DNA from: a virus
Virus record (IMG/VR): IMGVR_UViG_3300029448_000050
Coordinates: 14,556-55,746 of that record
Length of the DNA stretch: 41,191 bases
Reading direction: 5' to 3' (one strand)
In this document: positions 1-41,191 of the stretch, one piece after another
How positions within the stretch are numbered: the stretch's first letter is position 1
Layout of the letters: each line of letters opens with the position of its first letter
The notes under the pieces: generated by a model
Seen by the model: the letters and a program-made list of their open reading frames with translations, nothing else
The model's database searches: none
Told to the model about the DNA's origin: nothing
Translations under genes and position numbers: made by a program

Positions 1-60
1 ATATGCAGTACTTGTACCTGAGTAATCTACGCTTGAGCCCTCGTTATAATTTTGTGTCAT
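1..60 (-). CDS. Portal protein, 5' fragment (cut by window edge)
   Basis: Only the first 20 codons are present. Translation starts at an ATG whose A is at base 60, three bases after the terminase stop codon at 61-63, and runs off the window. The peptide begins MTQNYNEGSSVDYSG. No domain is visible, so the call rests on position: in the second copy of this module (34441-38081) the gene directly after the terminase is the portal, and it too starts with a short polar Asn/Ser-rich segment (MSNNLNFGTP). It could be another late gene. The terminase-to-portal spacing differs slightly between the copies: a 2-base gap here, a 4-base overlap in the other. Confidence 0.5.
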   Translation of the reverse strand, partial: MTQNYNEGSSVDYSGTSTAY

Positions 61-1956
61 CTACGTGTTCCTTAAAAATATTCTTTCTGTTATTATAGGT
101 GGAATATTTCGCCGTGCTGCAACTTTATTCATATCTGTTTGATACACATTGTGTCCTTGACATTCTCCATTAGCCACCCAAAAACCAATCAAAGCATCTT
201 GTACTTTAGACCAAGGGAATACTAGCATATCATCTACTAATGGTGCTAATTTTGCCCTATCTTCTGTAGTAGCAGAAGGAAATGCTACTAGGCCGCTATG
301 AAACAATGAAGCCATAGAACCAATACCAAATTCATTATCCCATTTATTACCTCGTCTTTTACCTTGACCAGTAGTTCTATGATCTACTAATCGTGTTCCA
401 GCCCACTCAGCATGAGCCTTTAAAGTATCATCACCTAAAATTGTAGGTGCAAAGTTTGTTTCTATAACAGTAAAAGCAACTCTATGGTCGTTATACTCTT
501 CCCAAAATTGATATAACAATTTGTTTCGTATTCCTGTAGCACCTAATCTATGTCCTACAAATAAATCAACCACAGTTCTTACTTCTGTTTCTGGGTTATA
601 TGCTAATAACACACTTGCAGCTCTACCAGTTGTAGCTGGATCTACTCCTAATATCAATATTTCATCAGGCATAACTTGTCCTATGCTTCTGTTACCTCCT
701 AATTCAAATGCTTTATCTAGCATTTCTTGTCTAAATATAGACTCAACTTGCTGAACATCTTCTTGTTGATAAACAAGTTTCCACCTCATAGGGTCTCTAG
801 CTACAATTTCTGTACGTATATCTCTAAGTCCAGGTCTAAATACTTCTGTTCCAGTAGCTTCATCAAACTCTTCAACTCCGTCTAGGTTCCAATACTCTGG
901 CCAACTAGGTCTTTCTTTATCTGTATGCTCATCTAACATAGCTGGTATCTTTACATATCTAAATATTTTGTGATCAGCCCAACTATCTTTCCATTGTCCA
1001 TAGTTATCTAATGGGTGAACCCTAGTTCCGTTAACTAATGTTTGGCCTCTTTGTGCCCTAGAACGAGCTTCCTGAGTAAACCACTCATCAATTCTTGACC
1101 TACGTATATCTGTTTGTTGATTTTCTAACGTTAATGCGTCATCTAGTATTAATAAATCTAACCTAGCACCGTATATCTGTTTACCAACAGACAAAGCTTG
1201 TATAGTAGGGTCTCTTTCACCAGATTCTCTTTGTCTTATTGTTATCTGGTCTCTAGACCAGCCAAATCCGTCAGCTCTTTGAGGTTTAAATCCATTAAAG
1301 TCACTTATGAGGTTTCTTTCACAGTCATTATATAAATTAGGGTCAGTTAAGTATCTTTTAATACGATTAAGTAAATCTTGTGCTTTATCACCTGATTTAG
1401 TAACTAAAGCTATTCTAATGTCAGGATTCTTACACATACGATATATGGGGTACCAAAGAGATGATAATGTTGACTTACCAGACTCAGGGTGCCCTAATAC
1501 TAAAACTAATCTACCCATAGGGTCTGCTAAAGAGTCTTGTATTTTAATTTGATGTTCAGCAAACTCTACTCCAAAATATAATTTACAAAACTCTGCAAAA
1601 CTTACATTAGATAAATCAGGACTACTGTCTTTAACATGTTCTCCAGATCTAATAGATTTTGCTTCAGCTGCCCATTCAGGGTGACGTTGAGAGTTTTCTT
1701 CCCACCATTTACGTGTAACACCAATTTTTTTACAGGCATCAGAATAATTAAGGCCATATCTTACGCACTCCAGGAAACACTCCATAGCCCATGCCTTCCA
1801 AAGGGACGTGCCTTTTTTAGCAGGGGGAGGTGGTAAGTATATCTCTTCTTGTTCAAATTGAAATACTGAATTATTAGCACCAAATATTTGAGCTTGAACT
1901 TTAGCTCTATCTTGTAATAATTCAGCTTCAGATCTTTTAGGCCTACCTGCGGTCAT
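61..1956 (-). CDS. terL: Terminase large subunit, copy A
   Basis: ATP-driven DNA packaging motor and nuclease, 631 residues. Walker A is GHPESGKST (residues 155-163) and Walker B is LDLLILDD (266-273). The RNase H-like nuclease keeps its acidic residues: D439 in ILGVDPATTG, E499 in VIETNF, D575/D576 in LVDDMLVFPW and D587. Residues about 65-90 (YSDACKKIGVTRKWWEEN) look like a helix-turn-helix of the kind usually found in small terminase subunits, and no separate small subunit is seen nearby. The ATG has no Shine-Dalgarno site but lies 6 bases after TATAGT, which suggests a leaderless transcript. It is a diverged paralogue of 36171-38081. RepA-like copy A lies upstream and a portal start downstream. 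Confidence 0.95.
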   Translation of the reverse strand: MTAGRPKRSEAELLQDRAKVQAQIFGANNSVFQFEQEEIYLPPPPAKKGTSLWKAWAMECFLECVRYGLNYSDACKKIGVTRKWWEENSQRHPEWAAEAKSIRSGEHVKDSSPDLSNVSFAEFCKLYFGVEFAEHQIKIQDSLADPMGRLVLVLGHPESGKSTLSSLWYPIYRMCKNPDIRIALVTKSGDKAQDLLNRIKRYLTDPNLYNDCERNLISDFNGFKPQRADGFGWSRDQITIRQRESGERDPTIQALSVGKQIYGARLDLLILDDALTLENQQTDIRRSRIDEWFTQEARSRAQRGQTLVNGTRVHPLDNYGQWKDSWADHKIFRYVKIPAMLDEHTDKERPSWPEYWNLDGVEEFDEATGTEVFRPGLRDIRTEIVARDPMRWKLVYQQEDVQQVESIFRQEMLDKAFELGGNRSIGQVMPDEILILGVDPATTGRAASVLLAYNPETEVRTVVDLFVGHRLGATGIRNKLLYQFWEEYNDHRVAFTVIETNFAPTILGDDTLKAHAEWAGTRLVDHRTTGQGKRRGNKWDNEFGIGSMASLFHSGLVAFPSATTEDRAKLAPLVDDMLVFPWSKVQDALIGFWVANGECQGHNVYQTDMNKVAARRNIPPIITERIFLRNT

Positions 1957-1962
1957 ACCAAG

Positions 1963-1971
1963 ACTATAGCA
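1963..1971 (-). promoter_or_regulatory. Extended -10 promoter, leaderless, terminase copy A
   Basis: On the minus strand TGC-TATAGT ends exactly 6 bases before the terminase ATG. The start of transcription would fall on or next to the start codon, which fits the missing Shine-Dalgarno site. The same spacing and an almost identical hexamer occur before terminase copy B (38088-38096). Confidence 0.6.
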
Positions 1972-2019
1972 TATTTATTACGTATCTTAATAGTTTCGTG
2001 ATAACGAAAAAAATTTTTT

Positions 2020-3123
2020 TTATTCGTCTTCCAATAACTCTTGCTGCTCTGGTTTAATATTGTCAGGTAAAGGTCTAAAAGAAGTAGTGTTCAACATATT
2101 CTGTTGTTCTAATAAATCCCAACCTTCTTTTGATATTGTGTAAGTTTTACTTCTACCTTCACCAAGTTGATCAACTAAACCTTCTCTAACTAGAGATGCT
2201 TTTGGCCTCTCAAATCTACCACCGTCAAGGTTTGCAGAATCACGCCACGTTTTGTTTGTAATTTGTTCCCCCCTGATTGTAATAACATCTGCTAGAGCAC
2301 GTAGTAAAGAATAATCTCTTACTTTTACGCCCTGCTGATAAGCAGTAAAAAATGCAGAGCCCGATTTTGGTTCTGTAGATAACGTTAAGTTCCAATCTTT
2401 AAATGCTTCAGCATCTTTTTGTTTAGTACAAGTCATTTCAATAATCTCATCTTTTTTAGTTAACTGTATGGTTGTGTCAGCACTAGCTTTTAATACACTA
2501 GAACCTCTCATAGCTTCACCTGATTTTGTGTCATGGTGTACTGCTAAGATAGCAGTGTTATAATTCTGCCTAATAGTATCAATCATTGCAATTACCTGAG
2601 ACATGTCTTGTTGTAGGTTTTCGTTAGCACCTACTGTACAACGTTGCAACGTATCAAAAACAATTAATCCAGGTTTTATCCTATCCACAAGTTCTAAAAA
2701 ATCTATTTGATCTCTCATTGGAAATTTACCAACTGGAGCAAAAAGTGGGACGGCACTCGTGTAATAATGCACAGGAGGATACGAGGTAGCGTTCCTTTTA
2801 TTCTTCCATGCGGTTACTCGAGCACCGAGAAATCCCACTCCTTCAGCAAGTACGTATAAAACAGGGACTTTTACGCTTTCCTTGCTAAACCATTGCCAAC
2901 CATTAGCTATTGTATTTGCCCAATCTAGAGCTAAAAATGTTTTACCTACACCAGCATCAGAGTGAAGTACGGTAAAGCCGCCTTCCATTATAAAATCATC
3001 TATCAACCAGTCTGGTGGTTTTATTTGAGTTACTTCTAGTCCAGTTTTCACATTAAGTGGACTAAAGTCTTCTGAGTTACGCCTGGAATCAATTATTATG
3101 TCCAGTTGTTCTTTATGTATCAT
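2020..3123 (-). CDS. RepA-like RecA-fold ATPase (replicative helicase/loader), copy A
   Basis: A 367-residue P-loop ATPase of the RepA/RecA-fold type (AAA_25-like), expected to act as the phage replicative helicase or loader. Visible motifs are Walker A (HSDAGVGKT), the segment VLYVLAEGVGFLGARVTAW, Walker B (PGLIVFDTLQR), and HHDTKSGEAMRGSS, a typical sensor/loop region. The C-terminal part (RPKASLVREGLVDQ to TYTISKEGWDLL) looks like a winged helix. I choose the ATG at 3123, after GAGGTAGCATA, because it matches the start and length of copy B (365 residues). A longer frame opens at 3210 but would run through operator boxes. The genome also encodes a primase-polymerase (6756-7637), a likely replication partner. 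Confidence 0.88.
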   Translation of the reverse strand: MIHKEQLDIIIDSRRNSEDFSPLNVKTGLEVTQIKPPDWLIDDFIMEGGFTVLHSDAGVGKTFLALDWANTIANGWQWFSKESVKVPVLYVLAEGVGFLGARVTAWKNKRNATSYPPVHYYTSAVPLFAPVGKFPMRDQIDFLELVDRIKPGLIVFDTLQRCTVGANENLQQDMSQVIAMIDTIRQNYNTAILAVHHDTKSGEAMRGSSVLKASADTTIQLTKKDEIIEMTCTKQKDAEAFKDWNLTLSTEPKSGSAFFTAYQQGVKVRDYSLLRALADVITIRGEQITNKTWRDSANLDGGRFERPKASLVREGLVDQLGEGRSKTYTISKEGWDLLEQQNMLNTTSFRPLPDNIKPEQQELLEDE

Positions 3124-3170
3124 TATGCTACCTCGCTTATTTTTACTACGTTTTTTATTACTTAAGTCCT

Positions 3171-3255
3171 TCAGTCCACTTAGTCCAAAGGGTTGGACGA
3201 CAAATGCCATATTAGTCCTCCAACGTCCCCCCCTTATAGGGGGACGGTGGACTAA
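3171..3255. promoter_or_regulatory. Operator/iteron boxes and palindrome upstream of RepA copy A
   Basis: The segment carries copies of TTAGTCCA or its complement TGGACTAA: 3180-3187 and 3248-3255 exact, 3171-3178 (TCAGTCCA) and 3212-3219 (TTAGTCCT) variant. Between them is an inverted repeat, CGTCCCCC (3224-3231) and GGGGGACG (3239-3246), around a 7-base loop. The same box is even denser upstream of RepA copy B (39372-39532), so this is probably the binding site of a phage regulator or initiator that acts on RepA transcription or on replication. Which protein binds is unknown. Confidence 0.6.
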
Positions 3256-3342
3256 AGGTATACCTATTGTAGGGGGTATTATTTTATATATAGTTTAAAA
3301 GACAAAGTTCTTTATATATATAGGTTATTTAGTCAAAGGTAT

Positions 3343-3405
3343 GGGTTTTCGCAAAAATAGTGTGGGGATTGTCTCTATATCGAGGCGCAGCATCTTATAA
3401 TCGTC
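3343..3405. promoter_or_regulatory. Conserved noncoding box, copy A
   Basis: A stretch of about 63 bases recurs at 39619-39682. Shared blocks in order are GGGTTTTCGCAAAA, GTGTGGGGA (here) or ATGTGGGGA (there), TCTCTA, then a variable 17-18 bases, then CTTATAATCGTC. The last block contains TATAAT (3396-3401), a good plus-strand -10 hexamer; no consensus -35 stands at the right distance. It lies between the RepA gene and the plus-strand early genes in both control regions. It may be an early promoter or part of an origin. Confidence 0.55.
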
Positions 3406-3409
3406 TTCT

Positions 3410-3605
3410 AGTGCTTCGCACTCTACGCCGATTCCAGATACTACGTCTCTTGTACCTGTGTCGCATGCTCCTACGGTACCCCTTGCATAAATTTTTTGTT
3501 TTTCTCTCTTGCTCATCTTATGCAACAAGTTGCACGCCAACAAGTTGTCGATGACCGCTAGCCACCACCACATCTGCAGCAAGCTGCAACAATACTTCGT
3601 ATTGT
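3410..3605. repeat. Cluster of short inverted repeats (hairpins)
   Basis: Several perfect short hairpins stand close together: AGTGC-TTC-GCACT (3410-3422), TGCAAC-AA-GTTGCA (3521-3534), CAAC-AA-GTTG (3538-3547), TGCAGC-AA-GCTGCA (3575-3588) and ACAATAC-TTC-GTATTGT (3589-3605). The last four fall within 85 bases. No convincing gene covers them. Such packing suits a replication origin, a protein-binding array or structured RNA. The sequences differ but two loop types (AA and TTC) recur. Confidence 0.5.
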
Positions 3606-3831
3606 GTTCGGTGGCAAAATAATAATAATGTGTTTGCATTGTTCTATCATGTTGCTAGTAAAGCCATAAATCTAACGCACATCTTTATTGTCTAACTGTT
3701 TTTGCCCCAGTAAACTACACATCTACATCTCGCAAGCTCGTGTATCTGTAGTAAACTATCTGTACCAAAACTCAGTCAGCCAAACGCTGCGCTTTGGAGC
3801 ATTCCCGATTTATTTGTCAACTCACTTGTTC

Positions 3832-3998
3832 ATGCCCATGATAATTTTTCTAACATGATCCACATAGTCACTACGTTCCTTGTGTATCTATGCCCATAAT
3901 AATTACCACGTTCATGCTAACAAGCAAGTATGACACCAAGCTAGCAACTACACCAACACACAGATGCACATAGTCGCAAGTGCTCCTTGTGCTCTATG
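3832..3998. repeat. Degenerate direct repeats in control region
   Basis: Two repeat families interleave. ATGCCCATRATAAT occurs at 3832-3845 and 3890-3903. A 32-base element starting CACATAGTC, with TCCTTGTG in the middle and ending TCTATG, occurs at 3861-3892 and 3967-3998. In each copy CATAG at the start can pair with CTATG at the end, so the repeat unit may itself be a hairpin. The rest of 3606-4109 has no gene I can support. The function may be in replication initiation or transcription control. Confidence 0.4.
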
Positions 3999-4109
3999 GT
4001 GTGTTGCTTTGCACAGGTGCATGAGAACAGATAGCATACACATTAGTATTATCTATTAATCCTTTTGTGTTGTTGTATTCGCTTTTGTCTACATGTTAGG
4101 AGGTAAAAA

Positions 4110-4178
4110 ATGTGGCAAATTGATGAAATGTATTTCGGCGACGTTGTCGACGAACTAGTAGAGCAAACAAATGTTTGA
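4110..4178 (+). CDS. 22-residue peptide, early leader ORF
   Basis: A short acidic peptide, MWQIDEMYFGDVVDEL then VEQTNV, with an excellent ribosome site (TTAGGAGGT, 7 bases before ATG). The upstream sequence TGTTAGGAGGTAAA is identical to that before the next gene (4291), so either it is a real small gene or the 5' region was duplicated. It is followed by a hairpin at 4210-4236 and then a TATAAT promoter. It could be a leader peptide that couples translation to the hairpin, or an independent inhibitor peptide. No family is recognised. Confidence 0.5.
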   Translation: MWQIDEMYFGDVVDELVEQTNV

Positions 4179-4209
4179 TCTACTAGATTTCACAGGTAAC
4201 GGAGTATTT

Positions 4210-4236
4210 AATAGCGCGGACATTGTCCACGCTATT
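4210..4236 (+). other. Strong hairpin between leader peptide and first early gene
   Basis: AATAGCG (4210-4216) pairs with CGCTATT (4230-4236) and, after one mismatch, GGAC (4218-4221) pairs with GTCC (4225-4228) around a 3-base loop. No T-run follows directly, so it is not a classical terminator. It may be an operator, an RNA-stability hairpin or an attenuator. Confidence 0.45.
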
Positions 4237-4240
4237 GCTC

Positions 4241-4269
4241 TGTTTATATTCGTAAAAGTGTTCTATAAT
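4241..4269 (+). promoter_or_regulatory. Probable early promoter
   Basis: A perfect TATAAT at 4264-4269 lies 21 bases before the ATG of the gene at 4291, with the ribosome site between. The -35 (TGTTTA, 4241-4246, 17-base spacing) is poor, so an activator may be needed. Confidence 0.45.
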
Positions 4270-4290
4270 GTAACTGTTAGGAGGTAAACA

Positions 4291-4536
4291 ATGGAACGTG
4301 ACTTAGCTATGCTTATTCACAATTTTGTGACTAAGCGTAACTCAATCGTCAATCTAATCAAGCAAGATTACATTGACGATGCAAATGACTTGATAAAGTA
4401 TCAAACCATTTGCGATACATACCAAATCGTCATAAGAGATTTGGTTGAGTTATTCAACAATCATTCGCAAATGCAAATGAATGTTGAAGCTCTTTTGGCA
4501 TACCAAAAGTTAGGAGGTTCTAATGCCATTAATTAG
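4291..4536 (+). CDS. Small early protein of unknown function (81 aa)
   Basis: Mostly helical by composition, with no membrane segment or cysteine motif. It starts MERDLAMLIHNFVTKRNS and has a ribosome site GGAGG 7 bases before ATG. The end overlaps the next gene by 14 bases, so the two are probably co-translated. It is the first gene of the amidoligase operon. I do not recognise the family. Position suggests an accessory early function or a partner of the downstream enzymes. Confidence 0.7.
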   Translation: MERDLAMLIHNFVTKRNSIVNLIKQDYIDDANDLIKYQTICDTYQIVIRDLVELFNNHSQMQMNVEALLAYQKLGGSNAIN

Positions 4537-4774
4537 ACATAAGCTAGTGTATTCTACACTAGTTTTTCCAAAGGAGGAATTGCAGTCCATAATTGCTAAT
4601 TCCATTAGTAAAGGACTTGATACTCAAGTCCTTCCAAAGTTCATATCGGTATCCGATATGACTTTCAATCATGGTAGAAATGAAGCATACGTTGATTTCT
4701 CAATTAATTATGAGGATATCTTGCGTACCATGCCTAGTTATGATGAAAATGAGGACGGTTCAGATGAGTATTAA
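4523..4774 (+). CDS. Small early protein of unknown function (83 aa)
   Basis: Begins MPLIRHKLVYSTLVFPKEEL and ends with an acidic tail (SYDENEDGSDEY). It has a ribosome site TAGGAGG before its ATG and overlaps both neighbours: 14 bases with the gene before it, 11 bases with the amidoligase that follows. This tight coupling suggests stoichiometric production with the amidoligase. The acidic tail could mimic DNA or mediate protein contact, but that is speculation. No family is recognised. Confidence 0.7.
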   Translation: MPLIRHKLVYSTLVFPKEELQSIIANSISKGLDTQVLPKFISVSDMTFNHGRNEAYVDFSINYEDILRTMPSYDENEDGSDEY

Positions 4775-5729
4775 AAACTGGATCATGCCACAAATGGCAC
4801 TCACCAGTGAGCAAGACTGTTGTAGTGATCCATACATTGAGGACGGTTATTGTAACGAATGCGAAACAAATATCGACGACTTACCAGGTGGTGAATCAGG
4901 TTATTTGTGGAATTACGGTTACAAACCATTTGGCGGTATGTACTTAGACGTCGTCGACGGTGAGTTCGTTTGGCTACAAGTATCCAAACTCACCACCGAT
5001 AAAATGGTATACGGCTTAGAGCTAGAAGTTGTATATCGTAACGATTACAACATGGAATACGTCGTTAATACCTTAAGAGGTATCAACGGTGCATTCGGTG
5101 CTCATAGTGCAGACAGTATTGTTTTCTGTATCGGCAAAGAGGATAGCACAGTAGACGTAGAATTTGTCACTGCGCCTTTTACATACGAAGCGTATGTAAA
5201 AGCTTTGCCTATGCTTGAAAGTGTTCTTGAGCAAGCTCAAGAATATTTCAAAGCATTTTACGCGCCCAGTGCAGGAGCACATGTGCACGTAAACAAAAAC
5301 AGTTTGTCTTTGACAACTGCTTATGCATGGATTCAGTTTCATTACGATAATCCAGGCTTAATCGCCGATATCGCTCAACGCTCTATCGGCACAGACGCAG
5401 AGTGGTGCTACATGCAGAAACCAGACATTCCTGTTGCGCAAATAGCGAAACAGAAATATGGTTTCCCAAATCGTGGTGCTCTTGCAGATACTCATGCTAC
5501 TATCGAACATCGCTACTTTCGTAGCAATCTTCGACCAGCACGTATTTCTAAAAACATGGAGTTTTTAGAAAGTATGTTTTCGTATTTCAATACATTAACA
5601 TACCAAGATATGGCACGCGACGGTGCACATAAGCTATACGCTTATTTAGCACACGTGTCGCTCATGCGTCACCAGTACCCAAACTTATATGACTTCTTAG
5701 TCAGGAAAGGATATATATCATGTGTGTAA
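4764..5729 (+). CDS. Amidoligase-like (COOH-NH2 ligase) enzyme with N-terminal Cys cluster
   Basis: A 321-residue protein resembling the glutamine-synthetase-fold amidoligases (COOH-NH2 ligases). Landmarks are GLELEV (residues 84-89, paired Glu for metal/ATP), DVEFVTAPF, AGAHVHVN (His-rich strand) and TIEHRYFRSNL, in the order seen in that family. The family joins an amine to a carboxylate using ATP. The N-terminus has C19, C20, C30 and C33 (DCCSDPYIEDGYCNEC), probably a small zinc-binding module. I start at 4764 because GAGGA lies 8 bases upstream and the ATG overlaps the previous gene; an upstream frame to 4671 is a shadow of that gene. The next gene is a glutamine amidotransferase, a likely ammonia source. 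Substrate unknown. Confidence 0.75.
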   Translation: MSIKNWIMPQMALTSEQDCCSDPYIEDGYCNECETNIDDLPGGESGYLWNYGYKPFGGMYLDVVDGEFVWLQVSKLTTDKMVYGLELEVVYRNDYNMEYVVNTLRGINGAFGAHSADSIVFCIGKEDSTVDVEFVTAPFTYEAYVKALPMLESVLEQAQEYFKAFYAPSAGAHVHVNKNSLSLTTAYAWIQFHYDNPGLIADIAQRSIGTDAEWCYMQKPDIPVAQIAKQKYGFPNRGALADTHATIEHRYFRSNLRPARISKNMEFLESMFSYFNTLTYQDMARDGAHKLYAYLAHVSLMRHQYPNLYDFLVRKGYISCV

Positions 5730-6544
5730 TCGCATTGTCCCCAATCGGCAAAAGTATTGACAAGTCAACACTTTCCGATATGTGGGATACCAACCCAGAC
5801 GGTTCAGGTATTAGTTTCATAGATGAAACCAAAACCATACAAACCTACAAGTCAATGGATAAAGATGACTTTATCAATGTTGCCTTGTCTGTGTTCGACA
5901 AGTACTCAGTATCGTCACCGATACTTGTACATTGTCGTATTGCTACTCATGGTTCTGTTTGCCTTGCAAACAATCACCCATTTAATGTAGACAATCACAC
6001 TGTTATGGCTCACAATGGCATTATAAGTTGTGTTGAAGTGCCCGACGCGTCGGACATTTCAGACACACGTATGTTTATTAATACATGGCTCAGATATCTA
6101 CGACCTACGTGGTTAGATGATCCAGATATGTGTGAATACGTCGGTGAAATTATTGGTTGGAGTAAACTAGCGTTTCTCACAACCAATCCAAACCTTCGTA
6201 ATGATTATTACATAATCAACGAGGACGACGGTACATGGACTAACGGCACGTGGTTTTCTAACGTAAACCACTGTACCTTGTCAAACGTAAACTACCAGTT
6301 TAGTTATGACTACGGTACGCGCTATATGGACGGTTCATATATATCCGACGTTGTATCGGTTACTGAACACATTGACATTTGTCTTGATGAATTAATTCAA
6401 TTCTCAGGCTTCGAAAAGGATCAGCTCATGAAGCTTTCATTCGCTGATATCTCAGACCTTTTCGAATGTGAATTCGGTATGTGTGACTTTACCAAGTCGC
6501 AATGGGATTCTTTTGTTAGCACGCTATTTCGCGCTAACAAGTAA
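5720..6544 (+). CDS. Class II glutamine amidotransferase
   Basis: A 274-residue Ntn-type glutaminase domain, which hydrolyses glutamine to release ammonia. The nucleophile is Cys2 after the initiator Met (MCVIALSP). Other family landmarks are NPDGSGISF, the substrate-binding HCRIATHG with the following NNHPF, and MAHNGII, which holds the oxyanion and glutamine contacts. The start is certain because Cys2 must be exposed. It overlaps the amidoligase by 10 bases, with a ribosome site AGGAAAGGA upstream, so the two are translationally coupled. The region after about residue 190 is less typical. The pair probably makes an amide on a metabolite, peptide or cell-wall component. A strong terminator follows directly. 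Confidence 0.88.
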   Translation: MCVIALSPIGKSIDKSTLSDMWDTNPDGSGISFIDETKTIQTYKSMDKDDFINVALSVFDKYSVSSPILVHCRIATHGSVCLANNHPFNVDNHTVMAHNGIISCVEVPDASDISDTRMFINTWLRYLRPTWLDDPDMCEYVGEIIGWSKLAFLTTNPNLRNDYYIINEDDGTWTNGTWFSNVNHCTLSNVNYQFSYDYGTRYMDGSYISDVVSVTEHIDICLDELIQFSGFEKDQLMKLSFADISDLFECEFGMCDFTKSQWDSFVSTLFRANK

Positions 6545-6550
6545 TCCAAC

Positions 6551-6600
6551 GCAAGATCAGCAGGCATGCTAACGCATGTCTGCTTCTTGCTTTTTTTTTC
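6551..6600 (+). terminator. Rho-independent terminator of the amidoligase operon
   Basis: GCAAGA and GCAGGCATGC pair with GCATGTCTGC and TCTTGC around a TAAC loop, with a small asymmetric bulge, and nine T follow. It ends the plus-strand early operon 6 bases after the amidotransferase stop. The next gene points the other way. Bases 6601-6755 hold no gene I can support, only AT-rich sequence with the hairpin TTGCT-tacgc-AGCAA, which with the A/T run beside it may end the minus-strand primase transcript. Confidence 0.85.
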
Positions 6601-6755
6601 TTTTAATGACAACTTGCTCATACTTCGCAAATTGTCTCTTTTATTTCGTTCGTAAACTCACTCAAATTACTCACTGCGTTCGGTTCTGAAAAACAAAAAA
6701 TTTTTTATGCAAGGTTGCTTACGCAGCAAGGCGCAAAAATTGGTGTATGGCTGCG

Positions 6756-7637
6756 CTAAACTACAATTCTATTTTTTGTAATTTGATTCCATAATGTATT
6801 AGGACGTGTTCTAAATTTATTCCATGGTGCATGCCATATGAGAGTAAATACCATTTGTGGTTCGTATACCTTTAATAGTTTTCTTATAACTGTGGTTATT
6901 AAACTACTTCGATCAATTACACCATGTGATTTATATTGTTCGTCGCTTATTGCTAGCCAATACCTAGCTTCAAGCGGTATTTTTTTCCATTCATTTGTAA
7001 GTAAATTTTGCCAATCATAAAACTCAGGGAGTTTTGGCATATCACCCTCTGTAACTTCAATTGTATTAGAAACAACATTAGGAATAGCGTCGAAGTCATC
7101 GTACGTATACACGTCATCAGGTTCATACCTAATAATACTTCCTTCGAAACCACCTCTTTTGTAATTAACAGAACCAGGAACCCGCAGCACTCTAGCCGCG
7201 TCCCAAGCACCTGTGTCTGCTTTTAAATGATATGCCAGTCTCCTGTTGACTTCTTGTTGTGTGGATATTTGTATTGTATCTTCAAGAAGCCAAATTGCTT
7301 GCCACCTGTTCTTGCTAGTTTCCCAAATGAAACTAGGTTTAGGAACTATAACAAAACAATCCTCATAGCTGATATCTGTTCTATCCATATCAACATATAA
7401 AACTCCAACTTCAGGTTTAGTATTTATTGCTTTTCTAGAAGTATCATTACCAAATACAAGAGGTGTCCAGTAAATATCAGATCCCTCTTTTTGATTAGAA
7501 ATAGCCTTAAGAACACTGCCATAATCACTCCAATTATAACAATTCTCTCCCCATTTAGTATCGTTTGTTGCCAACCATACCTTACCACCACCACTGTTTG
7601 CCCAGGTGTGGCTCATTAATTCTATAGTTTGTTTCAT
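6756..7637 (-). CDS. Primase-polymerase (archaeo-eukaryotic primase fold)
   Basis: A 293-residue protein with the core of the AEP/PrimPol superfamily. VLYVDMDRT (residues 79-87) gives the metal-binding DxD pair D83/D85, NRWQAIWLL (110-118) sits where the second motif is expected, and DAARVLRVPGSVNYK (146-160) is the conserved third block seen in phage and plasmid replication primases. It would prime, and perhaps extend, DNA during replication together with the RepA-like ATPase. The ATG follows GTTAGGAG. No DNA polymerase is visible in the window. It is the only minus-strand gene among the plus-strand early genes, facing the amidotransferase tail-to-tail and sharing a divergent promoter region with the next operon. 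Confidence 0.78.
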   Translation of the reverse strand: MKQTIELMSHTWANSGGGKVWLATNDTKWGENCYNWSDYGSVLKAISNQKEGSDIYWTPLVFGNDTSRKAINTKPEVGVLYVDMDRTDISYEDCFVIVPKPSFIWETSKNRWQAIWLLEDTIQISTQQEVNRRLAYHLKADTGAWDAARVLRVPGSVNYKRGGFEGSIIRYEPDDVYTYDDFDAIPNVVSNTIEVTEGDMPKLPEFYDWQNLLTNEWKKIPLEARYWLAISDEQYKSHGVIDRSSLITTVIRKLLKVYEPQMVFTLIWHAPWNKFRTRPNTLWNQITKNRIVV

Positions 7638-7688
7638 AACACTCCTAACTATGCTATCATAATCTATGTTAATTTATATAGGAGGATA
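7638..7688. promoter_or_regulatory. Divergent promoter region between primase and metallophosphoesterase operons
   Basis: A 51-base AT-rich gap between two divergently transcribed genes, each with its own ribosome site (TTAGGAG for the minus gene, TAGGAGG for the plus gene). Overlapping -10-like hexamers occur on the two strands (TATGAT/CATAGT on minus, CATAAT on plus). No clear -35 is seen. Overlapping promoters could make the two operons compete. Confidence 0.4.
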
Positions 7689-7919
7689 ATGTCAGCAGAA
7701 ATTCAAAAAAATTTAGAGGAATTTGTTTCCCCTAAATTACGTAGAAAATGGTATGCAGATAATTGGGATTTGTTTGACACAGTCATAAATGAAATTATGG
7801 CAAAAGATTATCCAATATTATACGTTTCAGAATATCTAGCCTCACAGGGCAATCCGTTCGCACTTAAAACAATACAGAAACATGTCAAAGAAGAAATCAC
7901 TAGAAGACTTTCTAAGTAA
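7689..7919 (+). CDS. Small protein of unknown function, possibly HTH (76 aa)
   Basis: I start at the ATG at 7689 because GGAGG is 3 bases upstream and the longer frame from 7629 would cross the promoter. The protein begins MSAEIQKNLEEFVSPKLRRK. Its second half, YVSEYLASQGNPFALKTIQK, has the spacing of a helix-turn-helix with a basic recognition helix, so it may bind DNA, but the match is weak. It overlaps the metallophosphoesterase by 38 bases. No family is recognised. Confidence 0.65.
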   Translation: MSAEIQKNLEEFVSPKLRRKWYADNWDLFDTVINEIMAKDYPILYVSEYLASQGNPFALKTIQKHVKEEITRRLSK

Positions 7920-9087
7920 GCAAAAAGAAATAGAGCAGCACAAGACTGCTGCTAAACGTAAGCACCCCAAAGGTTTTGAACCTGGTGTATCTTATAATCC
8001 AAATACTAATACTGGACATGTAGTTTCGCGCCCAACTACAAACCCTAACCCTACTTTCGAAGCCCTTTTACGTGAGTGGGGTTGGGATCCAGCTGAATAT
8101 GAGATACTAGGAAATTTACACGTAAGAACATGGGATATGAATATGGGGCAAGGTGTTAAAGAACAAGCTTGGTATTACAAAGCTGATATAAAGAAAAGAG
8201 ATCCAGAGAAAGACGCTGATTTAAAAATACTTATTTCACAAATTAAAAAACAAAAGCCTTTTAAAAAACCACCTGCTACTAAAAAAGGAGTTGGATTTTT
8301 TTATTTTGCTAGTGACTGGCAACTTGGAAAATCTGACGGAGAAGGCCCTCAAGGAACTATAGATAGAGTTAAATTAAGTCTTGATAAAACTATTGAAAGA
8401 TTAAAAGAATTAAAAAAACTTGGTGTCAACGTGCACACTATTTATATTATTTCTTTAGGTGATCTAATTGAAGGAGTCACAGGATTTTACCCAGGCCAAA
8501 CTCATAAAGTTCAGTTAGATAGACTAGAACAAATAACTGTGTGTCGTAGATTATTTTTAGAAGTTGTTACTACTCTTTCTAAACATGCTCCCAGAGTTAT
8601 AGTTGGAGGTGTGCCTGGAAATCATGGTCAAAATCGTGGCAGAGATAAAAATGTTATTACATCTGAATTAGATAATGATGACATTGGTATTCTAATCTCT
8701 TCTGCAGATGCTCTCTCTTATGGACCTTATAAGCATGTTAAATTTGTTATACCAGAAGGACATCATCTAACAATTGATTGTCAAGGAACTGTTATAGGTT
8801 TTACTCATGGACATTTAAGTCGTGGTGGAAGTAATCCAGGAGATCGTCTTATGAATTTTTGGAAGGGTCAAAGTTTTGGTATGCAAAGTTTAGGAGATGC
8901 AACAATACTTGTATCAGGCCATTACCACCATTTAAGAACTATACAAGACGGAGTAAGAACTTGGTTTCAAGTTCCTTCTTTAGATGCCAGTACATATTTT
9001 AAAGAACAATTTGGTACAGAAACTATAAACAATGTAGTCACATTTACTGTGGATAAAAATGGTTGGGACAATTTTAAATTAGTCTAA
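7882..9087 (+). CDS. Calcineurin-like metallophosphoesterase
   Basis: 401 residues. The catalytic domain starts near residue 138 and has the family's metal-binding blocks: ASDWQLG (D145), SLGDLIEG (D194), GNHG (N247, H248), FTHGH (H309, H311) and SGHYHH (H347, H349). These coordinate two metal ions for phosphodiester or phosphomonoester hydrolysis. The first 130 residues are basic and Pro/Lys-rich with a predicted helix (EALLREWGWDPAEYEI) and are not typical of the family; they could bind DNA. A role as a nuclease (SbcD/Mre11-like) beside recombination genes is possible, but no partner ATPase is present. The start overlaps the previous gene and lacks a good ribosome site, so translation is probably coupled. 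Confidence 0.85.
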   Translation: MSKKKSLEDFLSKQKEIEQHKTAAKRKHPKGFEPGVSYNPNTNTGHVVSRPTTNPNPTFEALLREWGWDPAEYEILGNLHVRTWDMNMGQGVKEQAWYYKADIKKRDPEKDADLKILISQIKKQKPFKKPPATKKGVGFFYFASDWQLGKSDGEGPQGTIDRVKLSLDKTIERLKELKKLGVNVHTIYIISLGDLIEGVTGFYPGQTHKVQLDRLEQITVCRRLFLEVVTTLSKHAPRVIVGGVPGNHGQNRGRDKNVITSELDNDDIGILISSADALSYGPYKHVKFVIPEGHHLTIDCQGTVIGFTHGHLSRGGSNPGDRLMNFWKGQSFGMQSLGDATILVSGHYHHLRTIQDGVRTWFQVPSLDASTYFKEQFGTETINNVVTFTVDKNGWDNFKLV

Positions 9088-9091
9088 TATC

Positions 9092-9119
9092 TTGACTAAA
9101 ATTCTACTTATACTAAACT
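9092..9119 (+). promoter_or_regulatory. Promoter of recombination operon
   Basis: TTGACT (9092-9097), 16 bases, then TAAACT (9114-9119), just after the metallophosphoesterase stop. The predicted start of transcription (about 9126) coincides with the first strand of the structured leader RNA described next, which supports both calls. Confidence 0.5.
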
Positions 9120-9125
9120 TGAATC

Positions 9126-9223
9126 AAGATTGGTTGTCAGGAACCCTACTCGCAAGAGCTGGAATAAAGGCAGTATAAACAGATTAACTTTCCTGTTCTG
9201 CCCGCCAATCTTATAAAGGAGGT
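9126..9223 (+). ncRNA. Structured 5' leader RNA with possible pseudoknot (cis-regulatory candidate)
   Basis: An outer stem AAGATTGG (9126-9133) with CCAATCTT (9205-9212) encloses CAGGAA (9138-9143) with TTCCTG (9190-9195), CTC-GCAA-GAG (9149-9158), and GGCAG (9169-9173) with CTGCC (9198-9202). The second and fourth helices cross, which defines a pseudoknot. The outer helix ends just 3 bases before AAAGGAGGT, so its closing could control ribosome access to the gene at 9227. It does not match any riboswitch consensus I can recall. It is not a tRNA because there is no T-arm. Confidence 0.55.
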
Positions 9224-9226
9224 AGT

Positions 9227-9481
9227 ATGACAGAAATACATGAAGAACTTCCAAAAAGGGAGTATGTAAAGTCTGAAACACGACCACTTGCTGAACGCAT
9301 GGGATTTATTCAATTAATGGATAAACACCCTGACAAGTGGGTTGAATTACTTTCTGTTCAGAGAAAAAAAAGACAGAAGATATACAATATGGCATCATAT
9401 TTTAGGAAGTCGCACCCCTATTATGATTTCAAAAGTGTAAGCGTTCGAAACTCTGTTAATTTGTATGGGAGGAAAAAATGA
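9227..9481 (+). CDS. Small basic protein of unknown function (84 aa)
   Basis: First gene of the recombination operon, translated from a very strong site (AAAGGAGGT). It begins MTEIHEELPKREYVKSE and is rich in Lys/Arg in its second half (RKKRQKIYNMASYFRKSH), so nucleic-acid binding is plausible. It overlaps the next gene by 4 bases. Expression probably depends on the structured leader upstream. No family is recognised. Confidence 0.7.
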   Translation: MTEIHEELPKREYVKSETRPLAERMGFIQLMDKHPDKWVELLSVQRKKRQKIYNMASYFRKSHPYYDFKSVSVRNSVNLYGRKK

Positions 9482-10026
9482 TGTATACAGATGATATATT
9501 AGACGCAGCTAAAGAAGTGTCTAAATCAGATGAGATTGAAAATACTGAAATTGCATTTGACATTGATGAAATGAAAGATGTAGATCTTGCAGTTGCTCGT
9601 ATACCAATAACAAATGCTAAACAAGCTACAACAAGAATCAATAGTTATGCTGACTCTAAGTTAGCATCTCAAATTGAAGAGACTGGTACGTTTAAATTGA
9701 ACAATACTGTGTTCCATGTTAATAAAGGATATAAGTATAAAACAATAGACTTACCTGGTTTTTTAAATTGGTTACTTGAAGGTAATGCTAGTGCCAGTGT
9801 AATGGGTGATTTGTCTGCTATATTAGGACATACATTTGTACCTAAATTGCGTGGACTTGATGCCGTGGCTGAAAAACGTGGTATGAAATCACAAGTTGCT
9901 AGAGATACTTTTTTAGAAAGAGTTGTAGATGAAAAATCTAAGTTAGCAGTTATTAATTGTGATACTGCTGCTGCACCTAAATGGGCAGTAGGTATGGAGG
10001 ACGGTGATAGACTTGAAAGACCTTAA
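9478..10026 (+). CDS. Unknown protein in recombination operon (182 aa)
   Basis: Begins with two Met codons (MMYTDDILDAAKE) after GGGAGGAAAAA. The N-terminal 45 residues are strongly acidic, the rest mixed alpha/beta. No membrane segment or catalytic motif stands out. It overlaps the annealing-protein gene by 23 bases. Its place directly before Rad52/ERF-like and SSB-like genes suggests a part in recombination or replication, but I do not recognise the family. Confidence 0.7.
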   Translation: MMYTDDILDAAKEVSKSDEIENTEIAFDIDEMKDVDLAVARIPITNAKQATTRINSYADSKLASQIEETGTFKLNNTVFHVNKGYKYKTIDLPGFLNWLLEGNASASVMGDLSAILGHTFVPKLRGLDAVAEKRGMKSQVARDTFLERVVDEKSKLAVINCDTAAAPKWAVGMEDGDRLERP

Positions 10027-10441
10027 AGCATTAGCAAAACCATTTACTGCTTTAGTTAAAAAAGGTAGTGATGCAGGTAAATTTGGTGACTATGTAGAAC
10101 ATAGTGCAGTTAATCAAAGGTTGCTTGCGCACTTAGGTCCTTTTGATCAAAGAGTTGTTGAGGTTGTGTATGACTTGCACCCTGAATTTGGGCAAGTATG
10201 CACTGGCGTAATCTTAGAACTTAGTCTTTATATTGACGGTGAGCAAATTAAGATTCAAGAAGTTGGTGACGTTGAACACCCATTTCGTAAAGGTAGAACT
10301 AATGGTGACAGATTAAAAAATGCTATTAGTGATGCAATTAAAAGATGTGCTATGAGAGTAGGTCTAGGGCTACATTTATATGCACAAGATGATTATTTCC
10401 TAGAGAAACTATTGGAGGACAAAAATGACAGTACAAGCTAA
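10004..10441 (+). CDS. Rad52/ERF-type single-strand annealing protein (probable)
   Basis: 145 residues. The second half, DRLKNAISDAIKRCAMRVGL followed by GLHLY, matches the block typical of ERF/Rad52-like phage annealing proteins (an alanine/lysine helix then a GLGxxLY turn). These proteins anneal complementary strands during phage recombination and concatemer formation. The start is a GTG at 10004 with GGAGG only 3 bases away; a TTG at 10013 is an alternative with wider spacing. It overlaps both neighbours and is followed by an SSB-like gene, a common pairing. Residue-level similarity is moderate, so the exact family (ERF, Sak or Rad52) is not fixed. Confidence 0.65.
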   Translation: MIDLKDLKALAKPFTALVKKGSDAGKFGDYVEHSAVNQRLLAHLGPFDQRVVEVVYDLHPEFGQVCTGVILELSLYIDGEQIKIQEVGDVEHPFRKGRTNGDRLKNAISDAIKRCAMRVGLGLHLYAQDDYFLEKLLEDKNDSTS

Positions 10442-10865
10442 AAAAATTAGTTTAACATCTGATGACATATCAGGTAATGGTGGTGTTAATCAAATTACCC
10501 CTGGTGATTATGAAGCAACCATTGTAGAAGTAGTAGATCACGTGGCTCAAAGCGGGAACGAAGGCTGGAAGTGGACTGTGCAAGTTGGAAAGTTAAAACT
10601 TTTTACTTTCACTATGTTCACTAAAAATGCAAAGTGGAAACTTGTTGAGTTAATCGGAGCACTTGGTTTACCTATGCAAGAAGGTGAGATTAGCTTTAAT
10701 CCACAAGATTATGTAGGAAAGCCTATAGGTGTAGAATTAATTGAGGACAAGAACGATAGTCGATATCTTGAAATTAATAAATTCTTTCCTGTTGGTGCTA
10801 AGAAAGTTACTGCAGTAAATGCAGATGCTGCAGTTGAAGTTGACAAAGATGAGATACCTTTTTAA
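10425..10865 (+). CDS. SSB-like protein (DUF669-like) with acidic tail
   Basis: 146 residues with an OB-like beta-rich body (GDYEATIVEVVDHVAQSG, WKWTVQVGKLKLFTF, KPIGVELIEDKNDSRYLEI) and a C-terminal tail ending DKDEIPF. An acidic tail closing in IPF is the interaction motif of bacterial single-stranded DNA-binding proteins, used to recruit repair and replication enzymes. The body order resembles phage DUF669 proteins that sit beside annealing proteins. It has GGAGG 7 bases before the ATG and overlaps the annealing gene by 17 bases. It is the last gene of the operon; the terminator lies about 50 bases downstream. Confidence 0.75.
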   Translation: MTVQAKKISLTSDDISGNGGVNQITPGDYEATIVEVVDHVAQSGNEGWKWTVQVGKLKLFTFTMFTKNAKWKLVELIGALGLPMQEGEISFNPQDYVGKPIGVELIEDKNDSRYLEINKFFPVGAKKVTAVNADAAVEVDKDEIPF

Positions 10866-10915
10866 TATAAAAGTATCAAAGTTTATGTCAACCTCCTAAC
10901 AAGGTAACATAATAT

Positions 10916-10943
10916 AAAAACCCTCTTGAAAAAGAGGGTTTTT
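10916..10943. terminator. Bidirectional terminator between early and late regions
   Basis: A perfect 12-bp stem, AAAAACCCTCTT (10916-10927) with AAGAGGGTTTTT (10932-10943), closed by a GAAA loop. It has a T-run on either strand, so it can stop plus-strand early transcripts and minus-strand late transcripts that converge here. Confidence 0.92.
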
Positions 10944-10952
10944 AGTTTATTG

Positions 10953-11024
10953 TTACTTCTTTTTTTTAGTACGAGAAGGTCTTTTCTTTTTCATTCTCAT
11001 AGATTTTTTACCATAAATAGGCAT
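10953..11024 (-). CDS. 23-residue lysine-rich peptide, last late gene
   Basis: MPIYGKKSMRMKKKRPSRTK followed by KKK. It starts one base after the holin-like stop, with GGAAAT upstream, and ends just before the terminator. Thirteen of 23 residues are Lys or Arg. Such a peptide could coat DNA or bind membranes or ribosomes. Being last in the late operon suggests a virion or lysis accessory, but the function is unknown. Confidence 0.5.
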   Translation of the reverse strand: MPIYGKKSMRMKKKRPSRTKKKK

Positions 11025-11025
11025 A

Positions 11026-11214
11026 TTAATTTCCAATCTTTTTCTTAGCAAACTCTTTGATAACTACTAAAGCTGCACCACCACCTGCAATAGCAGCTAG
11101 TTGTAAAGCATTAGCTTCAACTCCAACAAGTGGAGATATTGTTAAAGCTCCAATAAAAGCTTCTACAAATGTCCATAGAGTTTTTTCTAACATATCTTTT
11201 AATTCTGTATTCAT
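11026..11214 (-). CDS. Holin-like membrane protein (62 aa)
   Basis: Begins MNTELKDMLEKTLWTFVEAF and has one or two hydrophobic segments (FVEAFIGALTISPLVGV and LQLAAIAGGGAALVVI) followed by a basic tail (KEFAKKKIGN). Size, topology and a charged C-terminus are those of phage holins, which form membrane lesions that free the endolysin. The start overlaps the stop of the DUF5675-like gene by ATGA, and this adjacency supports a lysis role. The exact holin family cannot be assigned by eye. Confidence 0.65.
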   Translation of the reverse strand: MNTELKDMLEKTLWTFVEAFIGALTISPLVGVEANALQLAAIAGGGAALVVIKEFAKKKIGN

Positions 11215-11780
11215 TTAATCAGTCTCCCCAATTTTAATTTATTTTCTATGTTTTCTAGTTTAGCAATAATTGTATCGAGCTTCTTATCATCAGAAAAATT
11301 ATTTTTAGATTCAGGTTTCAATAACTCATTAATTGTTGTATATTCTATAGTTACTTTTTTACCTTGTAATAATTCTTTTGCTACTTTGGAATACATTTTT
11401 TTATAAGCTACGGCACTGCTACCTATAAAACCGTCTTTAGATACTTCTAAATCCTGTTGTGTTTCTCCTACAATTAAGCAACCTGATGTATGTTCGTCAG
11501 TGTTACCTGTGTGAATAAGTATGTATTTAAACCCAGGAACGTCCTGTAGCTCGAGCATGCCGTAGTGTGCGTTCTTGTATCTCTCTGTATATTTAGCGTG
11601 AAATCCGCCTGTCTTTCTAAATTTTATATCGTATGTGCCTTCTGGTATGCAAGTTTCATGCATAACTTTAACTGTTTGATATTGATCTTCTAATGTATAA
11701 CACTCAAACAAGTCATCTATAAGCAAAATTCCATTTGTTGCATCTAAACCTAGTTGAGTTCTAACAACTGTTAACTTCAT
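11211..11780 (-). CDS. DUF5675-like protein, candidate cell-wall enzyme
   Basis: 189 residues. The central part, IPEGTYDIKFRKTGGF, then HYGMLELQDVPGF, then ILIHTGNTDEHTSGCLIVG, matches the pattern of the DUF5675 family found in phage lysis regions. The His and Cys in the last block recall the active site of L,D-transpeptidase folds, so it may act on peptidoglycan; no activity is assumed. The last 40 residues are a charged, probably coiled-coil tail (DKKLDTIIAKLENIENKLKL). It lies between small membrane proteins, which fits an endolysin role. The ATG follows AGGAGATACA. Confidence 0.7.
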   Translation of the reverse strand: MKLTVVRTQLGLDATNGILLIDDLFECYTLEDQYQTVKVMHETCIPEGTYDIKFRKTGGFHAKYTERYKNAHYGMLELQDVPGFKYILIHTGNTDEHTSGCLIVGETQQDLEVSKDGFIGSSAVAYKKMYSKVAKELLQGKKVTIEYTTINELLKPESKNNFSDDKKLDTIIAKLENIENKLKLGRLIK

Positions 11781-11898
11781 TGTATCTCCTATTCTCTAAT
11801 TTAACTAACAGAAAACTTAGTGGAGTCGCTATCCAACTCACAACTGCAGCTAATAGTACCATACTTACAGTTACATATTTTAATAAACGATCCGTCAT
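11761..11898 (-). CDS. Small membrane protein, candidate second holin/antiholin (45 aa)
   Basis: MTDRLLKYVTVSMVLLAAVV then SWIATPLSFLLVKLENRRYN and EVNSC: one long hydrophobic segment (residues 9-32) with a charged tail. It overlaps the start of the DUF5675-like gene by 20 bases in another frame. The ribosome site is weak (AAGAG). A competing frame, 11801-11914, encodes 37 residues (MIIVRDDGSF..., Cys-rich) and starts by TAATG overlap with the gene before it. Only one may be real, or both may be translated. I favour the membrane protein because of its topology and position. Confidence 0.45.
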   Translation of the reverse strand: MTDRLLKYVTVSMVLLAAVVSWIATPLSFLLVKLENRRYNEVNSC

Positions 11899-11913
11899 CT
11901 CTTACAATTATCA

Positions 11914-12447
11914 TTAATGTCCGTGAGTATAACTCCATAAATCATTTATTTGATTATTGACATCATCTATACGATAATCAAAATCGTCAAATTTCCACCA
12001 CTTATCATTAAATTGTGTTTCTAATATCAGCACTCTGTCTTTAAGTTGATCAAATTCCCATGGCTCAACTCCGTCAGATTCTTGTGTGTCGTGATAGTGA
12101 TTACTTTGATTAGCTTCTAAGTATGTAAGTCTGTCTTCTATGTACTCAACGTCATAAAGTTTACTATCTAAGTCATAAACTTGTTGCTCTAGTATAAGTA
12201 CCCTGTCTTCCAGGTATTGGTTGTTGTAATTAGATTGTTCTAATTGATATATCTTTTCATATAATACTGATATTTGTGCTTCTACTTGATTTTCAGCTAT
12301 GATATCTTCAAGATTAGATACTCGTTCATCAATAGTAGATAAGGTGTCAACCATTCTACCAGCAGTGTTAATGCCGCCAGCGATTGAAGCCAAAATAGTA
12401 AGAAGACCAAGGACCAAACCAATGTTTTTTCGTAGCTTTTCAATCAT
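11914..12447 (-). CDS. Membrane-anchored coiled-coil protein (177 aa)
   Basis: One N-terminal membrane segment (IGLVLGLLTILASIAG, residues 9-24) is followed by a long coiled coil with repeated LEDRVLILE-type heptads (YLEDRVLILEQQVYDLDSKL; DRLTYLEAN; LKDRVLILETQFND). The shape, anchor plus rod, resembles spanins or other envelope-spanning lysis proteins, or a late structural rod. No lipobox is seen. It starts by ATGA overlap with the 12-codon Cys-rich ORF before it. The internal repeats suggest duplication of a heptad block. Confidence 0.7.
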   Translation of the reverse strand: MIEKLRKNIGLVLGLLTILASIAGGINTAGRMVDTLSTIDERVSNLEDIIAENQVEAQISVLYEKIYQLEQSNYNNQYLEDRVLILEQQVYDLDSKLYDVEYIEDRLTYLEANQSNHYHDTQESDGVEPWEFDQLKDRVLILETQFNDKWWKFDDFDYRIDDVNNQINDLWSYTHGH

Positions 12448-12482
12448 CTACCACCACAACAACCGTTGCCACAACAGTCCAT
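12444..12482 (-). CDS. 12-residue double-cysteine micro-ORF (MDCCGNGCCGGR)
   Basis: The ORF begins at the TAATG overlap with the gene before it, right after GGAGG, and ends at ATGA overlap with the gene after it. It thus sits like a full gene in the operon although it encodes only MDCCGNGCCGGR. The two CC pairs around GNG could bind a metal or form disulfides. It could also be just a coupling device that carries ribosomes to the next start. Confidence 0.4.
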   Translation of the reverse strand: MDCCGNGCCGGR

Positions 12483-12694
12483 TATCCTCCAACCTTAAAT
12501 AATATTTCTCTAATAACTTCTTCTATGATTATTAAATTTTGATTAAAGCCACCAATACTATCTTGGTATGCAGCGACTTGTGCTTTTAATGTTGCAACTT
12601 CTTGTTGCATATCATTGACTGTTTTAAACAACCAACCTACTAAAGCAGCTAAACCACCTTGTAGTATTTGTCCTAAATTAATTTGCGCCTTCAT
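12482..12694 (-). CDS. Small lysis-region protein, amphipathic/coiled coil (70 aa)
   Basis: I start at the ATG at 12694, which shares bases with the preceding stop (TAATG), rather than at a TTG at 12712. The protein begins MKAQINLGQILQGGLAALVG, with a short hydrophobic segment (ILQGGLAALVGWLF), then a coiled coil (VNDMQQEVATLKAQVAAYQD). It ends in KVGG. It may be a peripheral membrane or lysis-timing protein. No family is recognised. Confidence 0.6.
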   Translation of the reverse strand: MKAQINLGQILQGGLAALVGWLFKTVNDMQQEVATLKAQVAAYQDSIGGFNQNLIIIEEVIREILFKVGG

Positions 12695-12819
12695 TATTCT
12701 ATCCAATCCCAATCTTCTTTTACATAATTATTTGGTAATTTAATTTCAGATAAATTTTTAATATAAGAAATAATTTCTTTTATAAAATATCCAAATATAA
12801 ACCCTATTATGTAATCCAT
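12694..12819 (-). CDS. 41-residue membrane peptide
   Basis: MDYIIGFIFGYFIKEIISYI then KNLSEIKLPNNYVKEDWDWI and E. The first 20 residues form one hydrophobic helix; the tail is acidic with two Trp. No Shine-Dalgarno site is present, but TATAAT lies 7 bases before the ATG, so the gene is probably read from a leaderless transcript. It is the first gene of the lysis cassette. It could be a holin or a toxin-like membrane peptide. Confidence 0.55.
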   Translation of the reverse strand: MDYIIGFIFGYFIKEIISYIKNLSEIKLPNNYVKEDWDWIE

Positions 12820-12826
12820 AAATCGG

Positions 12827-12835
12827 ATTATAACA
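12827..12835 (-). promoter_or_regulatory. Extended -10 promoter, leaderless, for the lysis cassette
   Basis: Minus-strand TGT-TATAAT followed by 7 bases and the ATG of the 41-residue peptide. The layout matches the TGN-TATAGT elements 6 bases before both terminase genes. It would give the lysis genes their own late promoter. Confidence 0.55.
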
Positions 12836-12840
12836 CAGAT

Positions 12841-13161
12841 TTATGAAGGTTTTGGATTGTCGTCTTTTATCTTTTTAATAGCTTTATACCAAGAACCAGT
12901 TTTGTCTAATTTTCCTGAGTCTATGTCCCAAAATAATTGGTCTAATTGATCTCCAAAAGAAAGATACTCATTTAACCTATCTTCTTTATAACCACTATTT
13001 TGTTTATGTAATTTAAATTGAGCTCTATCTTCAATAATACGATTGTATTCTAAATCTGTGAACTCTCGTCTTTCATTATTAACAACTGCGTATAAAGGTT
13101 TTTCACTTTCTATTTCAGAAGTAGCTTCAGTTCGAAACTCTTCAATTGTTTTTATAGCCAT
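12841..13161 (-). CDS. Tail fibre assembly/chaperone-like protein (106 aa)
   Basis: The C-terminal half, EYLSFGDQLDQLFWDIDSGK with WYKAIKKIKDDNPKPS, matches a pattern common at the end of phage tail-fibre gene clusters, where GDQLDxLWxDI...FYxxIKxVKxxNPKP proteins are annotated as tail assembly or fibre accessory proteins. Its place directly after the fibre paralogues agrees. The ATG follows TAGGAGAGAT. A minus-strand TATAGT at 13176-13181 could be a local promoter. The exact function is not proven. Confidence 0.6.
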   Translation of the reverse strand: MAIKTIEEFRTEATSEIESEKPLYAVVNNERREFTDLEYNRIIEDRAQFKLHKQNSGYKEDRLNEYLSFGDQLDQLFWDIDSGKLDKTGSWYKAIKKIKDDNPKPS

Positions 13162-13183
13162 ATCTCTCCTATCTTACTATAAT

Positions 13184-13759
13184 TTATTTTTTTAATCCAT
13201 ATAAAGCAAAATGGCCTGCAGTTAAATTATTGCCACCATTTGTTTTAAATGTAACACCGTCACTTGCGCTAGCTACAGTATGAATAAAACACCCGTAAAA
13301 ACCTCTACCTGCATTGTCATTATATTGAAAATGTGAACTCTCTATAGTTACAAAACTATATTCATCTGCATTTGGAAAATTAAATAAATATCCAATACCA
13401 TTACCAGCTGAAGCACTTACTCCACTATCTATTGTTGCAGTAAAATCAACTTGTGTTAAATCTTCATTTCCTATATTTGAATATGAAGTGTCTGATTTTA
13501 AATATTTTTTTGCATCATCGTAATTACTATCATCTTGCACAGATCCACCTTTTGTAATCCTCACCGCTAAAGCATCATCTGTATTTACTTTGACATTCAT
13601 AGCTACAATTTTGTAAACATCATAAGTAGTATCAATAGAGACATTTGCACCACTACTACCACTACTACCTGCACCAAGAGTTACTGCAGCCGTTGCTGAA
13701 CTTATTGTAAATTCATCTATTAAAACTAAAGAACTTGAAAATCTATCTTCTTGTGCCAT
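13184..13759 (-). CDS. Tail fibre/receptor-binding paralogue 6 (191 aa)
   Basis: The last of six tandem paralogues. It has the shared layout: N-terminal strand LVLIDEFTISSATAAVTLG, middle motif DDSNYDDAKKYLKSDTSYSN, and C-terminal strand LTAGHFALYGLKK. A Gly/Ser-rich insert (GAGSSGSSGANVS) follows the first strand. The fold is probably a beta-rich distal fibre domain that trimerises and binds the host surface. The start overlaps the previous stop by TAATG, so the paralogues are read as one unit. Sequence similarity among copies is low outside the motifs. Confidence 0.7.
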   Translation of the reverse strand: MAQEDRFSSSLVLIDEFTISSATAAVTLGAGSSGSSGANVSIDTTYDVYKIVAMNVKVNTDDALAVRITKGGSVQDDSNYDDAKKYLKSDTSYSNIGNEDLTQVDFTATIDSGVSASAGNGIGYLFNFPNADEYSFVTIESSHFQYNDNAGRGFYGCFIHTVASASDGVTFKTNGGNNLTAGHFALYGLKK

Positions 13760-14271
13760 TATTGAACTCCATATACTGTTAATTTTGCTTTTGTTATATT
13801 AGAACTTGCTGCATAGACTTGTATCCCTGTGTGTGCCTCTGCTACTTTCAATACTCCCATAGCTTTACGTGCTATATAAGTTTTTGTTGAACTAGCTAAA
13901 TAAAGAGTTGAAGTTTGCCAATTAGAAAATGTATAACTTGAAGTGTCAGCAGGGTTATAAATATACATTACATAAAATCCACCATAAGTTGATTCGTTAT
14001 ATATTGTATATTGCCATTTATCTGCGTTCTCATCATTAAATTCTCCAGTACCATTTGTAGCCATACTCCACGATGCGTGATCATAATTGCTTGAATCGAC
14101 TACACCACTTGAATTTAATAATCTTGTTTCTGTTGCAAGTTCTGTTCCTACTTCATCAACTGTATAAATACATTTATATAATTTATATTGAGAAGAAAAT
14201 ACATCAGTAACTGATAATGAACTAGCATTTGTATCTGTACTTGTCTCTTTTAAAAATATTAAATTAGCCAT
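13759..14271 (-). CDS. Tail fibre/receptor-binding paralogue 5 (170 aa)
   Basis: I start at MANLIFLKETSTDT (ATG at 14271), 8 bases inside the end of the preceding gene and after GGAG, because this gives the same length and N-terminal strand as its paralogues; a longer frame from 14373 only overlaps the neighbour. The shared motifs are VDSSNYDHASWSMATNG in the middle and ITKAKLTVYGVQ at the end. VFSSQYKLYKCIYTV matches paralogue 2 (VFSSDFDNYQIIIDN). Confidence 0.7.
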   Translation of the reverse strand: MANLIFLKETSTDTNASSLSVTDVFSSQYKLYKCIYTVDEVGTELATETRLLNSSGVVDSSNYDHASWSMATNGTGEFNDENADKWQYTIYNESTYGGFYVMYIYNPADTSSYTFSNWQTSTLYLASSTKTYIARKAMGVLKVAEAHTGIQVYAASSNITKAKLTVYGVQ

Positions 14272-14902
14272 GTTTAACTCCATACATACTTGCATTCCCA
14301 CTAAAACTACCTGTGTTAGGAAAAATAGCATAACTATTATGCATTTCTTGAACAGGGTAAACTCCACCACCAATATTAAATGCTGCAGTATTGTTTGTTC
14401 TTGAAGTAAAACAACTATGAATACTTATATAACTATATGCTTCGCTATTCCCCATATTATATAAATATGCATAACCAGTAAAACCTAAGCCGTCTGGACT
14501 TGTAGCCATTGTCCCTAAATTTGCGTGTTGATGAGCCCACATTGAAGTAGAAGTGTAATTTCCAAATGTGTCATCTGCTTCTCCTCTTATGTTTGCATAC
14601 ATATTGCTGCTATCTTTGTAATTGATACCTTGTCCAAATCTACCAAATATTCCTACATCGTGGCTGCCACTATGAAAATTGTAAGTTAAAAAAAATACGT
14701 CATATTTGTCAATTGGTAAGTTACTAAAATTGAATGTGCTAACACTACTTTGTGCTAGTGTTTCTATTAAATCTAATTGACCAAAGTCTCTGTATTTATC
14801 TGCTCTTGTTAAATTATAAATATCTTTAGGTGTAAAAATACCTTTGTTGTTTCCAAAACTTTGTTCTGGACTATCTGGTATATATCCAAATTCACTACTC
14901 AC
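14264..14902 (-). CDS. Tail fibre/receptor-binding paralogue 4, with N-terminal adaptor motif (212 aa)
   Basis: Starts with GTG (14902) overlapping the previous stop. It carries an extra N-terminal segment, NNKGIFTPKDIYNL, also found in paralogue 1 (NNIGLYTPKQIHNL) but in no other copy. That segment may anchor the fibre to the tail or to a partner fibre. The usual strands follow (LDLIETLAQSSVSTFNF; LPIDKYDVFFLTY) and the C-terminus is FSGNASMYGVKHG. The SNYDxA motif is degenerate here (SSNMYANIRGEA). Confidence 0.68.
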   Translation of the reverse strand: MSSEFGYIPDSPEQSFGNNKGIFTPKDIYNLTRADKYRDFGQLDLIETLAQSSVSTFNFSNLPIDKYDVFFLTYNFHSGSHDVGIFGRFGQGINYKDSSNMYANIRGEADDTFGNYTSTSMWAHQHANLGTMATSPDGLGFTGYAYLYNMGNSEAYSYISIHSCFTSRTNNTAAFNIGGGVYPVQEMHNSYAIFPNTGSFSGNASMYGVKHG

Positions 14903-15423
14903 ACTGCCACCACCTTATACAACGAAAACACTCCAGTAATTGTATCACCACCACCTTCAAAAAATGAAACACCATTATTTGCTTGATTTACGGTATGAAC
15001 ACCACCTCCAAATTGAGCAAACAAAACACTGTTTGTACTATGTCTATAATTAGCTTCAATTCTTTGGTATGAATAATGACTTGAGTCAGCAAATTGATAA
15101 AGGTAAATAATTCCTTGTGCTACTTCTTCAGTACCAGTGCCAATATTACCAATAGACCAAGATGAACTATCCACACCAGTACCATTGTTAAAACCTGTAT
15201 CAGTTCTAAAACTTCTTGTAGCTTGATCATAATTAGAAGTATCATCTGGAGAATCATCACTTGCTTTAGTCAATCTAAATCTTGGATTCTTTGTATTATT
15301 AGAAGTTTTTAAATTATTAAAAGTCACAATATGAGTTGAGTTATCATCAATACCTATAAGACTTACAGTAGAAGTTGCAGTTGTTATTTCTTTACTTTGT
15401 AATTGAATTATTTTTCCAGCCAT
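14899..15423 (-). CDS. Tail fibre/receptor-binding paralogue 3 (174 aa)
   Basis: The family layout is clear: IIQLQSKEITTATSTVSLIG at the N-terminus, DTSNYDQATRSFRTDTGFNN in the middle, YLYQFADSSHYSYQRIEA before the end, and ITGVFSLYKVVAV at the C-terminus. It overlaps its neighbours by TAATG and GTGA. The copy lacks the TPK adaptor segment and so is probably held by a fibre that has it. Confidence 0.7.
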   Translation of the reverse strand: MAGKIIQLQSKEITTATSTVSLIGIDDNSTHIVTFNNLKTSNNTKNPRFRLTKASDDSPDDTSNYDQATRSFRTDTGFNNGTGVDSSSWSIGNIGTGTEEVAQGIIYLYQFADSSHYSYQRIEANYRHSTNSVLFAQFGGGVHTVNQANNGVSFFEGGGDTITGVFSLYKVVAV

Positions 15424-15941
15424 TATTCGTGATCAGCTCTCATTCCAAAAGTTCTTATAGTTGCAGTTAAAATATTATTACCACCAGTTACAATTTGATA
15501 ACCGCTGATAGCAGTGTATTCTTTTAAAACGGCAACACCTTTAAACGCTCTATCTTCAGAGCCACTAAAACCACTAGCTTGAAACTGTTGCCAAGTATAA
15601 CAGTCACCTTTAAATGGAGTAAATATGTATCCTGTTATTCCAGCTCCAAGTGTGCCAGCCAATTGACCAAAAAAAATATGGTTCTGGTCTACAATACGAT
15701 TTTGATTAAAACCACTTTGCCTCATACGAAGCCAAGCTTGATCATAATTTGAATCGTCTATAACATTTCCACTTGTATCAATAAATCTAATTCGTAAATC
15801 AATAGAATTAACATCAGAAGTTGCATTATCAATGATAATTTGGTAGTTGTCAAAATCAGAACTAAAAACATTTTCCATATTAACACTTGATGTTGAACCA
15901 CTAACAGTTGTTTGATTGATTAGTCTTAAATTACTACTCAT
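15423..15941 (-). CDS. Tail fibre/receptor-binding paralogue 2 (172 aa)
   Basis: N-terminus LRLINQTTVSGSTSSVNMEN, then VFSSDFDNYQIIID, middle DDSNYDQAWLRMRQSGFNQN, and C-terminus LTATIRTFGMRADHE. It overlaps paralogues 1 and 3 by 4 and 1 bases. The C-terminal tail is longer and charged compared with the other copies. Beta-rich composition and context point to a distal fibre domain. Confidence 0.7.
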   Translation of the reverse strand: MSSNLRLINQTTVSGSTSSVNMENVFSSDFDNYQIIIDNATSDVNSIDLRIRFIDTSGNVIDDSNYDQAWLRMRQSGFNQNRIVDQNHIFFGQLAGTLGAGITGYIFTPFKGDCYTWQQFQASGFSGSEDRAFKGVAVLKEYTAISGYQIVTGGNNILTATIRTFGMRADHE

Positions 15942-16543
15942 AATTCTTTAATTCCAAAAAGACGAGCAGTACCACTTGTAAATGCATTTATTGAAGTTTC
16001 TTGTCCAATTCTTATTCCACTAATTTCTTCAGTTACACGGTAAGAACCGCCGCCAAATTCCTGTGCGTAAATAGTTCCTTGGTTAAAAGTACACTCAGTT
16101 GTGACGTGCGTGTACTGTGATGAAATATTAGCATTGTAAATGTAAAAATTACAATTAAATTCAGAGTTAGTTAAAACGTCTCCACCTAACCTAATTGAAG
16201 ATTGTGAATTACTTTTTCTTTCTCCAGATGAATTGTTTGAATATACTCTGTAATTTGTAAAAGCATAGTTAGAAGTTTCATAATCATTACCGCTATCATT
16301 GGAAAATTTAATTCCAAATTCAGTTTGTGTAGTAGGAGTGCAATTAATGAGTTGAATAAAATGTGTTTTATGATTACTAAATTTATCAACAAAATCTATT
16401 GTGCTAGAACTAGCAGAACTTTCAGCAATAAATTCTAGAGATCCGCTCCAACTGCCGTCTTTAACTAAGTTATGTATTTGTTTAGGTGTATATAAACCTA
16501 TGTTGTTTCTTACATCTCGTGATTGAGTCCCAATGTATGACAT
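15938..16543 (-). CDS. Tail fibre/receptor-binding paralogue 1, with N-terminal adaptor motif (201 aa)
   Basis: First of the six copies and one of two with the adaptor segment (NNIGLYTPKQIHNLVKDGSW). Then come LEFIAESSASSSTIDFVDKF, middle YETSNYAFTNYRVYSNN, and C-terminus FTSGTARLFGIKEL. The ATG follows AGGAGTTCTT. Having an adaptor at copies 1 and 4 divides the array into two groups of three, which might reflect two fibre assemblies or a triplication followed by duplication. Confidence 0.7.
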   Translation of the reverse strand: MSYIGTQSRDVRNNIGLYTPKQIHNLVKDGSWSGSLEFIAESSASSSTIDFVDKFSNHKTHFIQLINCTPTTQTEFGIKFSNDSGNDYETSNYAFTNYRVYSNNSSGERKSNSQSSIRLGGDVLTNSEFNCNFYIYNANISSQYTHVTTECTFNQGTIYAQEFGGGSYRVTEEISGIRIGQETSINAFTSGTARLFGIKEL

Positions 16544-16552
16544 AAGAACTCC

Positions 16553-16879
16553 TTAATCTTGACGTAAAAATGAAACGTTGTATTCAGCACTAGAAGCTGC
16601 TGAACACAAACCTTGTAGTTTGTCTCCTGTTTCTAATGTTACCTTTGTTGTTATTTCAATAGTTGTGCCGAATGGTAAAGATACATTGTTTAAAATGTGT
16701 CTTAATGTTCCACCAGATTTTGTAACACTTAAATCAATTGTTACATCAGCACTGCTTGAATTTACATTTGATACAAGAATACCTATTACTGTTTCAGTTG
16801 TAGATGAAGGAACTGCATCAACAATATCTCCTGCTGATGTTCCTAACACACCTTGAACTGAGTGTAATGTATCCGCCAT
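16553..16879 (-). CDS. Small beta-rich virion protein (108 aa)
   Basis: Starts MADTLHSVQGVLGTSAGDIV and is composed of alternating hydrophobic/polar strands rich in Thr, Ser and Val (TVIGILVSNVNSSSADVTID; LPFGTTIEITTKVTLETGDK). Proteins of this size and composition in fibre clusters are usually minor tail or fibre-attachment proteins with an Ig-like fold. The ribosome site is AAAGGATAA. The exact role is unknown. Confidence 0.6.
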   Translation of the reverse strand: MADTLHSVQGVLGTSAGDIVDAVPSSTTETVIGILVSNVNSSSADVTIDLSVTKSGGTLRHILNNVSLPFGTTIEITTKVTLETGDKLQGLCSAASSAEYNVSFLRQD

Positions 16880-16892
16880 AAATTATCCTTTC

Positions 16893-17360
16893 CTAGCTAA
16901 GAGCTAAAACTAATCCTAATGTTACACCAGCACTAACAGAAAATTGTCCATTAGAAGCAGTTACATTACTACCAGCCATAGCAGTTGCTAAATCTGCAAT
17001 ACTTTCTTTCTTGGAACCATTACTAGCATCTGCATCAATTATTGCAATACTATCGTTTGCAACATTAACTGAAGCCGCAGTTAATTCATTTAAATCTAAA
17101 GCAATACTTGGAGATCCACTTGTTCCACCACCGCTAAGACCGTCTCCTGCGGTTACTGCTTCAATGTCTCCAGCAACAGTTCCCCACTCCATAGCGTTAG
17201 CTGCAGCGTTAGTTCTTAAATATTGTAAAGCTGATCCCAATGCAGCGAGGCCTGTTCCTCCATGTGTATAAGGAACTGTATCACCTGACACAAATTCTGA
17301 TAATCCGTCTGCATCACTATTTGCGTCAAACGTTGCTTTTATTGGTGTTTTATCTGCCAT
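16893..17360 (-). CDS. Tail fibre protein (155 aa)
   Basis: Contains PYTHGGTGLAALGSALQYLR followed by a segment ending NAMEWG, a pattern very common in phage tail fibres (GGTGxxxLGxxGQVLxxN...EW). The rest is low in charge and rich in Ala, Ser, Gly and Asp (AVTAGDGLSGGGTSGSPSIA), typical of a fibre shaft. It probably joins the tail to the distal domains encoded downstream. It is short for a fibre, so the structure may be assembled from several of the following small proteins. AGGATAA precedes the ATG. Confidence 0.7.
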   Translation of the reverse strand: MADKTPIKATFDANSDADGLSEFVSGDTVPYTHGGTGLAALGSALQYLRTNAAANAMEWGTVAGDIEAVTAGDGLSGGGTSGSPSIALDLNELTAASVNVANDSIAIIDADASNGSKKESIADLATAMAGSNVTASNGQFSVSAGVTLGLVLALS

Positions 17361-17362
17361 GT

Positions 17363-17563
17363 TTATCCTGCTCTCGTTTTAATATTACTTGTATCTCCAT
17401 TAGTTTTTATAAATGGAAGTATAGTCTGATTATCTAAAGCTATCAAAGGTATAGGATTTGCTGCACCAGATGCTTTAAAAAAAGCTAAACTTCTTTGAAC
17501 ATCAAATGTTACGTCTTTAGCTGGTCTTAAATCAAAAAAGTCTGATATTACTTGATAACCCAT
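17363..17563 (-). CDS. Small virion-region protein (66 aa)
   Basis: I start at MGYQVISDFFDLRPAKDVTF (ATG at 17563), one base after the preceding stop, because the longer frame to 17710 only overlaps the neighbouring gene. It contains LAFFKASGAANPIPLIALDN and ends IKTRAG. The sequence has no membrane segment. Its position between a basic virion-region protein and a fibre suggests a small tail part. No family is recognised. Confidence 0.55.
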   Translation of the reverse strand: MGYQVISDFFDLRPAKDVTFDVQRSLAFFKASGAANPIPLIALDNQTILPFIKTNGDTSNIKTRAG

Positions 17564-17564
17564 A

Positions 17565-17852
17565 TTACCATTTAGTCTTGTTAGCCCAGTAGGCTGCAGA
17601 CATTTTACCTTTCTTAATATTACTAGCGTGTCTTGCTTTAAAACTTTTACGTCTAGCTTTAGATTTAGAGTCTGTTTTCTTACCAGCACCACTAACACCT
17701 TGTTGACCAAATCTAATTAACTTAAGTTGGTGACCTTCTTGTGCTAAAACCATGTGAGATTTAGTTTTATGACTAGGAGTTCTTTTAACTTTATTGACAC
17801 CTGTAAGATTATGCTTTTTTAATAAACTTTTTTTTCTTGCTTCGTGAGCCAT
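17565..17852 (-). CDS. Small basic late protein (95 aa)
   Basis: Very basic throughout (MAHEARKKSLLKKHNLTGVN; SKSKARRKSFKARHASNIKK) and ending GKMSAAYWANKTKW. I recall closely similar small basic proteins from marine phages with the same KARHxxNIxKGKMSAAYWxNxxKW ending; none has a known function that I can name. The charge would suit binding to DNA inside the capsid or to the cell envelope. It lies between tail and fibre genes. Confidence 0.65.
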   Translation of the reverse strand: MAHEARKKSLLKKHNLTGVNKVKRTPSHKTKSHMVLAQEGHQLKLIRFGQQGVSGAGKKTDSKSKARRKSFKARHASNIKKGKMSAAYWANKTKW

Positions 17853-17854
17853 AC

Positions 17855-17992
17855 TTATTTCCTTTTAGGTAATCTTTTAATCTTACCATTTTTAGTTCTA
17901 GCAAATCTTGCAGATTTAGTTTCCATACTCGGAATAAGTGTACCACTATGTGTTTGGTTTCCCCATTTCCAAGTTACTCTTCTACCAGCCAT
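17855..17992 (-). CDS. 45-residue basic late protein
   Basis: MAGRRVTWKWGNQTHSGTLI, then PSMETKSARFARTKNGKIKR and LPKRK. It starts at an ATG at 17992 with GAGGAAG upstream and ends two bases before the start of the 95-residue basic protein. It has two Trp in WKWG and a Lys/Arg tail. It fills the gap between two structural genes and uses the same frame style and spacing, so I think it is real. Function unknown. Confidence 0.6.
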   Translation of the reverse strand: MAGRRVTWKWGNQTHSGTLIPSMETKSARFARTKNGKIKRLPKRK

Positions 17993-18017
17993 TTTCTTTA
18001 AATCTTCCTCATCGTAA

Positions 18018-19901
18018 TTAATGAACTTGCCTTAATCTTACCACAACAGTTCCTTCTCCTGGAGACGTTAACTGTATTCCATATTGCTTTATAATTGCTT
18101 GATAGGTGTCATAAGAACCAGAGCTACTACTTTCATATCCGTTTCTAAACTCTATAACATTTTCTGCATCAGCAGAACTCTGTATGTTATTAATTAATGT
18201 AGCTCCAGTATAAGCAGTGCCTTGCGCGTTAGCATCAGCATCAGTTACATCTAATACTAGATCCCACTCTTTAACTGTCTCACTAGGAGTAGCTCTAACT
18301 GAGACTGCTCTAACTACAGGTGTAGTACTAGTGTCACTTGTTGTAAGTTTTATTTTTAATTGTAAGTTGTTAAATTTAACAGATGCAGAATTAGTAGATA
18401 TCTCATAGGTATTATTTGTTCCACCAGTAGTACTGTATGCAGTCCCAGCAGAAGTCCAAGTTCCATTTTGATCCTTTTGATAATACAATTGAACTGAAGT
18501 GTTTGCTGGTAATGGTTCTGTAGATAATCTTATTGATAATAATGTTTTTTCGTCAGCTAATTGAAAATCATGCACAGAACTAAATAACTCTCCAGAAGTA
18601 GCATAAGTTCCAGCAGTTCTATATGAACCACTAGACGAAGCCGTTTTATCTTGTGTTAAAAATATTCTACCTAAAAAATCTACTAAACTGCTAGGTTCAT
18701 CTACTGAAGTAAATTCAGGTCCACCAAATATTGCACCAGTTAATAAGTCAATAGTAAACAATGTCCAGGTGTCAGCAGCAGAACCAGTAGGAGCTAAAAA
18801 GAACGTTCTATCCATACGAGTAGCGTCTGTTGATAGAATCATTTTTCCGTCTGTAAATGATTCATCTTGTCTTAATAATCCAAAAGAACCTAACTCTGTT
18901 CCTTTTGCATAATAAATAACTCTTTCACCTACTCCAGTAGTAGTAGAAGTTCCACCCATAAATAAAACACCTGCAGCATACCAAATACAATCAACATTAA
19001 ATCCTGCTAATCGTCCAACTTCAACACCATAACCAGTACCCAAAGCAGAAGTAGGCCTTATTCTAAATAAAACGCTTTCACCTTGTTTAGTTCTTACACA
19101 TACAAATGCTTCATCATCACCTTTTGTTATAATTCCTTGATTACTAAAAGAATCTAATGTAGCAACATTAGTTTGAAATATTGTAGTTTTTCCTTGTAAA
19201 GCACCAGATGCAACATTGTATTCAAGAACTGTAATAGTATCAGATTCTAAATGAACAGTAATTAATTTGTTTCCTATTTTAACTAATGGTCTATCAAATA
19301 CTGATGTTTGATCAGAGTTTTGCCATAATGTTTCAGTAGCAGCAGCAGTTGCATCGCTACTAATAGTAAATCTATATATATCATCTGAATTGCCTTGAGG
19401 AATATAAGCGTATTTACCGTCTCCGTCTCCACGTGTAGCAAAAAAATCACTATCTCCTAGTGCAGAAGTATCATTTGAAGTCCATGTTGTATTAGCTAAG
19501 TTTCCTGAATATATAGAATAAGTGTCATCTTGTTGAGAAAAGAAAATTAATTTGTCATTAGCTTTTACTAAACTACCTGTTTGACTTATACCACTTGCTT
19601 CAACATCTTTAGCTAATCTAACACTTCCTGGAGTATGTAGAGCGTCTACTTTATAACTTATGTCGTACATATTTGATTTTTGTGGATTCCATTTTTTAGA
19701 ACCTTCACCACCTGACCAATCAGTACTTTCCCAAACTAATGAATCAGGATTTAAATCTATCTGTTGTTCTGATGATTGTGTAACTTGTGCGTTACTTGCA
19801 TTAAGAGCTATTAATTTAGCCGTATAATGAGCGTCAAGAGCGTTATTAGCTAGCCTGTATTTATAACTACCGAGTTGTACATGAAAATATCCATCAATCA
19901 C
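18018..19901 (-). CDS. Tail nozzle-position beta-rich protein (627 aa)
   Basis: Starts with GTG (MIDGYFHVQLGSYKYR) after GAGGACGTATC and overlaps the previous gene by 8 bases. Repeated segments such as VKANDKLIFFSQQDDTYSIY, VKIGNKLITVHLESDTITVL and YAAGVLFMGGTSTTTGVGER look like blades of a beta-propeller. The C-terminal 200 residues are beta-sandwich-like (LSIRLSTEPLPANTSVQLYY). In short-tailed phages the gene after the tail adaptor encodes the nozzle at the tail tip, and this gene fills that place. Sequence alone does not prove it, and it could also be a fibre base. Confidence 0.6.
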   Translation of the reverse strand: MIDGYFHVQLGSYKYRLANNALDAHYTAKLIALNASNAQVTQSSEQQIDLNPDSLVWESTDWSGGEGSKKWNPQKSNMYDISYKVDALHTPGSVRLAKDVEASGISQTGSLVKANDKLIFFSQQDDTYSIYSGNLANTTWTSNDTSALGDSDFFATRGDGDGKYAYIPQGNSDDIYRFTISSDATAAATETLWQNSDQTSVFDRPLVKIGNKLITVHLESDTITVLEYNVASGALQGKTTIFQTNVATLDSFSNQGIITKGDDEAFVCVRTKQGESVLFRIRPTSALGTGYGVEVGRLAGFNVDCIWYAAGVLFMGGTSTTTGVGERVIYYAKGTELGSFGLLRQDESFTDGKMILSTDATRMDRTFFLAPTGSAADTWTLFTIDLLTGAIFGGPEFTSVDEPSSLVDFLGRIFLTQDKTASSSGSYRTAGTYATSGELFSSVHDFQLADEKTLLSIRLSTEPLPANTSVQLYYQKDQNGTWTSAGTAYSTTGGTNNTYEISTNSASVKFNNLQLKIKLTTSDTSTTPVVRAVSVRATPSETVKEWDLVLDVTDADANAQGTAYTGATLINNIQSSADAENVIEFRNGYESSSSGSYDTYQAIIKQYGIQLTSPGEGTVVVRLRQVH

Positions 19902-20793
19902 GATACGTCCTCTGTCGTCTAGTTTGACGACTGGTTAGAACAAAACGTTCCTCTTCTTTAAGTCTCATGTTTTCCTCTTTACGAGAACGTTGGTATTCAC
20001 TTAAAAACCACCTTGAATCAGAACTTTCTTGTCCTGGTTGAGTTACTTGTCTTCCGTCTTTTGAGTCAAATGTACTTGAAGGAACTGTAGATCCCATAAG
20101 TTTAAAGACTGCACCTAACACAACTAACTCAACTTGTCTGTCTAATAAATCTGTTGTTGCTGCTATTTTCTTTTTAAAGGTGTAATAAAATGTATCGCCG
20201 TGAGATAGCTCACCATAGTCCCACATTGTTATACCTATGCCATTGGCAAAGCCAGAGGTGTGCATGTGTTTTGTCATTTTCCAAGTGTTAATTACCCAAG
20301 GTTCATCACTACCTAAAGAGCCAGAACGAGGATAATACACAGAAAGAACTTCTTTTAGGCCTGTATCGTTTGTTGTATAGTAATAACTATCTTTATTTGC
20401 AGTAGCACTACCAGTATGAAATACATAAACTTCAGGATATAACTCTTCAATTATTGCATCAATTGCAGTAGTTATTTTAGATATTGTAAATTTAGGATTT
20501 TTTTCTATTGCAGTTAAATCAGTTACGACTGCTGCGGTTGTTCCGTTCCAAGCTCTAGCTACAGTAAATCTACTGTTATCTACGTCAACACTTTTAATGT
20601 AAGCTTGTTCACCAGTAATAAATTCAACAATGTCTCCAACGGCCCAACTATTAATGTTAGTAACTGTTATTACTGTATCTGTTGCTGAAACATTGCCAGA
20701 TTGATTTAAGAAATCGGTAAAAGGCCTTTTAACATAATCAGATCCATAAAGATAGTCTTTTACGCGTTGTTGAACTATAGCTGCACTAGCCAT
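19894..20793 (-). CDS. Tail adaptor / head-tail connector protein (299 aa)
   Basis: The N-terminal part (VQQRVKDYLYGSDYVKRPFT) leads to a small beta domain (TDTVITVTNINSWAVGDIVE), followed by helices (ISKITTAIDAIIEELYPEVY) and a basic C-terminus (QTRRQRTYRD). The helical part with VEL...GAVFKLMGS resembles adaptor proteins that bind below the portal. It is located between connector-region genes and the beta-propeller tail gene. It overlaps its neighbours by 8 bases on each side. The assignment rests more on order than on motif. Confidence 0.6.
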   Translation of the reverse strand: MASAAIVQQRVKDYLYGSDYVKRPFTDFLNQSGNVSATDTVITVTNINSWAVGDIVEFITGEQAYIKSVDVDNSRFTVARAWNGTTAAVVTDLTAIEKNPKFTISKITTAIDAIIEELYPEVYVFHTGSATANKDSYYYTTNDTGLKEVLSVYYPRSGSLGSDEPWVINTWKMTKHMHTSGFANGIGITMWDYGELSHGDTFYYTFKKKIAATTDLLDRQVELVVLGAVFKLMGSTVPSSTFDSKDGRQVTQPGQESSDSRWFLSEYQRSRKEENMRLKEEERFVLTSRQTRRQRTYRD

Positions 20794-21358
20794 TTTTCTT
20801 ACTACTATCTACTATGTTGGCTCTTCTTCTTACCACTTCTACTAACCAATCGTATACCTCTTGTGCTGATGCCGTCCATTTCCTAGGACCAAGCTTATCT
20901 TTACCACACCAATCCACACAACCTATCTTACTCTTCACAGGGCATGCACAACCAGGTATCCCGTCTCTCAGTGGATTCGGTCTAGTCATATTACTTGCAT
21001 TCTTAACATAGTCTTCAAATAGACGAGTTGCAAGTATATGAATTACTTTTCCTTTATCAGTTCTAGGAGCTTTTTTTATAACAGGAGGTTGTTCAGCTAC
21101 TTTAGAATAAACTTTTAATTGAGCTAACTCTTCCTCTTTAGTAAGTGGTGCTTCAGCATCTATAAGTTGTGATACTTCACCACTAGCATCTCTATGAACA
21201 CGAACTTTTTTCTGGAAAACACCGTCACCTAATTCTTCATTACCTAAATCAGAAGCTTTAGGCTTCAGGTGTTTATCCAATTTAAAAGAGTCTTCCATTA
21301 ATTTGGAAGCATCTTTTAATTCAAATTGTTTTGTTTTTTTATTTGCCTTACTAGACAC
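20786..21358 (-). CDS. Unknown structural-region protein with Cys cluster (190 aa)
   Basis: The N-terminal half is charged and likely flexible (MSSKANKKTKQFELKDASKL). The C-terminal part holds CACPVKSKIGCVDWCGKDK, four cysteines in a short span that could bind zinc, followed by a helix (TASAQEVYDWLVEVVRRR). It overlaps the neighbours by 8 bases on both sides. Its place between coat and adaptor genes suggests a head-completion protein. I do not recognise the family. Confidence 0.6.
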   Translation of the reverse strand: MSSKANKKTKQFELKDASKLMEDSFKLDKHLKPKASDLGNEELGDGVFQKKVRVHRDASGEVSQLIDAEAPLTKEEELAQLKVYSKVAEQPPVIKKAPRTDKGKVIHILATRLFEDYVKNASNMTRPNPLRDGIPGCACPVKSKIGCVDWCGKDKLGPRKWTASAQEVYDWLVEVVRRRANIVDSSKKNG

Positions 21359-21869
21359 CAGTCATTGTCCTACTTGTAGTTGCTCTTGTACCAAATTTAC
21401 CAGCTTCACCTTGATAAGAATTTCTTATCTTAGCTTCATAAGCTGCGTCATATTCAGACCAATCGTCCCATAAAGTAGAAAAAATAGGTGTACCGTCCTC
21501 ATTTACACAAAAGATAAAACCTTTTCTTTCGTATTTTTTAAGACCTATTTGATCTTGAGGTTCACCAGCTACACCGTTGTTAACAGTTTGTTCCCAAGGT
21601 AATTGAACTACATTTCCAGTTATTATACCGTCAGGATCAACTTGTAGTGCTTTCATAGTTTTCATATTCTTAAAAGGCACTTTTCTTCCGTCAGGATATT
21701 TACCTTGTGCAGTAAATTTTAAAGTTTGTTTTTTAAACTTCTTAGTATTTACATACTGAGAGTCTTTATCTTCCTGTACGAAAGCTTCATTAACATCAGG
21801 TGTACTTGGATCATCAGCTACAAATTGACCTTTGTCATTTTTAGCTCTTGTTTTTTTCTTTTCAACCAT
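21351..21869 (-). CDS. Unknown late protein downstream of capsid gene (172 aa)
   Basis: I start at MVEKKKTRAKNDKGQFVADD (ATG at 21869) because AAGGAG lies 5 bases upstream, whereas the longer frame from 21905 would be buried in a hairpin. The protein is basic at the N-terminus and ends GKFGTRATTSRTMTGV. There is no recognisable motif. Position after the major capsid gene is typical for head decoration or head-completion proteins. The hairpin just upstream may set its dosage against the coat protein. Confidence 0.6.
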   Translation of the reverse strand: MVEKKKTRAKNDKGQFVADDPSTPDVNEAFVQEDKDSQYVNTKKFKKQTLKFTAQGKYPDGRKVPFKNMKTMKALQVDPDGIITGNVVQLPWEQTVNNGVAGEPQDQIGLKKYERKGFIFCVNEDGTPIFSTLWDDWSEYDAAYEAKIRNSYQGEAGKFGTRATTSRTMTGV

Positions 21870-21878
21870 GTTTCTCCT

Positions 21879-21910
21879 TTGTCGTGTGTGTTGATAGGAA
21901 CACACGACAA
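21879..21910 (-). promoter_or_regulatory. Intercistronic hairpin between capsid gene and next gene
   Basis: On the minus strand TTGTCGTGTGT pairs with ACACACGACAA (11 bp, 10-base loop). No T-run follows; instead AGGAG comes directly after the stem. It is therefore more likely an mRNA processing/stability element or a ribosome-access switch than a terminator. It sits where phages commonly lower expression after the coat gene. Confidence 0.55.
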
Positions 21911-21941
21911 TAAAATTTTCTGCCTATCCAGACTTAAACGC

Positions 21942-22820
21942 TTAAGCGTCTGTTGTGACTTCCACACCAGCACTGTCTACGATTTCTCCAACGCCATACA
22001 TAGATGACACTACGACAACGAAACCACGAATTGGAGCCCAACGCATGATTTCTGTTTTTGCAGGCCATTTTTGTACCATACCGAGAGCATAATCTTTTGA
22101 GAATATACCTCCAGCACGGTCAGCAGCAGAGTTTGCAGTAGGAACGTTTGTTGATTGATATAAGTCAATCCCCATAAAGCTACCAAAAAATCCAGTATCT
22201 TCGTTTGTTCCAATTTCTCCAGCACCAGATCTAACACCGCCACCAGTAAAGATTCCTGAAGAGGAACCTTCAACGGCAGTTCTTAAGTCAGCAATTTGAA
22301 CTGGGTGTAATACACCAACATAAGGCCCAGGAGCATTAGCTGCTTCTAGGGTATAAATTGCTGAGAATAAGTTAGCGAGTGATAGATTAGAACCAGAAGT
22401 ACCGACTGCGGTACCGAATCCAGCTAACAAAGCACAGATGTCGACGTCAATCTTTTGAGCTACTGCGTTACCCATTTGTCTCATTTGAGCACCACGAGTT
22501 GCCGCAATAGAAGATACGTCTAATACGTCTGTGATTGTAGCCATGATTCCTACCTCAGAAGCAGTAAGAGTAGCTTTAGAAGTTGAGAGAGCTGTGTTTG
22601 CAAGCTCTGCACCTTCTGAAACTCCAGCAGCTGATTCAGCATCAGCTATTGGAATATCTACTGCTTTAGACGGTTGTCCTGATAAATCGAACATAGCTAG
22701 AAGTGGAGGTGTCACAACGGCTGCTTGTAAAGCATCTAGAATATCATCGTTAATGATAGCTGCGTAAACAGTATCATTATACGTAGTGGTATTCGTATCA
22801 TTACTTGTAAAGTCGACCAT
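21942..22820 (-). CDS. Major capsid protein
   Basis: 292 residues. Composition and order fit the HK97-fold coat proteins of tailed phages: a short N-arm (VDFTSNDTNTTTYNDTVYAA), a long helix region (EVGIMATITDVLDVSSIAAT and RGAQMRQMGNAVAQKIDVDI), a loop with PYVGVLHPVQIADLRTAVEG, and a C-terminal strand (FVVVVSSMYGVGEIVDSAGV). Few charged residues and many Ala, Gly and Ser are typical of coat proteins. The upstream neighbour is a likely scaffold. The ribosome site is weak (AAGGGAAAG, 8 bases from ATG), yet the product must be abundant, so mRNA level probably makes up for it. Confidence 0.85.
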   Translation of the reverse strand: MVDFTSNDTNTTTYNDTVYAAIINDDILDALQAAVVTPPLLAMFDLSGQPSKAVDIPIADAESAAGVSEGAELANTALSTSKATLTASEVGIMATITDVLDVSSIAATRGAQMRQMGNAVAQKIDVDICALLAGFGTAVGTSGSNLSLANLFSAIYTLEAANAPGPYVGVLHPVQIADLRTAVEGSSSGIFTGGGVRSGAGEIGTNEDTGFFGSFMGIDLYQSTNVPTANSAADRAGGIFSKDYALGMVQKWPAKTEIMRWAPIRGFVVVVSSMYGVGEIVDSAGVEVTTDA

Positions 22821-22838
22821 TTGTCACTTTCCCTTCTT

Positions 22839-23333
22839 TTATTGATTAAAAGTCTGGTTAGCTACGTAATTATCGTCTCTCATCTCTACCTTGCCCTGGA
22901 TTAACGCTTCGTGTGCTGCGGTTGGATCACTTACTTGTAATTTTTTGTATTGTTCTTTTGTCATTTTTCCACCTTCAGGTGTTCCAACAACAGAAGGACT
23001 TGCATTATCAGCAACTTGACCCATATCGTTTAAGCCAGCAGATTGCTCTACTGGTGCACTTTGAGGGGATAAGTTATACGATGTTACAAATTCTGAAACT
23101 GTATCATTATTGATTTCAGCATCAGGATTTGCTTTAAGAAATAATTCAGCGTGAGAATCTTGAAAACCACTAGCTCTGAAAACTTCTTTAGCTTTCATAC
23201 CTTTTAGTTCTCCAGATACTTGGTTGAATTGCTCTTGCAACGTACTATTATCCGATTTAGCTTTATCTAAAGCTTCACGTAAATTTGGGATTGATTCTTC
23301 GTTAGACAAACCAGCTCCTTGTTCATTTGACAT
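22839..23333 (-). CDS. Scaffold protein (probable)
   Basis: 164 residues, acidic, with a coiled-coil N-terminal half (NLREALDKAKSDNSTLQEQF then NQVSGELKGMKAKEVF), a middle helix, and a short Lys-rich segment (KMTKEQYKKLQVSDPTAAHE), ending in a flexible tail. Scaffolds are encoded directly before coat proteins and share this helical, charged pattern. The ATG follows AGGAGTAATA. No cleavage motif is apparent. Confidence 0.75.
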   Translation of the reverse strand: MSNEQGAGLSNEESIPNLREALDKAKSDNSTLQEQFNQVSGELKGMKAKEVFRASGFQDSHAELFLKANPDAEINNDTVSEFVTSYNLSPQSAPVEQSAGLNDMGQVADNASPSVVGTPEGGKMTKEQYKKLQVSDPTAAHEALIQGKVEMRDDNYVANQTFNQ

Positions 23334-23455
23334 TATTACTCCTATTATGTCTACACACTCTTATAGGGATCGAGTGGTATCTTATACTTTTGTTATTAAC
23401 TCAAAGCCAGTTATTTCAAACAAGAGGTTTGAGTAATCTCTTGTTATTACCAATT
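23334..23455 (-). promoter_or_regulatory. Leader of scaffold-capsid genes
   Basis: The only gap over 100 bases inside the late region from portal to tail. On the minus strand it contains an AT-rich block with TATAAG, and CACTC-gatccctataa-GAGTG, a small inverted repeat. I see no standard -35/-10 pair at proper spacing, so a promoter here is only likely from position. Confidence 0.3.
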
Positions 23456-25258
23456 TTAACCAATAGATCGGATTTGTCTATCTTTCTGCTGAAAACTTTT
23501 ACTTCCAGCAAGTCCAGAAGCTAAATTCTGTAAGTTCTCATCTTTTTCATAAATTCTAAATAAAGCAGTAGCTAGTTCTGTTTCAGTCATACCGCCTGGC
23601 TCTTTATATCCTAAAGATAGATTTATAATTTGATCTGCGTCTAAACCATAAGCACCTAAGTCAACATACTCTCTGAATCTTAAAAGAGTTTGTGATGCTG
23701 ATTGTAAAGCAGCAGAGACTTGTTGGTTAGTTAATTGTCCAGGAGTATTCCTAGCTATCTCTAAAGCTTCTTCCACAGACAAGTCATTTAGCTCTAATTT
23801 GGACGCTTGTTCTGTAATAGAACTTGCTTCGTATAGATCATAAATCTCAGTAGGAGCAGCTCCTTTAAAGAAATCTACAATTCCTTGAGGGCTAGTTAAA
23901 TCAAAATCTAATCCTTGTGCATTAATTACTTTTTGAAAAGCAAGCATAGCATCAGAGTTTTGTTCTGCTCTTTCAAAGATATCGTAGGTTGCTTGTAAAT
24001 CATCAAGAGTAAAACCTTTTTTAATTGCTTCAGCAGCTAAAGCTTGAGCATCAGCAGATTCTCCGTATCTGTTATTTAGCTCTCTTACTTTACGCTCGTA
24101 TCCTTGATAGTTAACTAAAGCTTGTGCGTGATCTCCTCCTGTTAAAGAAAGCATATCTTGAAAAGCAGGATATCTTTCTTTAAAAGAATTTTTCTTAGAC
24201 ATCTCTCTTAAAAACTTAGTGTCACTCCAATTCTCTGCTACTGCGATATAAAATAAATCTTTTATTTCTGGATCATCATTAGCCCAAGTTGGTAACAACA
24301 AGTCACCAGTAGGAGCCATTAATGTTCTCTCTACTCTTGTTGAATAATGTTCTTCAGTTCCCACAACATCTGAAATACTTCCGCCAGGTATTCTTCCTTG
24401 TTTAAAATCGCTATAAGATACAGTTCCAACTATTGGCGGCTCTTTGCCTGCACCAATACCTTCTAGCGTATCTAAATCTTTTCTATCTGCGTAGTAGTAA
24501 ATTTTGTTTCCACCTGGAAGTGTATATTCCACAAAGTAAGCTACTGGCAATCCAGGATAACCTGTTACTGCATACCAAGTTCCACCTTGAGCGTAAGGAG
24601 TTAATTCTACTAATGGCTGAGGTGTTGGAAGTAAAGTATTTGAAGTATTAACAGGATTTCCAGCAATATCAACTGCATCTTCATCTCCGTAAATTTGACC
24701 AGGAGTTGGAGGAATAAATCCAATATCTTCTATTGCAGCTTGATAAGGATTTCTTTCTTCTGGCTCAAAAGCTTCAGGGTCAGCTATAACATCTTGAGGA
24801 TCAATTCCTGGAGCAAAATCAAAATAGACTCCTTGGTAAACTGCATTAACTTCTTCATCAGTTGCACTACCTTCTTCAGTTTCAATTATTGTCTCTGGCT
24901 CAATTATTGGCTCTGGCTCAGGAGCTGGAGCTGGAGCTGGCTCTGGCCTTTGAGGAAATACTCTATTAGGTGGCTCAGGAGCTGGAGCTGGAGCTGGCTC
25001 TGGCCTTTGAGGAAATCTAGTATTAGGCGGATCAGATTTTGGAGCTGCAGCAACTGGAGCTGGAGCTGGAGCTGAAACTGGAGCTGGAGCTTTAAATTCT
25101 TGTACAATATTAGCAACAGGAGTTCCTTTAGGAGCTTCCTCTACTTTTGCTTTAATTGCTTCTTTAACTGCTTTTTCTTGTATTTCTTTTATGACTTCAC
25201 TAGCTGGTCTTGTTGGATCAAAATCAAAAGTAAGTCTTCTAATATTTCTTCTAACCAT
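23456..25258 (-). CDS. Unknown late virion protein with Pro/Ala-rich linker (600 aa)
   Basis: After a basic start (MVRRNIRRLTFDFDPTRPAS) comes a long low-complexity linker (residues about 55-120) built from repeats of RPEPAPAPAPEPP. The rest has a beta-rich part (YFVEYTLPGGNKIYYYADRK) and then long helices (DDLQATYDIFERAEQNSDAM). It follows the lytic transglycosylase with TAATG overlap. Position between portal and scaffold together with the transglycosylase and the giant protein suggests an internal (ejected) virion protein. No catalytic motif is seen. Confidence 0.65.
   Translation of the reverse strand: MVRRNIRRLTFDFDPTRPASEVIKEIQEKAVKEAIKAKVEEAPKGTPVANIVQEFKAPAPVSAPAPAPVAAAPKSDPPNTRFPQRPEPAPAPAPEPPNRVFPQRPEPAPAPAPEPEPIIEPETIIETEEGSATDEEVNAVYQGVYFDFAPGIDPQDVIADPEAFEPEERNPYQAAIEDIGFIPPTPGQIYGDEDAVDIAGNPVNTSNTLLPTPQPLVELTPYAQGGTWYAVTGYPGLPVAYFVEYTLPGGNKIYYYADRKDLDTLEGIGAGKEPPIVGTVSYSDFKQGRIPGGSISDVVGTEEHYSTRVERTLMAPTGDLLLPTWANDDPEIKDLFYIAVAENWSDTKFLREMSKKNSFKERYPAFQDMLSLTGGDHAQALVNYQGYERKVRELNNRYGESADAQALAAEAIKKGFTLDDLQATYDIFERAEQNSDAMLAFQKVINAQGLDFDLTSPQGIVDFFKGAAPTEIYDLYEASSITEQASKLELNDLSVEEALEIARNTPGQLTNQQVSAALQSASQTLLRFREYVDLGAYGLDADQIINLSLGYKEPGGMTETELATALFRIYEKDENLQNLASGLAGSKSFQQKDRQIRSIG
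24915..25016 (-). repeat. In-frame 57-base tandem repeat in the Pro/Ala-rich linker
   Basis: A 45-base sequence recurs exactly at 24915-24959 and 24972-25016, a period of 57 bases or 19 codons. It encodes FPQRPEPAPAPAPEP. Slippage or recombination could change the copy number without frameshift. Confidence 0.8.
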
Positions 25259-26901
25259 TATCTATTAAACAACGCTCCTACTCTTTCTCCTAAAGAAGAC
25301 ACTTTATTTCTAAATGTATCTCCTAATCCTACATTAGCACTTCCAAAGAAAGCACCTGTTTGCGCTTCTTGTGCAGTTCCGCCCATAGATGCCTGACTAG
25401 CAATCATTTCTTGATAGTTTGAATCTCCAGGGGCCATAACACTTCCTACACCTTGAACATATTGATTAATGTATTGTTCTGGTGAAAACATCGCAGGTTT
25501 CTGATGATATATTCTCTTATACCTATCAGTTTGTTTTATAAAAGGCATAGAGAAATCTTCTATGGAAACTTGTGTATTAGGATTAATAATCTTGTAATCT
25601 GTATAAGCTCTTCTGATTTCATCAGTTAAATATGGTGAATCTTGAAGTAACACAGAACTTACCTTTGTATTTATCTTTTCGTTTAAACTTGCAACTTCTT
25701 GAGCAGTAGTATCTTGATAATCAGGTATTCTAAATGCCCAATCTTTACGATCTTGTTCGTGTTGATAATTTGAAATATCGTGAGATACAATATTTATTAA
25801 TTCTTCAACTGATAAGTTTCTCTCCATACCATATCCAACTGCTCTGTTCATACGATCTATTGCAATTGGATTTGCTAAGTGCTGCAAAGCCATAGATTGA
25901 GCAACACTAGCGCTAAAACCTGCGTTAGATGCTGAACGTAAAAATCTGTTATATACGGCTATCTTTACAGTATCAGCCATTGTTGGAGCACCTCTTAAAG
26001 CACCTAATTGAAATGGATTAAAAAATCCTTCTTGATTAGATATAGATCCCCAAGCTTTGTCTAATGTTCCGTTAAAGTCATCTGCAGAGTTTGCAAACCA
26101 ATCTGCATAGCTTGTATTAAGATCACCTTTTAAACCTACTTGAAATATTGTTTCCCATTGTTTTATACCTGATTGATTTTGATAATCACCTATCCATTGA
26201 TCATTTGCATAATCATAGAATTGACCACCATAAGCTTGTTTAATTTGTTTCCATTTTTCCAATGGATCTGTTGGTTGACCAGTAATAATATTTGTATCTG
26301 CTGGGTCTGTTCCACCAATAGGATCACTACCAGGAGGATTAACTGGACCAGATGTATAATTGTTAGCAAGATTTAATAAATCTTCATCAAGCATATTTTC
26401 ATAAGGTTGAACAACATTTACATAATTATCAAAATGTTGCTTATATCCTCCACCGTTATAAGCGTTCCAATCTGCAAATATATTTTGACCTTTGGCATCT
26501 CTATTGTCCATTAACCTTTTCGCAAAAGAAAATTGAAAATCTAAATCACCTATTAGTTCTACTAAATCTGCATAAGTATTTTCGTCCATTTCACTAATAT
26601 CCATATCTTGAATACCAGCTGCTTTAAATTGAGGATAATTATTTACAATATCTTTTGCGTGAACTCTCCAATTAATTTGAAATAAACCAAAAGATCCTTC
26701 AGTTCCTGAAGCTTTTATCCATTTATTCATACCACCTGATTCGTGGTGCATCACAGAAAACAACAAAGGCATAAAATGTTCGCCTCCAACTTTAGTTTTC
26801 ATATATTTGTCTAAATATTTTTTTGTATATCCAGCTATAACATCAGGAGATATTATCTCTTGCGGATAACTTTCATATGGATTTCTTCTTTTATTAGCCA
26901 T
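25258..26901 (-). CDS. Lytic transglycosylase-like internal virion protein (547 aa)
   Basis: The N-terminal domain has the soluble lytic transglycosylase/goose-lysozyme pattern: LLFSVMHHESGG with the probable catalytic Glu54, then GSFGLFQIN at 69-77, and DWNAYNGGG near residue 150, all expected of this fold. It would open the peptidoglycan during DNA entry. The C-terminal 350 residues have no recognised domain. It follows the giant protein with TAATG overlap and precedes the Pro/Ala-rich protein. It is not in the lysis cassette, which supports an ejection role. Confidence 0.82.
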   Translation of the reverse strand: MANKRRNPYESYPQEIISPDVIAGYTKKYLDKYMKTKVGGEHFMPLLFSVMHHESGGMNKWIKASGTEGSFGLFQINWRVHAKDIVNNYPQFKAAGIQDMDISEMDENTYADLVELIGDLDFQFSFAKRLMDNRDAKGQNIFADWNAYNGGGYKQHFDNYVNVVQPYENMLDEDLLNLANNYTSGPVNPPGSDPIGGTDPADTNIITGQPTDPLEKWKQIKQAYGGQFYDYANDQWIGDYQNQSGIKQWETIFQVGLKGDLNTSYADWFANSADDFNGTLDKAWGSISNQEGFFNPFQLGALRGAPTMADTVKIAVYNRFLRSASNAGFSASVAQSMALQHLANPIAIDRMNRAVGYGMERNLSVEELINIVSHDISNYQHEQDRKDWAFRIPDYQDTTAQEVASLNEKINTKVSSVLLQDSPYLTDEIRRAYTDYKIINPNTQVSIEDFSMPFIKQTDRYKRIYHQKPAMFSPEQYINQYVQGVGSVMAPGDSNYQEMIASQASMGGTAQEAQTGAFFGSANVGLGDTFRNKVSSLGERVGALFNR

Positions 26902-29900
26902 TAATCATCAACCTTTATCTTATCAATAAAATTACCTAAATCCCATACACTTCTATCAGATTTTTTAGTTTCAACAGAAGCAAATGGCTCATCTCTGTTT
27001 AAAGTATAATAGTTATCTGCTGGGCTGAAGTGATCTGAGAAAAATAAGTATTCTCCTTGGCCGTCAGCTAAATCTCCATTAATACCATTTTCTACATACA
27101 ACCAACCTAAAACTCTGTTGTATGGATCTTTTCTATTGTCGTTACCAAATCTTGAATCTGTAACATAATAAAGTCTTCCTTCATATCTATCAACTAATTG
27201 TTGTAAAAATGCTTTTTGTTGTATAGCAATTTCTCTTTCTTCTGGATTTGTTACTGGATTAGTTCCTATTTCGTAAGCCATAATTCCTATAACACGAATT
27301 GCTTCTGTATCACTTGCGCTATACATTGAGTTAATTGTGTCTCCGTCAGGCACATTACTAGCACTTGCATTAACTTTTACTGCTTTAAATGGCTTAGAAG
27401 CTGCAATTGTTTGAAACTTTGCATCTATACTTCCGTCAGCTAAAGTCACAGAAAAAGTCTGATCTTGTATTGAACCTTCAGCAGGTACAGGTTGTTTCCA
27501 CTCTAAGTCTAAAGCTTTAAATTTAGGTTTAATAAAGAAGTTCCACCATTGTTCTCCACTCATAATGTCTTTACCTTCAAAAGAATTTATGTCTCCCATA
27601 ATGTGATTAAAAATTGTAAATGTTTCATATACATCATCTACTAAATCTTGAATTTCCTGGTTGTTAGCAATCTGTCCGTCATTGGTTTCCCACAACTCAT
27701 TTAAAGCGTACATTTTGTTTTCAAATCTTTTTAAAAATTCTAATTGTTGAGGTCCGTCTATATCTTCGTCCCAAAATGTTGATGCTTTAGTTAGGCCTGT
27801 AAGAAGTTGCATACCTTTGTTAAATTGCTGACTATCTGAATCTTGTGAAGAAAAGACATAAGCAGGATTTAATTTACCTGCTTTTTGCGCAGCATATAAA
27901 TAAGGAATTATTTCTATTGGAGAATAGTAACCGTTAACAGGATTTTCATATCCAGTTCCAGCTAACACTTCTTGTATTAATCCAGTTACTTCTGGACCTA
28001 ACTCTTCTGGTGTAAATAATCTATTTGTAAACTTACTAGATATATCTTCTATATTTTTAACGTCTGCAGAAGCAAGTTCTATTCCATAATATTCTCTCAT
28101 ATCAGCATTAGATAATATTTCAGCAGAAGACATACCTTGAGTTTCTCCAAGTATTCCTGCTACATCTACTAAACCTTGATTAACAACTTCAGCCATACGA
28201 TCATAAATAACAGGAACGGCATTGACTACCCAACCTGCGTTTTCGTTAATCATATGTTTAACTTTCTCATCAGGTAATCTAACTTCTATTAATCCGTTTG
28301 CTAAGTAGTCTTTGTATTGGCTTGAGTTATCTTGTGTTCCAGTTCTAAAAACTTCACCTTCGTTATAAATTTTTCCTTCAAGTTGTTGAAGAAGTCTTGC
28401 TCCTATCTCTGTAACTGTATAACCAGGAATAGTCATAGAATAAATTTGAGGATATTGTCTAGCTAACAGTAATTGCTGCGCTCTACCTTCAGTAGTATCT
28501 CCTAATCTAAACCACCATTTTCTTATATCATTTAAAACTTGTACTTTATTATTTTCGTTATAAGGATTATTTTTTAACAGTTCTCTTGATTCAGGTCTCA
28601 CAACATCTTCATAAATTCCTACTTGATTAGCAAAATCAATCCAGTTATCTGCAACGTCTGTATATCTTGTTGTAAATTTAACATTAGTAGGAACACCAAG
28701 TCTAATTACTCCTTGAGCACCAGCAGATAAAGCTGCATTATTTCTAGCATCTTTAGCAATTGAATTTGCATAGTCTTGAAAATCACCAATTGTTTCCCAA
28801 TTAGTTTGCATATTCAAAACAATGTCTGTGTTGTCGTAAAGATAATTATTTTCTGTTCTTCCATATTTTAATTGTGTAGGAACATCTGCTATTGATTGCG
28901 GCGCTTCGTGCATACCTAAAGCTTCTTGCACAAAATCCATTGATCTATATGTTTGATTAAGAACACCACCGCCAGCAATATAACTACCTAAAGTTCCTAA
29001 GCCGTCATTTTTCCATTGTTCTTCTGGAGGAAAGAAAGTAGTAGAAGGAAACAAATCTTCTAAAGTATCTTGTAATTCAAAGTAAGCATCATTATCTAAC
29101 ACGTTCATAGCAGCACCAATTAAAGCAATTGGTATGACACCACCAATTGGATTAACTGCAAACATTGGACTATCGCCGTTAGGCAAAAAAGTTATTGGTG
29201 AAAAATCAACTTGTATTCTCTCTTCTCCAAGTCCTGCTCCTGCAAGTGGATTAGGCATTGTTCCTTTTAATTCTGCATTAGCAATTCTTGACATATAGCT
29301 AGCTCTTCTTAAATTAGGAAGGTGATTTAGCGTATCAGCTAAACGTCTTTTAACAAAATTACCTGCAGTTTTTTCATCTGTAAATGCCCACCAATTACCT
29401 CTAAGTTGACTACGTCTAGTTAAATCTTTTAGATATCTTCCCCAGAAATCAGACCAAGGCCCACCGAAAGGAGCAAGAAATCTAAAATCTCTACCTATTG
29501 GTGTAGACATATGAAACTTTAACATCATATCGTCTATTTCACCTGTTGCGTAATCAGCAGCTAAAGCATTTATGTAATTGTCAGTAACATAACCAGCATC
29601 AAATAATTGTTGATCAAAATACGACATACCCCACATATCTGATTGAAATCTAGGATCTACTGCTTCAGTAGCAATACCAAATCCTTCACCTATATCTTCA
29701 GCTCTAACAATTTGTTTTCCTTGAGATTTAAACAATGCTTTTAATTGTTCAGCTCTAGTTGCGTGAGCTTTGTTAGCAAACAAGTTTGCCCTATTCCAAG
29801 CAGGATTACCAAACATTTGTTCCATTAATGAAGACTCTCTAGCCATAAGTTTATTTTTTTGACCTAAGAAACCATTTTGTTTTTTAACTCCTGGAACTTT

Positions 29901-32900
29901 AATTCGGCCTATCCATTTTTGATCTGGTAAAGCATTGAGATTTCCACCTTTTCTAGTTCTTTCTAAAGCTGCTTTTATAAAAGAGTTCCAAACATCATCT
30001 GCGTGCTTAGCAGGAACTCCCAGTGTGTACCATTTTTTAAGTGAATCATAATACTTCCAAGCTTCTTCTGAATTAGTTAAATAATGTTGATGAGGCACAG
30101 GATTCTTTTTTAGACCTACATAAACAGTATTAATAGCACTTTCTCCTTGCTTATATCCATAAAGCTTAAGTCCTTTTATATAATCTGCGTCTGATGTTGA
30201 AAACCATTTAGCCCAATCGTCTTCACCTTTAAGAAACATATCATCTATTTGTTTTTGAGTTAACTCTTTACCTGGTTTTAATTTTCTAAGTTTGTCAATT
30301 ACTTGAGCATATTGCTGGAAACCGTAATCTTTAAGTAATGAGTCTATATGTTGCTGAGCATATTGGAAAAAACCTGCATCTGTATTAGATAGCAATTCCA
30401 CAGGGGCATTTTTATCAAAACCGATTTTATACCTCTGGGCAATTTCTATTGGTAATTTTTGTTGTCTCTCCATAGCTTTATAAACCCACTCATTTATTTT
30501 TTCAGCTAATGCTGGATTATTCATAGCTTTATCAACACCACCAGCTTTTCTAATTTCTCTAAGTGTTTTTCTTACACCTCTGTTTAAAAAATAATCTTTA
30601 CGAGTTCCTTTCCAACCGTGTATAGATTTGTAAAAGAACAACTCATCAAAAGCTGCAACGAAAGCAGTAGAAGGTCTCATAACTTTTTCAAAAGCCCAAG
30701 TTCTTTGAAATTTTTCTAATGCTTCATACCACCATTTTTCGTTTAATCTTCTAAACAAATTAATAGTATTGTTGCCTTCAACTGCTGAATTGATAAGAGT
30801 AAACTCCAAAGGACTAATAGGAAGTTCTCCTTCAACAACTTGATTAGTAGTTCTCCTTAAATCTCTAACTTGTTCTACATAAGCTATAACTTCTTCATCT
30901 GGTATGTCGCTTTTTAATCTAAAATTTTTCTTAAGATCACGAATTAATTGAGCATCGTATTGTCTTCCAGCAGCCATAAAAGCTTCTTCAGTTTCGTTAT
31001 AAAGAAATCTAGTTCCTTGTTGTTTGTCAAAAATTTTAGATTGACCTCTAAGAACTGCTGAAGCTGCACCAACCTCATCTTGATAATTCATCATTATCTT
31101 AATAGTTGCCCAATCAATATCTATTGCAGTAATTACACCTTCTTTGTTAGTTTTAATTTTTATTGGATTTTCTACCCAAACTGCATTTGGGTGATCTTTA
31201 AGAACTTCTAATTTATCTTTTTTAATAGCACCTTTAGCAACTGCTTTAGCTTGATCATAAACTTTATCTCCAGCACTTACTAATTCATACCAACCACCTT
31301 GAAATTTTTTGTATTTATGCCAACCCAGTTTCACAACCATATTATTTAAAGCATCTACCATAACACGTTGTTGCTCTCCTCTAATAGAAGTGTTTAGCAT
31401 TGTGTCATACTCTTTCATAATGTTGTCTAACTTGTTCATAAGTTGATGATGTGTTTTCTGAACTAGCGCACCTACTTCTTCAAAGTTTCTACCTCTTAAA
31501 GTTCCGCTTAAAATCTCATCTAACTTTACATAAAAGTCATCTAAGAATTTAGTAAATTGTGCTGATGCTGCAATTGATTCTTTTGATCCAGAAACAAGTC
31601 CAGCTAATTCATTTGCATCATCTAGCAACTGTTGCATAAATTCTTTATTAGCACTACCTCTCCAAAAATTTTCATCAGATAAAATACCTTCAGTTTGAAA
31701 TTGATCGTATGTTTTTATTTCACCTTGTTTAGTGCCTTTTGCAGGTTTCACAATACCTGCTTTTCTATTTTCTTTTAATTTGCTAATATAAGAAACTTGT
31801 CTCTCAATAATGTCTTCAGCTGCACCACTTTTCTTTAATAATTTTAACTTTGCTTCAGCTTTCTTAATAATTGGACTTAATCCTTGATAACTAAATTTAG
31901 GCATATCAAGATTCTTAACTCCTTCACCAATCTCATCTAACTCTAAGTTTCTAACACTCTGACCAGAGGCAGTAGTACGATTATCTAAATTTCTAATTAT
32001 GTTTCTAGGTCTTTTACCTAAAGCCATTTCAAAATAATTAATTAGATCAGATTGATTTATTAATTGAACTCTTAATGCTGCAACTGCTTTACTATTAAAA
32101 TTTGTTCCTTGATTTAATGTAACTTCAAACAACTCATCTAAACTATCTTCTAAACCATTTAACAAACTAACAATATCTTCTTCAGGTAACTTAGTTCCTT
32201 GAATCATAGACTCTATTGCGTCCATAACTGAACGTTTAGCATTTGGGCCTGCAAGATTAACTTTTGTAGATATGTTTTTACCAGTAAGAAGTTTTCTAAA
32301 AGCTTTTAATGATTTACCGTCACCTTTAGCAGCTTTCTCTACAAGATACGCAGTTCTTTTTGCTTTAAAACTATTCCAGGCAGTTTTATGAAAAATGTAA
32401 GGATTGTCTCCTTGCAACAAAGCATCTGTATAGTGCTTGTAAAATAATTCACTTGTTGTCTCAGCGTTACCTCTAGCAATGTCATCTCTAACTGTGTTTC
32501 TTAATTTAGCTTGATTTACATCACCAAAATCTCTGAGCAATTTTCTTTTTTGTAATTTAGTTCCGTCTCTTAAAATTTTATACAAGTCATCTGCAAAAGT
32601 TTTACCAATACCTTTGTTCATAAAACCTTTAATATATTTTGCGTGAGCAAATTGTTTTACTGCTCCAGCTCTAATTCCAGTAGCAGGAGTAAGCAACCAC
32701 ACAGTTGGATCAAATCCAAAACTTGTTCCTATGTCAATCATTGACCCTGTAAATGTTCCTCTCATACCAAGAACTTCGGCAGGGCTATAATCCATTTTTT
32801 TAATTGATTCGCCATAACCAAATTCAGCAGCCATTTTTCTACCCTCATCTGTTGAAAAAAGAAAAGCTGAAGTTGAAATACTTCCTACAATATGCTTGCT

Positions 32901-34028
32901 ATACCAACCTAGTCCATTAACTAAAGCTTCACCTATTGTGTCTTCACCAGACGCAATTTTTTTAACTTGATCAGCAGTTACATCGTAAACAGCTTCTATG
33001 TATTTGTTATTTGCATCTAATAATTCAGGACTATTTGCTTCGTTCATAACTTGAAAAATGGCCTGAGCTTTCTGGACATCACCTTGCACAAAAGGGAGAT
33101 TGAGTATTTCGGTAGCGAGACCAGGATCAGACTGCATAGCCATTTCCCAAGTTTTACTTGCACTAACTGTTTTAAATTGTTTAATTGTTAAATCTCTTGC
33201 AGCTTGTAATTCTGCAACTTGTCTTCCTTCTGCGTCTGCGTTTAATTGATTTGTATCTTCTTGTCCCCATACCTTAGTTGCTGCATAACTTAAAAACTTA
33301 CCAGTCAATACTGCTGCCGTAATTGCATTTCTAGTATTTGTTAATTTTTCTGGAACATCATTAGGATCAAGAGAGTTAGGCCTAAAAGCAGCATTACCTA
33401 AAAACACTCCTGTTTTATATTGATTACTTAATCCGTTTTTAAATTTGTTCCACAATGTTCCTAAAGTTCCTTCTTGAACATTATTAGGAAGTTTTTCATT
33501 AGTTGCAGTCTCCATAGCTTCAGCTTCAGTTTCAAACATAGACAAAGTTTCTCCTAATTTTTCTTGAGTTACTTCATCTAAAGCTTTGTTGTATTCAGTT
33601 TCAAAATCTTTTGGCTCTTCTCCTGGAACAACTACTCCAGCTGCAGCACCTAAAGCTGCTCCCCAATTTGGAGCGTTAACTCTAGTTTTAGCTCTTCTTG
33701 CAGCAGTTTCAGTTATGTCATTTTCTACATCAAAAATAGCTTCATATTTATCAACTACATTAGGAAGTTCGTTTATAAAATCAGGACTATAAGAATTTAA
33801 CTCATCTATTTCATCAGGAGTTAAATCTAAAACCCATTGTGAAGGAACTTCACCATTAGTATGTAAAATTGCTTTTTCGTATCTCTCTACATTAGGAACT
33901 CCAGAAGGAGTGTAATATTTTGTTAAATCTTTTGGTGTAGGTAAGTTATAACCCAACACGCCGTCATACTCTTGTTCCTCTTGTTTATATTTCGAGTCTT
34001 CGGCTAATCTTTTTTCTAAATCACTCAT
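26901..34028 (-). CDS. Giant virion protein with C-terminal staphylococcal-nuclease-like domain (2375 aa)
   Basis: I start at MSDLEKRLAEDSKYKQEEQE (ATG at 34028), which overlaps the preceding stop by 8 bases. Most of the protein is helical and charged with no recognised domain. The last 160 residues resemble staphylococcal nuclease (thermonuclease): PDGDT (D2228, D2230), IRVIGIMAYE (R2245, E2253) and DPYNRVLGWLYVENG (R2305). These match the Arg, Glu and Arg of the known active site, but the metal-binding Asp between the first Arg and Glu is Met2250. Length and position next to a transglycosylase suggest an ejected internal protein, possibly a polyvalent protein carrying effectors into the host. 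A tape-measure role seems less likely because it lies before the capsid gene. Confidence 0.75.
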   Translation of the reverse strand: MSDLEKRLAEDSKYKQEEQEYDGVLGYNLPTPKDLTKYYTPSGVPNVERYEKAILHTNGEVPSQWVLDLTPDEIDELNSYSPDFINELPNVVDKYEAIFDVENDITETAARRAKTRVNAPNWGAALGAAAGVVVPGEEPKDFETEYNKALDEVTQEKLGETLSMFETEAEAMETATNEKLPNNVQEGTLGTLWNKFKNGLSNQYKTGVFLGNAAFRPNSLDPNDVPEKLTNTRNAITAAVLTGKFLSYAATKVWGQEDTNQLNADAEGRQVAELQAARDLTIKQFKTVSASKTWEMAMQSDPGLATEILNLPFVQGDVQKAQAIFQVMNEANSPELLDANNKYIEAVYDVTADQVKKIASGEDTIGEALVNGLGWYSKHIVGSISTSAFLFSTDEGRKMAAEFGYGESIKKMDYSPAEVLGMRGTFTGSMIDIGTSFGFDPTVWLLTPATGIRAGAVKQFAHAKYIKGFMNKGIGKTFADDLYKILRDGTKLQKRKLLRDFGDVNQAKLRNTVRDDIARGNAETTSELFYKHYTDALLQGDNPYIFHKTAWNSFKAKRTAYLVEKAAKGDGKSLKAFRKLLTGKNISTKVNLAGPNAKRSVMDAIESMIQGTKLPEEDIVSLLNGLEDSLDELFEVTLNQGTNFNSKAVAALRVQLINQSDLINYFEMALGKRPRNIIRNLDNRTTASGQSVRNLELDEIGEGVKNLDMPKFSYQGLSPIIKKAEAKLKLLKKSGAAEDIIERQVSYISKLKENRKAGIVKPAKGTKQGEIKTYDQFQTEGILSDENFWRGSANKEFMQQLLDDANELAGLVSGSKESIAASAQFTKFLDDFYVKLDEILSGTLRGRNFEEVGALVQKTHHQLMNKLDNIMKEYDTMLNTSIRGEQQRVMVDALNNMVVKLGWHKYKKFQGGWYELVSAGDKVYDQAKAVAKGAIKKDKLEVLKDHPNAVWVENPIKIKTNKEGVITAIDIDWATIKIMMNYQDEVGAASAVLRGQSKIFDKQQGTRFLYNETEEAFMAAGRQYDAQLIRDLKKNFRLKSDIPDEEVIAYVEQVRDLRRTTNQVVEGELPISPLEFTLINSAVEGNNTINLFRRLNEKWWYEALEKFQRTWAFEKVMRPSTAFVAAFDELFFYKSIHGWKGTRKDYFLNRGVRKTLREIRKAGGVDKAMNNPALAEKINEWVYKAMERQQKLPIEIAQRYKIGFDKNAPVELLSNTDAGFFQYAQQHIDSLLKDYGFQQYAQVIDKLRKLKPGKELTQKQIDDMFLKGEDDWAKWFSTSDADYIKGLKLYGYKQGESAINTVYVGLKKNPVPHQHYLTNSEEAWKYYDSLKKWYTLGVPAKHADDVWNSFIKAALERTRKGGNLNALPDQKWIGRIKVPGVKKQNGFLGQKNKLMARESSLMEQMFGNPAWNRANLFANKAHATRAEQLKALFKSQGKQIVRAEDIGEGFGIATEAVDPRFQSDMWGMSYFDQQLFDAGYVTDNYINALAADYATGEIDDMMLKFHMSTPIGRDFRFLAPFGGPWSDFWGRYLKDLTRRSQLRGNWWAFTDEKTAGNFVKRRLADTLNHLPNLRRASYMSRIANAELKGTMPNPLAGAGLGEERIQVDFSPITFLPNGDSPMFAVNPIGGVIPIALIGAAMNVLDNDAYFELQDTLEDLFPSTTFFPPEEQWKNDGLGTLGSYIAGGGVLNQTYRSMDFVQEALGMHEAPQSIADVPTQLKYGRTENNYLYDNTDIVLNMQTNWETIGDFQDYANSIAKDARNNAALSAGAQGVIRLGVPTNVKFTTRYTDVADNWIDFANQVGIYEDVVRPESRELLKNNPYNENNKVQVLNDIRKWWFRLGDTTEGRAQQLLLARQYPQIYSMTIPGYTVTEIGARLLQQLEGKIYNEGEVFRTGTQDNSSQYKDYLANGLIEVRLPDEKVKHMINENAGWVVNAVPVIYDRMAEVVNQGLVDVAGILGETQGMSSAEILSNADMREYYGIELASADVKNIEDISSKFTNRLFTPEELGPEVTGLIQEVLAGTGYENPVNGYYSPIEIIPYLYAAQKAGKLNPAYVFSSQDSDSQQFNKGMQLLTGLTKASTFWDEDIDGPQQLEFLKRFENKMYALNELWETNDGQIANNQEIQDLVDDVYETFTIFNHIMGDINSFEGKDIMSGEQWWNFFIKPKFKALDLEWKQPVPAEGSIQDQTFSVTLADGSIDAKFQTIAASKPFKAVKVNASASNVPDGDTINSMYSASDTEAIRVIGIMAYEIGTNPVTNPEEREIAIQQKAFLQQLVDRYEGRLYYVTDSRFGNDNRKDPYNRVLGWLYVENGINGDLADGQGEYLFFSDHFSPADNYYTLNRDEPFASVETKKSDRSVWDLGNFIDKIKVDD

Positions 34029-34440
34029 CGTCACCCTGCATTTGAGATATAACCGCTCCTTCAATTATTTTGGCTGCGGCAACTCTTACTGCTGGGATTT
34101 TTGTATTAGCGTAAATTTCTAAAGCATTATCTACTGCGCTTTTTCTCTGCTGCTCTAACTCTGTTATTTCAGGAGCAGCTGGACCCATACCTTGACCAAA
34201 AGGCAGTCCGTCACTTGCTAATCCACCTTGATTAGCAGCATTAGCTACATAATCAGAAACATTTCCTACATTAAAACTTTCTTGAGGCACAGGTGCAATT
34301 CTTGCAGGCGTTCCTGGAACATTTGTATCTCCTTGCATACCAAGAGACATACCACTCTCAGCCGCTTCACCTTCTATTTTTTCTTTTTCGCCGTAAGGTA
34401 ATCCACCTAAATCAGTAATCTGACTTATGCCGTCACTCAT
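34021..34440 (-). CDS. Small acidic late protein (139 aa)
   Basis: Starts right after the portal stop (ATG one base on; GGAGG upstream). The N-terminal 70 residues are Gly/Pro-rich and likely disordered (MSDGISQITDLGGLPYGEKE); the C-terminus is helical (NALEIYANTKIPAVRVAAAK) with an acidic end. It could be a portal-associated or internal head protein. No family is recognised. Confidence 0.6.
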   Translation of the reverse strand: MSDGISQITDLGGLPYGEKEKIEGEAAESGMSLGMQGDTNVPGTPARIAPVPQESFNVGNVSDYVANAANQGGLASDGLPFGQGMGPAAPEITELEQQRKSAVDNALEIYANTKIPAVRVAAAKIIEGAVISQMQGDDE

Positions 34441-36174
34441 TTATCCTCCTATGCCTAATGCACCAAGAGAAGGCAAGTTCGCAGCTTCAGGTGGTAATCC
34501 TCCTTGTTGTTGAGGTAAACCAGGTTGTTCTGGAACTTGTTGTTCTTGTTGCAAATTCTCTAAAAGTTTACTTACTACTTCATTTAAATCGACATTTTCT
34601 TTGCCCATATTGCTAAGAAGTTCTGCTGCTAACTGAACATTACCTTGAGCAGCTTGTTGATATATACCTTCCATTAAAGAGTCTGTCACTCTTTGTTTCA
34701 CAATCCTTACTTCTTCTCTTGTAGGATCTTCTAAAAAATCCATTTCGTCTCTTGCAGTTTCTCTTGAAATCAAATTTTGGTTTAAGTTCATAGCAAGTCT
34801 CATTTCTCTTTGGGAAGGATCTGTTCCTGCACCAATTCCGTATCTTACGTTGTTATCATAATGTCCTGCTATATCTCTTGAAGGTATAAAAATCTCTGGT
34901 TTTTTTCTGTCAGCAGCATCTCCGTGAATTGTCTTTTCTCCGTCACAATACTTTTCATCAAAAGCCAACAATATCTCTGTTCCTTTTTCTAAGAAAGTTT
35001 CAAATTGTTTATGAGCTAAAGCAAGTCTTGCGTCAATCTGTCCCATAGAAGCGTCGATACCAGCAGCAGAAACAATACTTGCACCTGGATCTCCTGAAAG
35101 TTGTCCAGGAAAAGATGCTTGAGCTCTTGCTTCAGAAGCTAATCTACCGATTAAATCTTTTGCGTCAAAGTGACTTCTAGATTGCATACGTTCCATACGA
35201 GACTCTGGACTTCTTCCGTGTATAACGGCTCCAGGGCCAAAGTCATCTGGATTCATAACATCATACTCAAACACAGGTGGATAGACTTCTTCTTCTGAAC
35301 TTGTGATTGTAAGTGTCATTAACCTGTGCATTGTTCTAAGTATGTGTCTTGTTTGATCAAAAATTCCTCTTGGTTGTCCGTCAAATGACGGTACTGTAAC
35401 TTCAACAACAGGCACTTTACCTAACTTATTTTCTTCTTCAGTTAAAATAATTCCTGTTCTTTTTTGCATACCTGTTTTTGAAGCATCAGCAATCATATGA
35501 ATATACTTGTCTGGAAAAAACCAAAACCACTCTTCTACTTCAGTAACTCTAGGATCTAACACACCTCTAGCTACTGGATACTGTTTTAAAATAACATCAG
35601 TAGATACTCTTTTAGCAACTAATAGCTCAATAATATTTCCTTTTGTATCCTTAATTGGATAACAATATCTAGGGTCTAACCTTTGTAGATACGGATTTCT
35701 TTTAGCGGGATCTTCGGAAAAGTCTGACCATACGCCACAATATGCTGCACCAGCTCCTGCATAATCACCCCACCATTGAGCCATTAGCTCGTTTATGTTT
35801 GAGCCACTCCATAATTCTTTTACTCTACGTTCTCTTTTTCTTGCAGCTCTTTCGCCGCCTTTTAAATCTGCATTAACAGGGACAGGGATTCTGACTGAAG
35901 GCATAACGGCACCGCCAATAGCAGACCAATGATGTATGCCCATTTCAATAATATTTGCAACTGAAGGTGCTTCGGCAGTAGCAGTCAAGTTAGCCCAAAG
36001 CATATGCCACTCTCCATTAACAATGGAAGTAATTTCTTTTACTCTAGATTTATGCTCAGAGTGAGTTTCTATTAATTGATTTCTTCTATCCCAATATTTT
36101 TGAGAAGGAGAAAGATTTCTACCTGCTGAATTTGCGTTTTCTAATGGTGTACCAAAATTTAAATTATTACTCAT
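34441..36174 (-). CDS. Portal protein
   Basis: 577 residues. It lies directly after the terminase with an overlap of 4 bases and before virion proteins. Segments such as AAYCGVWSDFSEDP, LQRLDPRYCYPI, EEWFWFFPDKYIHMI and GKVPVVEVTVPSFDGQPRGI are typical of the clip and wing of phage portals, and the long helix LALAHKQFETFLEKGTEILL fits the stem and crown. The C-terminus is Gln/Pro-rich (NLQQEQQVPEQPGLPQQQGG), probably disordered inside the capsid. It forms the ring through which DNA is packed. A partial counterpart begins at bases 60-1. Confidence 0.85.
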   Translation of the reverse strand: MSNNLNFGTPLENANSAGRNLSPSQKYWDRRNQLIETHSEHKSRVKEITSIVNGEWHMLWANLTATAEAPSVANIIEMGIHHWSAIGGAVMPSVRIPVPVNADLKGGERAARKRERRVKELWSGSNINELMAQWWGDYAGAGAAYCGVWSDFSEDPAKRNPYLQRLDPRYCYPIKDTKGNIIELLVAKRVSTDVILKQYPVARGVLDPRVTEVEEWFWFFPDKYIHMIADASKTGMQKRTGIILTEEENKLGKVPVVEVTVPSFDGQPRGIFDQTRHILRTMHRLMTLTITSSEEEVYPPVFEYDVMNPDDFGPGAVIHGRSPESRMERMQSRSHFDAKDLIGRLASEARAQASFPGQLSGDPGASIVSAAGIDASMGQIDARLALAHKQFETFLEKGTEILLAFDEKYCDGEKTIHGDAADRKKPEIFIPSRDIAGHYDNNVRYGIGAGTDPSQREMRLAMNLNQNLISRETARDEMDFLEDPTREEVRIVKQRVTDSLMEGIYQQAAQGNVQLAAELLSNMGKENVDLNEVVSKLLENLQQEQQVPEQPGLPQQQGGLPPEAANLPSLGALGIGG

Positions 36175-38081
36175 TTATTCCTTGTAAACATTCTATCTCT
36201 TATAATAGGCGGAATATTTCGTCTTGACACGACTTTTGTTAAATCAACACTAAATAATGAAGAGTTCTTACATTCTCCATTTGCAATCCACAAAGCGATC
36301 AAAGCGTCCTGTTGTTTCGCCCAAGGAAATACTAGCATATCATCTATCAAAGGCTCAAGCTTTTGTTTATCAGAAATTGTTGCTGAAGGAAACGCAATAA
36401 GGCCGCTATAAAATAAAGCCTGCATAGCGCCGACTCCATACTCTTCGTCCCATTTAGATCCTCGTTTTTTACCAGCACCAGTTGTTTTATGTTCAATCAT
36501 ACGAGTTCCTGCCCACTCAGCACGATTCTTTACAGTATCATCTCCTAGTATCGTAGGAGCAAAGTTTGTTTCAATAACTGTATATGCAACTCTATGGTCT
36601 TTGTATTTTTCCCAAAACTCATACATTAATTTATTTCGTACGCCAGTCGCACCTAATCTAAATCCCACAAAAATATCAACAACAGTTCTAACTCCTGTTT
36701 CAGGATTGTACGCAAGCAAAACTGATGCAGCTCTACCAGTAGTAGCAGGATCAATTCCAAGTATTAAAATCTCTTCAGGATATACCTGACCAATACTTCT
36801 AGAAGCACCTAGTTCTAAAGCATTATCTATAAGTTCTTGTTTAAATATTCCTTCTTCGTTTTGAACATCTTCTTGTTGATACACAAGTTTCCACCTCAGC
36901 GGATCTCTAGAACATATTTCATCTCGTATGTCCCTAAGCCCAGGTATAAAAACTTCTGTATCAATCGTTTCGTCGTGTTCCCATTTTCCGTCTAAGGACC
37001 AATACTCTTTCCAGTTAGGTTTTTCGTTATCTGTATGCTCTTCTAAAATTGCAGGTATAGATACGTGTTTAAATATCTTATGTTCTTTCCAGGAATCTTT
37101 CCATTGTCCGTAATTATCTAATGGGTGAATTCTTGTTCCGTTAACTAAGGTCTGACCTCTTTGGGCCCTAGACCTAGCTTCCTGCGTAAACCACTCGTCA
37201 ATTCTTCTTCGCCTAACATCGGTTTGTTGATTCTCTAAAGTTAAAGCGTCATCAAGAATTAGTAAGTCAAGTCTTGATCCATAAATCTGTTTACCTACTG
37301 ATAAGGCCTGAACAGTCGGATCTCTCTCACCAGACTCTCTTTGTCGTATGGTTATTTGGTCTTTAGACCAACCAAAACCGTCAGATTTTTGTGACTTAAA
37401 TCCATTAAAGTCTTCTATTAGATTTCTTTCGCAATCCTTATATAAATGCGGATCAGTTAAATATCTTTTAATTCTTCCAAGCAAGTCTTGTGCTTTTTCT
37501 CCAGACTTAGTTACTAGAGCAATACGTATGTCTGGATTCTGACACATTTTATATACTGGATACCACAATGCAGATAAAGTAGACTTTCCAGATTCAGGGT
37601 GGCCTAATACTAAAACAAGTCGTCCTGTAGGATCAGCTAAATTTTTTTCTATCTCAAATTGATGCGGAGCAAAGTCAACGTTAAAATATAATTTGCAAAA
37701 TTCAGAAAAGGACATATTCGATAAATCAGGGTAGGAATCCTTAACTGCATCACCAGATCTAATTTGTCTTGCTTCAGCTGCCCAGTCTTTATGTCGGATT
37801 GAGTTTTCTTCCCACCATTTTCTTGTAACACCGATACGCTTACAAGCTTCGGTGTAGGTAAGTCCGTACCTAATACACTCCAAGAAAGACTCCATAGCCC
37901 ACGCTTTCCAGAGACTTGTACCTTTTTTTGCTGGCGGTGGAGGTAAATAAATTTCGGCATCTTGATCGAATTGAAAAACTTCATTATTTGCTCCAAAGAT
38001 TTGTGCTTTAACTTTCGCTCTATCAGATAACAAATCTGCGTCAGAACGTTTAGGCCTACCTGCCTTAACATCTTTAGTCAT
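36171..38081 (-). CDS. terL: Terminase large subunit, copy B
   Basis: 636 residues, aligned with copy A over its full length with only a few small length differences. It retains Walker A (GHPESGKST), Walker B (LDLLILDD), ILGIDPATTG, VIETNF and LIDDMLVFPW, so both copies look active. The N-terminal helix-turn-helix (YTEACKRIGVTRKWWEEN) is also kept. By eye about three in four residues are identical to copy A, with differences spread evenly, as for related phages rather than a recent duplication. The ATG lacks a Shine-Dalgarno site and stands 6 bases after TATAGT. Confidence 0.95.
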   Translation of the reverse strand: MTKDVKAGRPKRSDADLLSDRAKVKAQIFGANNEVFQFDQDAEIYLPPPPAKKGTSLWKAWAMESFLECIRYGLTYTEACKRIGVTRKWWEENSIRHKDWAAEARQIRSGDAVKDSYPDLSNMSFSEFCKLYFNVDFAPHQFEIEKNLADPTGRLVLVLGHPESGKSTLSALWYPVYKMCQNPDIRIALVTKSGEKAQDLLGRIKRYLTDPHLYKDCERNLIEDFNGFKSQKSDGFGWSKDQITIRQRESGERDPTVQALSVGKQIYGSRLDLLILDDALTLENQQTDVRRRRIDEWFTQEARSRAQRGQTLVNGTRIHPLDNYGQWKDSWKEHKIFKHVSIPAILEEHTDNEKPNWKEYWSLDGKWEHDETIDTEVFIPGLRDIRDEICSRDPLRWKLVYQQEDVQNEEGIFKQELIDNALELGASRSIGQVYPEEILILGIDPATTGRAASVLLAYNPETGVRTVVDIFVGFRLGATGVRNKLMYEFWEKYKDHRVAYTVIETNFAPTILGDDTVKNRAEWAGTRMIEHKTTGAGKKRGSKWDEEYGVGAMQALFYSGLIAFPSATISDKQKLEPLIDDMLVFPWAKQQDALIALWIANGECKNSSLFSVDLTKVVSRRNIPPIIRDRMFTRNK

Positions 38082-38087
38082 AGTCGT

Positions 38088-38096
38088 ACTATAACA
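38088..38096 (-). promoter_or_regulatory. Extended -10 promoter, leaderless, terminase copy B
   Basis: Minus-strand TGT-TATAGT, 6 bases before the terminase ATG, exactly as in copy A (1963-1971). Conservation of hexamer and spacing in diverged flanks supports a functional site. Confidence 0.62.
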
Positions 38097-38234
38097 CTAA
38101 CTATTAACTTTTTGTAAAATCTGAGACAATATCTCACGACAAGATTTACAAAACCCGTCCTTAATCTCAGTAGGCATACCGAACACGTTAATTGGTCGTA
38201 CGCCGCAATTTCGGCATCTTATTACCGCTACTAT
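38097..38234 (-). pseudogene. Zinc-ribbon ORF lacking a standard start codon (45 codons)
   Basis: The frame reads VAVIRCRNCGVRPINVFGMP then TEIKDGFCKSCREILSQILQ: two CxxC pairs 18 residues apart, a complete zinc ribbon. There is no ATG, GTG or TTG before the first pair. The best candidate is ATA at 38234-38232, 4 bases after GAGGAGG and overlapping the RepA stop (ATAG). Either translation begins at ATA, or the start was lost and the gene is dying, or the frame is reached from RepA by slippage (no good slippery site is seen). Copy A has no counterpart in its RepA-terminase gap (1957-2019). Confidence 0.5.
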
Positions 38235-39328
38235 TTGCCCTCCTCGTCTAGCAAATCGTCCTGGACGTGCTCAATTCTAGGAACAGGTCTAGAACTCTCA
38301 CTCTCTATTATATCCCAACCTTCCTTAGAAACACTATATTGTTTACTTCTTCCGTCACCCGTTTGCGTAACAAGATCTTCTCTGATAAGCTGAGCCTTTG
38401 GACGCTCAAAACGGCCACCTTCCATATTCGCAGCTTCTCTCCAAGCTTTATTAAAGAATTTCTCTCCCCTAAAGGTAGTAATATCAGCCAAAGCTTTAAG
38501 TAAGGAATAGTCTCTAGCTTTAACACCTTCTTGGTACGCAGTCAGCGACGCGGAGCCACTTTCCTGGTCAGACGTAAGCATTAAACTCCAAGGTTTAAAT
38601 GGCTCAGCATCTTTTTGTTTTGTGCACTCCATTTCAATAAATCCGTCATTATCTCCACGTGCAGTAAGGTGTATAGTCGTATCGGCAGATGCCCTGATAA
38701 CACTAGATCCTCTCATAGATTCCCCACTCTTTGTATCGTGGTGTACGGCCATAACTGCGCAGTTAAAGTTCTGTCTAATGGTATCAACCATAGCTACAAC
38801 CTGTCCCATATCTTGTTGTAGGTTTTCATTAGCACCTACGGTACAACGTTGTAGTGTATCAAAAACTATAAGGCCTGGATCCACAGATTCTACCATATCC
38901 AAAAAATCCAACTGTTCTGCCGTAGGGAGTTTTCCAGGAGGAGCAAATAAGGGCACCGCGCTCGTGTAATAGAAGACAGGTGGAAATATGGAGGCATTTC
39001 TCCTGTTCTTCCAAGCGGTTACACGAGCACCTAGGTACCCAATTCCTTCCGCTAGTACGTATAATACAGTAGTCTTTTGAGTCTCACGACCAAACCAAGA
39101 CCAACCATTTGCTATTGTGTTTGCCCAATCAAGAGCCAAAAATGTTTTACCAACGCCTGCGTCAGAGTGCAGTACTGTAAATCCCTCTTCCATTATGAAA
39201 TCCTCCATTAACCATTCAGGTGGTTTCAGCTTGGTAACGTCTTCGCCCTTTATGTATGAGAGCGGTTTGTAATTATCTTCTAATCTATGATGCTTTAATA
39301 AAAGCTTTAGTCTTTCTGGTACAATCAT
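38231..39328 (-). CDS. RepA-like RecA-fold ATPase (replicative helicase/loader), copy B
   Basis: 365 residues with Walker A (HSDAGVGKT, 54-62), VLYVLAEGIGYLGARVTAW, Walker B (LIVFD, 153-157), HHDTKSGESMRGSS and a C-terminal winged-helix-like end (RPKAQLIREDLVTQTGDGRS). It is roughly 70 percent identical by eye to copy A, least so in the first 30 and last 25 residues. ATG at 39328 is preceded by GGAGG at 5 bases. A dense array of TTAGTCCA boxes lies just upstream (39372-39532), so RepA may control its own expression or bind there to start replication. Confidence 0.88.
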   Translation of the reverse strand: MIVPERLKLLLKHHRLEDNYKPLSYIKGEDVTKLKPPEWLMEDFIMEEGFTVLHSDAGVGKTFLALDWANTIANGWSWFGRETQKTTVLYVLAEGIGYLGARVTAWKNRRNASIFPPVFYYTSAVPLFAPPGKLPTAEQLDFLDMVESVDPGLIVFDTLQRCTVGANENLQQDMGQVVAMVDTIRQNFNCAVMAVHHDTKSGESMRGSSVIRASADTTIHLTARGDNDGFIEMECTKQKDAEPFKPWSLMLTSDQESGSASLTAYQEGVKARDYSLLKALADITTFRGEKFFNKAWREAANMEGGRFERPKAQLIREDLVTQTGDGRSKQYSVSKEGWDIIESESSRPVPRIEHVQDDLLDEEGK

Positions 39329-39371
39329 ATTCCTCCATATTTTGTATGTTCATCTTACACAAAGTTCGTTT

Positions 39372-39532
39372 TTAGTCCAACGATACTGGACTAAAAGTTA
39401 GTCCAAAGGGGCTGGACTAACTATGAACTTAAGATCATTGAGATTTCCATTTAGTCCAATGATTATAAGGTTTTTTAAAAAGCCAAAGTTAGTCCACTTA
39501 TGTCCACCCTTTAGGGTGGACTAAGGGACTAA
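39372..39532. promoter_or_regulatory. Operator/iteron array upstream of RepA copy B
   Basis: Seven exact copies of TTAGTCCA or its complement TGGACTAA lie at 39372, 39387, 39398, 39413, 39451, 39489 and 39517, plus the variant GGGACTAA at 39525. The second-to-last segment contains a palindrome GTCCACCCT-tt-AGGGTGGAC (39502-39521). The boxes alternate in orientation, giving paired sites. The same box stands before RepA copy A. An array of this density is typical of iterons or repressor operators. Confidence 0.75.
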
Positions 39533-39618
39533 TGGGACGAAGTTTAGGGGACTTAATAGGGGAATATAGTCAATATATCTAAATAACAGTTAATAATTGG
39601 GTTTTTGAGAGAATCTAA

Positions 39619-39682
39619 GGGTTTTCGCAAAATTAATGTGGGGACTTTCTCTAGGTTTGGGAAGGGGCTTCTTATAATCGTC
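39619..39682. promoter_or_regulatory. Conserved noncoding box, copy B
   Basis: Counterpart of 3343-3405: GGGTTTTCGCAAAA, ATGTGGGGA, TCTCTA and CTTATAATCGTC occur in the same order and nearly the same spacing, while the segment between TCTCTA and CTTATAAT differs. TATAAT is at 39673-39678. Conservation across two diverged control regions argues for selection. Confidence 0.55.
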
Positions 39683-39805
39683 GTTTGCCTTAATTCTCAG
39701 TGGTTGACCAGAAACCCCTTCCCTTCACTTAAAATCATCTGCGGTGCGTGGCTCCTCGTGATTTTATAAACTTAATAAAATAAATAAAAATATAGACATA
39801 TTAAA

Positions 39806-39856
39806 TTACTTTGCTTGCACAAAGTAAAACAAATGCAGTTACTTTCATAAAGTAAC
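39806..39856. repeat. Paired hairpins sharing TTACTTT half-sites
   Basis: TTACTTTG-cttgca-CAAAGTAA (39806-39827) and GTTACTTT-cat-AAAGTAAC (39838-39856) are both perfect 8-bp stems, giving four TTACTTT half-sites in 51 bases. The flanks are AT-rich. It could be an origin or a dimeric regulator's double operator. Elsewhere in 39683-40593 I see further small palindromes (for example GTAGCTAAAGCTAC near 40173, TGCAGC-aagcg-GCTGCA near 40418) and a 12-base direct repeat GCGCAAAACATA near 40092 and 40244, but no gene I can support. Confidence 0.55.
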
Positions 39857-40593
39857 CAAACAAGAGTCGTATTGCAACGACAGTGCACAATCTTTTCTTT
39901 AAAAAGAAAACATTGATCAAAAGAAACTTAAATCCTTATTGTGTTAAAATATATCGTAGCTGATATCAAACCCCCTTTTTTATTGATAGCTAAAGCTAAA
40001 AAATGAATTGTACGCCGACTAACCATACTACAATTTGCGTAATTTGGCGTTAGCACAATATTTTAATCGCTCCTTGTTTTGCACAACGCTGACGCGCAAA
40101 ACATAGTCTCTAAGATCGCTAACTAATATCAGTCAGTTGCGAGTAAACTCCGCCAAACGCCAAATCATAATGTAGCTAAAGCTACAACCACCGCGGGGGA
40201 AGATGTCGCCCAAGGTAAACCGTTGTTTTGCAAGAGCAAGAGCGCAAAACATACTTAACTATCCTTGTGCGATTGCGGTGGTCAATGACTTGTCGTGTTG
40301 GCCCGCCTTCCTTATTGCCCTAAGCAGGGAAATTATTAGTAAGCGCTCAAAGAAATATTGTGCTACAACCAAAAAAGCACAAAACAAGCACTAGATCGCC
40401 AGCTATTTTATGTGGATATGCAGCAAGCGGCTGCAACCACAAAAATTCTAGTGTGTCCTTTGGACATTTTGCACTTTGGTGCACTAAGCGGTGCACTTGC
40501 TATCACCAAATCACAGATTTGGCTCGCAACAAATCGCAGTATAATTGTCGGCGTTACAATTCATTTATCAATAAAAAAGGAGGTTTGATTAAA

Positions 40594-40989
40594 ATGAGTA
40601 ATAATTATGTAAAAATGAGTGGACTTTTAGTTCCTTATCAAAATAAAGGTGGAGGTTCTTATAATTTAGAATTTCCAGTTCGTCAGAATCCTATGACTAA
40701 TGATAGATACTTAGGTGGTGTCTCAATTATATTAGATTTTGGCGTTGAAGGTATGAATGTTGCTAGAGGTGCAAGTATTGTATTATCTAAAAATTCACAA
40801 TATGAATCTATTAGAAATAAGCTTAAAGAATATTTCGCAGATAAACCTACACAAAATTGGTTTACTGTTGATGATTCAAATGCAGTTAAAGTTATGTTTG
40901 ACTTTGCAGGTTGTTCAGATTCTTATAGTGATAAAAATGATACTAATTATCAAAATGTTCATATAGAAAATATTGAGTTAGTTCAATAA
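40594..40989 (+). CDS. Unknown early protein of the right-hand unit (131 aa)
   Basis: The ATG at 40594 has AAGGAGG 10 bases upstream. The protein begins MSNNYVKMSGLLVPYQNKGG and has beta-rich segments (YLGGVSIILDFGVEGMNVAR; NWFTVDDSNAVKVMFDF) and one helix (YESIRNKLKEYF). It is unlike any gene in the 4.1-10.9 kb early region, although it stands at the same place relative to the RepA gene and control region. It may be a nucleic-acid-binding or small regulatory protein. The family is not recognised. A terminator follows at once. Confidence 0.72.
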   Translation: MSNNYVKMSGLLVPYQNKGGGSYNLEFPVRQNPMTNDRYLGGVSIILDFGVEGMNVARGASIVLSKNSQYESIRNKLKEYFADKPTQNWFTVDDSNAVKVMFDFAGCSDSYSDKNDTNYQNVHIENIELVQ

Positions 40990-41001
40990 CTCATAGTTGT
41001 T

Positions 41002-41055
41002 AGCTACTTCGGATTATCCCCTTAATTCGAGGTAGCTTTCAATTTCTTTTTTTTT
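41002..41055 (+). terminator. Rho-independent terminator after the right-hand early gene
   Basis: AGCTACTTCG (41002-41011) pairs with CGAGGTAGCT (41028-41037), one G-T pair included, over a 16-base loop, and a T-rich run follows (nine T around 41047-41055). It lies 12 bases after the stop codon. The last bases of the window (41056-41191) are AT-rich and hold TATAAT near 41140 but no gene I can support; an ATG at 41160 opens a frame cut by the window end. Confidence 0.7.
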
Positions 41056-41191
41056 ATGTCGCCTTAGTCTATATTTTTTTTATTTTATTAAGTTTTTTAA
41101 AGTCATATACTTTTGGTATGGGATATAGCTGCTAACACATATAATCAATTATTTAAATAATGATAAATGAGTATCCACAAAATTATGTGTG

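Follow-up and report, generated by a model that had tools for sequence, protein, structure and literature searches.

A candidate class of pseudoknotted RNA domain found ahead of a phage recombination operon and in other phage contexts

An 87-base element that precedes a recombination operon almost certainly folds into a real pseudoknotted RNA structure. Judged by its sequence and its homologues, it is best read as an undescribed class of phage RNA domain of about 80-95 nt. The element was examined in a stretch of 41,191 nucleotides (the window) from a 55.7-kb virus record, and 15 other IMG/VR contigs were found to carry homologues. The class is supported by covariation, occurs in environmental phages, is missing from Rfam and was not found in the deposited-phage collection. 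Its recurrence inside long, structured noncoding stretches suggests an exchange of RNA domains among phages comparable to that of protein domains.

The leader element and its locus

Four helices make up the element (9126-9212, + strand): the outer stem P1, the P3 hairpin, and PKa and PKb, which cross each other. It lies in a 139-bp gap between an exonuclease gene and a block of four genes encoding p84, p182, a Rad52/Erf-like protein and a DUF669/SSB-like protein. As read from the sequence, the gap contains, in order, a promoter-like block, P1 enclosing PKa, P3 and PKb, a Shine-Dalgarno (SD) run and an ATG codon. The features are as follows.

7882-9087: exonuclease gene, upstream neighbour of the leader gap
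9088-9128, + strand: promoter block, TTGACT (9092-9097), 16 nt, TAAACT (9114-9119)
9126-9133, + strand: 5' strand of P1, AAGATTGG; both-side changes in 6 of 8 pairs
9138-9143, + strand: 5' strand of PKa, CAGGAA; invariant in 13 of 13 members, TTCCTG complement always present
9145-9162, + strand: P3 hairpin, CTC(GCAA)GAG at 9149-9158 plus CC/GG at 9145-9146/9161-9162
9152-9155, + strand: GCAA tetraloop of P3
9169-9173, + strand: 5' strand of PKb, GGCAG; both-side changes in 4 of 5 pairs
9174-9181, + strand: conserved unpaired TATRAACA within the loop 9174-9189; in 13 of 13 members, R being A in 12
9190-9195, + strand: 3' strand of PKa, TTCCTG (UUCCUG); invariant
9198-9202, + strand: 3' strand of PKb, CTGCC; covaries with 9169-9173
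9205-9212, + strand: 3' strand of P1, CCAATCTT; covaries with 9126-9133
9215-9222, + strand: SD run AAAGGAGG, read directly; lies beyond the fold
9227, + strand: ATG start codon
9227-9481, + strand: p84, first gene of the operon, 84-aa product of no assigned family; homologues in IMG/VR
9478-10026, + strand: p182; homologues in related contigs
10004-10441, + strand: Rad52/Erf-like annealing protein (PF04098, 23.7 bits; phrog_1097)
10425-10865, + strand: DUF669/SSB-like protein (PF05037, 21.2 bits; phrog_378)

Since the strands follow one another in the order PKa 5', P3, PKb 5', PKa 3', PKb 3', the helices PKa and PKb cross. A U.G pair at 9134/9204, which is U.G in 11 of 13 members and possibly G-C in L012, may lengthen P1 by a ninth pair. 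Besides TATRAACA, the conserved unpaired residues include the GT preceding CAGGAA and an AAA. The 3' end of P1 (9212) is only a few nucleotides ahead of the SD run (9215).

The initial annotation had a promoter and a start site coincide with the fold. Taken alone, the motif TTGACT-16-TAAACT was at chance level in a consensus scan; however, the block is conserved across related viral contigs with or without the RNA, and its 41-base pattern occurs once in the window. By the usual spacing, the predicted +1 (about 9126) coincides with the first base of P1 in the window phage, L012 and L029, and transcription is thus predicted to start at the 5' end of P1. At 9118-9128 the perfect odd palindrome CTTGAATCAAG extends over the predicted +1; relatives keep it whether or not they have the RNA, and it looks like a transcription operator.

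Pfam and PHROG profiles gave no family for p84 or p182. The AF2 model of p84 (pLDDT 84.6) had no significant relative in the PDB, the best Foldseek match being ribosomal protein S8 (E 0.11). The suggestion that p84 binds the leader found no backing, because phages without the RNA also encode p84 and because neither a family nor a significant solved relative of its fold was found. The top GenBank matches of the exonuclease were proteins of actinobacteriophages; the host is therefore likely to be actinobacterial, and probably marine. Elsewhere in the window (4671-6544), an amidoligase-like gene adjoins a class-II glutamine amidotransferase-like gene, and homologues of both are among the few genes common to the window phage and G001.

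Homologues and covariation

The thermodynamic z-score was -2.86 for a trimmed stretch and -1.11 for a slightly longer one. Because this score varies with the chosen ends, it was set aside, homologues were gathered and covariation was used instead. A search with the 84-aa p84 sequence yielded 13 IMG/VR loci. The element was present at the same place in seven of them (L001-L004 and L011-L013) and absent from five (L006-L010), while the L005 locus obtained in this search stops short of the element site. L029 and L032 came from a motif scan.

In an alignment of eight distinct sequences (A4), all 182 base-pair cells were standard pairs. Both-side changes were found in 12 of 23 pairs, compared with a shuffle mean of 5.8, and none of 500 shuffles reached the observed number; when the partners were slid as a control, pairing fell to 34-48%. 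The PKb 5' strand appears as GGCAG, GGCGA, GGCAA, AGTGA or AGAGG, each with a matching partner, and P3 covaries at its middle pair and its outer pair. When 13 sequences were considered, P1, PKa and PKb together had 219 of their 220 cells paired; these sequences represent perhaps six independent types, and the counts therefore overstate independence. The 87-base fold proposed initially, with its outer stem, GCAA hairpin and two crossing helices before the SD run, was borne out by the sequence and by this pairing. The covariation check that had been proposed for all four helices came out positive for P1, P3 and PKb, which are backed by compensatory changes; the fourth, PKa, never varies (13 of 13 invariant), and it is therefore supported by conservation only.

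In the nested minimum-free-energy structure, computed by a folding program that does not model pseudoknots, a helix AACAG/CUGUU takes the place of PKa. When it was substituted for PKa, 98.2% of the cells were paired overall, with zero double changes in that helix, which is broken in L003 and one pair short in L011 and L013. It was rejected as a substitute and is at most a possible second state. A leader-peptide attenuator was also rejected: a frame is open across the element in the window phage, and stops or frame changes break it in other members.

For distant members, a pattern lacking the GCAA hairpin was searched and scored with a covariance model (R1). Six contigs were added (L135, L140, L164, L169, L170 and L177) at 48-57 bits, the next match scoring 19. 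In these six members, P3 is capped by UUCG or UUAG on a CUC/GAG, CGC/GCG or CAC/GUG stem, which shows compensatory changes of its own, and P1 is GTAAG/CTTAC. Most of the six contigs have genes in common with the window phage, though only moderately identical ones; in comparisons of the distant contigs with this phage, identity was 25-46% over the aligned parts for the exonuclease and 47-73% for a DUF5675 protein. A second covariance model found no additional copies. Each record carries one copy, and the record of the window phage showed no other convincing P1-like stem ahead of start sites. Two weak model hits (L105, 20.7 bits; L021, 19.4 bits), with E-values of 0.003-0.09 according to the bases searched, were regarded as noise; the L105 hit reads like the antisense of a terminase-like gene.

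As the initial annotation had supposed, the leader matched no known class: Rfam 15 gave no match at the gathering threshold in the window or the related loci, and the best matches at a permissive E-value were at chance level. No convincing homologue of the element was found by blastn among GenBank phages and plasmids. A tight pattern run over 84,980 host-species genomes gave one true match, of the L012 form, in a phage-like contig of the MAG MED855. The STAXI motif is likewise a pseudoknot, with some UUCG tetraloops, near SSB and DNA-manipulating genes, whereas STAXI is a tandem pseudoknot repeat (PMC2864571) and the present element, in one copy per record, has no Rfam match. The manA and wcaG motifs are also structured RNAs of marine phages, for which a role in regulating neighbouring genes has been proposed, but they are reported from T4-like cyanophages near metabolic or stress genes (PMC2864571), and no Rfam family matched the element.

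Occurrence, exchange and proposed function

The same operon lacks the element in six contigs, L006-L010 and L060/L005, and L060/L005 is empty although it falls within the window phage's own clade. The operon can therefore function without this RNA, and the specific link that had been drawn between a ligand and production of the annealing and SSB-like proteins is not supported. The genes flanking the element site are 99.3% and 99.6% identical between L011, which has the element, and L006, which does not. On the other hand, the elements of L011 and L013 match at 94 of 95 positions while their flanks are only 88-89% identical. This pattern is most simply explained if homologous recombination carries the leader block from one related phage to another. 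It is apparent that the element is dispensable, being missing from very close relatives, and it thus looks like an exchangeable module rather than a fixed operon switch; such near-identical phages with and without it form a natural test pair for leader function. In L103 (100-195), a distant homologous operon carries an unrelated long structured leader at the same place before the SD run (z -6.7).

In seven contigs from more distant phages, the element lies elsewhere than at the recombination operon. The genes that follow it comprise the recombination operon, HTH genes and uncharacterised genes, with no evident common pathway. A recombination-specific role, as proposed at first, does not fit an element that elsewhere precedes unrelated genes or sits in noncoding regions. 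Because these contexts share no common function and the element is cleanly absent from some copies of the same operon, it appears to be a generic cis module. We tentatively propose, at a confidence just below even, that it is a cis-acting recognition or protection domain on its own transcript, exchangeable between phages. The predicted fold, in which P1 closes off an H-type pseudoknot (PKa and PKb) that has the P3 hairpin inserted, would form the extreme 5' end of the predicted recombination-operon mRNA and leave the SD run outside. A phage or host protein would bind the folded domain, or the domain would bar 5'-end-dependent ribonucleases, and binding or protection would set mRNA stability and ribosome loading. 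Phages would gain, lose and swap such a module, and in other places it serves as one domain of a longer structured noncoding region. The conserved unpaired residues could equally form a ligand pocket or a catalytic core instead.

The flaviviral exoribonuclease-resistant RNA, which is compact and pseudoknotted, stops bacterial RNase J1 in vitro (PMC5760640). Both it and the present element are compact pseudoknotted folds near an RNA 5' boundary; they have no sequence or Rfam relation, and resistance of the present element is putative.

The best biological precedent is autoregulation of the T4 gene 32 type, in which the SSB-like, the Rad52-like, p84 or another phage protein would bind the pseudoknot and repress its own operon. 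The T4/RB69 gene 32 operator is, like the present one, a phage 5' leader pseudoknot at a DNA-recombination/SSB gene (PMC535899), and the element lies near the 5' end of an operon with annealing and SSB-like genes. However, that operator is a pseudoknot of about 28 nt, separated from the start by more than 40 nt of UUAAA/UAAA sequence with less structure (PMC535899), whereas here an 87-nt domain closed by P1 ends a few nucleotides before the SD run, with no unstructured UUAAA-rich stretch, and also occurs in unrelated contexts. Moreover, the six contigs having the operon without the element argue against this explanation, as do the second-form phages that encode the annealing gene and lack the element upstream of it. 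We consider it unlikely.

A riboswitch is rather improbable. A small molecule or ion in the junction would favour PKa over the AACAG/CUGUU hairpin and so alter downstream expression. The compact pseudoknotted junction with its invariant unpaired residues resembles a conserved aptamer-like domain, and CUG takes part in two mutually exclusive pairings in most members; on the other hand, the defects of the alternative helix in L003, L011 and L013 weaken such a switch. In nested folding, no expression platform was seen: the SD run lies outside the fold and no terminator stands between element and gene in the window phage. The SD run was mostly unpaired with the element in nested folds of the window phage, L013 and L029; it had low accessibility in those of L003 and L011, which were made with a program that cannot model the pseudoknot. 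Unrelated downstream genes, an SD run that is unpaired in most folds, and dispensability argue against a pathway riboswitch, and the host-genome scan led to a phage-like contig only. Of the initial reading of the leader as a riboswitch or protein-binding RNA, a conserved pseudoknotted leader directly before the operon stands, and a metabolite switch is unsupported by gene class or by clear SD sequestration.

It is highly doubtful that the element is a self-cleaving ribozyme or an RNA-processing site that trims the transcript. It is a phage-borne pseudoknot with invariant loops, and relatives place it in intercistronic arrays of long stems; nevertheless, Rfam ribozyme families gave no match and the sequence offers no nameable cleavage site.

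RNA on the + strand is favoured because GCAA is swapped for UUCG or UUAG loops, because the P1 end carries U.G in 11 of 13 members, and because, wherever the context of a member is readable, the element is in sense orientation to the co-directional genes that follow; UUCG and GNRA (GCAA) loops stabilise RNA. A folded single-stranded DNA element (an origin, promoter or recombination site) would suit the nearby DNA-processing genes, the clean presence or absence and the lack of G.U pairs in the varying helices, a small point against RNA, but the loops, the U.G pair, the constant orientation and the location between promoter and SD run make it scarcely credible.

Long noncoding regions

The element of G001 (L032) stands at the head of 0.4 kb of noncoding sequence that precedes an HTH gene, and in several distant members it lies within noncoding regions of 0.4-0.9 kb with tandem stems. 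It is one domain of 841 nt of noncoding sequence in L135 (z -9.7) and of 466 nt in L169 (z -6.3). In G001 and most second-form phages the element does not immediately precede a start codon, and in L169 a terminator-like stem with T8 closes the region; action as a free RNA is therefore possible. A hairpin with paired variation in its arms, GTAGCTTG.../...CAAGCTA, is repeated in the long regions, which also carry a small CCCTGTT...GACTGAAA hairpin. No Rfam match and, by ARAGORN, no tRNA was found in the long regions or related loci.

These regions may belong to a new family of large ornate phage RNAs. It is conceivable, though we lean slightly against it, that the element is a domain of undescribed large modular phage RNAs, from which single domains have moved to mRNA leaders, for example as exoribonuclease-resistant caps. 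The exchangeable domains would be the pseudoknot, the GTAGCTTG hairpins of 15-20 bp and the CCCTGTT/GACTGAAA hairpin. The 0.4-0.9 kb regions resemble GOLLD and ROOL, long multi-domain pseudoknotted phage ncRNAs (PMC12286853); here, however, no family covariance model matched, no tRNA is nearby, and the domain also stands alone as an mRNA leader. The element's reuse in these regions gives a way into a large RNA family for which no published description was found.

Long noncoding regions are located at L135:2855-3800, L169:6600-7290, L170:1093-1880, L140:1-490 and L177:7500-8735 (- strand). They contain tandem stems of 15-20 bp, TAGGTAGCTTGTAGCACAT.../...TGTGTTACAAGCTATCTAT, with compensatory changes and conserved wobble pairs. 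The small hairpin, whose 3' loop contains CCCTGTT, recurs in L135 (~3580), L140 (27), L170 (~1172), L177, L169 (~7230) and L103 (~157), and is often followed by GACTGAAA directly ahead of the next GTAGCTTG stem. In addition, a second leader stem of the GTAGCTTG type (20 bp, z -6.1) is found at L032:3510-3595, directly before the SD run of the HTH gene.
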